Source: a virus
Length of the DNA: 37,525 nt
Virus record (IMG/VR): IMGVR_UViG_3300001473_000106
Location: 1 to 37,525 of that record
Reading direction: 5' to 3' (one strand)
Shown: piece after piece, positions 1 to 37,525 of the stretch
How positions within the stretch are numbered: position 1 is the stretch's first letter
Layout of the letters: each line of letters starts with the position of its first letter
Notes under the pieces: generated by a model
Databases searched by the model: none
Told to the model about the DNA's origin: nothing
The model's input: only the letters and a program-made list of their open reading frames with translations
Translations under genes and position numbers: made by a program

Positions 1-252
1 TTAAAACGGAATGTCATCGCCAAAGAGCTTTTCCATGGCGACCATTTTGACGGGTTCAATTCGGGGCTCGGCGGCGCGAAAACCGCCCATCGATTTCAAG
101 ACGATGAACGACTGGCCGGGATTTTCGCGAGCAAGCCGTTGCGCTTCTTTGTCCGCGCTTTCGCGAGACTGATGCTTGTGAAACGGTGCACCGCCGTATG
201 GCCCGGTGTTGTATACCATCCAAAATCGACTCTGTTCCTCAACCTTTCGCAT
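1..252 (-). CDS. Small hypothetical protein, 83 aa
   Basis: Last gene of the leftward Fic group; it begins 7 bases after the Fic stop and its TAA is the first three bases of the window. I chose the ATG at 252 because a GAGG motif lies just upstream and because longer starts would run into the Fic gene. The protein is soluble and basic to neutral, with an aromatic N-terminal stretch (RFWMVYNTGPYGG) followed by a Glu/Arg-rich helix and a short strand (SFIVLK). Short proteins of this design, with an RFWxVxN-type start, are common in phages and plasmids of alphaproteobacteria; no function is known to me. Its position suggests co-transcription with Fic, but there is no sign that it is an antitoxin, since Fic already carries its own inhibitory helix. 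Confidence 0.7.
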   Translation of the reverse strand: MRKVEEQSRFWMVYNTGPYGGAPFHKHQSRESADKEAQRLARENPGQSFIVLKSMGGFRAAEPRIEPVKMVAMEKLFGDDIPF

Positions 253-259
253 TGCGGCC

Positions 260-748
260 TCAGATTCTATTCCCACCAAAGGCGAGAGATTGATAATACC
301 AGGTGTGCAGAAAACCGAGCGGCGCACCGTCGTATCCGCCCATCATTTTCCACCAAAGCATTCGCCCAGATCGTCCGTTCCCGTCGGTAAACGGGTGAAG
401 CGTTTCGTATTCATGATGCAGCCGATAAGCGTAGCTCGGGACGCCTTCGGCGCTTTCCATCCTTGTCAGCAGATGTGCAACTTGTTCCGGAATGTGTTTG
501 CCGCCTGCCGGCGCGATGTGATTTCCGACACGCACATTTAGGCCCTCTCGGTCGCGGATCGAATGACCCGGCGCCACAGTGCCAACGAACCGTTTGAGAA
601 AATGCAAGTCGATGATCGGGTGTTCCAAGGCATCTATATGGACCTGAATTTCCTCGCTTGTCGGCTCTCGAAGAATTCCTTCGATCCGATTGCTCTCGCG
701 CACGAATTCAACAAGCTGCGCGTGGGTGGTGGTTAGATCGACAAGCAC
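260..748 (-). CDS. Fic domain protein (class II, self-inhibited)
   Basis: Fic enzymes usually transfer AMP, or another phosphate-containing group, from a nucleotide to hydroxyl side chains of target proteins. The full core motif HPFTDGNGRSGR is at residues 118-129, with the catalytic His118 and the phosphate-binding loop intact. The target-binding flap is recognisable at about residues 70-87 (LNVRVGNHIAP). An inhibitory-helix motif [S/T]xxxE[G/N] is present near the N terminus as SNRIEG (19-24), with Glu23 expected to block productive ATP binding; this makes it a class II Fic with intramolecular control. At 162 aa it is a minimal Fic domain with no DNA-binding or targeting domain. The start is GTG at 748, preceded by a GAGAGG ribosome site. 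It lies in a leftward cassette behind the tRNA. A role in host takeover or defence is inference; the target is unknown. Confidence 0.9.
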   Translation of the reverse strand: MLVDLTTTHAQLVEFVRESNRIEGILREPTSEEIQVHIDALEHPIIDLHFLKRFVGTVAPGHSIRDREGLNVRVGNHIAPAGGKHIPEQVAHLLTRMESAEGVPSYAYRLHHEYETLHPFTDGNGRSGRMLWWKMMGGYDGAPLGFLHTWYYQSLAFGGNRI

Positions 749-762
749 TGCAGGGCCTCTCT

Positions 763-996
763 CTATAATTGGCGGAGGCCATCAAATTTGATGGCATACG
801 TTCCGTTGATTCCGTGGATCTTCGTGAACTGTGCGCTGACCGGCGTGACGCCTTCCGGGCAGTCCTTACCCTCAACATGGAAAACGACAGATCCATCGCT
901 TTCATCGTAGTGAGCGTTGAGAATATGCAGGCCGGCGTCGGCGCCGCCGAATAGCATTTCTTCGATAATTTCCGCCGTCGCTTTTAGATGCGCCAT
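763..996 (-). CDS. Hypothetical protein between tRNA-Met and Fic, 77 aa
   Basis: I chose the ATG at 996 because the longer reading frame would run back through the tRNA gene. It begins 16 bases after the tRNA CCA end, so the mature tRNA must be cut from a shared transcript or the gene must be read through. The protein has an amphipathic N-terminal helix, then alternating beta-like segments ending in NGTYAIKF. No catalytic motif, signal peptide or membrane segment is visible. The fold and function are not recognised. It ends 15 bases before the Fic start and so is probably in the same operon. Confidence 0.65.
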   Translation of the reverse strand: MAHLKATAEIIEEMLFGGADAGLHILNAHYDESDGSVVFHVEGKDCPEGVTPVSAQFTKIHGINGTYAIKFDGLRQL

Positions 997-1011
997 GGCC
1001 GGCCTCCAATT

Positions 1012-1087
1012 TGGTAGCGGGTGACGGATTTGAACCGACGATCTTCTGGTTATGAGCCAGACGAGATGACCACTTCTCCAACCCGCA
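1012..1087 (-). tRNA. tRNA-Met (anticodon CAU), phage type
   Basis: The reverse complement folds into a 76-nt cloverleaf with encoded CCA. The anticodon stem-loop is TCTGG-CTCATAA-CCAGA with anticodon CAT, the D stem is GAGA/TCTC, and the T loop is TTCAAAT. Acceptor pairs 2-7 are perfect, but the first pair is T1-T72, a mismatch at the position where initiator tRNAs also carry a mismatch (C1-A72). The three consecutive G:C pairs of initiator anticodon stems are not complete: there are two G:C pairs and one T:A. The T stem has one T50-T64 mismatch. The D arm and 5' end resemble tRNA-Met genes carried by phages rather than a host gene. Whether it is charged as initiator or elongator, or acts as a decoy, cannot be told from sequence. 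Confidence 0.88.
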
Positions 1088-1109
1088 ACGACTCGCGTTA
1101 AGCGTGTCT

Positions 1110-1146
1110 CAATTGCTGTTTCGTATGCTGTACCACTTGCTGTTTC
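1110..1146 (+). repeat. Two direct repeats CA(A/C)TTGCTGTTTC
   Basis: The 10-base word TTGCTGTTTC occurs at 1113-1122 and 1137-1146, 24 bases apart, each preceded by CA and one more base. They lie in the divergent gap between the leftward tRNA and the rightward recombinase-like gene, so they could be binding sites for a regulator. On the minus strand a weak promoter-like pair TTGAAA-17-TACGAA overlaps them and could serve the tRNA. This is a sequence observation; binding is inferred. Confidence 0.4.
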
Positions 1147-1185
1147 AAAACTCAAGTGCTATTCAGGTTGTGACGCGGAAAAAAT

Positions 1186-1740
1186 ATGAAGTTCGGATAT
1201 GTCTGGAATGACCCGAGGGCGATTGACGAGGCTGAGCAACGCGACCTGCTTGACGCCGCCGGCTGCGACATGCGGCGGCTCGTCAAAGACAAATCGCCAA
1301 GCCGAGCAAACCTCGACGATCTCCTCACCATCCTGCGACCCGACGACGAAGTTGTTGTCTATCAGTCGCGATATCTCGCGGATGATGTCCTCGCCCTACT
1401 GGCCGTCTTCCATGCCGTTGCCCGCGCGCAGGCGGCTCTGCATGTCATTGATCTTGGGCGGACATCTCGCGGAGACGCGGCCATGAGCGAGATTGTCGAG
1501 GACTATGTTGAACGCCGTCGCAAGAAACAGACGTCGGCGGCGCGCGCCGCATTCAAACGCCTGCCGAAAGGCAGGAAGGGCGGGCCGAAAGCCCGTGATT
1601 TCACCGAGGATGAGATCAAGAAATTCAAGCTTTTGCGGGCCCGCAAGGCGTCATATGCTGAAATCGCGGAGGCGCTCGATACGTCAAAATCCACGGTCGG
1701 GCGCCTAGTCAAACGCTTTGCGAAAAAACGAAAGAAGTGA
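1186..1740 (+). CDS. Degenerate serine-recombinase-like DNA-binding protein
   Basis: This 184-aa protein has the length and plan of a small resolvase/invertase. It has an N-terminal Rossmann-like domain (residues 1-90, GYVWNDP ... AAGC ... EVVVYQSRYLADD ... ALHVIDLG), a basic linker helix (about 105-135) and a C-terminal helix-turn-helix (about 155-176, SYAEIAEALDTSKSTVGRLV). In active serine recombinases the first strand is followed by Tyr-x-Arg-x-Ser and the later helix carries Asp-Arg-Leu-Gly-Arg. Here the Ser-bearing loop reads GYVWNDP, and the DRLGR region reads SRYLADD. The nucleophile and the key arginines therefore appear lost. I infer a protein that still binds DNA and perhaps dimerises but cannot cut it, possibly a regulator of this small plus-strand operon. 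It could also be decayed. The start ATG follows GGAAAAAAT, a weak ribosome site. Confidence 0.75.
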   Translation: MKFGYVWNDPRAIDEAEQRDLLDAAGCDMRRLVKDKSPSRANLDDLLTILRPDDEVVVYQSRYLADDVLALLAVFHAVARAQAALHVIDLGRTSRGDAAMSEIVEDYVERRRKKQTSAARAAFKRLPKGRKGGPKARDFTEDEIKKFKLLRARKASYAEIAEALDTSKSTVGRLVKRFAKKRKK

Positions 1741-1749
1741 GGCAATCGA

Positions 1750-1857
1750 ATGGAATGGCTGAACGATCACACCGCAATGACCAACTGGCAATTCGGCCTT
1801 TATTCAGTGTTCTTAGTCGTCTGCGGCTACTTCACCGGCAAACGTGAGCGCAAATAG
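1750..1857 (+). CDS. Small single-pass membrane protein, 35 aa
   Basis: A 36-codon frame starts with ATG at 1750 after a GAGG-like ribosome site (AGTGAGG), 9 bases behind the recombinase-like gene. The N terminus is polar, a hydrophobic segment follows at about residues 15-28 (FGLYSVFLVVCGYF), and the tail is strongly basic (GKRERK), which predicts an N-out, C-in inner-membrane peptide. The stop TAG overlaps the AGGAGG ribosome site of the next gene, so the two are translationally close. The function is unknown; small membrane peptides of this kind are frequent in phage accessory operons. Confidence 0.6.
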   Translation: MEWLNDHTAMTNWQFGLYSVFLVVCGYFTGKRERK

Positions 1858-1869
1858 GAGGACGGAATC

Positions 1870-2196
1870 GTGACGACTGAGGCGGAAAGAACGGCGTTTC
1901 GGCAGGAGATGCTTCACACCGATTCCGATGGAAATGCATTGGAAATCCCCGCCCCTTTCGATCAGACCGGCATCGCCGAAAACCCATGGTATGCTGACAG
2001 CGCTCGATTTGTCTCGGCGCTGCAAAACCGCCCGCACCGGTGGCTAGTTAACACGCAAACCAAGTACGTCGACATTCGGATCGACACCCGTGACGGCGGC
2101 TTTGTCGTCAAGGATCGCGACGGAAATCGCATCAGCCCCAACGAAATTTTGGGCATTCCGGAGGGGCGCCAAGCCGCCCCTCTTTTGAGCGAATGA
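1870..2196 (+). CDS. Hypothetical protein, 108 aa
   Basis: The start is GTG at 1870, fixed by a perfect AGGAGG eight bases upstream. The protein is acidic and apparently soluble, with a central polar region and beta-like segments (KYVDIRIDTRDGGFVVKD), ending in a Pro/Ala-rich tail. There is no signal peptide, membrane span or recognisable catalytic motif. It sits third in the rightward operon and is followed after 10 bases by the P-loop-like gene. I do not recognise the family. Confidence 0.7.
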   Translation: MTTEAERTAFRQEMLHTDSDGNALEIPAPFDQTGIAENPWYADSARFVSALQNRPHRWLVNTQTKYVDIRIDTRDGGFVVKDRDGNRISPNEILGIPEGRQAAPLLSE

Positions 2197-2206
2197 AAGG
2201 ACGCCC

Positions 2207-2410
2207 ATGAAACATGAATTTCGGCAAGGCGGACGCCAGCAGGGAAAGACTGAGTTTCTGCGTCAGGCCGCGAAAAGCTGGGGTGAAAAAGCGAAGCCGG
2301 GCGACGCGCTTTTGATTGTCAGCGCAGATCCGAAAAACAACATTTTGATCGAGCGAAATGCCGATCAAATTGAAGGCGGAAAAACGCAAATTGAAGGACG
2401 GGCAGGATGA
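2207..2410 (+). CDS. Small protein with an orphan P-loop-like motif, 67 aa
   Basis: ATG at 2207 follows a GAAAGGA ribosome site. Residues 7-17 read QGGRQQGKTEF, which fits a Walker A pattern (G-x4-G-K-T), followed after about 20 residues by a hydrophobic strand (ALLIVSAD). The protein ends too early for a Walker B or a complete NTPase fold. Phages often encode such short single-motif proteins; they may be remnants of terminase or recombinase ATPases, or nucleotide-binding peptides. The stop overlaps the next start (ATGA), so translation is probably coupled. The function is unknown. Confidence 0.6.
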   Translation: MKHEFRQGGRQQGKTEFLRQAAKSWGEKAKPGDALLIVSADPKNNILIERNADQIEGGKTQIEGRAG

Positions 2411-2601
2411 ACACGCGCGAGGCAATACTGTGGCTCGAAAAAGCGGCGAAACATTTCGAGCCGGACAGCCCCAAGAATGCGGCGAACGCGCGAAAAATTG
2501 CCGACTTGATCATCCGTCTTGAGCGCAACCAATCAAATCAAACACCGACCCGCGCGGAGGAAAAGGTAGACGCCTTTTTGCGCGCCGCGCGTGGTTTATG
2601 A
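2407..2601 (+). CDS. Hypothetical helical protein, 64 aa
   Basis: The gene starts at the ATG that overlaps the previous stop (ATGA). The protein is almost entirely helical and charged, with a first helix TREAILWLEKAAKHF and a second ARKIADLIIRLER, suggesting a helical hairpin or a dimeric coiled coil. No DNA-binding signature is clear. It is co-directional with its neighbours, and the next gene begins after only 13 bases. The family is not recognised. Confidence 0.6.
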   Translation: MNTREAILWLEKAAKHFEPDSPKNAANARKIADLIIRLERNQSNQTPTRAEEKVDAFLRAARGL

Positions 2602-2614
2602 AAGGACGGACGCC

Positions 2615-2839
2615 GTGAGCGTTGTTGATCGCCTTAAAGAAGATGCAATCCGCGCCGCCGAAACAAAGTCATGCGGGAATTGCCGCTATCGCAAGGGCGC
2701 AGGCGTGACTGCGGAATGCAGCGCGACCGGAACATACGTCAGTACTGCTGGCGCAAGAGGGTGTGGGCCGAAAAACTCATTTCCGCTTTGGGAGCGGAAG
2801 GCTGTTAAAAAATCGCCGTGGTGGAAATCGCTATTCTGA
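2615..2839 (+). CDS. Cys-rich small protein, probable zinc binding, 74 aa
   Basis: I chose the GTG at 2615 because AAAGGA lies 8-13 bases upstream, just behind the previous stop. The longer frame start at 2591 would overlap that gene and lacks a ribosome site. The motif CGNCRYRKG followed by AECSATGTYVS and RGCGPK gives four cysteines in a pattern that fits a small zinc finger. A basic and aromatic tail (KKSPWWKSLF) ends the protein. Similar short CxxC proteins with a TGxYVS segment occur in phage accessory operons; their role is not established. It is the last gene of the plus-strand cluster and faces the lysis genes. Confidence 0.65.
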   Translation: MSVVDRLKEDAIRAAETKSCGNCRYRKGAGVTAECSATGTYVSTAGARGCGPKNSFPLWERKAVKKSPWWKSLF

Positions 2840-2868
2840 AAGGACCCGCCCCCATCGCTAACAAACCA

Positions 2869-3000
2869 TTAACGGATTGAGGCGATATTCCTCACAGAGC
2901 TTTTCAGCTCCTCCTTGGAATGCGCCGCGGCGGGATAGTAACGCAACCACTTTTCCTGCCGCGGTGTTTCACGTTCCGCTCCGCGCCTGTCGTATTTCAA
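2869..3000 (-). CDS. Possible 43-aa ORF overlapping the end of the o-spanin gene
   Basis: In the frame +1 to the outer spanin, an open frame starting with TTG at 3000 runs to TAA at 2869. It has a protein-like composition: a charged N terminus, an aromatic patch (EKWLRYY) and an amphipathic helix (SKEELKSSVRNI). It overlaps the last 32 bases of the spanin gene. There is no convincing ribosome site and the start is the rare TTG, so it may not be translated. It could also be the remnant of a longer spanin tail after a frameshift. It is listed because it would fill an otherwise empty 129-base gap. Confidence 0.3.
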   Translation of the reverse strand: MKYDRRGAERETPRQEKWLRYYPAAAHSKEELKSSVRNIASIR

Positions 3001-3220
3001 AGCAGACTATCGGCTCGGGAATGTAGTCGGGCCGATTATTGCACCAGTGAATAACGAATTTATCGTGATCGGCGCGCGTCGTCGGTGCGCTTGGAAACCG
3101 TTCATAGGTCGAAGCCTTGAACGGATCACTGACGATTGTTCTCTCGCCGCATATGGCGGCGCAAGACGGCAATAACGCCATCGTCGCGAGCGTCGCGCTC
3201 AGTTTGCCGATCAATCTCAT
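2969..3220 (-). CDS. Outer-membrane lipoprotein o-spanin (Rz1-like)
   Basis: The 83-aa product starts with a lipoprotein signal: basic MRLIGK, a hydrophobic core, and a lipobox ending LLPSC with Cys20 as the lipidation site. It is out of frame with and overlaps the 3' end of the i-spanin gene by 95 bases, the classic overlapping arrangement of two-component spanins. With the i-spanin it would bridge the envelope and fuse inner and outer membranes at the end of lysis. The periplasmic part is not as proline-rich as lambda Rz1 but has several prolines (PSAPTT, IPEP) and two more cysteines that could form disulfides. Identification rests on the lipobox and the overlap; sequence similarity to Rz1 was not tested. 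Confidence 0.75.
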   Translation of the reverse strand: MRLIGKLSATLATMALLPSCAAICGERTIVSDPFKASTYERFPSAPTTRADHDKFVIHWCNNRPDYIPEPIVCFEIRQARSGT

Positions 3221-3374
3221 CCTGTTCGCTTTCCGCCTTGTCGGCTGCTTTCGCGTTTTCGTCCTCGACCTGCTTGCGCCCGGCTATAACGCCACCGAAA
3301 AATATAAAAACCTTGCGCCCCCATTCCCACAGGGACGCAAGGAGATTAAGCGCTGGCGATAGCCATGACACCAT
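3126..3374 (-). CDS. Inner-membrane i-spanin (Rz-like)
   Basis: The 82-aa protein has one N-terminal transmembrane segment (about residues 5-30, with FIFFGGVIAG) followed by a charged alpha-helical periplasmic region rich in Glu, Asp, Lys and Arg that fits a coiled coil (about 36-80). This is the plan of Rz-type i-spanins, although it is shorter than lambda Rz. Its stop lies inside the o-spanin gene in another frame. Its ATG overlaps the previous stop as TGATG, so the spanins are translationally coupled to the upstream 66-aa gene. It is the last-acting lysis function after holin and endolysin. Confidence 0.72.
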   Translation of the reverse strand: MVSWLSPALNLLASLWEWGRKVFIFFGGVIAGRKQVEDENAKAADKAESEQDEIDRQTERDARDDGVIAVLRRHMRRENNRQ

Positions 3375-3574
3375 CAGTCTTCGTCGCCGCCAATGTCATC
3401 GGGAATATTCAGCACGCCGCGAATAAGGCCGAAACCCTGTTTCGCAAACATCGACGCGGTTCCTTTGAGGATGCCCGGAACGGTGCCCTCGATAAATTGA
3501 TCAACGGCATCTTCGGCCTTGTCGAGAAGGTCGTCGATTTCTTCGCGCAGTTTCTGCACTTGCGTTTCACTCAT
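3374..3574 (-). CDS. Lysis-cassette protein of unknown function, 66 aa
   Basis: I chose the ATG at 3574 because GGAGAA lies six bases upstream; the longer open frame has no ribosome site. The N-terminal half is an acidic amphipathic helix (EEIDDLLDKAEDAVDQF) and the middle has a hydrophobic, glycine-containing stretch (GILKGTASMFAKQGFGLIRGVL) that could be a membrane-associated helix. The tail is very acidic (DDIGGDED). It sits between a membrane protein and the i-spanin and overlaps the latter by one base. A role in lysis timing or as a holin partner is inferred from position only. Confidence 0.6.
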   Translation of the reverse strand: MSETQVQKLREEIDDLLDKAEDAVDQFIEGTVPGILKGTASMFAKQGFGLIRGVLNIPDDIGGDED

Positions 3575-3733
3575 GTCATTTTCTCCATTGCAATGAGGGT
3601 AAAGTGCGCGCCTACCTGCCCGCACCATTCAGGCGAGCGCGCTATTTCAGACGTGAACCTTTGGGTGTACGCCGCGGCGAGCGTTCGTTCGGGGGACTAG
3701 GGGAGAATCAAACGCCGCGCCGGGGTGCGAAAC

Positions 3734-4066
3734 TTACTCGTCGCAGAAATCGTAGTCTGGAAACTCGGTGCAGAAAGCTGTTTTCAATTCTTCAAAATCG
3801 TCGTGCGAACGAATCGAGCGCGGCGTATTTTCTACCGAAGCCCGATAAGCAACGTCCGCCTTTATGTCAGCAGCGCCTGCAGCGATCTGCGCAACGTCGG
3901 CATCAAATCGTGCATCATACGCAACTGCCTTAGCATAGTTTCCTGTGTTCAATGATATTGAATACATAGACACAATCGACAACAATAGAAGGATCAACGC
4001 GCTCGTTCCAATTATGTCCTTAGCCCGCCCCTGAATACGCTTGTTCATTTTGTCGAGCGGGATCAT
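3734..4066 (-). CDS. Single-pass membrane protein in the lysis cassette, 110 aa
   Basis: The ATG at 4066 overlaps the holin stop (ATGA), which fixes the start. A basic cytoplasmic N terminus (MNKRIQGRAK) precedes one transmembrane helix at about residues 20-38 (GTSALILLLLSIVSMYSI). A periplasmic region of roughly 70 residues follows, Ala/Asp-rich and probably helical, with two cysteines near the end (FCTEFPDYDFC). The topology would suit a pinholin or antiholin partner or an additional spanin-like protein. The family is not recognised, so only the location and topology are claimed. Confidence 0.6.
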   Translation of the reverse strand: MIPLDKMNKRIQGRAKDIIGTSALILLLLSIVSMYSISLNTGNYAKAVAYDARFDADVAQIAAGAADIKADVAYRASVENTPRSIRSHDDFEELKTAFCTEFPDYDFCDE

Positions 4067-4398
4067 TTCTTCACCTTTGAAAGCAAGGCCCAGAAAAACT
4101 TCCGCGCCTCTTCTGCGGACAGCGAGAGCAGGAAACACATTATCGGCAGTGCGGATTCGCTGGCGGGCGCCATGTCAGCGATCCATGGCCCTCCCCAGCG
4201 GCCAATGCCGACGGCAACAGCGAAAGTGATGAAAACAGACTTAGCGCGCAGCGTATCGTGTTTATACGAAATCCACGCATGCAACCCCGCCCCAGCAATT
4301 GAAGGTAGAAAGGTTGCCGCGACAATCTCCGGAGCCACAAGCCCCCAAAGGTCCGCCAGCAATGCGCCACTGGCAACCACAAGTGTTTCAATTTTCAT
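4063..4398 (-). CDS. Putative holin, 111 aa
   Basis: I chose the ATG at 4398 (MKIETLVVASG) because it begins the conserved-looking hydrophobic domain and the upstream extension overlaps the endolysin. The protein has about four hydrophobic segments (around residues 5-20, 24-42, 48-66, 72-92) and a charged C-terminal tail (SAEEARKFFWALLSKVKK), which is typical for holins. It follows the endolysin gene after 38 bases and precedes a coupled membrane protein and the spanins, as expected in a lysis cassette. The holin would form inner-membrane holes and release or activate the endolysin. The call rests on topology and context. Confidence 0.7.
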   Translation of the reverse strand: MKIETLVVASGALLADLWGLVAPEIVAATFLPSIAGAGLHAWISYKHDTLRAKSVFITFAVAVGIGRWGGPWIADMAPASESALPIMCFLLSLSAEEARKFFWALLSKVKK

Positions 4399-4436
4399 GA
4401 GAGATTTTCTATTACAGGACGAGGGTAACGCTATTC

Positions 4437-4958
4437 TCAACAGCCAAAACGAAACCGCTTAATCGGCGTTTCTTTTTCTGGAATAAGTCTTGAAGCCGCA
4501 GCCTCCATCGGTACATCCTTGACCGGCTCAAGAAAGAGCGCAGCCTCTGCAGCACGACGACGTGTCAGCCCTGCAACCTCTTTCAGTTTCCCGTTCACGC
4601 GCGCCTTATTCCACCATTGTAACGCTTCTGCGGCGCCAATGCGGTCGCCCTTATTAAGCCGACGCAAAGCTGTCGAACGCCGAAGCCCGCCTGTATTGAA
4701 TTCAAATGAAACCAACGCGTCGAATTCGTTTTGATTCAGCGGGACGCCAATATGCAGGTTAACGACGGCTTCACGCGGTTTCAGATCATCGCGCAAAGTC
4801 TGTTCCGCCCGCTCCGGCGTGATAAACTTACCCGGCCCTACTTCCGGTCCCGTGTGCCCGTACCCAATGGTCCATACACCGGCAATGTCCTCATAAGCTT
4901 TGAGTTCGCGCCCCTCGAATTCCTTGATGAGTGCGATACCGCGGTCGGAAGTTCTCAT
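4437..4958 (-). CDS. Endolysin, GH24 lysozyme (T4/P21 type)
   Basis: The 173-aa protein is a glycoside hydrolase family 24 muramidase that cuts the MurNAc-GlcNAc bond of peptidoglycan. The catalytic triad spacing Glu-8-Asp-5-Thr is exact: E15 (KEFEG), D24 (AYEDIAG) and T30 (VWTIGYGHTG). The conserved central part (NQNEFDALVSFEFNTGG) and the WNKARVNGKLKEVAGLTRRRAAE motif follow. I chose the ATG at 4958, which overlaps the tail-spike stop as TGATG, over a GTG one codon earlier. No N-terminal signal-arrest-release segment is seen, so it probably needs a hole-forming holin. A C-terminal extension of about 30 residues beyond the GH24 fold has no visible domain. Confidence 0.93.
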   Translation of the reverse strand: MRTSDRGIALIKEFEGRELKAYEDIAGVWTIGYGHTGPEVGPGKFITPERAEQTLRDDLKPREAVVNLHIGVPLNQNEFDALVSFEFNTGGLRRSTALRRLNKGDRIGAAEALQWWNKARVNGKLKEVAGLTRRRAAEAALFLEPVKDVPMEAAASRLIPEKETPIKRFRFGC

Positions 4959-7816
4959 CACGCCGTCTCAACGCTCGATGCGTGATAATTGATGTTCACA
5001 TTCCACGTCATCGGCCGGGTGTCTTCGCCGAAGGCGATCACGCCGATCCGACGTGAATTCTGCGGCCCGATATATAGCCATTCAACGGTGCCATCCGTCG
5101 CCCGACCCGACGTGTGTGTCGGCGGCGTACCCGTTCCCGTGGTCCCGTCATCGAGCGCGATATAGCAGTTGCCGCCATTGGCGATAATGGTCCGCTGTCC
5201 GAAGAACGTGGAATCCGCATGGGCGCCGCCGTCAAAATGAACCGGCCAGATCGGCGCCATCAATGAACCAAGGCCGGCAATGCCATGGCTCTTTGTCGGC
5301 GTTGCGCGGTCGAGCATCGCCACCGCGCCTGAATGCTGACGACGATAGAAAGCGTGGGCATCCGCCACATAGGCTTGCTCTAGCTGATTGTCTCGGGAAA
5401 TCCCGGAACCGTCGAAACGCAACACCCCATGCTCATGATTGTTGCGCATGTAGGTGTCCCACATGATCACCGCTTCATCATTTTCGGTCGTCGCGTAATA
5501 GGTCTGCGTTTCTTCAAAGCGCGAGTGCGAGACGCCAATACGCGGCATGATGTTGCCGGAAATATTCAATGCCGGCGTGTCGGTTTCTTCGAGAATGATA
5601 TTCCAGGGCCGCGTGCTTCCGTTGTCGTAGTTTGACCGGCTGAAATCATTGTTGCTGAGTATCGCCGACTTGCCGACCGCCGCTTCATCTGAGCCCCGAA
5701 GGTCAAGACCGATATTATACTGCGTCACATTCTGATCGTCGTGGAAATAGTTGCCGTCAATTAGAATGGAACGACCATCGAAGAAAATATCGGAATAGGC
5801 CACGTCGTCATTGTGATTGTTATCTTCGAATGTGCAGGCCGTGACCTTTGCACCAATGGCGTTCAAATGGCCCGAAGCCTGACCGTTAAAGACGATGCCC
5901 TGCTTTTGCTGGCGGAAGATACATTCGGAGAAATTAAATTCCTCAATATAAAATCCGTTGCTTTCAAAATCACCCGCATCGGACATGCGACAGACAAAGC
6001 CTTCGGCGCCATCATTGGCGCCGCGGAACAGGCATTTGATGAAATTGAAAATCTGGAATAGCCCGCCGTTTTTCAGCGTGCCGATAAATTCAACCTGTCC
6101 GTCTCCCGCTGTAGACGGGTGATCGAAATACATTTTGACCGCTTCAATGCCCGTGATGACAATATTATGCGGGCTGTCTGTCGGGTTGACGCGAATGCAG
6201 GTGCGATAGAATTTGAAGTGGTTATCCAACAGATAAATCGTATCCATGGAATGGATAACCATCACATTGCGCTGATTGGTCCCGAAGCCTGCCGCCGGAC
6301 CGCCGCCCTCGCAATTCGTGATGTGCATGCCGGAGCACGGCACTTGGCCGCCTACGGCGCTGTCATACATACCGGAGAACCGAAGGAACGCCAGCGATGA
6401 ATTGACCGACCGCGCGGTCCCATCAAAGAAACATTTATTGATCCAGCAACGGTTCTGCGCATGCCAGTCCATGTGGATATACCAATCCTTGAACTTGCAG
6501 TTTTCGAAACGCCAGAATGCCGGGTTGGTGAAATACCAAGCGCAAGAATTCTGTGAGTTTGGCGTGAAAGAGCGGAACTCGATGTTTGCGACATACCCTT
6601 CGCTGATCTGGTACATGCCGGCTTTATCGTAGATCGTGCCCAACTGATCGTCCTGATCAGTGTCGGGCCAATTCGCCGTGCGGGTGTCCTGACCAACCTG
6701 GAAGAGTAAGTCTTCGACTGGAGACCAGATTTTCGCAGACGTTCCCTCACCGATCAGGGTAAACCCGTGATGGCTTGGTTTCAGACGCAGCGTTGTCGAA
6801 ATGTAATAAGGGCCTGCGTTCAGCCGCATTGCCGCGGGCGCCGAGCCCAGCGGCGACGTGTGGGCGCCAGACCAGAATGAGAAGTTGATCATCGCCTGGA
6901 ACGCCGCATGATCATCCGTCGAGCCATCGCCGACCGCGCCAAACCACTCGGGACGCAAAATGCGATGGATCAGATAGTCTTGCCTGATCCAGCCGCCCGA
7001 AGCCCCTGTCGGATCACTGTCGGGAAGTATGCAGACGCCTTCCGCACCCGACGTTTCGAAGTTTGCGATTCCCCGGTCCGAGAAATCGGGCCCATAAATC
7101 GTATATGTGGCGCTGGCGACAGTCGTTTCCGCAGGGTGCGTTAGTGTCGCTGATGTGCCGCCCGACTGAACATCAAGCAAGCAAACGAGATCGCTCCCGC
7201 CCGGGCCAGCGCCGTCAACAACAACAACGGCCTCTCGATGGCCGTCGGTGAACCCGGAACCCGTGAGCGTTCGCGAACCAGAGGTCATCGCTCCATCGCT
7301 GCGGCTTTCCTTCACGCCGGAAAGATCGCTGGAATTCCATACAAATTGCCCGCCGCGGACGCCAGGCATGTTGACCAGCGCGCCATCCTCTGCAGGCGCC
7401 TTTAGCGCGCGCATTGCGGCAAAATCAGCAACGGATTCGATACCTTGGCCACCATTTTCAATGACGATCCAATCCGAACCGTTATAACGGAGATGTACAG
7501 ACGCCATAGCACTGTCGAGCTCGAAGTCTTTTTCCGAGGGCGTCTGAATATTGCCGACATTGTGTTTGATCGTAACGCCGCGATCATCATTGGCGGGATA
7601 TAGCAGCAAAATGTCGCCGGCTTTGAAGTTCGCCGGATTGATCGTTTCAAGATTGTCGTTTTCTGCATCGCCCTCGGTATCAATAATATGCGACGCGCGA
7701 TCGGGCGTTATTGCGCCATCGGCAATCGTCAGCTCTGTTGCTGCAACCGAATTCGGTACGCCAGCGCCAGTCAGTTTTGTTTGCTTGTCGGAGCGAACGA
7801 TATGTTCAAAGGGCAT
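4958..7816 (-). CDS. Tail spike with pectate-lyase-like beta-helix, 952 aa
   Basis: This is the receptor-binding and possibly polysaccharide-degrading tip of the tail. Residues 1-120 form a likely adaptor with a beta-rich fold ending in HLRYNGSDWIVIENGG, a typical fibre-head element. Residues 125-290 look like a second beta domain. The motif PEWFGAVGDGSTDDHAAF (about 289-306) is the characteristic N-terminal cap of phage pectate-lyase-like right-handed beta-helices, and the stretch to about 740 has repeated short Asn/Gly-rich coils (ITNCEGG, CTFEDNNHNDD, ILSNNDFS) expected of such a helix. A C-terminal domain of about 200 residues follows, perhaps for trimerisation or host glycan binding. It is the last tail gene before lysis. 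Enzymatic activity is not proven, since beta-helix spikes can bind without cleaving. Confidence 0.85.
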   Translation of the reverse strand: MPFEHIVRSDKQTKLTGAGVPNSVAATELTIADGAITPDRASHIIDTEGDAENDNLETINPANFKAGDILLLYPANDDRGVTIKHNVGNIQTPSEKDFELDSAMASVHLRYNGSDWIVIENGGQGIESVADFAAMRALKAPAEDGALVNMPGVRGGQFVWNSSDLSGVKESRSDGAMTSGSRTLTGSGFTDGHREAVVVVDGAGPGGSDLVCLLDVQSGGTSATLTHPAETTVASATYTIYGPDFSDRGIANFETSGAEGVCILPDSDPTGASGGWIRQDYLIHRILRPEWFGAVGDGSTDDHAAFQAMINFSFWSGAHTSPLGSAPAAMRLNAGPYYISTTLRLKPSHHGFTLIGEGTSAKIWSPVEDLLFQVGQDTRTANWPDTDQDDQLGTIYDKAGMYQISEGYVANIEFRSFTPNSQNSCAWYFTNPAFWRFENCKFKDWYIHMDWHAQNRCWINKCFFDGTARSVNSSLAFLRFSGMYDSAVGGQVPCSGMHITNCEGGGPAAGFGTNQRNVMVIHSMDTIYLLDNHFKFYRTCIRVNPTDSPHNIVITGIEAVKMYFDHPSTAGDGQVEFIGTLKNGGLFQIFNFIKCLFRGANDGAEGFVCRMSDAGDFESNGFYIEEFNFSECIFRQQKQGIVFNGQASGHLNAIGAKVTACTFEDNNHNDDVAYSDIFFDGRSILIDGNYFHDDQNVTQYNIGLDLRGSDEAAVGKSAILSNNDFSRSNYDNGSTRPWNIILEETDTPALNISGNIMPRIGVSHSRFEETQTYYATTENDEAVIMWDTYMRNNHEHGVLRFDGSGISRDNQLEQAYVADAHAFYRRQHSGAVAMLDRATPTKSHGIAGLGSLMAPIWPVHFDGGAHADSTFFGQRTIIANGGNCYIALDDGTTGTGTPPTHTSGRATDGTVEWLYIGPQNSRRIGVIAFGEDTRPMTWNVNINYHASSVETA

Positions 7817-8712
7817 CAGCCGATCCTCTCAACCGTGTGTGAAAACTGTTCGTTTGAACCGAGCCCGTTGCGCAATCGCACGTTAATTCCGTCGATATCA
7901 AACGACAGCGTTTGCGTCTGAACGATGTCAACGATGTTCGGCTCAGTCGCGTTTCCGAATATGCGCCCTGACAGGATGTTGTCCTGATCATTGTCCTGCC
8001 ATGCGGTGACGCGCCATTGTCCTTGCGGATCGCCCGCCGCCAGGATCTGCAACACTGTCCCAGCGTTGATCAGATTTCCTCGCGAGGTCGGCGCGACTTT
8101 CATACCGACACGCTTGATTTTTCCGCCGGCGGCGTTTGGATTTGTTGCGATGTCAACGCCGTCGTCAGTTCCGCTCGCTGCGTTGTCCTGCACGAAGGCG
8201 CCCGCCATCAGATCGCCCGCGGCGGCGGCGCCAAGCGCCATGATGGGCTCGGCGTCGGTCATCGTTAGCTCGGCAATGATGTCCGCAAGACTTGGCGAGA
8301 TCAGGTTTTTTCGGAAAACATCCTTGTTCGTGAATTCCTGTGTATAGGGATCAACGAGACCCAAGATGTCCTTAACAGAGAAGGCGCAGAACGCTTCGCC
8401 CGTGGCTTCGGTGTTGAAAGCCGGGATCGACGCTCCCGAAGTCGACATCCGAATGAAGTTCTGATCAATTGTCAGCGTATTTGTGCCGGCAATCGTCAAC
8501 TCGGCCACTGCGTTAATCGCGAAGGTCGCGCCGCCCACTTTCTGCACGAACGTAGCGGTCGTCGTATCACCCGATTGAACTGGCGTATCGAGGCCGTCAT
8601 TCCGCTTTGCACTCTCAAACGTTTGCCGGCCCGGGGCCGCACCCTCGAGGCGAAAAACGCCGGCGCCCAGCGGCGTCATAGTCTCGCGGACTCGTTCGTC
8701 CCAAAAATGCAT
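7816..8712 (-). CDS. Tail-tip structural protein, 298 aa
   Basis: This gene lies between a tail-tip protein and the spike, whose start it overlaps by one base. The sequence is beta-rich, with Ala, Thr, Gly and Asp prominent and long stretches of alternating hydrophobic residues (TNTLTIDQNFIRMS, TLSFDIDGINVRLRNG). There are no enzymatic motifs and no coiled coils. It may be the connector that anchors the spike to the tail tip. The call as a virion protein is from position and composition. Confidence 0.65.
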   Translation of the reverse strand: MHFWDERVRETMTPLGAGVFRLEGAAPGRQTFESAKRNDGLDTPVQSGDTTTATFVQKVGGATFAINAVAELTIAGTNTLTIDQNFIRMSTSGASIPAFNTEATGEAFCAFSVKDILGLVDPYTQEFTNKDVFRKNLISPSLADIIAELTMTDAEPIMALGAAAAGDLMAGAFVQDNAASGTDDGVDIATNPNAAGGKIKRVGMKVAPTSRGNLINAGTVLQILAAGDPQGQWRVTAWQDNDQDNILSGRIFGNATEPNIVDIVQTQTLSFDIDGINVRLRNGLGSNEQFSHTVERIG

Positions 8713-8727
8713 TTTCGTCCTCGCTCG

Positions 8728-9582
8728 TTAAAGGCTTTCGACCAGTTGCAAATTCATGCGATTGCGTGCGCGGCTCGTGCGCGACAGGTTCGGCGTCACA
8801 TTTCGGGCAATCATCGTACCGCGCGGATTATTAGTGCTTGCATCTTCAATGAAGAGAAAACGGTTTCGTTTCCCTGTGCGCGCCAGGTAATCGAGAATTT
8901 TCGTCCGCTCACTGAATGCAATGGCGCGAAACGGAATGGCGAGCTCACGCCAGCTTGAGGCCGACGGATTGATGATCTCGCCAGACCCGTCAAAGCTCCG
9001 CGACACGGTCGATGCGTCCGTCCAGAGATAGTCAAACGGCGCCGACATGCCGAGAGCGAGCTCTAACTGATCGACATAGTAAGCCGTTCCCCAATCGACA
9101 AAATTGAACGGTTCGATGGTGCGCGACAATGCGTCGAACTGAAATTCTGCAAAACGCGCCTGACGAACAGCGCCAGCATCGAGCGGAACAAGATGGTCAT
9201 GCATTCCATAGCCATTGACAATATCGCTCGTGATGTCGCCGCTGTCGTAAACGTCGCCGTCATGGGCGTCCGTCGTTGACAGTTTGTGCTGAACGATGTC
9301 GGACGCGATAAATGAACCAGGCGTCACATCTTCAATGTCCGCCGGTTCGCGAACCCGCTGCCATGCGATACGCCGGATAGCGCGCACTGCCCCGAAATCG
9401 ATCTGCACAATCGTGCGCGTATCTCCATCGGACAACGCGGCGGCGCGATATCGTTTTGATACGCGCGGTACTTCGAGACGGCTCGCCGGCAGGCTCGTCA
9501 ATTCCCGGTCCGCCGTTATCGTCGCCCCGCGATATAACCAGTTCACATCGCCGAATGCGCTCGGCGCCTGGTTTGGCGTCAT
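8728..9582 (-). CDS. Tail-tip structural protein, 284 aa
   Basis: Third gene behind the tape measure. The N-terminal third contains a beta-sandwich-like pattern (IVQIDFGAVRAIRRIAWQRV) reminiscent of discoidin/carbohydrate-binding jelly rolls in phage tips, including a Leu/Val-Pro-x-Ser/Arg surface. The remaining part is polar with a C-terminal basic stretch (RTSRARNRMNLQLVE). It overlaps the end of the previous gene by four bases (ATGA) and is separated by 15 bases from the next. Presumably it is a distal tail component that helps attach fibres. Sugar binding is only a suggestion from the strand pattern. Confidence 0.65.
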   Translation of the reverse strand: MTPNQAPSAFGDVNWLYRGATITADRELTSLPASRLEVPRVSKRYRAAALSDGDTRTIVQIDFGAVRAIRRIAWQRVREPADIEDVTPGSFIASDIVQHKLSTTDAHDGDVYDSGDITSDIVNGYGMHDHLVPLDAGAVRQARFAEFQFDALSRTIEPFNFVDWGTAYYVDQLELALGMSAPFDYLWTDASTVSRSFDGSGEIINPSASSWRELAIPFRAIAFSERTKILDYLARTGKRNRFLFIEDASTNNPRGTMIARNVTPNLSRTSRARNRMNLQLVESL

Positions 9583-11324
9583 AGATCGAGCGCCACGATG
9601 GAACGCAAAGAAACGCCGCGATCACCGGAGGAAATCGACTTGCGTACCGAAATCGCCTTTTTGGTTTCGTCGAGCCCGAGGCGGCCGGCAACGATTGCGC
9701 CGCCGGACCCCGGCGCCATGGGCAAGAGTTGCAAACCGGTTTCCTCGTCGAAGAATGTTTTTCGCAGTTTCAGATAGGCGAGGAGTTTGTCTGCGGCTTT
9801 CTGCGCATCCGCAGGGTCGACAATATAGGTCTCAATCGGCCCATAGCCTTCATCATTATCGCCATCGACAGGGTCCGCATGACGGAGCAGCACCGTCGCA
9901 TCTTCGGCCGTGACAAGCTGATACTCCCGTTGCGCGAAAGCGGCGTTTTCCGGCGTGACCGAGGGGTTATCGAGGGCAATCTCATCAGCGTCCAAAGGCG
10001 TCCAGTTGCGCGCCGCCTTGAACGATTGACGCCAACGCGGCGGCTCGTCAAAATTGTCGGGATCAAGATTTTTTATGTCGGCGCGGTCGAGGGTCCAGGC
10101 TCCCTGCTCAAACGTGTCTGCATTAATTGCGCCGACGCCAAGACGACCGTCCGCAAACTGTCCGTAGTGACCGTTATACGGACGCAGGATGCCGTTCATC
10201 AATTGCGCTATTGTAAAGCTCTGAGTGCCGTCGAGATAAATGCCGATCGCGTAATCCTCGAGCACACCCAGCGAGCCGGTGTTGACGACGATGTCCGGCA
10301 AACCGCCGGGACCGCGCCAAAGCCAAGAAATGATATTTCGCGGGAACGCTGAGTAAACGCCGAACAGTGTCGAGCCCTGAACGTCCATGGTCAGCGAGCC
10401 GACCGGTTCGGCGCCGGTGCGGACTAGCGATAGCGCAAGACAGGTAGCGTAGGCGCCGGGCGCAATCGTGGCAAGTTGCAGCGACGTAAAATCTGGATAG
10501 TCATTTCCATCGAATGCCAGCGGAACGCGACTGTCATACACCGCTTCGACTGCGTTTGATGGCCCGGTTGAGAAGCGAAAAGTGTTTGACGCGTAAACAA
10601 GCGTCACCGGCGTAACGTTCGGACACCGGCCGAGCGCCATCGGGTAAATCTGCCCTGCAAGATTCGCGTCGCCACGCTCCCCGCCTGTTCCATTGAAGCG
10701 CCCGCGGACGACCGGCGCGTCGAGAAGGTCCCCAATATTTTCCAGTTCGAGATCCGTTTGCTCGAGGCCGGAGGTCACAGACCGCCCGCGCGCCTTCGCC
10801 GCAAGCGCCCAATCGCTCGAATATCCACGCGCCAGCCCGACATCGATCCGGACGGATTGACCATCAATGGAACGTTCGAACGGATAATCATCAAGCGCCC
10901 CGTCGTCGTTTATGAGACTCACGCGGGCGGTGAACGTAGAAAGACGTCGATCTGCTTCCGGCAGATAGGGAACCTCGGTCCGAATGTCGTCAATTTCGTC
11001 AACGATCGGGATTGCCTCGGAATGCGCTGCGCCAAAATCATCAGGCCAACCGCACCAGGCGCCGTCAGACGCGAAAAGAATTTCGCTCGGACCCTGACCC
11101 TGCAATTCGCCGGACGCGGAAGCGATGTCGATCGCCGCGATATCGCTTTCCTCATCAAGATCAGGACCGCCGCCATCGATACGGCGCGATGCGATTGTCG
11201 CGAAGAAAATCACCGGATCCTCGTAGCCGCGCAAAAGGCGCGTCAGAAGATTATCGGCGACCGCCGTTCCTTCATCAGGATCCCCGGCGATTTCGACCTG
11301 GGCGACTTCGAATCCGAGGGTCAC
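9579..11324 (-). CDS. Tail-tip/baseplate protein following the tape measure, 581 aa
   Basis: The gene starts within the ATGA overlap at the tape-measure stop, the usual place of distal-tail or tail-hub proteins in siphoviruses. The sequence contains several segments consistent with hub-like beta domains: STFTARVSLINDDGALDDYPF near residue 130, which fits a cell-puncturing/hub segment found in siphovirus tips, a central region SIAPGAY-like with repeated AxxL, and a C-terminal part with strands ALRS/IVALDL. No peptidase or lysozyme motif is seen. I infer that it forms the cap of the tail tube from which the following two proteins and the spike extend. The exact homologue (Dit or Tal) cannot be decided by eye. 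Confidence 0.65.
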   Translation of the reverse strand: MTLGFEVAQVEIAGDPDEGTAVADNLLTRLLRGYEDPVIFFATIASRRIDGGGPDLDEESDIAAIDIASASGELQGQGPSEILFASDGAWCGWPDDFGAAHSEAIPIVDEIDDIRTEVPYLPEADRRLSTFTARVSLINDDGALDDYPFERSIDGQSVRIDVGLARGYSSDWALAAKARGRSVTSGLEQTDLELENIGDLLDAPVVRGRFNGTGGERGDANLAGQIYPMALGRCPNVTPVTLVYASNTFRFSTGPSNAVEAVYDSRVPLAFDGNDYPDFTSLQLATIAPGAYATCLALSLVRTGAEPVGSLTMDVQGSTLFGVYSAFPRNIISWLWRGPGGLPDIVVNTGSLGVLEDYAIGIYLDGTQSFTIAQLMNGILRPYNGHYGQFADGRLGVGAINADTFEQGAWTLDRADIKNLDPDNFDEPPRWRQSFKAARNWTPLDADEIALDNPSVTPENAAFAQREYQLVTAEDATVLLRHADPVDGDNDEGYGPIETYIVDPADAQKAADKLLAYLKLRKTFFDEETGLQLLPMAPGSGGAIVAGRLGLDETKKAISVRKSISSGDRGVSLRSIVALDL

Positions 11325-14300
11325 GGCTGAACAACCCTCAAGCCGCCGCCGTCTGCCATTTGACCCAGTTTGTTGTTTGCGTCTTTTGCCTGCCGCGACC
11401 GCACTTTTTCCGCGTTCCGGTGAAACTCGAGCAAATCCGCGATCTGCATCGATACATCATTCATGGTTTCGATCAGTTCGTCCTCGGCGCTGTTCGCCGT
11501 GTCGACATTCGGCTGCGTCGGGAACGCGACGATATTGTTGCCCTCGGTGACCGAGGGTTGGCGCAGGGAAACCGTCGGCTGCGCCAAACTGTCAGTCGGC
11601 GCCAGGCCGATCTGATCCGGACCGATCCCGGCCAGCACATCCGTGATGCGTTCATTCTGTTCAAACTGCGCCCGCGATAGATCGGCGAGATCGCGCAGTA
11701 TTTCCGTTAACGGATCATTTGGGCCAAAGAGATCGGCAAAACGATCGAGACCGGCGGCGTCAACACGGTCGCCGGCGGCGAAATCGCGGATGTCGCGCAG
11801 ATAGTCGCGACTTTCAAGGATCGCGTCGCGTTCCGCTTGCGCGTCCGCCGCCTCCTGCTCAAGCTGATCCGTAAATCTTTGTAATAGATCACGGCCGAGA
11901 TCGCGATCGGCAAAGAAATCGCCGCTTGAAACGTTGACGCGTTCGCTCTCTGAAACGAAATCATTCACCGCGCGAAAAGCGTTATCTCGCGCCAGCACGT
12001 TGTCTGGATCTGCAATCGCCCGCTCGACAATGTCGATCGCCTGATCGCGCAAGATATCGACGTTTTGCCCTGGAGAACCGCCGAAAAATTCCCGGTCAAA
12101 ATCAAGCAAGCCTTGTTCGGCCGCCTGAAAACGTCTTGTGCGATCGGAAAGTTTCGCCTCGGCGTCCGCAAGAACGCGGTCAAACTCATTGAGACGGTCC
12201 TGCACCATCTCGTTTAACTGCGTCAGCAACAGCGCGTAACGCCCGCCCAGATCCTCAAAATCTCCCAGCTCCTCGGCGAGGCGCAGCCGGTCCTCGTCTG
12301 AGAGCCCGCGCACAAAAGCCGCCCGTTCCGCTGCTTGCGTCCGCAATAAGAGTTCCTCGTCAAGCGCAGAGAGCAGACCCCGGGAAATCGCTTCGCGGAT
12401 AGCTTCGAGCTCAAGGCGTTGATTGCGCCGCAACTCCTGTACAGAAAACGCGACCGGGTCGATCGCTTCGTTCAAGCGCTGCTCGATGTTAAACAGACCG
12501 AGGATCTGCTCGCGCGCCAGCGTTTCGAGCAATGTCAGATCGACAGCGCCGCCCTCGCCCGCAATATCGAGCACCGCCTGCCGGCGCGCGTCAAGCGCAT
12601 TAAGCCTTTCCCGAACATCGCCGAGTAGCGGGTTGCGCAGTTCCGTTAGCGCCCGCGCATTTTCTTCGTTGACGTTCGCCGCAAGACGGTCGATCGCCTG
12701 ATCGAAAGCCTCAGCGAGACCCGATGTCGCAAGATCGAGACCGTCGAACGCGTCGCGGATCGCATTCAACCGTTCCTGAAACTTGTCGAGCTCCTCCGCT
12801 GGCCCGTCGATCGCGTCCCGCAGGGCCGTCAGCTTATCGACAACCTCGTCAACGGGATTGCCCTGGTCCAGCAGCCCGATAGCGACGTCGCGGAGCAGAT
12901 CATTGCCGCCCTCGACAGCGCCCTCAAGAACCAGCTTGACCGCCTCGCGCGCAAGGCCCGAAACATCGTCAGGCGTCGACCGGGCGAACGCTGAGATCAC
13001 CTGCCGCGTCGCGCTATCCACGAGCGCGACGCCCGCTTCATTGGAGCGGGCAAAGACGTTGAGACCGATGCCCTCAATGAAGTCGGCGCCGATCAGATCC
13101 ACAAGGCGGTTGATCTCAGAGACCGCCGCATCGGCGATTTGATCGCGCGCCGCATTAACGTCATCATTGCGCGCCTGTTGCGTGAAGGTCGGCGTCTGCC
13201 GCGCGAGATCAAAATCCACAACGCCGGTGCGATTGCCGAAGATCGATCCAATGAAATTGATCAGCGAAGAGACGACGCCGGCGGCCGCCCCGATCGCCTG
13301 ACCGATCGGCCCGAGCGATGAGAACAGTCCCTGCAATTGCGACCCGAAGGCGCCCAGGACGCCGCCAAAGGAATCGGCGAGCCCGGCGCCAAAATCGGCG
13401 ATGCCGTTAAAGAGGTTACCCGCGCCGCCGGCGATGCCGCGGATCGAATTGACGATCCCGCCGCCAATGTTTTCAAAGGCGCGGGAGAGATCGTCAAACC
13501 CGAACGCAATCTGATCGAGCCCCGGCGTCAGCGCTTCGGCGATTTCACCGGCCCGTCCGAGTACCGTTAGCTGATCAAGGCTGCGGTTTGCTTTCTTGAA
13601 CTCCTTGATGATTTCATCGCCGCGCGCTTCCAGTTCCGCAATCGATTGGTTGACGCGAATGTCCGCGGTTCCCCGGTCACGGTTGAGTTCCAGGTTCCGA
13701 ACACCCTCGGCGACGCCTTCGCGGATCAGCCGCTCAAACTCCGCGGGCGAGACCTGGCGCGCGCGCGCGTCTGCGCCGATAAAGTCAAGCCGTGACTGTG
13801 CGTTCTGCGCAACAAGACCGCCGACGGAGGCGCGCCGATTGCGTAAAGCCTCCTCTTCCCCCGCGCGTTCTTCCGCGGTTTTCTTTGCCGCCGCCGCGTT
13901 TTCTTTCCTTAGCGCCGCGTTTCTCTTCTCTTGCTCTCTATTAAATTCTTCCGTTCGCATCGTGAGCGCAGAAAGAACTTGATCGACATTTTTAACTCCA
14001 TCGCTCGCGCCGAGCGTTGTTGTTTCAAAAACATTCAAAGCTTCCCGCACTTTTTGCAGATCCGCCTCTAGACGCGATATGGCGCCATCGTTTCGGAATA
14101 TGCCTGCGAGATTTTGGTTGGCATCAAGTTGAGTTTGCAGATCTCGCTCAACGCGACGCAACTGCGTTTCGCTTGTAAGCGCGTCAACGCCGCCGAGTTG
14201 AAACCGAAACCGATCAGGTATCGCTGTTAGTCGGCGGGTAAATTCTGCGGCGAACCTTGTCAGTTCCAAGATAATTGGACCCAACTCAACTAACGCCGAC

Positions 14301-15289
14301 TTTATTTCGACGGACAGTATTTGCGACGTGATCGCAAACTCGTCGTTCAGCGCTTCCGCGCGCTTTAGGAGCTCGACATCGACGATAAGGCCGAGCTCCT
14401 CGGCCTGCTTTCGTAACTCCTGAATGCCATCGGCGCCGGCTTCAATTGCCGCGCCGAACCGTTTACCAAAACTTGCATCGAACGCCGCCGCCGCGAGCGC
14501 CGCCCTCTCACCGGCGTCCTCGATCTGCTCAAGACCGCCGACAAAAATGTCGAAGCGCTCCTCGGCGGTGCGCGCATTGGTTAAGAGCTCAGCGAGTTCG
14601 GGGTTGATTCGCTCGATCGGCTGTTTCAGGGCGCCGAACCCGGCGGCCAGTTCGCCGACGCGCTTGTTCAGCGTCGTCAGGATCTTGTCGGTTTCACTTT
14701 CCGAAAACCCAAGTTGCCCTAGGGCAAACCGCGAGCTTTGCAGAAAGCCGGCGGTTTCAATACCGCCCAAAGAGCGCGACGCTTTCGCGATCTTGTCAAA
14801 CTCGGAGACGGCTTCGCGCGCCCCGCTGATGATTTCTCGGAACGAGAACGCCGCGACGAAACCGGCGACAACGCCTTTGGCTGCATTGGCGACGCTGGAA
14901 AAACGGTTCGTTTCTTTTGTGAGCTCTCGCTGCGCCCGCGTGTTGCCTTGAATTCGGTCTTTAGTCCGCTCAAACTGACGCTCAAGGGAACGAAGCTGAT
15001 CGCGATACTGCTCCGCGTTGATGCGCCCGATCGCTTGTGCATCGGCTAGGGTGCGTTGATCGCGCTCAAACCGTTCCGTTGCGGCGGCCAGCGGTGCGAT
15101 TTTGCGCTGCAGCCGCGCATAGGCGCGCTCGGTCGACGCCGACGCCTTCTCCGTTTTCTCAAAGGCAGTCGCGGCGCCGCCGACCGCCGTGTCGATCTGC
15201 TTGGCGTTTTTCGCGACGCTGGCCGCCGCCTCTCCGGTTCGGTCCCGGAAAAACAGTTCTGCAGCAATCTGTTTCAGGCTCGTCGGCAT
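11321..15289 (-). CDS. Tape measure protein, 1322 aa
   Basis: It sets tail length and fills the tail tube before DNA ejection. It is the longest gene in the window, lies directly behind the tail assembly chaperone genes and is dominated by alpha-helical, heptad-rich sequence (AEERFDIFVGGLEQ, RLNALDARRQAVLD). A glycine/alanine-rich hydrophobic region at about residues 600-690 (GGGIVNSIRGIAGGAG ... VSSLINFIGSIFG) is the usual membrane-penetrating segment of tape measures. From the common rule of about 0.15 nm per residue, the tail would be close to 200 nm long. No lysozyme or peptidase domain is visible. The stop overlaps the next start (ATGA) and its start overlaps the GT stop by one base. Confidence 0.93.
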   Translation of the reverse strand: MPTSLKQIAAELFFRDRTGEAAASVAKNAKQIDTAVGGAATAFEKTEKASASTERAYARLQRKIAPLAAATERFERDQRTLADAQAIGRINAEQYRDQLRSLERQFERTKDRIQGNTRAQRELTKETNRFSSVANAAKGVVAGFVAAFSFREIISGAREAVSEFDKIAKASRSLGGIETAGFLQSSRFALGQLGFSESETDKILTTLNKRVGELAAGFGALKQPIERINPELAELLTNARTAEERFDIFVGGLEQIEDAGERAALAAAAFDASFGKRFGAAIEAGADGIQELRKQAEELGLIVDVELLKRAEALNDEFAITSQILSVEIKSALVELGPIILELTRFAAEFTRRLTAIPDRFRFQLGGVDALTSETQLRRVERDLQTQLDANQNLAGIFRNDGAISRLEADLQKVREALNVFETTTLGASDGVKNVDQVLSALTMRTEEFNREQEKRNAALRKENAAAAKKTAEERAGEEEALRNRRASVGGLVAQNAQSRLDFIGADARARQVSPAEFERLIREGVAEGVRNLELNRDRGTADIRVNQSIAELEARGDEIIKEFKKANRSLDQLTVLGRAGEIAEALTPGLDQIAFGFDDLSRAFENIGGGIVNSIRGIAGGAGNLFNGIADFGAGLADSFGGVLGAFGSQLQGLFSSLGPIGQAIGAAAGVVSSLINFIGSIFGNRTGVVDFDLARQTPTFTQQARNDDVNAARDQIADAAVSEINRLVDLIGADFIEGIGLNVFARSNEAGVALVDSATRQVISAFARSTPDDVSGLAREAVKLVLEGAVEGGNDLLRDVAIGLLDQGNPVDEVVDKLTALRDAIDGPAEELDKFQERLNAIRDAFDGLDLATSGLAEAFDQAIDRLAANVNEENARALTELRNPLLGDVRERLNALDARRQAVLDIAGEGGAVDLTLLETLAREQILGLFNIEQRLNEAIDPVAFSVQELRRNQRLELEAIREAISRGLLSALDEELLLRTQAAERAAFVRGLSDEDRLRLAEELGDFEDLGGRYALLLTQLNEMVQDRLNEFDRVLADAEAKLSDRTRRFQAAEQGLLDFDREFFGGSPGQNVDILRDQAIDIVERAIADPDNVLARDNAFRAVNDFVSESERVNVSSGDFFADRDLGRDLLQRFTDQLEQEAADAQAERDAILESRDYLRDIRDFAAGDRVDAAGLDRFADLFGPNDPLTEILRDLADLSRAQFEQNERITDVLAGIGPDQIGLAPTDSLAQPTVSLRQPSVTEGNNIVAFPTQPNVDTANSAEDELIETMNDVSMQIADLLEFHRNAEKVRSRQAKDANNKLGQMADGGGLRVVQP

Positions 15290-16151
15290 TAAACCGTCTG
15301 TCCCTTTGCTTTTAAGTTTCGGTATTCGCGCTCGAGATATTCCGTATCAATACGGTTTACCCTCTCCAGAAATTCCAGCATGTCCGATCCAAATAAGCCG
15401 ACATGGCTTGCCCATATTTCGGCCAGCGCGAGGTCTATGCCTTGCGGTACGAGACGCGCATCCCAGCCCACAACGCCGAGCATCGGTTTCGTGATCGGCT
15501 TTGTCTCATATCGATAGTCCCGACGCTGAATAAATCGGGAATAGAAACGCGCCGGCAAACCCCATCCGGAGGGGATTAACGGCGCGTCCATCTCTTCGCT
15601 TGGCGGCGACGAAAATTCGCCAAGCGCCGCCTCGTCGCCATCCTCCGGCGTCATCCGCCCGAGGATCGCGTCAAGCGCTAGTCCTGCGGCTTTTTTTCTG
15701 TCGCCTCGTCCTCCTCGGTGCGACCGACCTCCGCCGCCGCCTCGAGCAACAGGACGAGAAACGGATTGTGATCAATATTGGTGATCTTGCCGTCCGGGGT
15801 GTGGAAAATGTGTTTACCGGCGCGGATACCCTGATCGTCGTCAACAAGCAGGATTTTTTCAAGAAACTCTTTCGAATAGGCGCCGTCCTCGAGACCCCGC
15901 CAGCCCTGAACGCAAATGTCGATCAGCGTTTTGGCGTAAACATAGTCGCGCACCTGCGGCGGCACCGTCTTGATTTTTCGCCGCCCGGGCCGACCGAGAA
16001 TTTCGTTCTCGATCTTTTTCGAATAGGCTTCCGCCTGGGGACTATCGAGGGCGCTAATGAGGACAGAAAAATCCGGGGCGCCCTCAAGCCCCGAGATCCA
16101 TTCACCGTTGACCGCTTTTTCGCCGTCGATCTTAAAGTCTGAAAGTCGCAT
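15289..16151 (-). CDS. Tail assembly chaperone GT, made by -1 frameshift (287 aa)
   Basis: Ribosomes that slip -1 at 15690-15696 near the end of gene G leave that frame after codon 154 and read 133 further codons, ending at 15289. The downstream frame begins KKAAGLALDAILGRMTPEDG, with the in-frame ATG at 15654 lacking a convincing ribosome site, so it is best explained as the T part of a G-T fusion. In lambda and most long-tailed siphoviruses, G and GT together hold the tape measure and recruit tail-tube subunits, and T contacts the tube protein. The T part has charged helices and the motif VGWDARLVPQGIDLALAEIW. It lies just before the tape measure gene, as expected. The frame relation (-1) was checked by coordinates; slippage itself is inferred. 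Confidence 0.85.
15678..16151 (-). CDS. Tail assembly chaperone G, 157 aa
   Basis: The zero-frame product of the chaperone locus ends at TAG, 10 bases after the slippery sequence. The N terminus MRLSDFKIDGEKAVNGEW is of the type seen in siphovirus G proteins, followed by a helical domain (about 85-150) rich in Leu, Glu and Asp. It lies between the tail tube and the tape measure, the invariant place for this protein. It is not a virion component in lambda; it folds and protects the tape measure during assembly. The C terminus (TEEDEATEKKPQD) is acidic because of the coding constraint around the slippery run. Confidence 0.85.
   Translation of the reverse strand: MRLSDFKIDGEKAVNGEWISGLEGAPDFSVLISALDSPQAEAYSKKIENEILGRPGRRKIKTVPPQVRDYVYAKTLIDICVQGWRGLEDGAYSKEFLEKILLVDDDQGIRAGKHIFHTPDGKITNIDHNPFLVLLLEAAAEVGRTEEDEATEKKPQD
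15690..15696 (-). other. Slippery heptamer A AAA AAG for -1 frameshifting
   Basis: On the minus strand the codons GAA AAA AAG CCG near the end of G contain A AAA AAG in the correct phase. This is the same heptamer as in E. coli dnaX and among the most efficient bacterial -1 sites. A Shine-Dalgarno-like AGGAGG lies at 15710-15715, thirteen bases upstream, the spacing at which such sequences stimulate -1 slippage. The TAG of the zero frame follows after three codons. Confidence 0.85.
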
Positions 16152-16171
16152 GTTTCCCTCTTATCTGTGCG

Positions 16172-17626
16172 TTAGCGCAGCCCCTCAAACCGGAACGCCG
16201 ACACCATCTTGTTCTCAAGCGTTGCGAGCTTGGCAGAGGCGGTCATTGCCGCCTGCACCTGCGTGTTCCGACCGGTCGCGTTCGCCGCGCCGGCGGTGTA
16301 TTTCATACCGTAAACGCGGATGGCAAAGGCGTCTTCGCCGCGCTCGCAGAATATGAGCTGCGAGCTCTCAACCTCGTCGAGAAATTTGTCGAGAATGGTC
16401 CCGTCGCCGAAGCGATAATTTCCGGAGATCGTCAGTTCCGCATCGCCGAGATCCCAGGCGACGCCCTCATCATAGCCGAGCGAATTTATCCGCGCGGCAT
16501 TGTTGGCGAGCGAGAAGTTGAGCGATTGCGTCGCCGACTGAATAGCGACCGTGGCGTCGCCCTCGAGCAGTTTTGAAACATTCGCCCCGCATTGCATAAC
16601 CTTGCCGAGACGGTATGGCGCGGCCGGCGTCGCGTCATAAGCGTCGGCGCTTTCACCGAGCTTCACGCCGTTCAGCGCGTCAAGAGTGATCGAGGAATCG
16701 ACCAGAGAATTCACGGCAAAGTTGATGTCGAGATTTTGCCCGATAACCCCGAGAAAGCCATAATAGATCGGCGTCGTTTGCGCCTTCATGGCCTTTTGAA
16801 ACGTATCGGTCAGAACGCTGTCGCCGGGCTCCGTTTCATCCGGCAGATAAATCTCGATGTCTTCCGCAGCGGCCGCGTCAACACCCCAGCCCGTTTTCAG
16901 GCCGGCAAGCGTAACCGCGTTGGGCGTGATGCCGGTGACGACCGCGATGTCGCGCCCGACAGACGGCATGGTCGCATTGAGCGCGGCGTCTTTTGCGCCG
17001 ATCACGACGACCTGATGCAGTTTCAGATCGGTGATCGTTGTGAAATCAAGCGCAGACGATGCAATCCCCGTCGCCGTCGCCGTGATGTCGCCGGTGACGC
17101 CCTTGATGCCAACGCATTTGGCGCGGGCGCCGGCCGGCGGCGCCGCCTCGTCAACAAGCGCCGCACCGTCAACCACAAGTGTTCCGGATCCGGACCCTGC
17201 AACCGCGCGCCGCGTGACGTTGTTCTCCGCATTCGTAAAGCCGGACAACTTGACGAGCATCCCTTCGACCCAGTCGCCCGCCACGGTGATCGTGTTTGTG
17301 GCGCCAACGACATCGGTGATGACGCTGTCGGCCGTCAGATTGAACGCCTCCGTCGCGTTCGACCATTCTTTCTGCATTCCAAGGCGCAGCGGCCAGTCGA
17401 AATAGCCGCGCGCCATTCGGAACGGGGCGGCGCCGGCCGCCTGCCGTGACACACGGATGTAATCGCGCGGCAAACGCCCGCCGATGATCGTGTCATCCTG
17501 TTCAAACCCCTGCTCGATCTGCAGGGCTTCCGACGCCACATAGGCGTTCTCGAAGTCGCCAACCGCCGCAACGCCGATCGTCGTCTCTGCCCGGCGCACC
17601 AGTTCCAAAAAGTTTGCACTCGTCAT
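16172..17626 (-). CDS. Major tail tube protein, 484 aa
   Basis: It forms the hexameric rings of the tail tube. Position (between tail terminator and G/GT) and composition (Ala, Thr, Gly, Asp-rich, beta strands) fit a tube protein. The N-terminal part (about residues 1-110) and C-terminal part (about 290-484, with ANNAARINSLGYDEGVAWDL and VAIQSATQSLNF) look like the tube fold. The middle (about 115-280) holds repeats of strand patterns such as VTGDITATATGI and is probably an extra surface domain, which would explain a length well above the roughly 150-250 residues of minimal tube proteins. The ribosome site AAAGGA lies ten bases before the ATG. Confidence 0.85.
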   Translation of the reverse strand: MTSANFLELVRRAETTIGVAAVGDFENAYVASEALQIEQGFEQDDTIIGGRLPRDYIRVSRQAAGAAPFRMARGYFDWPLRLGMQKEWSNATEAFNLTADSVITDVVGATNTITVAGDWVEGMLVKLSGFTNAENNVTRRAVAGSGSGTLVVDGAALVDEAAPPAGARAKCVGIKGVTGDITATATGIASSALDFTTITDLKLHQVVVIGAKDAALNATMPSVGRDIAVVTGITPNAVTLAGLKTGWGVDAAAAEDIEIYLPDETEPGDSVLTDTFQKAMKAQTTPIYYGFLGVIGQNLDINFAVNSLVDSSITLDALNGVKLGESADAYDATPAAPYRLGKVMQCGANVSKLLEGDATVAIQSATQSLNFSLANNAARINSLGYDEGVAWDLGDAELTISGNYRFGDGTILDKFLDEVESSQLIFCERGEDAFAIRVYGMKYTAGAANATGRNTQVQAAMTASAKLATLENKMVSAFRFEGLR

Positions 17627-17659
17627 GTTGCGCTATCCTTTCATTGTGTTGCGCAGGAA

Positions 17660-18100
17660 TTAAGTCGGCTCGCCGGGTCGATAAAATTCGACAGCGAAGG
17701 TCTGGCCGTGCCAGTTACCGTCAAACCGGTCGCCGGCGTCGCTTTCAAAAAACCCGTGGATGTCGACGCTCTCGTCGATCGAAATATTGCGTAGGCTTGA
17801 TCGAACGGTTTCGACCGTTTGATCGAGCAGGTCATCGCCGCCCGAATATTTGTCGACGCCGACATGCACCATGAACGCCCCGGACTCGTCCCAGGGCACG
17901 TTGACGGCGCCGATGGCCTCGGCTTTTTCCTGTGTCGGCGGAAAAGAAAGCCAGACATGGGCTTTCAGGAGGTCCACACGGCTTTGCGGTTGTTTCGGGT
18001 TTTCATCATTTCGCAAAACTTTCAGCACAACCGCGCCAGTCTCTGGAAACAGTGTTTCGAAATGCGTCGTGACGATGTCCTTCAGGGTTTTTGACGGCAT
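17660..18100 (-). CDS. Tail terminator/completion protein, 146 aa
   Basis: The product is small and mixed alpha/beta (helix LKDIVTTHFETLF, strands AFMVHVGVDKY and QTFAVEFYRPG), the plan of lambda gpU-like terminators that cap the tail tube and join it to the head. The gene lies immediately upstream of the tube gene, where tail terminator genes are found in HK97-like phages. A conserved-looking PWDESGAF element is present in the middle. I infer its identity from gene order; the family was not tested. Confidence 0.72.
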   Translation of the reverse strand: MPSKTLKDIVTTHFETLFPETGAVVLKVLRNDENPKQPQSRVDLLKAHVWLSFPPTQEKAEAIGAVNVPWDESGAFMVHVGVDKYSGGDDLLDQTVETVRSSLRNISIDESVDIHGFFESDAGDRFDGNWHGQTFAVEFYRPGEPT

Positions 18101-18105
18101 GGCCT

Positions 18106-18702
18106 TTAATTGATGATGATCGCCGGGAGGCGCTCGCCTTCATATTGACGAAACGTAAACCGGATGGGCACGAGCCCCGCTCTAAACTCTCGCTTTAGGA
18201 TCGCTGCAGCGCTTTCAAACAACCCTTTTCGAAAGCCGCTATCGTCCCGGTCATTATAGGCGCGTACTTCCGCCTTTCGCGAAAACGCGGAAAAATTGAC
18301 AAGCGCCACCTCATCGGTCGGGTTAGGTTCCGGGTTCGAGAACCCGACGCTGCGATCATTGACCAGAACAGTGTTTTTCGCCTTATAACCGCCGGTCACT
18401 GTTTTCGTCAGTGTATCAATGATCTCCACCGCACGATCGACGATCGCGGAAACCGGTCGCACCCGATGCACAACCGCGCCGCCGGGGATCATGACCTGCG
18501 ACAAGTCTCTCGTTTCCTTGCCGTCGACAAAGGTCTGCGTTTGCGGCGCGCGACCCAGCACTTGCCGCCAGGCGTCGTCAAAATCCTGTATTTCCGGACG
18601 GATCGCAGCGATAAAGATCTCGCGGCGGCCTTCTTTACTGAGGGCCTCGTCAAGAAAAAAATCGATGTCGCGGCGAAACGCCTGCAGGGACTTGGCGCTC
18701 AT
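18106..18702 (-). CDS. Neck/tail-completion protein (HK97 gp10-like position), 198 aa
   Basis: The gene sits in the slot usually filled by HK97 gp10-type proteins between the head-closure and tail-terminator genes. The N-terminal helix (SLQAFRRDIDFFLDEAL) is typical of gp10-like proteins, and a beta-rich core (AVVHRVRPVSAIVDRAV; PIRFTFRQYEGERLPAIIIN) follows. It is longer than HK97 gp10. Its stop is five bases before the next start, so it belongs to the same operon. The name is by position and helix pattern only. Confidence 0.65.
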   Translation of the reverse strand: MSAKSLQAFRRDIDFFLDEALSKEGRREIFIAAIRPEIQDFDDAWRQVLGRAPQTQTFVDGKETRDLSQVMIPGGAVVHRVRPVSAIVDRAVEIIDTLTKTVTGGYKAKNTVLVNDRSVGFSNPEPNPTDEVALVNFSAFSRKAEVRAYNDRDDSGFRKGLFESAAAILKREFRAGLVPIRFTFRQYEGERLPAIIIN

Positions 18703-18705
18703 GTC

Positions 18706-18945
18706 CTACCGGAAAAACGCGTTGTCCTGCGGCTCGTCGTCACCGCTTTCCTCGCGTACAATTTCGACGCTCGACTCCTCGACCGCATCGCTCGCCTCGA
18801 TCACATAATCGGCGTGACCATTCTTGACGCCCCAATCCTTCGCTTTTTCGTCAAGGATTTCGTCGCCCTCAGCATAGTCGACCATCTCCCCGGCGCTGTT
18901 CTGAAACCGAAAGGCTTTTGTGCATTCAATGCGCATGTCGTTCAT
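18706..18945 (-). CDS. Small acidic protein of the head-tail region, 79 aa
   Basis: The ATG overlaps the previous stop (ATGA). The product has a short beta-rich N terminus (MRIECTKAFRFQNSAGE) with a GDEIL turn, an Asp-Trp-Gly segment (AKDWGVKNGHADYV), and a strongly acidic tail (DAVEESSVEIVREESGDDEPQD). The first part has the same plan as the N terminus of the small protein behind the capsid gene (22905-23258, with YQKGDSFEVE and LKEWAER). They may be paralogues of a small head protein family. The function is unknown. Confidence 0.65.
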   Translation of the reverse strand: MNDMRIECTKAFRFQNSAGEMVDYAEGDEILDEKAKDWGVKNGHADYVIEASDAVEESSVEIVREESGDDEPQDNAFFR

Positions 18946-19394
18946 CCTCTAAACGTTCCACGGTAAAACCAAATTTCGCCGTTGATGCCCTTCGGCTCCG
19001 GCGTCCCAAGGGCGGTGAATAATTGTTCGTCACCGTCCTCGAGGTTTCGCAAGACGCGCGTCGAGCCGCGCAATGGCAAAACCGGCTTCGGAACCGCCGC
19101 CTGCAACGGCAGGCTTTCGATAAAAATCGTCTTGTCGCTTTGTTTCACATCGCCGACGAGTTCGCGGTCCATGACTTTCAAAACGTAAATGCGGCTTGCA
19201 ATCTCTCGGTTGCCGTCCCACGGCAGAATGATCGTCGCCGCCTGACCAAACCTTGCAAAAACGCGCTGCACCGTGGTCCGATAACGTGTCGTCGGAACCG
19301 GGATCGGCGTATTCGGCGGGTTGCTTGTAAGGCCTTCGAGTTCATCAAAGACGCCGGCGATATCATCGCCGGCGATTTCAGAGCCGACGCTCAT
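18942..19394 (-). CDS. Head-closure / head-tail joining protein, 150 aa
   Basis: The small beta-barrel-like sequence (RYRTTVQRVFARFGQAATIILPWDG ... SRIYVLKVMDREL) lies directly behind the connector adaptor gene. This is where SPP1 gp16/HK97 gp7-type head-closure proteins are encoded. A low-complexity proline-rich N terminus (NPPNTPIPVP) precedes the fold. The stop TGA overlaps the next start. It would sit beneath the adaptor and plug the connector. The identification is by order and size. Confidence 0.65.
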   Translation of the reverse strand: MSVGSEIAGDDIAGVFDELEGLTSNPPNTPIPVPTTRYRTTVQRVFARFGQAATIILPWDGNREIASRIYVLKVMDRELVGDVKQSDKTIFIESLPLQAAVPKPVLPLRGSTRVLRNLEDGDEQLFTALGTPEPKGINGEIWFYRGTFRG

Positions 19395-20074
19395 CCGATA
19401 CGCAACCGACGATAGCGTTTCAGGATTGACGACACATCTGACGGCAGGCCCTCATCCCACGTGATCGCCTCAACGGCATAGGTCCAGGCGCCGATGCCGG
19501 TAATGCTTTCGGACTTGATTGCGCCGACATTGGTTTGCTGCAATCGGTCAATCATGCGCCGGATCAGAAGGACACAGGCGTCCTCGATATGCGCCGGCAG
19601 GTTGCCATCGTTGCCAACCGTCCAGCCCGCCCGATACCTTACGACCACATAGGGCCCGCAAAAACGATGAAGATCCGCGCTGTTTTTTTTCCGGACGATG
19701 CCGCTGCCATGTTTCACCATATAGCCAAAGGCAGGATTCGGCGCATCGTCGACGGTTGCTTCGACAAAATTTAAAGACCCGTCGGCGACGGAGATCAACT
19801 CAACGACCGGCAGGCGCGTTAAGACGAGATCGCGGCCGCCAGCGACAAGATCAAACCTCTCCTCATAATCTGCTTGCGCGATTGTCGCGACGCCGCTGTC
19901 ATCATCGGCGTTGCAGATAAATTCGCCGATCAGATCCGACGCGACTTCGATTTGACGATTGAGCAATTCCTCGCTCACGTCGTCGCCGATTTGTAAATCG
20001 CCGCGGACACGGGTCTCGGTTGTCAGCAATCGCGATGCCGGCTCCTCTATGATTTTCAGTTCGGTTGGAATCAC
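19391..20074 (-). CDS. Head-tail adaptor, gp6-like, 227 aa
   Basis: Long N-terminal helix (EELLNRQIEVASDLIGEFICN), a central segment VLTRLPVVELISVADG followed by RYRAGW, and a helical C-terminal part (AHIEDACVLLIRRMIDRL) match the pattern of HK97 gp6/SPP1 gp15-like connector adaptors, which bind under the portal dodecamer. In HK97 the RxRAG(W/Y) segment near the end is a typical feature. It overlaps both neighbours by four bases. The gene order portal, fibre-like protein, adaptor is unusual because of the inserted fibre-like gene. Confidence 0.78.
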   Translation of the reverse strand: MIPTELKIIEEPASRLLTTETRVRGDLQIGDDVSEELLNRQIEVASDLIGEFICNADDDSGVATIAQADYEERFDLVAGGRDLVLTRLPVVELISVADGSLNFVEATVDDAPNPAFGYMVKHGSGIVRKKNSADLHRFCGPYVVVRYRAGWTVGNDGNLPAHIEDACVLLIRRMIDRLQQTNVGAIKSESITGIGAWTYAVEAITWDEGLPSDVSSILKRYRRLRIG

Positions 20075-21537
20075 GGCTCAAGCGGACCCGATTGCATCAA
20101 CCCTGCGGGCGTCAGATCAACGCCGGGCCGCCCTGGCGGCCCGACGGGGCCTTCCGGACCGTCTTTGCCGTTGATCCCGCGCTTTACGGTCAACCGCCAG
20201 CGTTGCGGGTCGTCTTTCGGCGACTGCTTTGTCGATGCGAGCGCAATATGCCAAGAGCCGCCATGGGTAACTATATCCGATTTTTCGTAGCGTCGCGCCT
20301 CACTGAACGCGCCCCGAAATATGGGAACATCAAAGTGTAAGGTTTTCGCGACCTTGCCGCTCACATTTTCAAACCCGATCTCAAAATCGCGATCGCCGAT
20401 TTTTCTTGCAAAGAATTGTCCAACGCCGAGGCCGTCTGCGCCGTTCAATGAACGGAGCCATTGCTTTTCGTCGCCTTCAAACCCGTTTTTTACGGCAATT
20501 TCGAATGCGGAGGCGCCATCTTTTCCGATAAGCGCAGCGGCGAACTGTTTCTCGGTTCCTTCGAAGCCGTGATCAACCGCAATGTCAAAAGCGCTTTTTC
20601 CAGCGTCGCCTTTGAATGATCTTAGCCATTGCTTTTCGTCGCCCGTGAACCCGTTCTGCACCGCTATTTCGAACGCGGACGCGCCGTCTTTTCCGGAAAG
20701 CGACTGGGAGAACTGCTTCTCGGTTCCTTCAAAACCGCAATGGACAGCAATTTCGTATGCGCTTTTGCCGGTATCGCCAGTCTCGCCTTTCAGAGAATTC
20801 AGGAATTCGATCATCGTCCCTTTGAAGCCCGCGTTTTGGGCGAGTTCGTAAGCGCTCTCACCGGGGCGTCCTGCAAGGCTTTCGAGCCATTGCATGCGCG
20901 TTCCTTCAAACCCGTACTCGCGCGCGATCTCGAAAGCGTCTTTGCCGTCCTGGCCGTCAGTGACTTCCATTTTTTCAAGCGCCGCAACAGACGCCAAGAC
21001 GCGTTCGATTTCCGCGGCGACGTTGCTCGCCTGATCTGCGACAATCGCCAGCCCTTGCGCGCGCGCCGCCTCCGCCTTGTTGATATCGCTTACGGCGCCG
21101 TTCAAATCGTCGACATCTTCAAGAAGTCCTTTCAAGCAGCGCGCCGTCTCATTGCACCATTCCTTTGACGCATCGTCAGACTGCTCAAGATCACCGATCG
21201 ACGATTCATGTTTTTTCAGCCAATCCGTTGCGATTTTGATCGCCGCGTCGACTGACTTTTCAGATGCAAGTCGCGCCGATCGTTCGACATCGACGGTTTC
21301 GGCAAGCGCGTCGATGCGTTTTTGATATTTCAATTCGAGGGCGGCGAGTTTTTTGCCGAACGTCGCTTCAATATCTGCGATGGCTGATATGGCGCTATCT
21401 TGCGCATCTTTTTGCGCCGCAGATATCGTTTCAATATCGCGCGCCGTCGATGCCGACGCTTCATCAATGCGACGATCTAAGTAGGCTTTAACCCGCTCGA
21501 CAACCTGTTTTGTGAATGCTGCAAAATCAAAACTCAC
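20071..21537 (-). CDS. Coiled-coil, repeat and collagen-like protein next to the portal, 488 aa
   Basis: Probable virion fibre or head decoration. Domains: a coiled coil at about residues 1-190; six tandem repeats of about 28 residues starting near 198, 226, 257, 285, 313 and 341, with consensus GKSAFEIAV-NGFEGTEKQF; a carbohydrate-binding-module-like segment at about 408-454 (FRGAFSEARRYEKSDIVTH ... SWHIALA); and a Gly-x-y tail (GINGKDGPEGPVGPPGRPG). The repeats are joined by short Gly-x-y links (GRPGES, GETGDTG, GKDGAS). Repeats 3-6 alternate two types (TEKQF and DEKQW), which points to duplication of a 56-residue unit. The type of repeat is known from phage fibres. The position between portal and adaptor, overlapping both by ATGA, suggests a head or neck fibre. 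Two cysteines lie within the coiled coil. Confidence 0.75.
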   Translation of the reverse strand: MSFDFAAFTKQVVERVKAYLDRRIDEASASTARDIETISAAQKDAQDSAISAIADIEATFGKKLAALELKYQKRIDALAETVDVERSARLASEKSVDAAIKIATDWLKKHESSIGDLEQSDDASKEWCNETARCLKGLLEDVDDLNGAVSDINKAEAARAQGLAIVADQASNVAAEIERVLASVAALEKMEVTDGQDGKDAFEIAREYGFEGTRMQWLESLAGRPGESAYELAQNAGFKGTMIEFLNSLKGETGDTGKSAYEIAVHCGFEGTEKQFSQSLSGKDGASAFEIAVQNGFTGDEKQWLRSFKGDAGKSAFDIAVDHGFEGTEKQFAAALIGKDGASAFEIAVKNGFEGDEKQWLRSLNGADGLGVGQFFARKIGDRDFEIGFENVSGKVAKTLHFDVPIFRGAFSEARRYEKSDIVTHGGSWHIALASTKQSPKDDPQRWRLTVKRGINGKDGPEGPVGPPGRPGVDLTPAGLMQSGPLEP

Positions 21538-22904
21538 AGGGCGAGCTCCTTTTCGATGTCGAGCAGCGCCGCCGCGGCAAGCGCCGACGTTTCGTCGGCG
21601 CCCTCTGCGTCATCATCCTCGTCCTCGTCTGCGTTATCATTCGCCGGCGGCGCGGCCGCAGCAGCCGCGGGATCGAAAGGCGCATCAAGCGGGATGTCCT
21701 GCATCTGGCGATAAAGTTGATCGCCGCCTTTCATTGGCGCCAGCCCTTCGCGGGCGCGCGCTTCGTTCCGGGTCATGATCCCTGACTTTACCGCTTCGCC
21801 ATTCGCTTTGATGCGTGTTGCCGCGTCCATGCGGATCAATTGATCGGTCTGGAATTTCACAGCATAGCCGTTCGGCATGCCAAACTGCGCAACGATCGCG
21901 CACTCAATGCCGGCGACGATATGTTGTAAGGCGTCGGAAAAATAGATGTGATTGAGAACGGCGGGATTCTGATATGTCGGAATATTCCCGAACAGCTTGA
22001 ACTCGGGAACGCCAAAAGTCGCGCAAACGATCTTCGACGTCTGATCGTAGCTGTCAATCGACTTTGAGGCGTCGGCGGAAAGCGTCAACGGCTTAAATTC
22101 CAGACCGTCGCCGAGGACCGGAATGTCGCCGGTATCCTGTCCCGTGTAACCCTTTTTGAAATCGGTTTTCAGACGTTCGATTGTATCTTTCGAGATCGTT
22201 CCCGGCGCCGTCAGATAGCCGCTCGGCTTTGCCATGCGTTGAAAAAAGCTCAGATCTACCGAAAGGATCGTTGCGCCTTTTTTCGCCGCGACCGCCGCCT
22301 GGATTAACGGCGATCGTCCCGTGACTCCGTTTTTCGAAAACAAACGATCATGAATCATATCGGCGGCGCGGACGGTATAACTTTCCTCATCTTGGCCGTC
22401 GATGCCGGTGCGGGCTTTCCTGATCTTGTAGAAGACGAGCCCGCCCGGCGTGATGATCATCTGAACACGGTTATGGTCGAGCACATACAGCGCGACCGGC
22501 ACGCCGCGCTGATCTCGCTGAATGAGCACAAACGCGTCGCCGCATTCCAGCAACGACGTCACCCAATGTTCGATGAACTGTTTCGACGTTTGCGCCATAT
22601 TCGGCCGGCGCAAAACGCGGTTATAGGGCGAGTTTTTAACCGACTCGAGAACGCCATCATCGGTTTCGTTTACGAGACGCCAACCCATCTTGGCGATATC
22701 GCTGGAAATCAGCCCGACACACCGGAACGCGGTCGGATGTTGGATCGCGGTCTCTGCGTTGATCGACTGATTTGACTGCCACGCTCCCCAAAACGGCTCC
22801 TGAATGAGCGCACGCATGGGAAACCATGAGCCGAGCGTCCCGGTGACGGCGACAGCGGCGCGTTGGAAAAGCCGGGGCGCGAGTTCGCGCCCGAGAATTT
22901 TCAT
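21534..22904 (-). CDS. Portal protein, HK97 family
   Basis: The 456-aa protein has the HK97-type portal pattern: SINAETAIQHPTAFRCVGLI near residue 48, then VSLLECGDAFVLI, PVALYVLDHNRV and the stem and clip region, ending in an acidic, Ala-rich tail (PANDNADEDEDDDAEGADE). It forms the dodecameric ring at the capsid vertex through which DNA is packaged. It lies one base after the preceding small gene's stop and overlaps the following gene by four bases. The LFGNIPTYQNPAVLNHIYF segment and the C-terminal MTRNEARAREGLAPMKGGD are typical signatures. Confidence 0.95.
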   Translation of the reverse strand: MKILGRELAPRLFQRAAVAVTGTLGSWFPMRALIQEPFWGAWQSNQSINAETAIQHPTAFRCVGLISSDIAKMGWRLVNETDDGVLESVKNSPYNRVLRRPNMAQTSKQFIEHWVTSLLECGDAFVLIQRDQRGVPVALYVLDHNRVQMIITPGGLVFYKIRKARTGIDGQDEESYTVRAADMIHDRLFSKNGVTGRSPLIQAAVAAKKGATILSVDLSFFQRMAKPSGYLTAPGTISKDTIERLKTDFKKGYTGQDTGDIPVLGDGLEFKPLTLSADASKSIDSYDQTSKIVCATFGVPEFKLFGNIPTYQNPAVLNHIYFSDALQHIVAGIECAIVAQFGMPNGYAVKFQTDQLIRMDAATRIKANGEAVKSGIMTRNEARAREGLAPMKGGDQLYRQMQDIPLDAPFDPAAAAAAPPANDNADEDEDDDAEGADETSALAAAALLDIEKELAL

Positions 22905-23258
22905 TTAGACGTTAAGCTCCGGCGCTGTTTCGTCGTTGCCTTCGCCATCCGCACCGTCATCGACCGTTTCCGCCGGCGCAACCGCGGCTTCGTCTAGCGG
23001 CAGACGTTCCTCGTCTGATTTATCGGCGCCGTCATCGGACGCTTTTTGATTCGGTTTCTTTTTCTCGACGCTGGATTTTGACGTCTTTGTCGTTGAGCGT
23101 GTTTTTTTTGCGGTTTTGTCGCCCGCGCGCTCCGCCCATTCTTTAAGTTCAAATATGCCGACATGACGTTCCTCGACTTCAAAGCTATCGCCTTTCTGAT
23201 AGCGCTTTTGCGCATAATCGCATTGCATCAAGGCGCACATTTTTATCATGCCAGTCAT
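22905..23258 (-). CDS. Small charged protein downstream of the capsid gene, 117 aa
   Basis: I chose the ATG at 23258 because AGAGGA lies about ten bases upstream; the longer frame has no ribosome site and would pass through a hairpin. The N-terminal 45 residues (CDYAQKRYQKGDSFEVEER ... KEWAERAGD) resemble the small head-region protein at 18706-18945. A Lys/Ser/Thr-rich stretch (KTAKKTRSTTKTSKSSVEKK) follows, then a very acidic tail. Charge asymmetry like this is known in phage decoration or head-stabilising proteins, but no function is claimed. It follows the capsid gene after an 82-base gap. Confidence 0.65.
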   Translation of the reverse strand: MTGMIKMCALMQCDYAQKRYQKGDSFEVEERHVGIFELKEWAERAGDKTAKKTRSTTKTSKSSVEKKKPNQKASDDGADKSDEERLPLDEAAVAPAETVDDGADGEGNDETAPELNV

Positions 23259-23296
23259 TGCTAATTTTCCTCTGTATAATGAATGGATAATCCCAT

Positions 23297-23319
23297 CCGG
23301 CGGGGCGACGCCCCGCCGG
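23297..23319 (-). terminator. GC-rich hairpin after the capsid gene
   Basis: CCGGCGGGGC and GCCCCGCCGG form a perfect 10-bp stem with a three-base loop, about 22 bases behind the capsid stop. There is no U-run after it on the minus strand, so it is not a standard intrinsic terminator. It could lower expression of the genes downstream of the abundant capsid mRNA or protect the 3' end. Confidence 0.5.
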
Positions 23320-23340
23320 CTGCTATCGTTTTTGCAATGC

Positions 23341-25359
23341 CTAGTTTGCGTAAGCTGCACCGGTAATACGCTGTACGGCTGTCGTCCGGCCGACAACCCA
23401 GGTTACCATGCGGCTCGCCTTGATGCCGACGAGACCATTTTGCCATAGCGATTGCACCGACTGGGCGGCGCCGACCGCCGCGGTTACATCGGCGGACGGC
23501 ACGTCATCCATCGTGACCGTCGCCTGATCCGAAATATCGATCGAGACCGCCCGATCATCCGCAATCAGAATCGAACTTGCATCGATCAAAATGATATCGC
23601 CGGCCGTGACGGCGTCGGAAACAATGACAGGAACGCCATAAAGAACACCGCCCATGAAGGACATATTGCCAAAGAGCGGATCATCGAGCGCCGATTGCAG
23701 CATCGCAATCTCGTTTGCTGTTTTATGCTGCATGATTGCGACGAATCTCGCCGCGCCATTATTCGCAGCGAAGAAAGCGTCCATGAGAACCCGCCAATCC
23801 GTCCGGAAGTTCGCTGCGGTGGCGCCAGCGGACCCCGTGCCGACAACACTCTCGGTAATCGAGGCCGGTGACACGCCTGCAACGGCTGCCGCTGCAGGAT
23901 CGACAAACGTCGTATCGACCGCATTCGTGACCGCTTTCGAGATATCCATTTCGATTTTGGCTTCTGCAGAAGGATCGCCGAAACGCAAGAGCTGTTGCGA
24001 AATAACAGCGAGCCCATAGCAAGAATGATGGTCAAGCGTGACCTGATCAAAGGCCGCCGCACTCACCGCCGCCGGCGCTTTTTCGCCGGCCCAGCCGCCT
24101 GCAAATCCGTCGGTTTGCTTCGGCACGCGTGCGTTGAACGGCACGCGGGTCAGATCCGGCACGCCGTTTGCGCCGAACTGATCGATCAACGGCATCACAC
24201 GCAAGTTGTCGATAAATGCCGAGGTGATATCGCGATAATTGACGAGCTCCTCTGCATAGGCATCCGTCGTCGTATCGCCCGCGGCGACCGCCGCTTTCGC
24301 GAGGTCCTCAAGCGCGTGCCCGCTCTCGAGAATTTTGATCATGCGACCGTCGTCTGGGTAATGGCGGCGCGCGATTTCCGCAGCGCCATTCATGGAGCCG
24401 CGTGCTTTTGCAAGGCACATCGCCGTTCGAGTAAATTCGCGATGCGCTGGCAGGTTTCGGCGCACCCGGCCCGGGCGCGCCGCCGCCCGGCGGTTGTCAC
24501 TGTCGGTTTTGCCGTTATCGTTTTTCGCATTGGCGCCAAGATTCGGCGCGCGCTTCAATTCATAGGAGTTCAGACGTTCAACCGTTTTGTCGATGGCGTC
24601 GATCTCCACTTCGATCTCGTCATATCGGGCCTGTTCGTCCTCATCGAGATCTATCTCGTTGTCATTCGCTTGTTTTTCGAGCAGGCCTTCCTGCTCCTCG
24701 ACAAGTTCCTCGCGTCGCGCGAGTTTTTCGGCGATTTGTTTTGCGGCGTTAAATGCCATTTTCTTCGTTTCCTTCTTCAAAGGTTTTGGAAAGGCCGAGT
24801 CGCCGGCCGCGGACGCCCTCGCAAGCCGCTTAAGGCCAGTCGCGGCCACGGGTTTGCGATGCAAAGATTTGAAGGCGCGACGAACGGCGTCTGGGTTCAT
24901 GCCAATCGTCACGAGCGATAACTCGTACCAGTCCCATTCGGTGACGCGGATGCCGCGTTCGATGGGCTCATAATCATTGACGCGCGCGCCGATAGAGACG
25001 CCCCGCAAAAATCCGGCCTCAATTTCCTGCCAGGCGAGATCAACACGTTGGCGCAATTCGTCGCCCACTTCCGCCGGGATCTCCGCCTCGAATTCGATGC
25101 CGCGTTTCGTGACTTTCGCCTTTGTGACCCAACCGACCTGATGTTCGTGATCGTGATGTTTCAATAGCGGGATCGGCAAAGTGAATTTTGCACCTTTAGG
25201 CTCGACGATATCGCCGGCCATATCAACGGTCGGCGTGGATGCGACGCCTTTGAATGTGCGGCGACCGTCGCTTTCCGTCCGCGGCGACTTTGTCACGATC
25301 GTCGAATAGAACCTCGTGTCTTTATCGTTCGGTTTTCGTTTTTTGATCGCCTGCGGCAT
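23341..25359 (-). CDS. Prohead protease-major capsid protein fusion, 672 aa
   Basis: Residues 1-200 resemble HK97 gp4-type prohead proteases: the core motif DMAGDIVEPKGAKF, a His-bearing segment LLKHHDHEHQVG (catalytic His at about 68-69) and the Ser motif FLRGVSIGAR (Ser122). Residues 201-280 are a charged coiled coil like the HK97 delta scaffold, and about 281-672 is the HK97-fold capsid (TEFTRTAM, DVEELVNYRDITSAFIDNLRVMPLI). An in-frame ATG at residue 201 has a good ribosome site (see next entry), so the capsid may also be translated alone. The cleavage region between delta domain and capsid contains basic Ala/Arg stretches (RRAAARPGRVRRNLP). Fusions of protease to capsid exist in some phages; here the whole unit is one frame. 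The scaffold, protease and shell functions are from known HK97 biology. Confidence 0.92.
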   Translation of the reverse strand: MPQAIKKRKPNDKDTRFYSTIVTKSPRTESDGRRTFKGVASTPTVDMAGDIVEPKGAKFTLPIPLLKHHDHEHQVGWVTKAKVTKRGIEFEAEIPAEVGDELRQRVDLAWQEIEAGFLRGVSIGARVNDYEPIERGIRVTEWDWYELSLVTIGMNPDAVRRAFKSLHRKPVAATGLKRLARASAAGDSAFPKPLKKETKKMAFNAAKQIAEKLARREELVEEQEGLLEKQANDNEIDLDEDEQARYDEIEVEIDAIDKTVERLNSYELKRAPNLGANAKNDNGKTDSDNRRAAARPGRVRRNLPAHREFTRTAMCLAKARGSMNGAAEIARRHYPDDGRMIKILESGHALEDLAKAAVAAGDTTTDAYAEELVNYRDITSAFIDNLRVMPLIDQFGANGVPDLTRVPFNARVPKQTDGFAGGWAGEKAPAAVSAAAFDQVTLDHHSCYGLAVISQQLLRFGDPSAEAKIEMDISKAVTNAVDTTFVDPAAAAVAGVSPASITESVVGTGSAGATAANFRTDWRVLMDAFFAANNGAARFVAIMQHKTANEIAMLQSALDDPLFGNMSFMGGVLYGVPVIVSDAVTAGDIILIDASSILIADDRAVSIDISDQATVTMDDVPSADVTAAVGAAQSVQSLWQNGLVGIKASRMVTWVVGRTTAVQRITGAAYAN
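24757..24774 (-). promoter_or_regulatory. Internal ribosome site and start for the capsid part
   Basis: On the minus strand AAGGAAA at 24768-24774 lies eight bases before ATG at 24757-24759 (protein residue 201, MAFNAAKQ). This is exactly where the coiled-coil delta domain begins. Translation from here would give a 472-aa capsid precursor without the protease, so capsid could be made in excess. Confidence 0.6.
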
Positions 25360-25371
25360 GGTCGGCCCTTT

Positions 25372-27030
25372 TCACAAAACAAAGGATTGATGTTGCGGCG
25401 CGTCATCAACGAGGTCGATCGATAGCGCCTTTGCGGTAATGGCCGCAGAAATGCCGTCGACCTTGTCCGCTGATTTCATTTTGTCGATGACAAAGACGCC
25501 CGTCGCGTTGTGGCGCGCCACGGCGTTGTCGGCCATCCAGTCCGTCACCGGATTCTGGTTGTGAAGTATGTCGCCTTTCACGACATCGCGGACAAACTCG
25601 CAAGTCGGCACGCCGAGATTGGCGACGGTCGGCCGGACTTCGATCATGTTGACGTTTTCGTCCGTCAACCGTTGCGACAGATCCCGGCATTGCCATGGAT
25701 CAAACCCGACAGCTATCGGCGTGAACGGCGACAGAAACGCGACCATATCCCTTTCGAGAATGCCGAAATCCGTTGCATCACCCGGCGTCTTGATCAAATG
25801 ACCTTTGTCTAACCAGCGTCGAACCGACTCGTCCCCCTGATCTATCCGTTTCCTTATCGATTTTTCCGGCGACCAGTACCAAAACAGCAGTGCCGCATGG
25901 ATTTCGCTCACCGGGTTCGGCGCCGGGAACATAGCCGCCAATGCGGAGAAGTCGTCGACCGTTCCGATGTCGATGCCGCAATAGCATTTTGCACCGGCGA
26001 GTTTCTCTGCCGGAAAAGCTTCACCGCACGCGCGCCAGGCCGGGCCCGGAATGAGACGCGCCGCGCTTTCGGTCCATTGGTTCAGATAAAGCTGTCGAAA
26101 CTTTATCTCCTCCGCAGGGCTGTCTTTCGCCGTGCGCAACTCTTCGCGCATGAATTCCGGCGATACAGAAACACCGTAATTTGGATTAGCCTTTTTCCAG
26201 ACCGCCTCATCGGTCCAGTCATCGTTTTCATCTGCAGCGAAGATGTCCGCGAAAACATGCGTCTCGTCGCTTTCACCTTTCTGAACCGCGAGCGCCTTTT
26301 TCCAAAGCTCCCAGCAAAGCGATTTTTTGTCGTGCCCTGCTGTCGTGATATAAAGCTGCAGCGGATTGCGGCGCGCGGCCCGCGCCGACGTCATGGCGTC
26401 ATATTGAGACCGGCTGTCCCATTCATGAACCTCGTCTCCGATGACGCCGTGCGGGTTCAATCCATGGTGTTTGCCGCGCTTTCCCGGCAACGGCCGAAAT
26501 GCAGAGCGTGTTTCAAAATAGTAGATCGATTTTTCGTTCGTCTCGAGCGCTTCGATAGCGCGCAACTGCGGCGACAGGGCGATCATCGCCTTGGCTTCGT
26601 TGAAAACGATGCGCGCCTGCTCCTCGTTTCCCGCGATCGAAAAAATGTTCGCCGTTTGCTCACCGTCAGCGAGTTGCAGGAACAATGCGATTGCCGCGCA
26701 AAGCGTGGTCTTGCCGTTCTTTCGCGGCACGGCAATGAACGCGATCTTGTATTTTCTCGTTCCGTCGGCGCGTTTCCAGCCGAAGATCTTGCGGATGATG
26801 CGCCGTTGCCAACGCGCCAGGATAAACGCCTTGCCCGCCCAGTGCCCGGTTGTATGCACGCAATAGGTTTCGATCCAGCGGATGCATCGATCGGCGGCGT
26901 AGGCGTCGAAGTAGAATTGCGGATCTTCAGCGTCGGGCGGCGGCGCGGCCCATTTGACGCCGGCAGTCGCCCAAAAAGGCGGCGAGCAATGTGCGGCGCG
27001 TCCTTCCGGCGCGCGATCGACCGGCGACAT
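25372..27030 (-). CDS. terL: Terminase large subunit (TerL)
   Basis: The 552-aa packaging motor has both expected domains. The ATPase shows Walker A VPRKNGKT (about 101-108), Walker B VIGDEVHE (catalytic Glu200) and a coupling region (TTAGHDKKS, about 229-237). The RNase H-like nuclease shows GIDIGTVDDFSAL (first Asp354, about 352-363) and later acidic residues (GFDPWQC). It belongs to the HK97/P27-associated TerL group. It pumps DNA into the prohead at the portal and cuts it, probably at cos, given the HNH/P27 arrangement. The start ATG lies six bases behind the TerS stop. All key residues seen are intact. Confidence 0.96.
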   Translation of the reverse strand: MSPVDRAPEGRAAHCSPPFWATAGVKWAAPPPDAEDPQFYFDAYAADRCIRWIETYCVHTTGHWAGKAFILARWQRRIIRKIFGWKRADGTRKYKIAFIAVPRKNGKTTLCAAIALFLQLADGEQTANIFSIAGNEEQARIVFNEAKAMIALSPQLRAIEALETNEKSIYYFETRSAFRPLPGKRGKHHGLNPHGVIGDEVHEWDSRSQYDAMTSARAARRNPLQLYITTAGHDKKSLCWELWKKALAVQKGESDETHVFADIFAADENDDWTDEAVWKKANPNYGVSVSPEFMREELRTAKDSPAEEIKFRQLYLNQWTESAARLIPGPAWRACGEAFPAEKLAGAKCYCGIDIGTVDDFSALAAMFPAPNPVSEIHAALLFWYWSPEKSIRKRIDQGDESVRRWLDKGHLIKTPGDATDFGILERDMVAFLSPFTPIAVGFDPWQCRDLSQRLTDENVNMIEVRPTVANLGVPTCEFVRDVVKGDILHNQNPVTDWMADNAVARHNATGVFVIDKMKSADKVDGISAAITAKALSIDLVDDAPQHQSFVL

Positions 27031-27036
27031 CGGCGC

Positions 27037-27633
27037 TTATTGAAAGAGATCCGGCCTTTTGTGACCGGTCGGAGACGGCGCATCGTCAGACGCGGGCGGC
27101 CGTGATCCAGGAACGGAACCTGCGCCCCGGTCAATTGCGCCGGCCGCACGTTCGAGCAAGGCGTAGCGATCGCCCGGCGTCATCGCGAGTTGCTTGCAGA
27201 GATCCTCGACGCGCTTCGAAAATCGGTTTTTGTTGTTCACGGCCGGGTGCGTGCGAATCAACCGGCTGGCCGGCGCGTCGCTCGACGCGTCGTCCTTGCC
27301 CGGCTCACGCGCATTGACGTAACTCTCCGCCTCATAGGTATGACCGCCAAATTCCTCGAGCTCGCGCGAGGCGGTTTCAAAATCGGCGAGCGCTTCCGCG
27401 AGCAACGCAACGATGTACTGATCGGACGAACGAACAAACGCATAGGCGTTCAGCATCGACGCGACAGTTTTGTAATACGCCGCCGCGCGTTCCGATACGA
27501 TGATCGCGGGCGGCTCGAGCGGTACCTCGCGCGATGACTGGCGAACGGTTTCGGCGATCTTGTCGGGATTGCCTCGCTTGCCGGGATTGCCTCGCTGCGC
27601 CTGAATTTCCGCCGGCTGTCGCCGCCTACCCAT
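27037..27633 (-). CDS. terS: Terminase small subunit, P27 family
   Basis: The N terminus QRGNPGKRGNPDK is the marker of P27-type small terminases, followed by a helical core (ERAAAYYKTVASMLNAYAFV ... LLAEALADFETASRELE) and a second helical part (KNRFSKRVEDLCKQLAMTPGDRYALLERA). These proteins bind the packaging site and recruit TerL. A low-complexity tail with Pro/Ser follows. It is preceded by a 243-base spacer and the HNH nuclease gene, the order typical of cos-type HK97-like phages. Confidence 0.9.
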   Translation of the reverse strand: MGRRRQPAEIQAQRGNPGKRGNPDKIAETVRQSSREVPLEPPAIIVSERAAAYYKTVASMLNAYAFVRSSDQYIVALLAEALADFETASRELEEFGGHTYEAESYVNAREPGKDDASSDAPASRLIRTHPAVNNKNRFSKRVEDLCKQLAMTPGDRYALLERAAGAIDRGAGSVPGSRPPASDDAPSPTGHKRPDLFQ

Positions 27634-27832
27634 GATTAACGTTTAACCTCGTGTGTTTGAGACCAGGGCCCCGCCCGCAGCCGAGCGGTTCGCACGGCTT
27701 GCTATCGATTTTGAAGGTGTGGGCGCGACCGATGTCAGCCGCGAGCGGGAATTCCTGTCCATGATGCTCCTCGACGCCGCCCCCCAAAAAAAAGTTTTCT
27801 AAATAACGCGGCGAACCTAAGAGGGTTAGGGC

Positions 27833-27852
27833 GTGGGTCGGCGCCGACCCAC
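27833..27852 (+). other. 20-bp perfect palindrome in the terS-HNH gap (cos candidate)
   Basis: GTGGGTCGGCGCCGACCCAC is perfectly self-complementary. The gap 27634-27876 holding it contains no convincing gene but also has a run of C5A9 at 27781-27794 and GGTACC at 27867-27872. In P27/HNH phages the cohesive-end site lies near these genes, so this gap is the best candidate for the packaging site. The palindrome could also be a hairpin in the mRNA. Not proven. Confidence 0.4.
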
Positions 27853-27876
27853 CGATCAAAGGGTAATGGTACCCCC

Positions 27877-28344
27877 CTACCTCTGTCGGTTCAAAAGAGC
27901 CGCGCTTACCGCCAGCCTTAGATCCTCATCGACTAGCGGCATGAGCCCCAAATCTCGAGCGAGGTCATCGATCGCCTTGATGCCTGAAAATTCTATGCCT
28001 GGTTTAAAACGCTTGTGGCAATCGTTGCAGCTCGAAACCCAGTATTCGCGCATCCAGAACAATTTCGACGCTGACTGCCGAACCGTCTCACTCAAACGCG
28101 GCCCAAGCCCATGCGGGTACAGGTGATCGACCATCTCCGCAGGACCTTCGTTGCCCTTCAACCAGCAATAGCCGCATTTCGGATACTTCTCACGAAACGC
28201 TTTTGCCGCCTTTGTCCAACGGCTGTCGTATCCTCGATCGCTCGGCGCGCCGCGAAACTCGTTTCGAAACCGCTCTTGGCGACGCAGTTCGTTTTCGGTT
28301 GGCCTAGCCCATGACGGTTTGAACACCGGCGCTCGATTGCCCAT
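27877..28344 (-). CDS. HNH endonuclease next to the terminase genes, 155 aa
   Basis: The phage-type HNH pattern is complete: RGYDSRWTKA before the domain, CGYC (first zinc pair), the catalytic motif MVDHLYPHG, and SCNDCHKRF (second zinc pair plus His). Such nucleases next to TerS/TerL are needed for cos cleavage in several HK97-like phages. The start ATG at 28344 overlaps the end of a 52-aa upstream frame by 41 bases. The next in-frame Met is inside the nuclease, so this start is preferred. Confidence 0.92.
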   Translation of the reverse strand: MGNRAPVFKPSWARPTENELRRQERFRNEFRGAPSDRGYDSRWTKAAKAFREKYPKCGYCWLKGNEGPAEMVDHLYPHGLGPRLSETVRQSASKLFWMREYWVSSCNDCHKRFKPGIEFSGIKAIDDLARDLGLMPLVDEDLRLAVSAALLNRQR

Positions 28345-28462
28345 CGACCGATCCCTTCGTCAGAGTGAATTGCGGGCGTTTTTCTCCCATCGCGAAGATC
28401 GGGTTATAGCCTGGGCCTACCAGCCGCTTGAGCTCACCGTCTTCCCGTGGTGCGACGGTCAT
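28304..28462 (-). CDS. Small hypothetical protein overlapping the HNH gene, 52 aa
   Basis: ATG at 28462 has a GAGGA ribosome site four bases upstream. The frame runs 52 codons and ends inside the HNH gene. The sequence has protein-like features: LKRLVGPGYNPIFAMGEKRPQ and a short polar tail. It fills what would otherwise be a 175-base gap between the NusG-like and HNH genes. The function is unknown, and an untranslated leader is the alternative. Confidence 0.5.
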   Translation of the reverse strand: MTVAPREDGELKRLVGPGYNPIFAMGEKRPQFTLTKGSVDGQSSAGVQTVMG

Positions 28463-28519
28463 CCTGTCCTCGAACAATCGAGAATGGACCTGTGATCCAC
28501 ATCACGGTTGAATTGCCCG

Positions 28520-29116
28520 CTAAGCCGCTTTGGAAACGCTGTCAACGCGAAGCTCGACAAAATTCTTTTTTCCGACCGCATCCCAAAGTACCGACACCAG
28601 ACCGTCCCTGACCTTCTGAGCGGTAAACCTCAATCCTCGCAAAGGCCCTTCATCAACCCGAACAAGATCGCCGGGCGCAATGCCCGTGTCGCTATTCGAA
28701 GAAATTTCTTTGAACGCGCCGTGGCGTTCACGACTTGCGATCGCCGCCAACTGTCGCCGCGAGATCGATACTGGCCGATCGCCTTCACAGATTACGCTAA
28801 GCACGAGCCCGCTCTCAAAGAGCGAGAGCCAAGAAAGCGACCCCGGCGCAACGAAAATATATGACGTGAATACCGCGCAATTCGTTGGAACGTGGCGAAG
28901 TTTCAAGCCGCGTCCAATCTTTTTCCGTCGTGACTGTATCGGGCAGTAAACGCCAGCGCCCATCATCATCAAACGAGCGCCCGTCTCAACCTCTTTCATC
29001 GTCCAGACGCGCGCGATGAACCACTCATGGAAGCCCGAAAGCGCAGTCCCATCAGGGGTAGCGTTCTCCATGAAGGTTACGATGCGATCGAGTTCTTTCC
29101 GACGCCGGAGGCTCAC
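28520..29116 (-). CDS. NusG-family transcription elongation factor, phage paralogue
   Basis: The 198-aa product has an N-terminal NGN-like domain (about 31-125; HEWFIARVWTMKEVETGARL, GVYCPIQSRRKKIGRG, SYIFVAPG), which in this family binds the RNA polymerase clamp. The C-terminal KOW domain is at about 147-175 (APGDLVRVDEGPLRGLRF). RfaH, LoaP and UpxY are specialised NusG paralogues that act on particular long operons. A similar role as antiterminator of the late block that starts right behind it (HNH, terminase, head, tail, lysis; about 25 kb in one direction) is inferred. The start is GTG overlapping the initiator stop (GTGA). A 19-residue N-terminal extension precedes the NGN domain. Confidence 0.88.
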   Translation of the reverse strand: MSLRRRKELDRIVTFMENATPDGTALSGFHEWFIARVWTMKEVETGARLMMMGAGVYCPIQSRRKKIGRGLKLRHVPTNCAVFTSYIFVAPGSLSWLSLFESGLVLSVICEGDRPVSISRRQLAAIASRERHGAFKEISSNSDTGIAPGDLVRVDEGPLRGLRFTAQKVRDGLVSVLWDAVGKKNFVELRVDSVSKAA

Positions 29117-30024
29117 GCCGCATCCTCCGTTTGCTGATTTTCCTTGGCTGGATCTACGTCGCCAGCCGATGACTTTCCCCCGACCTCAACAGGGTTCGCT
29201 TTGCGCCAGTCGATCAACGTCTGACATCGAGCGCGTACCCGTTCGCCAAACCGTTCGCGCTCAAGTTCGGCGATGATCCGGCGAACATCGTCGATCGGTT
29301 CTTCGCCGCATGGCTTGCCGTCGAGAATGTCGAACGCCCATTGAGCAAATCCTGCAACCCGTCTGACGGAGGTCGCTGACTGCGTCAGGGCGTAATCCAT
29401 CGCCTCGCTTCCCGAAATCGGAAACCGTTTCCGCTCGCTCGACAGCGCGATCGTGTCCAGCGGTTCCACATCCCCATTCAAAACCCATTTGAGCAAAACT
29501 TTCCGCTCGGCGCGCCGGAGCCGTCGAAGCGCATCGCCCTCAACGCTCGCCTCTTCAGCGCCGCGAGGCGACCCGTCAGGGTCGTCGCCTCGCGCGCGCG
29601 CGGGTTCCCTTAAAGGTTCCCTTACAGGGTTAGTGTCCGGATTCCGGACACGGCTTTTGCCATTTTCCGGACACGGCTCGGGCGATTTTCCGGACACGGC
29701 TTCCGTGTCCGGATTCCGGACACGGCTTTCGCTATTTTCCGGCTCAAACCCGTCCTCGAAAGCGAATTTGTAGTGCGTCGATTTGACTCGGTTCGTCTTC
29801 GCGTCCTTGTCCTTAATCCGCCTGATCAGGCCGCGTTTCACGAGCGTGTTGAGGTGGCAATTCAGCGCCGATCGCGACATCTCGCAATCCGCCGCGAGCC
29901 TTTCCTGCGAAGGAAAGCAGCCACGGTCGGGATTATACCGGTCACAGAGATGCCAAAGAACAAGCTTCGTCGCCGGCTTCATGCCCTTTTGCTGGATCGC
30001 CCAGTTCGTCGCCGCGTGGCTCAT
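29113..30024 (-). CDS. Replication initiator with N-terminal winged helix-turn-helix
   Basis: The N-terminal third (about 1-75) is a winged HTH of the type found in phage O-like and plasmid initiators: LVLWHLCDRYNPDRGCFPSQ, then a recognition helix (SRSALNCHLNTLVKRGLI). A low-complexity linker (about 98-145) contains repeated SRVRNPDT and PVREPLREPARARG. It is encoded by iteron-like DNA (29633-29727), so the linker is probably there to carry the origin. A C-terminal helical domain (about 165-275) would bind a helicase or loader. In lambda the origin likewise lies inside gene O. It overlaps both neighbours by ATGA/GTGA. A function as initiator is supported by fold and iterons, not by biochemical evidence. 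Confidence 0.78.
   Translation of the reverse strand: MSHAATNWAIQQKGMKPATKLVLWHLCDRYNPDRGCFPSQERLAADCEMSRSALNCHLNTLVKRGLIRRIKDKDAKTNRVKSTHYKFAFEDGFEPENSESRVRNPDTEAVSGKSPEPCPENGKSRVRNPDTNPVREPLREPARARGDDPDGSPRGAEEASVEGDALRRLRRAERKVLLKWVLNGDVEPLDTIALSSERKRFPISGSEAMDYALTQSATSVRRVAGFAQWAFDILDGKPCGEEPIDDVRRIIAELERERFGERVRARCQTLIDWRKANPVEVGGKSSAGDVDPAKENQQTEDAA
29633..29727 (+). repeat. Iteron array in the initiator gene, candidate origin
   Basis: The word TCCGGACACGGCT occurs four times at 29643, 29666, 29689 and 29715 (steps 23, 23 and 26). Two copies are extended into palindromes: GTGTCCGGATTCCGGACAC at 29633-29651 and a 23-bp perfect palindrome at 29703-29725. All lie in the linker-coding part of the initiator gene, as the lambda iterons lie in gene O. 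Spacing of about two helical turns fits cooperative binding. An adjacent short repeat GGTTCCCTTA is at 29603 and 29616. Confidence 0.7.
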
Positions 30025-30368
30025 GAACGCGCCTCCAGCAGATCGCCAGTCTTGCCGTCACGCGGTGCGCTGACATTCTCCTCGAGAAAAACAACCGCAT
30101 CACGCCAACTCACATCGCGCTGTTCGATGACAAGCTTGATCATGTCGAAAGTTTCGCGGCAGGCCGGATTATCGCAATAAGCGCCTCTATCATCGGCGCA
30201 CGGATTAAGCGTAAACCCGCAGCAGATAGGGCATTCATCGCCAAGGTCCGTATCAAGATTAAGGGCCGCAACAGTTTCGTTGTAACGCGCACGCGCCTTC
30301 ACATAGGCCTTTCGCTCATGAAAATCCTGCGACGCTTTCTGTCGCCATATGTTGCCTTGGCGCGTCAT
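30021..30368 (-). CDS. Orphan primase-type zinc-binding protein, 115 aa
   Basis: The central part CPICCGFTLNPC ... GAYCDNPACRETFDMIKLV with cysteines 46, 49/50, 57, 65 and 70 has the pattern of a CHC2-type DnaG zinc finger. As in primases, the finger is followed by a segment (DMIKLVIEQRDVSWRDAVVF) that matches the helix-loop-helix after the zinc site, DxIxxVxxxxxxSxxEAVxxL. There is no TOPRIM or polymerase domain. I infer a stand-alone zinc domain that might adapt the host primase to the phage origin. It sits directly in front of the initiator gene and overlaps both neighbours by ATGA. The basic N-terminal 40 residues may bind nucleic acid. Confidence 0.65.
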   Translation of the reverse strand: MTRQGNIWRQKASQDFHERKAYVKARARYNETVAALNLDTDLGDECPICCGFTLNPCADDRGAYCDNPACRETFDMIKLVIEQRDVSWRDAVVFLEENVSAPRDGKTGDLLEARS

Positions 30369-30679
30369 GCGGGCACCCGGCCAAGCTGCGCCTCGACGGC
30401 ATCATTCACCTGATCATCGGTCAGCCCATAGCCGCTGATCAGCGCCGCTCGGATTGCGTGTTCTCGCGTCAATAACCGCCGCAGCGCTGTCCGCTGCATT
30501 TCGGCGAGCACTTCAGCGTTCGTCATGCCAATCTCGTCGAGATAAACCGTCTCCGGACCGGCCGCGAAGACCGGCTCCGCCGTTAACCGGTCCAGCGCAT
30601 AAGCCTTCCGCATTCGGCGATGGATGCCGTAAAGCATCGACAGCAATTGCAGGAACTCCGGCTCTTGCTCCCCGCTCAT
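30365..30679 (-). CDS. Hypothetical helical protein in the replication operon, 104 aa
   Basis: The gene is coupled by ATGA to both neighbours. The product is mainly helical and acidic (EFLQLLSMLYGIHRRMRKAY; TNAEVLAEMQRTALRRLL; GYGLTDDQVNDAVEAQLG). There is no signature motif. The stop of the upstream gene at 30676 fixes the ATG at 30679. The role is unknown; the position suggests early replication or takeover. Confidence 0.65.
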   Translation of the reverse strand: MSGEQEPEFLQLLSMLYGIHRRMRKAYALDRLTAEPVFAAGPETVYLDEIGMTNAEVLAEMQRTALRRLLTREHAIRAALISGYGLTDDQVNDAVEAQLGRVPA

Positions 30680-30903
30680 GACGCCATCCCCTTCGACCGA
30701 ACATGAACGCCGCGCGCAATTCGCTCGCGTTGGCGGGAAAGATTGCGAATGTCATTCATCCGTTTCGTGAAAAGCGCGCGCGTCGCGTCGCGCCGATTGC
30801 GAATGCGCGAACGCGCCGCCGCGAGGCAGTCCAGTTGCACCGCCTCCCATTCGGACAAAAAGTCCTGATAGGGCTTTACCGCTTTGGGTTGATCGTCCGC
30901 CAT
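30676..30903 (-). CDS. Hypothetical basic protein in the early operon, 75 aa
   Basis: I chose the ATG at 30903 because it overlaps the stop of the 39-codon gene as TGATG; a GTG one codon earlier is the alternative. The protein is Arg-rich and helical (AARSRIRNRRDATRALFTKRMNDIRNLSRQRERIARG) after an acidic N terminus (WEAVQLD). It might bind nucleic acid or polymerase through the basic helices. The family is not recognised. Confidence 0.6.
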   Translation of the reverse strand: MADDQPKAVKPYQDFLSEWEAVQLDCLAAARSRIRNRRDATRALFTKRMNDIRNLSRQRERIARGVHVRSKGMAS

Positions 30904-31022
30904 CACGCACGCGCTCCGCGGGCGGAGTTTTCCACGTAAAATTGTTCCACGTGGAACGTGGCAACGATCAGTTGTGGAAATGGATGAGAGCTATTGTCGA
31001 ATGCATTGATTTGCTTTTGCAT
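30903..31022 (-). CDS. 39-aa protein coding across a parS-like palindrome
   Basis: ATG at 31022 has AGGAAG seven bases upstream, which overlaps the previous stop region, and the TGA overlaps the next ATG. The peptide has a repeated element FHVEQ-FYVEN encoded by two near-identical 15-bp copies, the first of which is the parS-like palindrome at 30943-30958. The coding signal is therefore supported by ribosome site, coupling on both sides and gene order. Whether the peptide or the DNA is selected is open; a conserved DNA site could create the frame. The function is unknown. Confidence 0.55.
   Translation of the reverse strand: MQKQINAFDNSSHPFPQLIVATFHVEQFYVENSARGARA
30943..30958 (+). other. 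parS-like palindrome
   Basis: TGTTCCACGTGGAACG contains the perfect palindrome GTTCCACGTGGAAC (30944-30957). The bacterial chromosomal parS consensus is TGTTNCACGTGNAACA, so 15 of 16 bases match, the last base being G. A second, weaker half (TTTTCCACGTAAAATT) lies 15 bases to the left. In bacteria ParB binds such sites. Binding by host ParB or by a phage regulator is inferred. Confidence 0.55.
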
Positions 31023-31031
31023 GTCAACTTC

Positions 31032-31253
31032 CTATGGGGCGAGGAATGTAAAGAGTGCGAGTAAGGCCGAAATCGAAACCGCAACGGTCGCGAATGTTCG
31101 GCGCAAAAGATGCGGACGTATGCCCGCAATTGGAAAACCGACGGCGCAGGGCGGGGGAATTGCGGGCGCGCCGTCGGTTTTCTCTTCCGCCGGACGCGGA
31201 AATTTCAAGATTTGGCCGCGAGCGGACGATGATATCGCGCCGCGACAGGTCAT
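31032..31253 (-). CDS. Small membrane protein behind the Cro-like gene, 73 aa
   Basis: The ATG at 31253 overlaps the stop of the Cro-like gene (ATGA). The C-terminal 20 residues form a hydrophobic helix (VAVSISALLALFTFLA), preceded by Arg-Arg; the N-terminal part is Pro/Arg-rich (GQILKFPRPAEEK). This predicts a C-tail-anchored inner-membrane protein with the N-terminal two thirds in the cytoplasm. No family is recognised. A role in host takeover is possible because it lies in the immediate-early part. Confidence 0.6.
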   Translation of the reverse strand: MTCRGAISSSARGQILKFPRPAEEKTDGAPAIPPPCAVGFPIAGIRPHLLRRTFATVAVSISALLALFTFLAP

Positions 31254-31444
31254 GCGGCGTCACTCTCAAGCTCGGCCAACCTCTCGAACGCGCGCTCGAG
31301 TGTTCGAACCGTGCACTGCCTTCCGTCCTTCAGACGGCCAAGCGTTTTGCCGTCATTGAAAAGCTTTTTCGATACTGTCGAGATCGTAAGCCCGGTTTCG
31401 TCGGCGTAATTTTCGGCACGAGAAATGAGTGTTGGGATATTCAT
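31250..31444 (-). CDS. Cro-like regulator, 64 aa
   Basis: The protein reads MNIPTLISRAENYADETG and then TISTVSKKLFNDGKTL, a helix-turn-helix-like segment at about residues 11-35, followed by TVRTLERAFERLAEL. The short HTH design, the divergence from the repressor and the position at the start of the leftward operon fit a Cro analogue. The ATG at 31444 is chosen over the GTG one codon earlier. The probable -10 region ends only about ten bases before the ATG, so the mRNA may be leaderless. The gene overlaps the next by four bases. Binding specificity is not known. Confidence 0.7.
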   Translation of the reverse strand: MNIPTLISRAENYADETGLTISTVSKKLFNDGKTLGRLKDGRQCTVRTLERAFERLAELESDAA

Positions 31445-31453
31445 CACACAACC

Positions 31454-31483
31454 CTAATTGGGTTATTTCCCAATTTCTGTCAA
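31454..31483 (-). promoter_or_regulatory. Leftward early promoter
   Basis: On the minus strand a perfect TTGACA lies at 31478-31483. The -10 candidate at 31454-31459 (AATTAG, 18-base spacer) is weak, and CAATTA with a 17-base spacer is the alternative. The first operator lies in the spacer/-10 area, so bound repressor would block it. The start of transcription would be about three bases before the Cro-like ATG. The TTGACA is certain, the -10 is not. Confidence 0.55.
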
Positions 31484-31534
31484 GGGGTATATCCCAAGTG
31501 CGAATAATGCCGAATTGTGGGAATACTCCCCACA
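31457..31534 (+). promoter_or_regulatory. Immunity operators: three GGG-N6-CCC palindromes
   Basis: Three sites share GGG-N6-CCC: ATTGGG-TTATTT-CCCAAT at 31457-31474, AAGGGG-TATATCCCAA at 31482-31497, and TGTGGG-AATACTC-CCCACA at 31516-31534. The centres are 24 and 35 bases apart. A half site TTGGGATATT lies at 31432-31441 in the Cro-like gene. They fill the space between the divergent repressor and Cro-like genes, as lambda OR1-3 do. The same word occurs twice at 34379-34422. Confidence 0.75.
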
Positions 31535-32196
31535 TGTTTGACGAAGATTCGATTGGCGGCCCCGAGCGAATAGCCAAGCGGCTGCTTCCACGCTTGAGAG
31601 AGCTCGACCTTCGAAACAAGCCGACTTCGGACGAAGCGGGACTGGGCGACAGCTATGTCCGTGATATCACGCAGCGGAAAGGGGACGGCTCACCGCGAGT
31701 GCGGGACCCAGGATACACAAAGCTTCGAAAGCTAGGGGCGGTTATCGGACGCAGTCCGGCTTGGATCATGGGAGACAGAGAGAATCTCACCCCAGCGGAC
31801 ATAGCAGCCGACGCCAAAGGTACGAACGCAGACAGTAGCGCTAGATCCCTAACGTCAGTTCCTCACAACATTTCTGTAGAACAGATGGTTGAGGCAATTA
31901 CCTTCGGCGCGAACGTCCTTGGGGGATGTACAGAAACGCCTGATAAACTTGAAATACAGCTTAAAACGTTAATGATTTTTATTCGTCATGAAGACACAGA
32001 CGAACCCGAATATGAACGTATTAATCGCATCCTCGGATCCGTTGAGCAATTGCTTCTAAATGTTGTGCCAAACCCTCCTTTAGAGACTGATCCGGCTTTC
32101 TCTCGTATTCAACATGTCGCACTGCATCTTCTAGAAATCCTAGCTCTGGCGGGGTCGGCTTCCCCCGCTCCTCAGGCTTCCTTGAAAGCTGTATAA
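31534..32196 (+). CDS. Phage repressor, XRE-type HTH without S24 domain, 220 aa
   Basis: The N-terminal domain (about 1-85) contains the typical alphaproteobacterial-phage repressor HTH: KPTSDEAGLGDSYVRDITQR, then RKLGAVIGRSPAWIMG. I chose the ATG at 31534 because it starts directly before the HTH helix; the upstream ATG at 31507 would place the third operator in the coding region. No clear ribosome site precedes either. The C-terminal 130 residues are helical and Leu-rich (HVALHLLEILALAG) with no Ala-Gly cleavage motif or Ser-Lys dyad of LexA/CI peptidases, so RecA-dependent self-cleavage is not expected. It probably binds the TTGGG-N6-CCCAA sites at 31457-31534 and 34379-34422. Confidence 0.8.
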   Translation: MFDEDSIGGPERIAKRLLPRLRELDLRNKPTSDEAGLGDSYVRDITQRKGDGSPRVRDPGYTKLRKLGAVIGRSPAWIMGDRENLTPADIAADAKGTNADSSARSLTSVPHNISVEQMVEAITFGANVLGGCTETPDKLEIQLKTLMIFIRHEDTDEPEYERINRILGSVEQLLLNVVPNPPLETDPAFSRIQHVALHLLEILALAGSASPAPQASLKAV

Positions 32197-32455
32197 TTTC
32201 TGCATCATGCGGGGGAATTGTGGATAAGCGAAACAGCAAATCCACCAAAAATTTCGTGTACTGACGTTTATCCGCCAAAGTAATCCCCGGCGCGCCGGGC
32301 GCGCATCAAAATTTCGTTAACAATACGAAAGTATCGCGCGATCGCAACCATCGAGACGCTTAAGAGCGGCGAAACGTTAACGAAAATTTTACGGACACGA
32401 ATGAAACCTTAACGCGCGGCAATTTCCGCCGTTCGCGCTTAAGGAGAAATCTCTG
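32197..32455 (+). other. Non-coding gap between repressor and moron genes
   Basis: No convincing gene is seen. A 14-bp GC palindrome, CCCGGCGCGCCGGG, lies at 32286-32299 but without a T-run. AT-rich words (AAAATTTCG, CGTTAACG) are frequent near 32310-32400. AAGGAG stands eight bases before the ATG at 32456. A promoter for the moron genes may lie here; I see no clear -35/-10 pair. Confidence 0.4.
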
Positions 32456-32845
32456 ATGTCTGTCGATGCTCGAAAACTGCACGCGAAACTGCTTCGCGCC
32501 GAAAAAACGGCAATCGCCGAATCCGAAAACTTTCGCAAAGGCAAAGCCTTAACTTACGGCGGCGTTGCGGCCATTGCCGCTGGCGTGACGGCCAGCGCAA
32601 CCCAAGCAGCCGAAACACTTGGGAGTGACGCCCCTGTTGAGTGGGCTGCAAAACTGCAATCTGTAGTAGAGGCTGCGCACGAAACACCCGCGCACATGCT
32701 CGGGGCGGTTTACGAAACGCTGGTAAACGGCCATGCTGCCCTTGAGGGTGTGGCGATTGACGCCGGCGCTCGCCTTTTGCCCATGGTGAATGGTGTGCCG
32801 AAACGTCAAGTCGAATTGGTATGGACGAATTTGGGTCTATTCTAA
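32456..32845 (+). CDS. Membrane-associated protein of unknown function, 129 aa
   Basis: ATG at 32456 follows AAGGAGAAATCTCTG, a strong ribosome site. A charged N-terminal helix (ARKLHAKLLRAEKTAIAES) precedes a short Ala/Gly-rich hydrophobic segment (about 33-52, GGVAAIAAGVTASATQAAE) and an amphipathic C-terminal region. It overlaps the next gene by 25 bases, so the two are a pair. The high Ala content (20 percent or more by eye) and lack of motif leave function open. Located in the prophage accessory block between repressor and operator region, it is a moron candidate for phage exclusion or host modification. Confidence 0.6.
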   Translation: MSVDARKLHAKLLRAEKTAIAESENFRKGKALTYGGVAAIAAGVTASATQAAETLGSDAPVEWAAKLQSVVEAAHETPAHMLGAVYETLVNGHAALEGVAIDAGARLLPMVNGVPKRQVELVWTNLGLF

Positions 32846-33486
32846 ACCTAGACGCCGGCGTTCAGCAGGCCTTGCGTATTTATGGCCTGCTGGTCGGCGC
32901 AACTCTTTTGGTTTCGGTCCTTTCGAAAAGCCGCGTGATGGCCCTCTCCGGCGCCATCATTAGCACGGGGTGGTTGGTTTCGGTCCTCATTTACTTGACG
33001 CTTCGCGACAACGGCGGGCCCGCCCTCGCCCTTCAAGGGATCACCGTCGCGTTCGTATTTTACTGGATTTGGCGGGGCGCAGCAGAGCACAACGCTTGGA
33101 TTTTTCGTCACCTCTTTTGGATACATGCAGCGTATGGCGTTGCCGCCGGGTATAGACTGTTCGGGGAATTGTTTTTCCCGGACACGATGATTGCGCAATA
33201 TTATCTGCAAATGTGGCTGCAGAACCGCCTATTCGACATAGCCCTATTATATCTATTCACCGTATCTGTTGCGCGTATTTGGCTCACGCGAGAGCGATAC
33301 TTTCAGCCAAAGCCCCGCAAAACACATGAACACAAAATTCGCTCCAACGCGGGCCCGGTGTGGTTGCGGAATTTCTTCATCAGAATATCAAACGCAGACA
33401 AGCCCGACGACGAACATATTCCTTTAACGCCGGAAACGCCGAAGGAAAGCGCGAGTTTGAAGCGCCAACCAGTTTCGAAGGAGTGA
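32821..33486 (+). CDS. Polytopic membrane protein of unknown function, 221 aa
   Basis: Five hydrophobic helices are predicted by eye at about residues 18-36, 39-61, 67-86, 95-118 and 134-155, with a hydrophilic basic C-terminal tail (residues 160-221, including PKPRKTHEHKIR). Aromatic residues and Arg/His cluster at the membrane faces (FYWIWRG, FRHLFWIH). The ribosome site is weak and the start overlaps the preceding stop by 25 bases, so translation is probably coupled. Together with the 129-aa partner it could form a membrane complex. A role in superinfection exclusion is plausible but not shown. Confidence 0.65.
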   Translation: MDEFGSILNLDAGVQQALRIYGLLVGATLLVSVLSKSRVMALSGAIISTGWLVSVLIYLTLRDNGGPALALQGITVAFVFYWIWRGAAEHNAWIFRHLFWIHAAYGVAAGYRLFGELFFPDTMIAQYYLQMWLQNRLFDIALLYLFTVSVARIWLTRERYFQPKPRKTHEHKIRSNAGPVWLRNFFIRISNADKPDDEHIPLTPETPKESASLKRQPVSKE

Positions 33487-33523
33487 AATAGCGCATTGGG
33501 GCCGGCTTTTTCGATTGTGGGTT

Positions 33524-34285
33524 TTAATCTTCGCGAATTCTCATCGAGGTAAGTCCATCGAGTTCATGAGTTTCAATAATATGGGATATGTCAGTTCGAA
33601 GATCGGAAATGTCGGATGATCCGTGCAGTATTTGAATGATGTTGTCGACCGCTTCTTCTATAATTCCAGTGACCTCGTTGTACGCGGCGATGTCCGCATG
33701 TATTTTTTCGCTATTCGCACTTAAGATACTCAATAGATAAAGTAGCTCAGACCAACGCTCGTTGAACAAATCGTCAAGCGGTTGCAATATTGCAGCCGCG
33801 CGTTTTGCTTCCGCGTCGATTGCGTCATCAATACCGACTACTTCGGTCAAATTTTGTTTTGCTAACGCTAGCGATTCCGCCAAGCGGATGCGATGCTGGC
33901 TTGTTGCTTCAAGAAACCGATCATTCAATGCGATTTCGTGCTGATTGCTGAGTTCCTTAATTTTTGAATTCTTCGACGCAATTTCATCGTTCAATTCCTC
34001 TATCTCACGCGCACGATCTTCATCAAGCTTGAAAGGCGCGACGACGATGTTGAAAATAAACGTCAGCACGATGGCAGCGGACACGCCGTATGCCGCCGCT
34101 ACCCACAGCGACCACTTCTCAACAGCGAACGCCATATTGCCGCCCAGGTAAAGGGCGAAGATCGCCACCAATGTAGTGACAACGCGTATCACCCATTTCC
34201 CCAATGGTTCGGGCTTGAACGCCTTCCAGGTGTCCAATACGGATCGCCTGAACACCCGCCACTCATAGATAAGCCATTTGCGCAT
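33524..34285 (-). CDS. Membrane protein with long coiled coil, 253 aa
   Basis: Two transmembrane helices are predicted at about residues 30-53 (WVIRVVTTLVAIFALYLGG) and 60-82 (LWVAAAYGVSAAIVLTFIF), followed by a long heptad-rich region (about 88-215: EIEELNDEIASKNSKIKELS and NQHEIALNDRFLEATSQHR). The topology predicts both ends in the cytoplasm, with the coiled coil inside. It is oriented opposite to its neighbours, has lower GC than the structural genes, and lies between the moron pair and the rightward promoter. The family is not recognised. Such proteins occur as prophage exclusion or stress factors; this is inference from location. Confidence 0.65.
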   Translation of the reverse strand: MRKWLIYEWRVFRRSVLDTWKAFKPEPLGKWVIRVVTTLVAIFALYLGGNMAFAVEKWSLWVAAAYGVSAAIVLTFIFNIVVAPFKLDEDRAREIEELNDEIASKNSKIKELSNQHEIALNDRFLEATSQHRIRLAESLALAKQNLTEVVGIDDAIDAEAKRAAAILQPLDDLFNERWSELLYLLSILSANSEKIHADIAAYNEVTGIIEEAVDNIIQILHGSSDISDLRTDISHIIETHELDGLTSMRIRED

Positions 34286-34378
34286 CCGATCTTCATGAAC
34301 GGAGTCCGTGTATCGAGTCGATTCTCAGCGGTCATGCGAGGACACCTTCAAACCGGTATCGACGCAGATAGCACAGTT

Positions 34379-34422
34379 TTGGGTTTTGTCCCAATTATTT
34401 GTTGACTTGGGTTTTGTCCCAA
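34379..34422 (+). promoter_or_regulatory. Two TTGGG-N6-CCCAA operators at the rightward promoter
   Basis: Exact copies of TTGGGTTTTGTCCCAA lie at 34379-34394 and 34407-34422, 28 bases apart. The same inverted word, TTGGG-N6-CCCAA, occurs in the immunity region at 31457-31497. The second copy lies in the spacer of the promoter at 34402-34430, which fits repression by occlusion. Confidence 0.8.
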
Positions 34423-34430
34423 CTTATCGT
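34402..34430 (+). promoter_or_regulatory. Rightward early promoter TTGACT-17-TATCGT
   Basis: TTGACT at 34402-34407 and TATCGT at 34425-34430 are exactly 17 bases apart, with the operator between them. Transcription would run into the gene at 34456 and through xis/int. The -10 element has four of six consensus bases. Confidence 0.7.
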
Positions 34431-34455
34431 TTGCGCATTGGCATGGAGAACTCGA

Positions 34456-34770
34456 ATGCTCGACGATTACCGATCAGTTGCTATGAGCCCAAATGAAGAC
34501 TTGAAAAACGCCATCGCGATGCCGACACCGGCAAATGACACCGGCGAAAACATTGGCCGCCCCAACCTCCTCGCCCTAAAGGCTGCGATCGAAGAGGCCA
34601 TGATTGCGGTCGGCGACATTCGCCAGGAAGCAATTCGGCAAGCGCGAACGCTTGCAGCGGCCGGCCTCGACGACAACGAAGCCCTTCGCGCCCTCGCAAT
34701 CGCTGAACGGAACCTTGCAGCCGCCATGGGCGAAGCCACCGCCGCACTTACGAATCGAGCCCGCGCATGA
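34456..34770 (+). CDS. First gene of the rightward early operon, 104 aa
   Basis: I chose the ATG at 34456 because GGAGAA lies seven bases upstream and the promoter -10 ends 26 bases before it. The protein is helical and soluble, with a Pro/Asn-rich N-terminal part and a long C-terminal helical region (EEAMIAVGDIRQEAIRQARTL). No motif is recognised. The stop overlaps the next micro-gene (ATGA). Confidence 0.65.
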   Translation: MLDDYRSVAMSPNEDLKNAIAMPTPANDTGENIGRPNLLALKAAIEEAMIAVGDIRQEAIRQARTLAAAGLDDNEALRALAIAERNLAAAMGEATAALTNRARA

Positions 34771-34850
34771 CGTCTCTCGTTATCCGTTGGTGCGGCGCGT
34801 TCATCGTTTCCAGCATTGTATGGATCGCCACACTGGTGATTTTCTTATGA
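34767..34850 (+). CDS. 27-aa single-pass membrane micro-protein
   Basis: ATG at 34767 overlaps the previous stop and the TGA overlaps the next ATG, so it is coupled on both sides (ATGA twice). After MTSLVIRWCG a hydrophobic helix (AFIVSSIVWIATLVIFL) runs to the end. It would be an inner-membrane peptide with its short N terminus in the cytoplasm. Double coupling without gaps in an operon makes it likely to be translated. The function is unknown. Confidence 0.6.
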   Translation: MTSLVIRWCGAFIVSSIVWIATLVIFL

Positions 34851-35179
34851 AACTTATCTGCGCGATCTGCGAACAGGAGTTCGAAGCAAGATGCAGAACT
34901 TACAAATTTTGCTCTTCTCGATGCCGACGCCGAAATTCTGCAATTAAAAGACGCGAATACGTCGCAAAAAATGGCTGCAAAAGAACAGGCAACCAGAAGA
35001 AAAAGCACGCCGAGTATATGAGGAAATGGAGGGCGCAAAATCGAAAGCATGACAACGCTATGCGTCGCGCCCAATACAAAAAGCGTGCGGACCAGTATCG
35101 AACCTATAGCCGAAAATACCGCGCTCATAAAAAAATAATATTGGCGCAATTAGCAATGATGGAGAACGCCCGTGAATAG
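34847..35179 (+). CDS. Small zinc-finger protein, highly basic, 110 aa
   Basis: The N terminus CAICEQEFEARC followed by KFCSSRCRRRN (Cys5, 8, 16, 22 and 26) fits a zinc finger related to treble-clef/HNH-like domains but without the His-Asn-His catalytic set. The rest is strongly Lys/Arg/Tyr-rich and helical (KKKHAEYMRKWRAQNRK ... YRTYSRKYRAHKK). This suggests a nucleic-acid-binding protein. It starts in the ATGA overlap with the micro-protein, which fixes the start. The AT content is higher than in the structural genes. Confidence 0.65.
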   Translation: MKLICAICEQEFEARCRTYKFCSSRCRRRNSAIKRREYVAKNGCKRTGNQKKKHAEYMRKWRAQNRKHDNAMRRAQYKKRADQYRTYSRKYRAHKKIILAQLAMMENARE

Positions 35180-35828
35180 TGGAACAGCAATAGCTATTGA
35201 TGCCTTCGAAGGATCTCATGAACAAGTTTCAACCGATATCTCTTCCCTATCAAATCAAGAACTTGATCAACTATTTGCCGAGAGCCTTACCAACACCGCT
35301 AAAGGCTTGCATATAATGGCTCTCTGTTTTTCGGAAAAATTGCGTCGCGGGCTTCCAACACCAGATATTCGGTCGGGAATACTGATTTATATTCCCGCTA
35401 TTGCGCAAGGAAAACTAGCGGCGGAAGCTGTCGTAACATTCGCGGGTATGCCATCTGTGATTAATCGATTAAAGGGAATGAATTTAGAGGAACAACGGAA
35501 ATTTGCAGCCGGAAAACGCATTGAGGTTGCCGAACGTGACGAAAATGGCGAAATCGTTTTTGAAAAAAAACCTTTAGCGCTTCTAACCTGCAAGCAAGTA
35601 ATTCGCGCCATTGACTTTGGACAAGTAAGGTCACGCCCGGCTCAAATAAACTCGTTAAAAAACGAAGTTATCACGACTCGCCGGCCCCCGAAACAAAAGC
35701 GCAAAGTAAAAATTTCCGTCGATAAAGATACTGGCACGCTCATTGTCCACGGAATAAAAGTGGAGGTCGTTGCGCTTGAGTCCTCGTTGATAAAGCTCGG
35801 CTACCGTCTCGAAAAAATAGACCAATGA
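35172..35828 (+). CDS. Hypothetical protein, 218 aa, AT-rich gene
   Basis: The start is GTG at 35172, preceded by GGAGAA at about eight bases, and overlaps the end of the zinc-finger gene. The N-terminal half is helical and polar (TDISSLSNQELDQLFAESL), the middle has beta-like segments (GILIYIPAIAQGKLAAEA), and the C terminus contains KISVDKDTGTLIVHGIKVEV, a beta hairpin. There is no membrane span. The gene is clearly richer in A/T than the surrounding phage, suggesting recent acquisition. The function is unknown; the position suggests an early accessory role. Confidence 0.65.
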   Translation: MNSGTAIAIDAFEGSHEQVSTDISSLSNQELDQLFAESLTNTAKGLHIMALCFSEKLRRGLPTPDIRSGILIYIPAIAQGKLAAEAVVTFAGMPSVINRLKGMNLEEQRKFAAGKRIEVAERDENGEIVFEKKPLALLTCKQVIRAIDFGQVRSRPAQINSLKNEVITTRRPPKQKRKVKISVDKDTGTLIVHGIKVEVVALESSLIKLGYRLEKIDQ

Positions 35829-36145
35829 TCGAATATCTCGAAGACGAACAACTTTGGCGCATTGCGTGCGACGTCGACGGATGCGAGGCGGAACGGCTTG
35901 ACACGCGTTTACCCGCCCGCCCCGACGATGCTTTGAAATTCATGCGCCGCGCCGCTGTTTATTGGGGCTGGCGAGACGGCGTCGACGGTCAGAAAACTAT
36001 TCATCTTTGTCCTGATCATGCCGCGATCAAAGATCGTGATGACGCCGATGCACGCTTCGCGAAATTCTGGCGGGACAAGGTTGTTCCGAAAATCGATGCG
36101 GCGCGCGCGGCGCGTCACGAAAGAGAAAGGTTAGGCCTTCGATGA
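35825..36145 (+). CDS. Hypothetical protein with CPDH zinc-like motif, 106 aa
   Basis: The ATG overlaps the previous stop (ATGA). Cys15 and Cys20 (CDVDGCE) with Cys62 and His65 (CPDH) could form one zinc site. A helical, Arg-rich C terminus (KIDAARAARHERERLGLR) follows. The family is not recognised, but small proteins with a CDxxGC ... CPDH pattern are frequent in alphaproteobacterial phages. It is coupled to the next gene by ATGA. Confidence 0.65.
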   Translation: MIEYLEDEQLWRIACDVDGCEAERLDTRLPARPDDALKFMRRAAVYWGWRDGVDGQKTIHLCPDHAAIKDRDDADARFAKFWRDKVVPKIDAARAARHERERLGLR

Positions 36146-36357
36146 GCGGTTTTATTCCTCGGCATAAGGACTTTCAGCTCGCGCATCGTTGCGCCGAAAC
36201 CATTAATTTTGAATGGGCGCAACGGGGCGTGCGCGCAAATGCGCGCCTGAATAGCAAAGCGGAAATTCTGTCGGACCTAACGCCGGCAATGATTCGCGTG
36301 CCGCCGCCGGTTATGAAAGCGATCAACATGCTCGGGCCTGAAGGGAAAAGCGAATGA
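36142..36357 (+). CDS. Hypothetical protein, 71 aa
   Basis: The ATG overlaps the previous stop and the stop overlaps the next start. The product is basic and helical in the first half (HKDFQLAHRCAETINFEWAQRGVRAN), with a proline-rich segment (IRVPPPVM) near the end. No motif is recognised. Its coupling to the excisionase-like gene places it in the integration module. Confidence 0.6.
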   Translation: MSGFIPRHKDFQLAHRCAETINFEWAQRGVRANARLNSKAEILSDLTPAMIRVPPPVMKAINMLGPEGKSE

Positions 36358-36686
36358 CAGCGCCAACAGTATGCAGCCCGTCACAACTAGCCGCCCGATG
36401 GCAGATTTCGCGGGAGGTTGTGTATAAAAAGGTGAAAACTGGGGAATACCCGTCCTTGCCGGGGCGTCCCGTGCGCATACCGTTGGCCTTTGTAGAAAGT
36501 ATGGAGGCCGAAGCATGCGTCTCGTCAGACATCGCGGCAAGTGGGCCGTCCGCGTCAACGGCCAAAGATACTCAACCGGATTCGAAGCCACGCCGGAGAA
36601 CCGGACCGCCGCGGAAGGGCGAGGGCATGAAATTCACGCCAGGGAAAGCCGCCGGCACCGTGGTGAAGTTTGCGGCGACATCGTAG
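36354..36686 (+). CDS. Putative excisionase, HTH, 110 aa
   Basis: Residues 8-52 (SPSQLAARWQISREVVYKKV ... PSLPGRPVRIPLAFVESM) form the MerR/excisionase-like HTH (HTH_17 type) that binds DNA near attP and directs excision. The position directly upstream of the integrase is standard. The frame continues for 57 codons into the integrase gene, giving a 172-base overlap; the C-terminal half (SGPSASTAKDTQPDSKPRRR) is low-complexity and probably non-essential. The ATG overlaps the previous stop. No test of which gene tolerates the overlap is possible here. Confidence 0.75.
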   Translation: MTAPTVCSPSQLAARWQISREVVYKKVKTGEYPSLPGRPVRIPLAFVESMEAEACVSSDIAASGPSASTAKDTQPDSKPRRRTGPPRKGEGMKFTPGKAAGTVVKFAATS

Positions 36687-37525
36687 CCGCCTATTTCGCC
36701 GACATGCCGTTTCGAACGGTTCCGAAGACGCCATCGTCAGGCGCTCGGGACGCTGCGCGGCGGGTCCTCGAATCTTTCTCCGACCTGACCGACGCTGACA
36801 TCACCCGCGAGCATTGCCGGCAATACACCGCAATGCGCCGCGACCAGGGCTATTCCGACGGCACCATTCGCAAGGATCTGTCGACGCTGCGCGCCGCGCT
36901 GCGATGGAACGATCCGCAAAGCCCTGCCGTTTTCGAGATGCCGGCGATGCCGCCGCCGGAGGACCGATGGCTGCGCCCCGAAGAGATAGAAGCCCTGCGC
37001 GCCGCGGCATTGTCGCGCCCACACGCAGCGATCTTCATTGAACTGGCGATATGCACGGGCGGACGCAAAGAGGCCATTCTCGGGCTGACATGGCAAACCC
37101 ATATCGATTTTGACGCACGCCGCATCTGGCTCGGCTTCAAGGAAGGCGGCAAGAAACGGGCGACCGTCCCCATGACCGAAACCTGCCGAAACGCGCTCAT
37201 CGCGACGCAGACCCGATCAATTACGCCCTTCGTCGTCGAGTATAACGGCAAGCGCGTCGGAAACATTCGAAGGGCGCTGCGCGCCGTCTATGACGATGCG
37301 GGGATCGAGGACGTTCGATATCCTGCCCATGTGCTGCGCCATACGGCCGGCACGATCATGGCCAATGCTGGCGTGCCGATGTTCGAAATTTCCCGGCGCC
37401 TTGGCCACTCCTCAATCCGCGTCACCGAACAGACCTACGCCCACACCCATCCCGACTATATGAGCGCGTCAACGGAAGCGCTTGAAAGGGTCGGGCCCTC
37501 GGTACACCCGTACCGAACACCGTGA
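36515..37525 (+). CDS. int: Tyrosine recombinase integrase, 336 aa
   Basis: The ATG at 36515 has GGAGG seven bases upstream, deciding the start although it lies 172 bases inside the excisionase frame. The N-terminal arm-binding region (RHRGKWAVRVNGQRYSTGF), the core-binding helices (about 77-130) and the catalytic domain are all present: Arg184 (ICTGGRKEAI), Lys213/214, His272-x-x-Arg275 (HVLRHTAGT), His298 (RRLGHSS) and nucleophile Tyr308 (TEQTYAH). It would carry out integration and, with the excisionase, excision. The stop codon is the last base triplet of the window, so attP or attR must lie just outside. Rightward transcription comes from the promoter at 34402. Confidence 0.95.
   Translation: MRLVRHRGKWAVRVNGQRYSTGFEATPENRTAAEGRGHEIHARESRRHRGEVCGDIVAAYFADMPFRTVPKTPSSGARDAARRVLESFSDLTDADITREHCRQYTAMRRDQGYSDGTIRKDLSTLRAALRWNDPQSPAVFEMPAMPPPEDRWLRPEEIEALRAAALSRPHAAIFIELAICTGGRKEAILGLTWQTHIDFDARRIWLGFKEGGKKRATVPMTETCRNALIATQTRSITPFVVEYNGKRVGNIRRALRAVYDDAGIEDVRYPAHVLRHTAGTIMANAGVPMFEISRRLGHSSIRVTEQTYAHTHPDYMSASTEALERVGPSVHPYRTP

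Follow-up and report, generated by a model that had tools for sequence, protein, structure and literature searches.

The locus analysed here raises the question of whether a palindromic word repeated at two early promoters marks the operators of a lambda-like lysis/lysogeny switch and, if so, which protein reads it. The word, TTGGG-N6-CCCAA, lies in the gap between a repressor gene and a gene in the Cro position, and again near a second promoter 2.9 kb away. Both places belong to a stretch of 37,525 bp (the window), which constitutes a whole IMG/VR record with terminase, portal, head and tail genes. In the immunity region of phages lambda and 434, three operators separate the divergent genes for repressor and Cro, and the other early promoter carries a second array; O1 is situated in the promoter spacer, O1 and O2 are about 24 bp apart, and O2 and O3 about 23 bp. 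To our knowledge, few operators have been mapped in temperate phages of alphaproteobacteria.

Gene organization around the proposed switch

The putative repressor gene (31534..32196, + strand) encodes a protein with an N-terminal HTH of the AGLGxSxVRDI type and a C-terminal half predicted, with low confidence, to be helical. Its N-terminus was recovered by a leave-one-out HMM (E=1.8e-6) as the sole match among 578 ORFs, and it has its putative operator-reading helix in common with S24-type CI proteins. The whole protein gave no significant match in Pfam or PHROG. No S24 peptidase domain was recognised, and hence nothing of the LexA/S24-type C-terminal cleavage domain that is counted among the lambda-type features; SOS induction through RecA-stimulated self-cleavage is therefore not expected. 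The AF2 model of the repressor was too poor to use and was discarded.

Divergently from the repressor, a gene on the − strand (31250..31444) encodes a 64-residue protein in the Cro position, with a predicted four-helix fold. It matches the phrog_7669 profile (E=1e-9) and was the only one of the 578 ORFs found by a leave-one-out HMM from its relatives (E=9e-8). Its AF2 model (pLDDT 92) shows four helices and resembles lambda-repressor-like HTH proteins, its best PDB matches being HipB, the 434 repressor, C.Esp1396I and 434 Cro (TM about 0.5-0.6, E values not significant). Behind this gene, on the PR side, lie genes for a transcription antiterminator family protein (28520..29116, − strand; phrog_6386, E=4e-13) and an O-like replication initiation protein (29113..30024, − strand; phrog_345, E=1e-23). 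The PL side comprises the first gene of the PL operon, of unknown function (34456..34770, + strand), an excisionase-like HTH protein weakly matched by phrog_66 (36354..36686, + strand; E=0.0077) and a tyrosine integrase (36515..37525, + strand; PF00589, E=5e-21). When IMG/VR and phage records were searched with peptide patterns or tblastn, neither the window repressor nor its Cro had a close relative.

Copies of the word in the window

TTGGG-N6-CCCAA has three exact matches in the 37,525 bp (starts 31458, 34379 and 34407) and occurred in none of 100 dinucleotide-preserving shuffles. The looser GGG-N6-CCC was seen 9 times against 6.1 expected, which is no enrichment; five of the nine matches fall inside two gaps. 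Three of them share the 86-bp repressor/Cro gap, a count of at least three being reached in 61 of 20,000 shuffles, and two share the 170-bp gap before the gene at 34456, as in 11 of 20,000. The sequence-only reading had expected the words to be commoner than in shuffled sequence, and this holds for the full word but not for GGG-N6-CCC taken by itself, which is near expectation window-wide. Since GGG-N6-CCC is not rare in such a GC-rich window, the case rests on the full word, on clustering and on comparison.

The three palindromes announced for the repressor/Cro gap are present. The candidate operator O1 (TTGGGTTATTTCCCAA, 31458..31473) is an exact copy of the word and occupies the spacer of PR, the leftward promoter that serves Cro. 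O2 (AAGGGGTATATCCCAA, 31482..31497), 24 bp from O1, is placed just upstream of the PR −35, and O3 (GTGGGAATACTCCCCA, 31517..31532), 35 bp from O2, ends 1 bp before the repressor ATG. Both are weaker copies that keep the GGG-N6-CCC core and miss 2 of the 10 word positions, so the full 16-base word is found in only one of the three gap palindromes. Near the far promoter, the two exact 16-base copies are where they had been described: a distal copy (TTGGGTTTTGTCCCAA, 34379..34394) and, 28 bp from it, an identical promoter-proximal copy (34407..34422) in the PL spacer.

The two early promoters

The predicted PL promoter, TTGACT - 17 bp - TATCGT (34402..34430, + strand), was aligned with the PL of 16 other loci. 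Its elements occupy 34402-34407 and 34425-34430 and enclose the word, as had been read from the sequence. PR has the same design on the opposite strand, with TTGACA at 31478..31483 (read from 31483 to 31478) followed by the word; TTGAC is found at the same place in relatives. Its −10, near 31454-31460, is weak and poor by the sigma-70 consensus, and a simple promoter scan of the window did not call PR. The overlap of operators with promoter elements that characterizes the lambda type was thus found at PL, with TTGACT and TATCGT, and at PR, after TTGACA. The 'rightward promoter' of the sequence-only reading is indeed an early promoter with candidate operators, but in its role it is the counterpart of lambda PL, on the int/xis side, while the PR of the switch is the leftward Cro promoter.

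A scaffold of three candidate operators shared by relatives

Because most relatives had been found through the word, a second sampling was made by Cro homology alone. It covered 296 genomes from the family of the host of locus L109, 29 of which had a match, and 385 genomes from the class of the same host, with 38 matches. Distances between repeated dyads were counted in 31 Cro-upstream regions, made up of the family sample, the window and those phages to which the word had led. These loci are partly related, so that the counts overstate independence: a lag of 24 bp was present in 9 of the 31 loci (0.1 expected), 35 bp in 7 (0.08), 23 bp in 6 (0.1), 58 bp in 6 (0.08) and 59 bp in 4 (0.04). In shuffles, no lag above 12 bp appeared in more than 2 loci. 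Some Cro homologues showed no clear array by the methods used.

Among the relatives, the O1-O2 lag of 22-25 bp and the O2-O3 lag of 35 bp are kept. Measured from the Cro start, the sites are near −26, −49 and −84, and TTGAC lies between the first two; the divergent repressor ATG is near −88 to −93 in most loci, and O3 adjoins the repressor start codon. The window sites, at −27, −51 and −86, fit this scaffold exactly, and O2 and O3 can therefore be counted as real array members despite their weaker match. The scaffold remains constant, whereas the word varies among phages (GGG-N6-CCC, TAGG-N6-CCTA, CGG-N6-CCG, GGAC-N4-GTCC, TCGG-N8-CCGA and others). The word first noticed in the window is one of many carried on the conserved scaffold. 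Among these diverse alphaproteobacterial phages, the window region represents a single operator type.

The same word is paired at PL

In 25 loci, each phage's own gap word, assigned by eye beforehand, was sought as pairs elsewhere in the locus. Sixteen of the 25 had such a pair with a spacing of 28 or 29 bp, against 0.6 expected from shuffles, as did 11 of the 20 loci to which the word had not led (0.6 expected). In 16 of the PL contexts that were aligned the spacing of the pair is 28 or 29 bp, and in one more (L214) it is 31 bp. In all 17, the promoter-proximal copy comes after a −35 resembling TTGAC, and L266 has a third copy a further 34 bp away. These pairs show that one word at both early promoters is general to the set and not a peculiarity of the window. 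The lambda-like layout with two arrays (OL/OR), proposed from the window sequence, is thus supported by the PR scaffold and by the same-word PL pair in a word-blind sample. The words, their number, spacing and placement, as well as the conservation of the scaffold in relatives, are direct observations.

Phages carrying the same word type

Viral contigs were scanned for the tandem word and for TTGACATTGGG-N6-CCCAA, which led to several immunity regions. Words with a GGG-N6-CCC core were found at both places in six phages, including a cultured one, Rhodobacter phage RcapNL (NC_020489), which was identified because its CI is homologous to the L162 CI. The word thus recurs in related phages, as the sequence-only reading had anticipated: in L004, L006/L009, L162, L163 and RcapNL (L164), one copy lies inside a promoter spacer. 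L004 has a repressor, a phrog_7669 Cro, gap words and a word pair beyond the repressor. In L006/L009 (Candidatus Rhodobacter lobularis and a relative), the gap contains an imperfect TTGGG-N6-TCCAA and the pair beyond is exact; L162 and L163, read out from L135 and L140, have both arrays. The genome-wide scan for the tandem word was swamped by intergenic repeats of Oscillatoria and was used for little else; in cyanobacteria, tandem TTGGGN6CCCAA repeats are of another kind.

The RcapNL repressor/Cro gap contains GGGAAACATCCC and GGGAAACTTCCC, and beyond the repressor GGGATGTATCCC and GGGATTTATCCC lie 29 bp apart. No operators are annotated in its record; those predicted here are at 4871/4895 and 6309/6338 of L164. 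The true CI start is probably upstream of the annotated one and would then abut the third site. RcapNL and the window share the scaffold, gap words of the GGG-N6-CCC type, the PL pair and the CI helix (AGLGTSAVRDI in RcapNL), but they differ in the outer word bases, and the RcapNL CI, like that of L162, joins a similar DNA-binding domain to a C-terminal half of the S24 type. An in-depth characterisation of RcapNL is reported to be lacking (PMC8601537). At the Cro promoters of RcKemmy and RcOceanus, which have Cro homologues, operator-like words were not found.

Which protein reads the word

Similarity of the operator half-sites was correlated with that of the repressor N-terminal domains (r=0.31, p=6e-4, n=30). 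After removal of Cro similarity the correlation persisted (r=0.22, p=0.004), whereas that between operator and Cro given the repressor was weak (r=0.08, p=0.11). This Mantel signal is modest and does not separate the contribution of the recognition helix from that of the surrounding domain (partial p=0.08); an explanation of the word by the helix alone, in place of the entire N-terminal domain, was abandoned on this ground. The window helix AGLGDSYVRDI matches those of RcapNL, L202 (AGMGESGVRDL), L207 (AGMGESGIRDL) and L004 (AGVSYDFVRDI), and all five have words of the GGG-N6-CCC type. In a search that started from repressors, RGG-N6-CCY was present upstream of 8 of 16 repressors with a VRD[ILM] helix against 1 of 11 others (Fisher p=0.03), with 13 sites for 3.06 expected. 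These comparisons support the repressor as the reader of the word, although shared ancestry weakens the tests.

The words might instead be read mainly by the Cro-position protein of the phrog_7669 family, the divergent ORF not being the main reader. That protein is the most conserved neighbour and has a confidently predicted small helical fold resembling lambda-repressor-like HTH proteins. However, the words diverge widely among phages whose Cro proteins are recognisably homologous, word similarity follows the repressor and not Cro when each is controlled for the other, and O3 adjoins the repressor start, as autoregulation would predict; we consider Cro as the main reader unlikely. Variation of the word from phage to phage, along with the phage's own repressor, is also what a single host regulator coupling the phage to host physiology would not explain. 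Such a regulator is very unlikely to account for the sites, even if repressors with the same helix type are widespread in genomes of alphaproteobacteria and are in some cases preceded by similar words, which makes cross-talk possible.

It is just as improbable that the words act as RNA hairpins or weak terminators. A terminator scan does flag both OL copies, each with a 5-bp stem followed by T-rich sequence, but they are placed inside the promoter spacer or shortly before a −35 and would thus be largely untranscribed from PL; moreover, the position at the promoter is retained in relatives, whose T-runs and stem sequences differ. Finally, the repeats could reflect chance or composition, GGGN6CCC not being enriched across the whole window, or a dispersed repeat like the tandem cyanobacterial TTGGGN6CCCAA of Oscillatoria genomes. 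Clustering in two gaps, exact spacings conserved across different words and same-word pairs at the second promoter make this origin extremely improbable.

A model for the switch

The five words are thus very probably operators of a lambda-like lysis/lysogeny switch, bound by the repressor (31534-32196) at PR and PL. The repressor, probably dimeric and contacting each GGG/CCC half-site with one recognition helix, would bind O1, O2 and O3 between the divergent genes and the two operators at PL. Occupancy of O1 and of the proximal OL copy would cover the −35/−10 spacers and shut off both promoters, silencing Cro, replication and antiterminator genes on the PR side and transcription towards xis and int on the PL side. 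O2, two helical turns from O1 and on the same face, may help occupancy through cooperative binding, and O3, at the repressor start codon, probably limits the repressor's own synthesis. During lytic growth, the Cro-position protein would compete for the same sites. The exact words at O1 and both OL copies, and the weaker ones at O2 and O3, are in keeping with this scheme. The binding protein, its dimerisation, cooperativity and autoregulation, and any OL-OR looping, are proposed by analogy with lambda and 434.

Judged by its sequence, the window has the features of a lambda-type layout except for a cleavable C-terminal domain in its repressor. Divergent genes, three gap operators, a second array, O1 in the spacer and the O1-O2 spacing are all as in lambda and 434, and the 4-6-4 half-site geometry resembles that of the 434 operator. 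In contrast, O2 and O3 are 35 bp apart, the PL array consists of two copies with a 28-29 bp spacing, and the window has its own operator word, a phrog_7669 Cro and a repressor without S24 domain. Compared with lambda-type immunity, the novelty lies in the specific spacings, in a Cro of the phrog_7669 family and in words that can be exchanged.

Rhizobium phage 16-3 is, like the window phage, an alphaproteobacterial temperate phage with left and right operators, but its word, of the ACAA/TTGT type, is different. Operators oL1, oL2, oR1 and oR2 are named for its C repressor, i.e. two on the right compared with three in the window (PMC12429752). In phiLM21-like prophages, operators of the lambda or 16-3 type were not found in a 2025 study, which left this unexplained (PMC12429752). 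In the openly searchable literature, we found no description of the operator architecture of the present set.

With the conserved spacings, operators can be located and assigned to repressors whatever the word, and sequence alone indicates the repressor's target. The spacings yield direct and cheap binding predictions for the window phage and for the cultured RcapNL, and the set offers natural repressor/word pairs for studying how immunity specificity evolves. There is perhaps an even chance that a large set of alphaproteobacterial temperate phages shares one rigid scaffold (PR O1-24-O2-35-O3; PL 28-29 bp) on which many different words are exchanged together with matching repressor DNA-binding domains. 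If so, the conserved Cro-family protein must somehow read all the words, and immunity groups could be predictable from sequence alone.

In the phiLM21-like group, operators have been reported as not found (PMC12429752). We identified candidate operators of the form GTAGCG-N5-CGCTAC in Sinorhizobium phage phiLM21 (L312, NC_029046) at positions 9911-9962 and 11215-11264: they are paired beyond the repressor, with a lag of 35 between copies, and a degraded form of the word is present in the 92-bp repressor/Cro gap. Allowing up to 2 mismatches, a 30-kb stretch of phiLM21 contains 4 matches versus 1.1 expected.

The annotated CI start of Rhodobacter phage RcapNL (L164, region 4944-5001) is probably wrong: an in-frame ATG 57 bp upstream adjoins the third candidate operator, as in related phages. 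Sampling that started from the repressor, with no filter on Cro or on the word, yielded XRE repressor-like proteins across Alphaproteobacteria (L284-L303), many of which carry NETAVRDI helices. Several of their genes have sites resembling ATGGGATAATTCCC adjoining or near their own start codon.

The word TTGGG-N6-CCCAA also occurs in very many short, regularly spaced tandem arrays in Oscillatoria-type genomes (L017-L134, Oscillatoria and other cyanobacterial loci), which apparently constitute an unrelated repeat family.

Inspection and folding of the regions downstream of PL, the second early promoter beyond the repressor, revealed a stem-loop of 6-9 bp, of CCTC...GAGG type, shortly 5' of a start codon in eight related loci (L004, L006, L162, L163, L164, L197, L207 and L214); it is not evident in the window. 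Its position is presumed to be the 5' end of the PL transcript. In several of these phages a GGAGG-like Shine-Dalgarno sequence lies within the 3' arm, and the stem-loop may mask the ribosome site or serve in antiterminator binding.

In the window, three genes without a clear known family separate the repressor from PL (32456-33483 and 33524-34285): two are read in the repressor's direction, the third from the other strand. The two co-directional genes are candidates for expression in the lysogen.

What the first reader, a model, noticed from the sequence alone, without database searches (positions are those of the whole stretch)
32456..34285. Three-gene membrane moron block of unknown function
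Two overlapping plus-strand membrane protein genes and an opposite-strand coiled-coil membrane protein lie between the repressor and the second operator region, a usual location for genes expressed in lysogens. None is recognised. A membrane-based superinfection exclusion or anti-phage system is a reasonable hypothesis, so this is the best candidate for an undescribed system here.
Basis: inference. Interest (0 to 1): 0.6.

Follow-up and report, generated by a model that had tools for sequence, protein, structure and literature searches.

The report
Swappable cargo slot beside phage repressor
Three genes without recognisable relatives sit in a spot next to a virus's dormancy switch where related viruses carry other genes or none, so they are probably optional cargo; two of them are laid out like the lambda genes that block rival viruses, but that function is unproven.

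Summary
The three ORFs exist at the stated coordinates. They fill the interval between the repressor gene (stop 32196) and a second operator pair (34379, 34407) of a lambda-like immunity region. Three perfect TTGGGN6CCCAA sites were found against 0.03 expected. Six IMG/VR immunity regions with the same operators and Cro-like family hold different things in this interval: nothing in L186 and L202 (17 and 109 bp), one YbjQ-domain gene in L188, L191 and L204, two unrelated ORFs in L203. L202 and L203 are 92-93% identical on both sides and differ only there. So the block is cargo in a variable slot, as rexAB is in lambda.

Corrections: A (129 aa) is not a supported membrane protein; B has 4-5 TM segments; C has two plus a helical cytoplasmic part. 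The operators overlap the only promoter-like match found upstream of C, so C may be silent in a lysogen. A, B and C have no detected relative and no match to RexA, RexB or SieB models, which do recognise the lambda proteins.

Best guess: A-B is a lysogen-expressed exclusion pair that works like RexAB without being homologous (about 0.4). Slot assignment: about 0.9.

The parts
31250..31447 (-). Cro-like gene (65 aa)
   Evidence: phrog_7669 5e-10; relatives in L186, L188, L191, L202, L203 and L204
31458..31532 (.). OR-like operator triplet (31458-31473 perfect; 31482-31497 and 31517-31532 with two mismatches)
31534..32196 (+). Putative immunity repressor (220 aa from ATG 31534; start codon inferred)
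   Evidence: Position between OR and slot; weak hits only (phrog_2328 0.1, DicA model 0.084); blastp to the L186 repressor E 0.023
32192..32197 (+). Candidate -10 (TATAAT) that could serve A-B
   Evidence: 9 of 12 consensus match; not evidence of function
32456..32845 (+). Gene A, 129 aa, probably soluble, orphan
32821..33486 (+). Gene B, 221 aa, 4-5 TM, basic cytoplasmic tail, orphan
33524..34285 (-). Gene C, 253 aa, two TM plus helical cytoplasmic part, orphan
34379..34422 (.). OL-like operator pair (34379-34394 and 34407-34422, both perfect)
   Evidence: same pair, 29 bp apart, in six related loci
34402..34430 (+). Candidate pL (TTGACT-17-TATCGT) toward the integrase; TTGAC conserved in place in 6 of 7 OL sequences
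34394..34422 (-). Candidate promoter for C (TTGGGA-17-AATAAT) inside the operators
   Evidence: 9 of 12 consensus match; not evidence of function
34456..34770 (+). First gene of the pL-type operon that leads to the integrase (start inferred)
   Evidence: codon score above all 40 shadow ORFs

Best explanation
The block is the contents of a variable accessory slot in a lambda-like immunity region, lying between the repressor gene and the second (OL) operator pair (slot assignment about 0.9; shown by comparison). Inferred function: A and B, co-oriented with the repressor and overlapping, are made in the lysogen, either by read-through from the repressor promoter or from a promoter at the repressor stop, and act as a two-part exclusion system. 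Small soluble A would sense or gate; polytopic B would be the membrane effector, depolarising the membrane or blocking DNA entry when another phage infects. This is RexAB-like in layout but not homologous. C is probably a separate gene: a two-TM helical protein whose likely promoter is covered by repressor-bound operators, so it would be made on derepression or early infection rather than in the quiet lysogen. Shown: ORFs, operators, slot variability, lack of detected homologs. Inferred: expression, the A-B partnership, exclusion, C regulation.
For: Operators: three perfect sites against 0.03 expected, 0 of 100 shuffles reach three. Slot length in relatives: 17 bp (L186), 109 (L202), 635 (L188; L191 also has the YbjQ gene there), 661 (L204), 917 (L203); window 2182. 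L202 and L203 are 92-93% identical on both flanks; the difference (83 against 891 bp) begins at the repressor stop codon and ends about 27 bp past the operators. Lambda has cI-rexA-rexB-OL in the same order, and that interval is described as a common accessory-gene site (PMC7067206, passages). Repressor-downstream pairs of one cytoplasmic and one polytopic membrane protein exclude phages in lambda and P. putida (PMC11077077 and PMC12894663, passages); a similar pair, Sbash gp30/31, does so from another position (PMC6426596, passages). B is polytopic and A soluble by the same method that returns lambda RexB as 4 TM and RexA without a strong TM segment.
Against: No sequence or structural link to any exclusion protein: Pfam and PADLOC RexA/RexB models recognise the lambda proteins but not A or B. 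A (129 aa) is less than half of RexA. B fits 5 TM better than 4 by the positive-inside rule (17 against 1 K/R), unlike RexB. Slot cargo in relatives (YbjQ; an exported-looking 118-aa protein) has no known defence role, so the slot is not defence-specific. The repressor-A gap is 259 nt without a convincing promoter, so expression in the lysogen is unproven. Single-sequence AlphaFold models are poor (mean pLDDT 54 and 57).
Confidence: 0.4

Rival explanations
1. A-B is lysogenic-conversion cargo that alters the host envelope or physiology, with no role against phages.
For: The only recognisable cargo in sister slots is a YbjQ-domain (putative metal-binding) gene in L188, L191 and L204; L203 carries an exported-looking 118-aa protein.
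Against: Described occupants of the lambda-type interval include several exclusion genes (passages).
Confidence: 0.3
2. A-B tunes the phage's own lysis-lysogeny switch (as proposed for RexA and for Hex of phage 434); any exclusion is a side effect.
For: Position in the immunity region; RexA is reported to stabilise the lytic state and Hex to reduce induction (PMC11077077 and PMC3564112, passages).
Against: Two relatives have no gene there (L186, L202), so the function is dispensable; a polytopic membrane protein is an unusual switch component.
Confidence: 0.15
3. All three genes form one membrane complex made in the lysogen.
For: Adjacency; B and C are membrane proteins.
Against: C is antisense and its only promoter-like match lies under the operators; A is not a membrane protein.
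Confidence: 0.08
4. One or more ORFs (A most likely) are not real genes, or are decaying remnants.
For: Length and codon score of A and B are within the range of spurious ORFs; no homologs.
Against: Best of six frames, ribosome-binding site for A, tight non-overlapping tiling, TM pattern of B; the known gene 35172 scores no better.
Confidence: 0.07

Closest known systems
Lambda rexA-rexB (and RexABpp of Pseudomonas putida prophage P1)
   Same: Two co-oriented genes downstream of the immunity repressor (in lambda also before OL); one soluble, one polytopic inner-membrane protein (PMC12894663, passages)
   Different: No sequence match to RexA/RexB profiles; A is 129 aa against 279; B is probably 5 TM and 221 aa against 4 TM and 144; a third, antisense gene is present; an exclusion phenotype is untested
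Sbash gp30/gp31, the CarolAnn gp44 system, Butters gp30/gp31
   Same: Prophage-encoded cytoplasmic plus membrane pairs (PMC6426596 and PMC7542560, passages; PMC6426606, search listing only)
   Different: Those membrane partners have 4 TM; the cytoplasmic partners are reported with a DUF4747 motif, and those purified were 337-372 aa (PMC11077077, passage); A shows no such domain at E<=1 in Pfam
Hex of phage 434; bstA of prophage BTP1
   Same: Accessory gene downstream of the repressor (PMC3564112 and PMC7067206, passages)
   Different: Single genes; no similarity to A, B or C was tested directly
Repressor-OL slot of the six related IMG/VR phages found here (L186, L188, L191, L202, L203, L204)
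   Same: Same operator motif, OL pair, Cro-like family and gene order
   Different: Slot empty, or holding a YbjQ gene, or two other ORFs unrelated to A, B and C
Lambda SieB (for C)
   Same: Two N-terminal TM segments and a cytoplasmic remainder
   Different: No profile match (against control); different location and orientation

Membership tests
Lambda-type immunity-region accessory ('moron') slot | Gene(s) lie between the repressor and the OL/pL operator-promoter | tested here: met
   Repressor stop 32196, OL 34379-34422; operators significant
Lambda-type immunity-region accessory ('moron') slot | Content varies or is absent among related phages with conserved flanks | tested here: met
   Six related regions: two empty, three with YbjQ, one with two other ORFs; L202/L203 flanks 92-93% identical
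Lambda-type immunity-region accessory ('moron') slot | Expressed in the lysogen | not testable with these tools
   No transcriptome; only consensus promoter matches
RexAB exclusion system | Soluble partner belongs to the RexA family (PF15969 / PADLOC RexA) | tested here: not met
   A: no match; lambda RexA control matches
RexAB exclusion system | Membrane partner belongs to the RexB family (PF15968 / PADLOC RexB), 4 TM | tested here: not met
   B: no match, 4-5 TM with 5 preferred; lambda RexB control matches
RexAB exclusion system | Gene pair co-oriented with and downstream of the repressor | tested here: met
RexAB exclusion system | Excludes other phages through loss of membrane potential | not testable with these tools
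   Needs plating and membrane-potential assays
SieB superinfection exclusion (for C) | Match to PF14163 | tested here: not met
   C no match; lambda SieB control 9e-30
Known anti-phage defence families (PADLOC-DB 2.0.0) | Profile match for A, B or C | tested here: not met
   0 families each at E<=10

The most novel reading that the evidence does not exclude
A-B is an undescribed exclusion system: a small soluble sensor plus a five-TM channel, unrelated to RexAB, carried in a lambda-like repressor-OL cargo slot of a little-sampled phage group, with C as a derepression-controlled membrane protein that complements it at the moment of infection. The slot itself would then be a place to harvest further unknown systems by searching for the TTGGGN6CCCAA operator pair.
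Probability: 0.27. Interest if true: 0.6.

Novelty: new member of a known kind. Interest (0 to 1): 0.4.

Why it matters
It turns a vague 'unknown membrane genes' note into a testable cargo slot with defined borders. In phages recognised by their operators alone, whatever lies between the repressor stop and the OL pair looks replaceable, and such slots are where lambda-like phages keep exclusion genes. If A-B excludes phages, it would be a Rex-like solution reached with unrelated proteins. The prediction that C is under repressor control also warns against testing the three genes as one constitutive unit.

Tried and rejected
Homolog hunts that found nothing: C, B and A in IMG/VR by back-translated peptides, C in genome contigs, tblastn of A, B and C in phage records and of B and C in plasmids. 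In whole genomes: B in 7 genomes of one order, B and C in 397 genomes of the order of G001, A in 385, B in 250 and C in 240 genomes of the class. Hits at E 5e-4 to 0.01 for B and C were inspected where a frame was readable and look like SecF, MFS and AraC-type proteins aligned through membrane segments (recognition from memory), so they were rejected as chance; the B hit in G511 (39 residues, one stop) and the C hit in a 2020-aa frame of G615 were not followed up.

PHROG hits for C (phrog_1009 E 7e-4, phrog_28931 E 2.5e-3) have no named function and were not counted as homology. Foldseek with the low-confidence models gave no match at E<=0.001 and is not evidence either way. TerL, portal and integrase searches showed only a divergent phage (TerL at best 39%) and did not identify the host. 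The prophage stretches L172 and L173, chosen for TerL, share head and packaging genes but no lysogeny genes with the window. Rfam: nothing in 31000-37525. Considered and rejected: C as an Rz-like spanin (phrog_4719 E 0.22; not in the lysis cassette).

Rows set aside in the slot comparison: the two operator-pair scans gave 17 distinct stretches (13, 7, 3 shared). Six were kept for having the Cro-like family. The ten others (L187, L189, L190, L192-L198) gave no Cro match at E<=0.01; L199 gave none in its record at E<=1. L188 and L191 are one lineage, L202 and L203 another, so the six are about four independent cases.

Full report
What the window is. The window is one whole IMG/VR virus record of 37,525 bases. 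Its left two thirds carry leftward late genes: lysozyme, tail proteins, portal and major head protein and terminase. A replication-initiation gene follows, and at the right end lies a tyrosine integrase. The nearest terminases found are 39% identical. The host is not established. A gene just right of the block, 35172-35828, has relatives in Sinorhizobium and Rhizobium phages, which only hints at an alphaproteobacterial host.

The three ORFs. A and B overlap by 25 nt. Codon usage trained on 15 phage genes makes each the best of six frames, but A and B score within the range of spurious shadow ORFs (13 and 14 of 40 score as well; C 4 of 40), as do the repressor and gene 35172 in this module. Coding status therefore rests mainly on layout, ribosome-binding site and membrane pattern. 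A is not a supported membrane protein (1403 of 2000 shuffles reach its hydrophobic maximum). B has four clear TM segments and a fifth that the positive-inside rule favours (17 against 1 K/R). C has two TM segments; heptad periodicity is significant only in residues 153-222. Single-sequence AlphaFold models agree on all-helical B and C but are of low confidence.

The immunity region. TTGGGN6CCCAA occurs perfectly three times in the window (31458, 34379, 34407) against 0.03 expected, with none of 100 shuffles reaching three. Two degenerate copies at 31482 and 31517 complete an OR-like triplet between the Cro-like gene and the putative repressor; taken alone over the window, two-mismatch copies are no more frequent than chance (10 found, 15 expected), so it is their clustering that counts. 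A TTGACA on the minus strand lies in OR in the direction of the Cro-like gene. In the 34379-34422 pair a TTGACT-17-TATCGT match reads toward the integrase. The order cro, OR, repressor, A, B, (C), OL is the lambda order cro, OR, cI, rexA, rexB, OL. The repressor itself is supported by position and weak hits only.

Relatives found through the operators. Because protein searches failed, I searched IMG/VR for the operator pair: 17 distinct stretches. Six belong to immunity regions with the same Cro-like family and the same OL layout (spacing 29 bp, 28 in the window). TTGAC sits at the same place in 6 of 7 OL sequences, the window included. The distance from repressor stop to OL, and its content, are: L186 17 bp, none; L202 109 bp, none; L188 635 bp, one YbjQ-domain gene; L191 the same gene; L204 661 bp, one YbjQ-domain gene; L203 917 bp, a 113-aa ORF co-oriented with the repressor and a 118-aa ORF antisense to it; window 2182 bp, A, B and C. 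L202 and L203 are 92-93% identical in DNA on both sides, and what differs (83 against 891 bp) starts at the repressor stop codon and ends about 27 bp beyond the operators. This is the strongest result: the interval is a cargo slot with sharp borders. L203 also repeats the window's pattern of co-oriented genes next to the repressor and an antisense gene next to OL. The slot ORFs of the relatives show no similarity to A, B or C beyond chance (best E 0.61). The Cro-like proteins are only 23-29% identical to the window's, so these are distant relatives.

How it probably works. The equivalent interval in lambdoid prophages is described as a common site of accessory loci such as rexAB (PMC7067206, passages). 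Genes there are often carried on the repressor transcript: rexAB (PMC11077077, passages) and hex (PMC3564112, passages). RexABpp of P. putida was found to be a defence pair in such a place (PMC12894663, passages). Known pairs consist of a cytoplasmic protein and a 4-TM protein proposed to depolarise the membrane (PMC6426596 and PMC7542560, passages). A (soluble) and B (polytopic) fit that layout, which is why I commit to an exclusion pair at about 0.4. They are not members of the RexAB family: the RexA and RexB models recognise the lambda proteins but not A or B. Against defence: the only recognisable cargo in sister slots is YbjQ, a putative metal-binding domain, so non-defence cargo is a serious rival (0.3).

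C is different. It is antisense, its start is 94 nt from the operators, and the only sigma-70-like match found upstream of it (TTGGGA-17-AATAAT; none other at 8 of 12 or better within 165 nt) lies inside the operator pair. This rests on a 9-of-12 consensus match, in a region where such matches are about as frequent as in shuffles (4 found, 2.8 expected), and is unproven. A TATAAT overlapping the repressor stop (32192) could serve A-B independently, also unproven.

Novelty. Position and layout are a known kind; the proteins have no detected relatives in what was searched. I therefore call it a new member of a known kind (immunity-region accessory cargo), with an unproven chance of being a new exclusion system.

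Noticed in passing
window 260-748 (-): Fic-domain-like protein near the left end (PADLOC PDC-S04 9e-11, SoFic 1.2e-9); could itself be a defence or lysogenic-conversion gene.
   Followed up: no
window 1186-1740 (+): Resolvase N-terminal-like domain plus helix-turn-helix (Pfam Resolvase 2.4e-5, HTH_23 7e-7).
   Followed up: no
window 1012-1087 (-): tRNA-Met (CAT) in an otherwise phage-like stretch.
   Followed up: no
window 34847-35179 and 35172-35828 (+): Adjacent gene pair that may recur in Rhizobium phage RHph_X2_26 (35172 relative E 1.4e-13, 34847 relative only E 0.055); 35172 (phrog_28375) also has a relative in Sinorhizobium phage phiM12.
   Followed up: partly
window 32308-32389: Inverted repeat of 14-nt arms in the 259-nt repressor-A gap, possibly a regulator site.
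   Followed up: no
L188 4537-5076, L191 207-746, L204 1375-1899: YbjQ-domain gene with an N-terminal cysteine-containing stretch as phage cargo next to the repressor, in two lineages about 53% identical.
   Followed up: partly
L203 1064-1420 (+) and 1454-1795 (-): Two slot ORFs without Pfam match, absent from the 92-93% identical sister L202.
   Followed up: partly
L187, L190, L193, L195, L196: An identical operator-like pair (TTGGGACGTTACCCAA or its complement, 43 bp apart) recurs in five metagenomic viral contigs; in L187 and L196, the two that were read, it lies inside coding frames.
   Followed up: no
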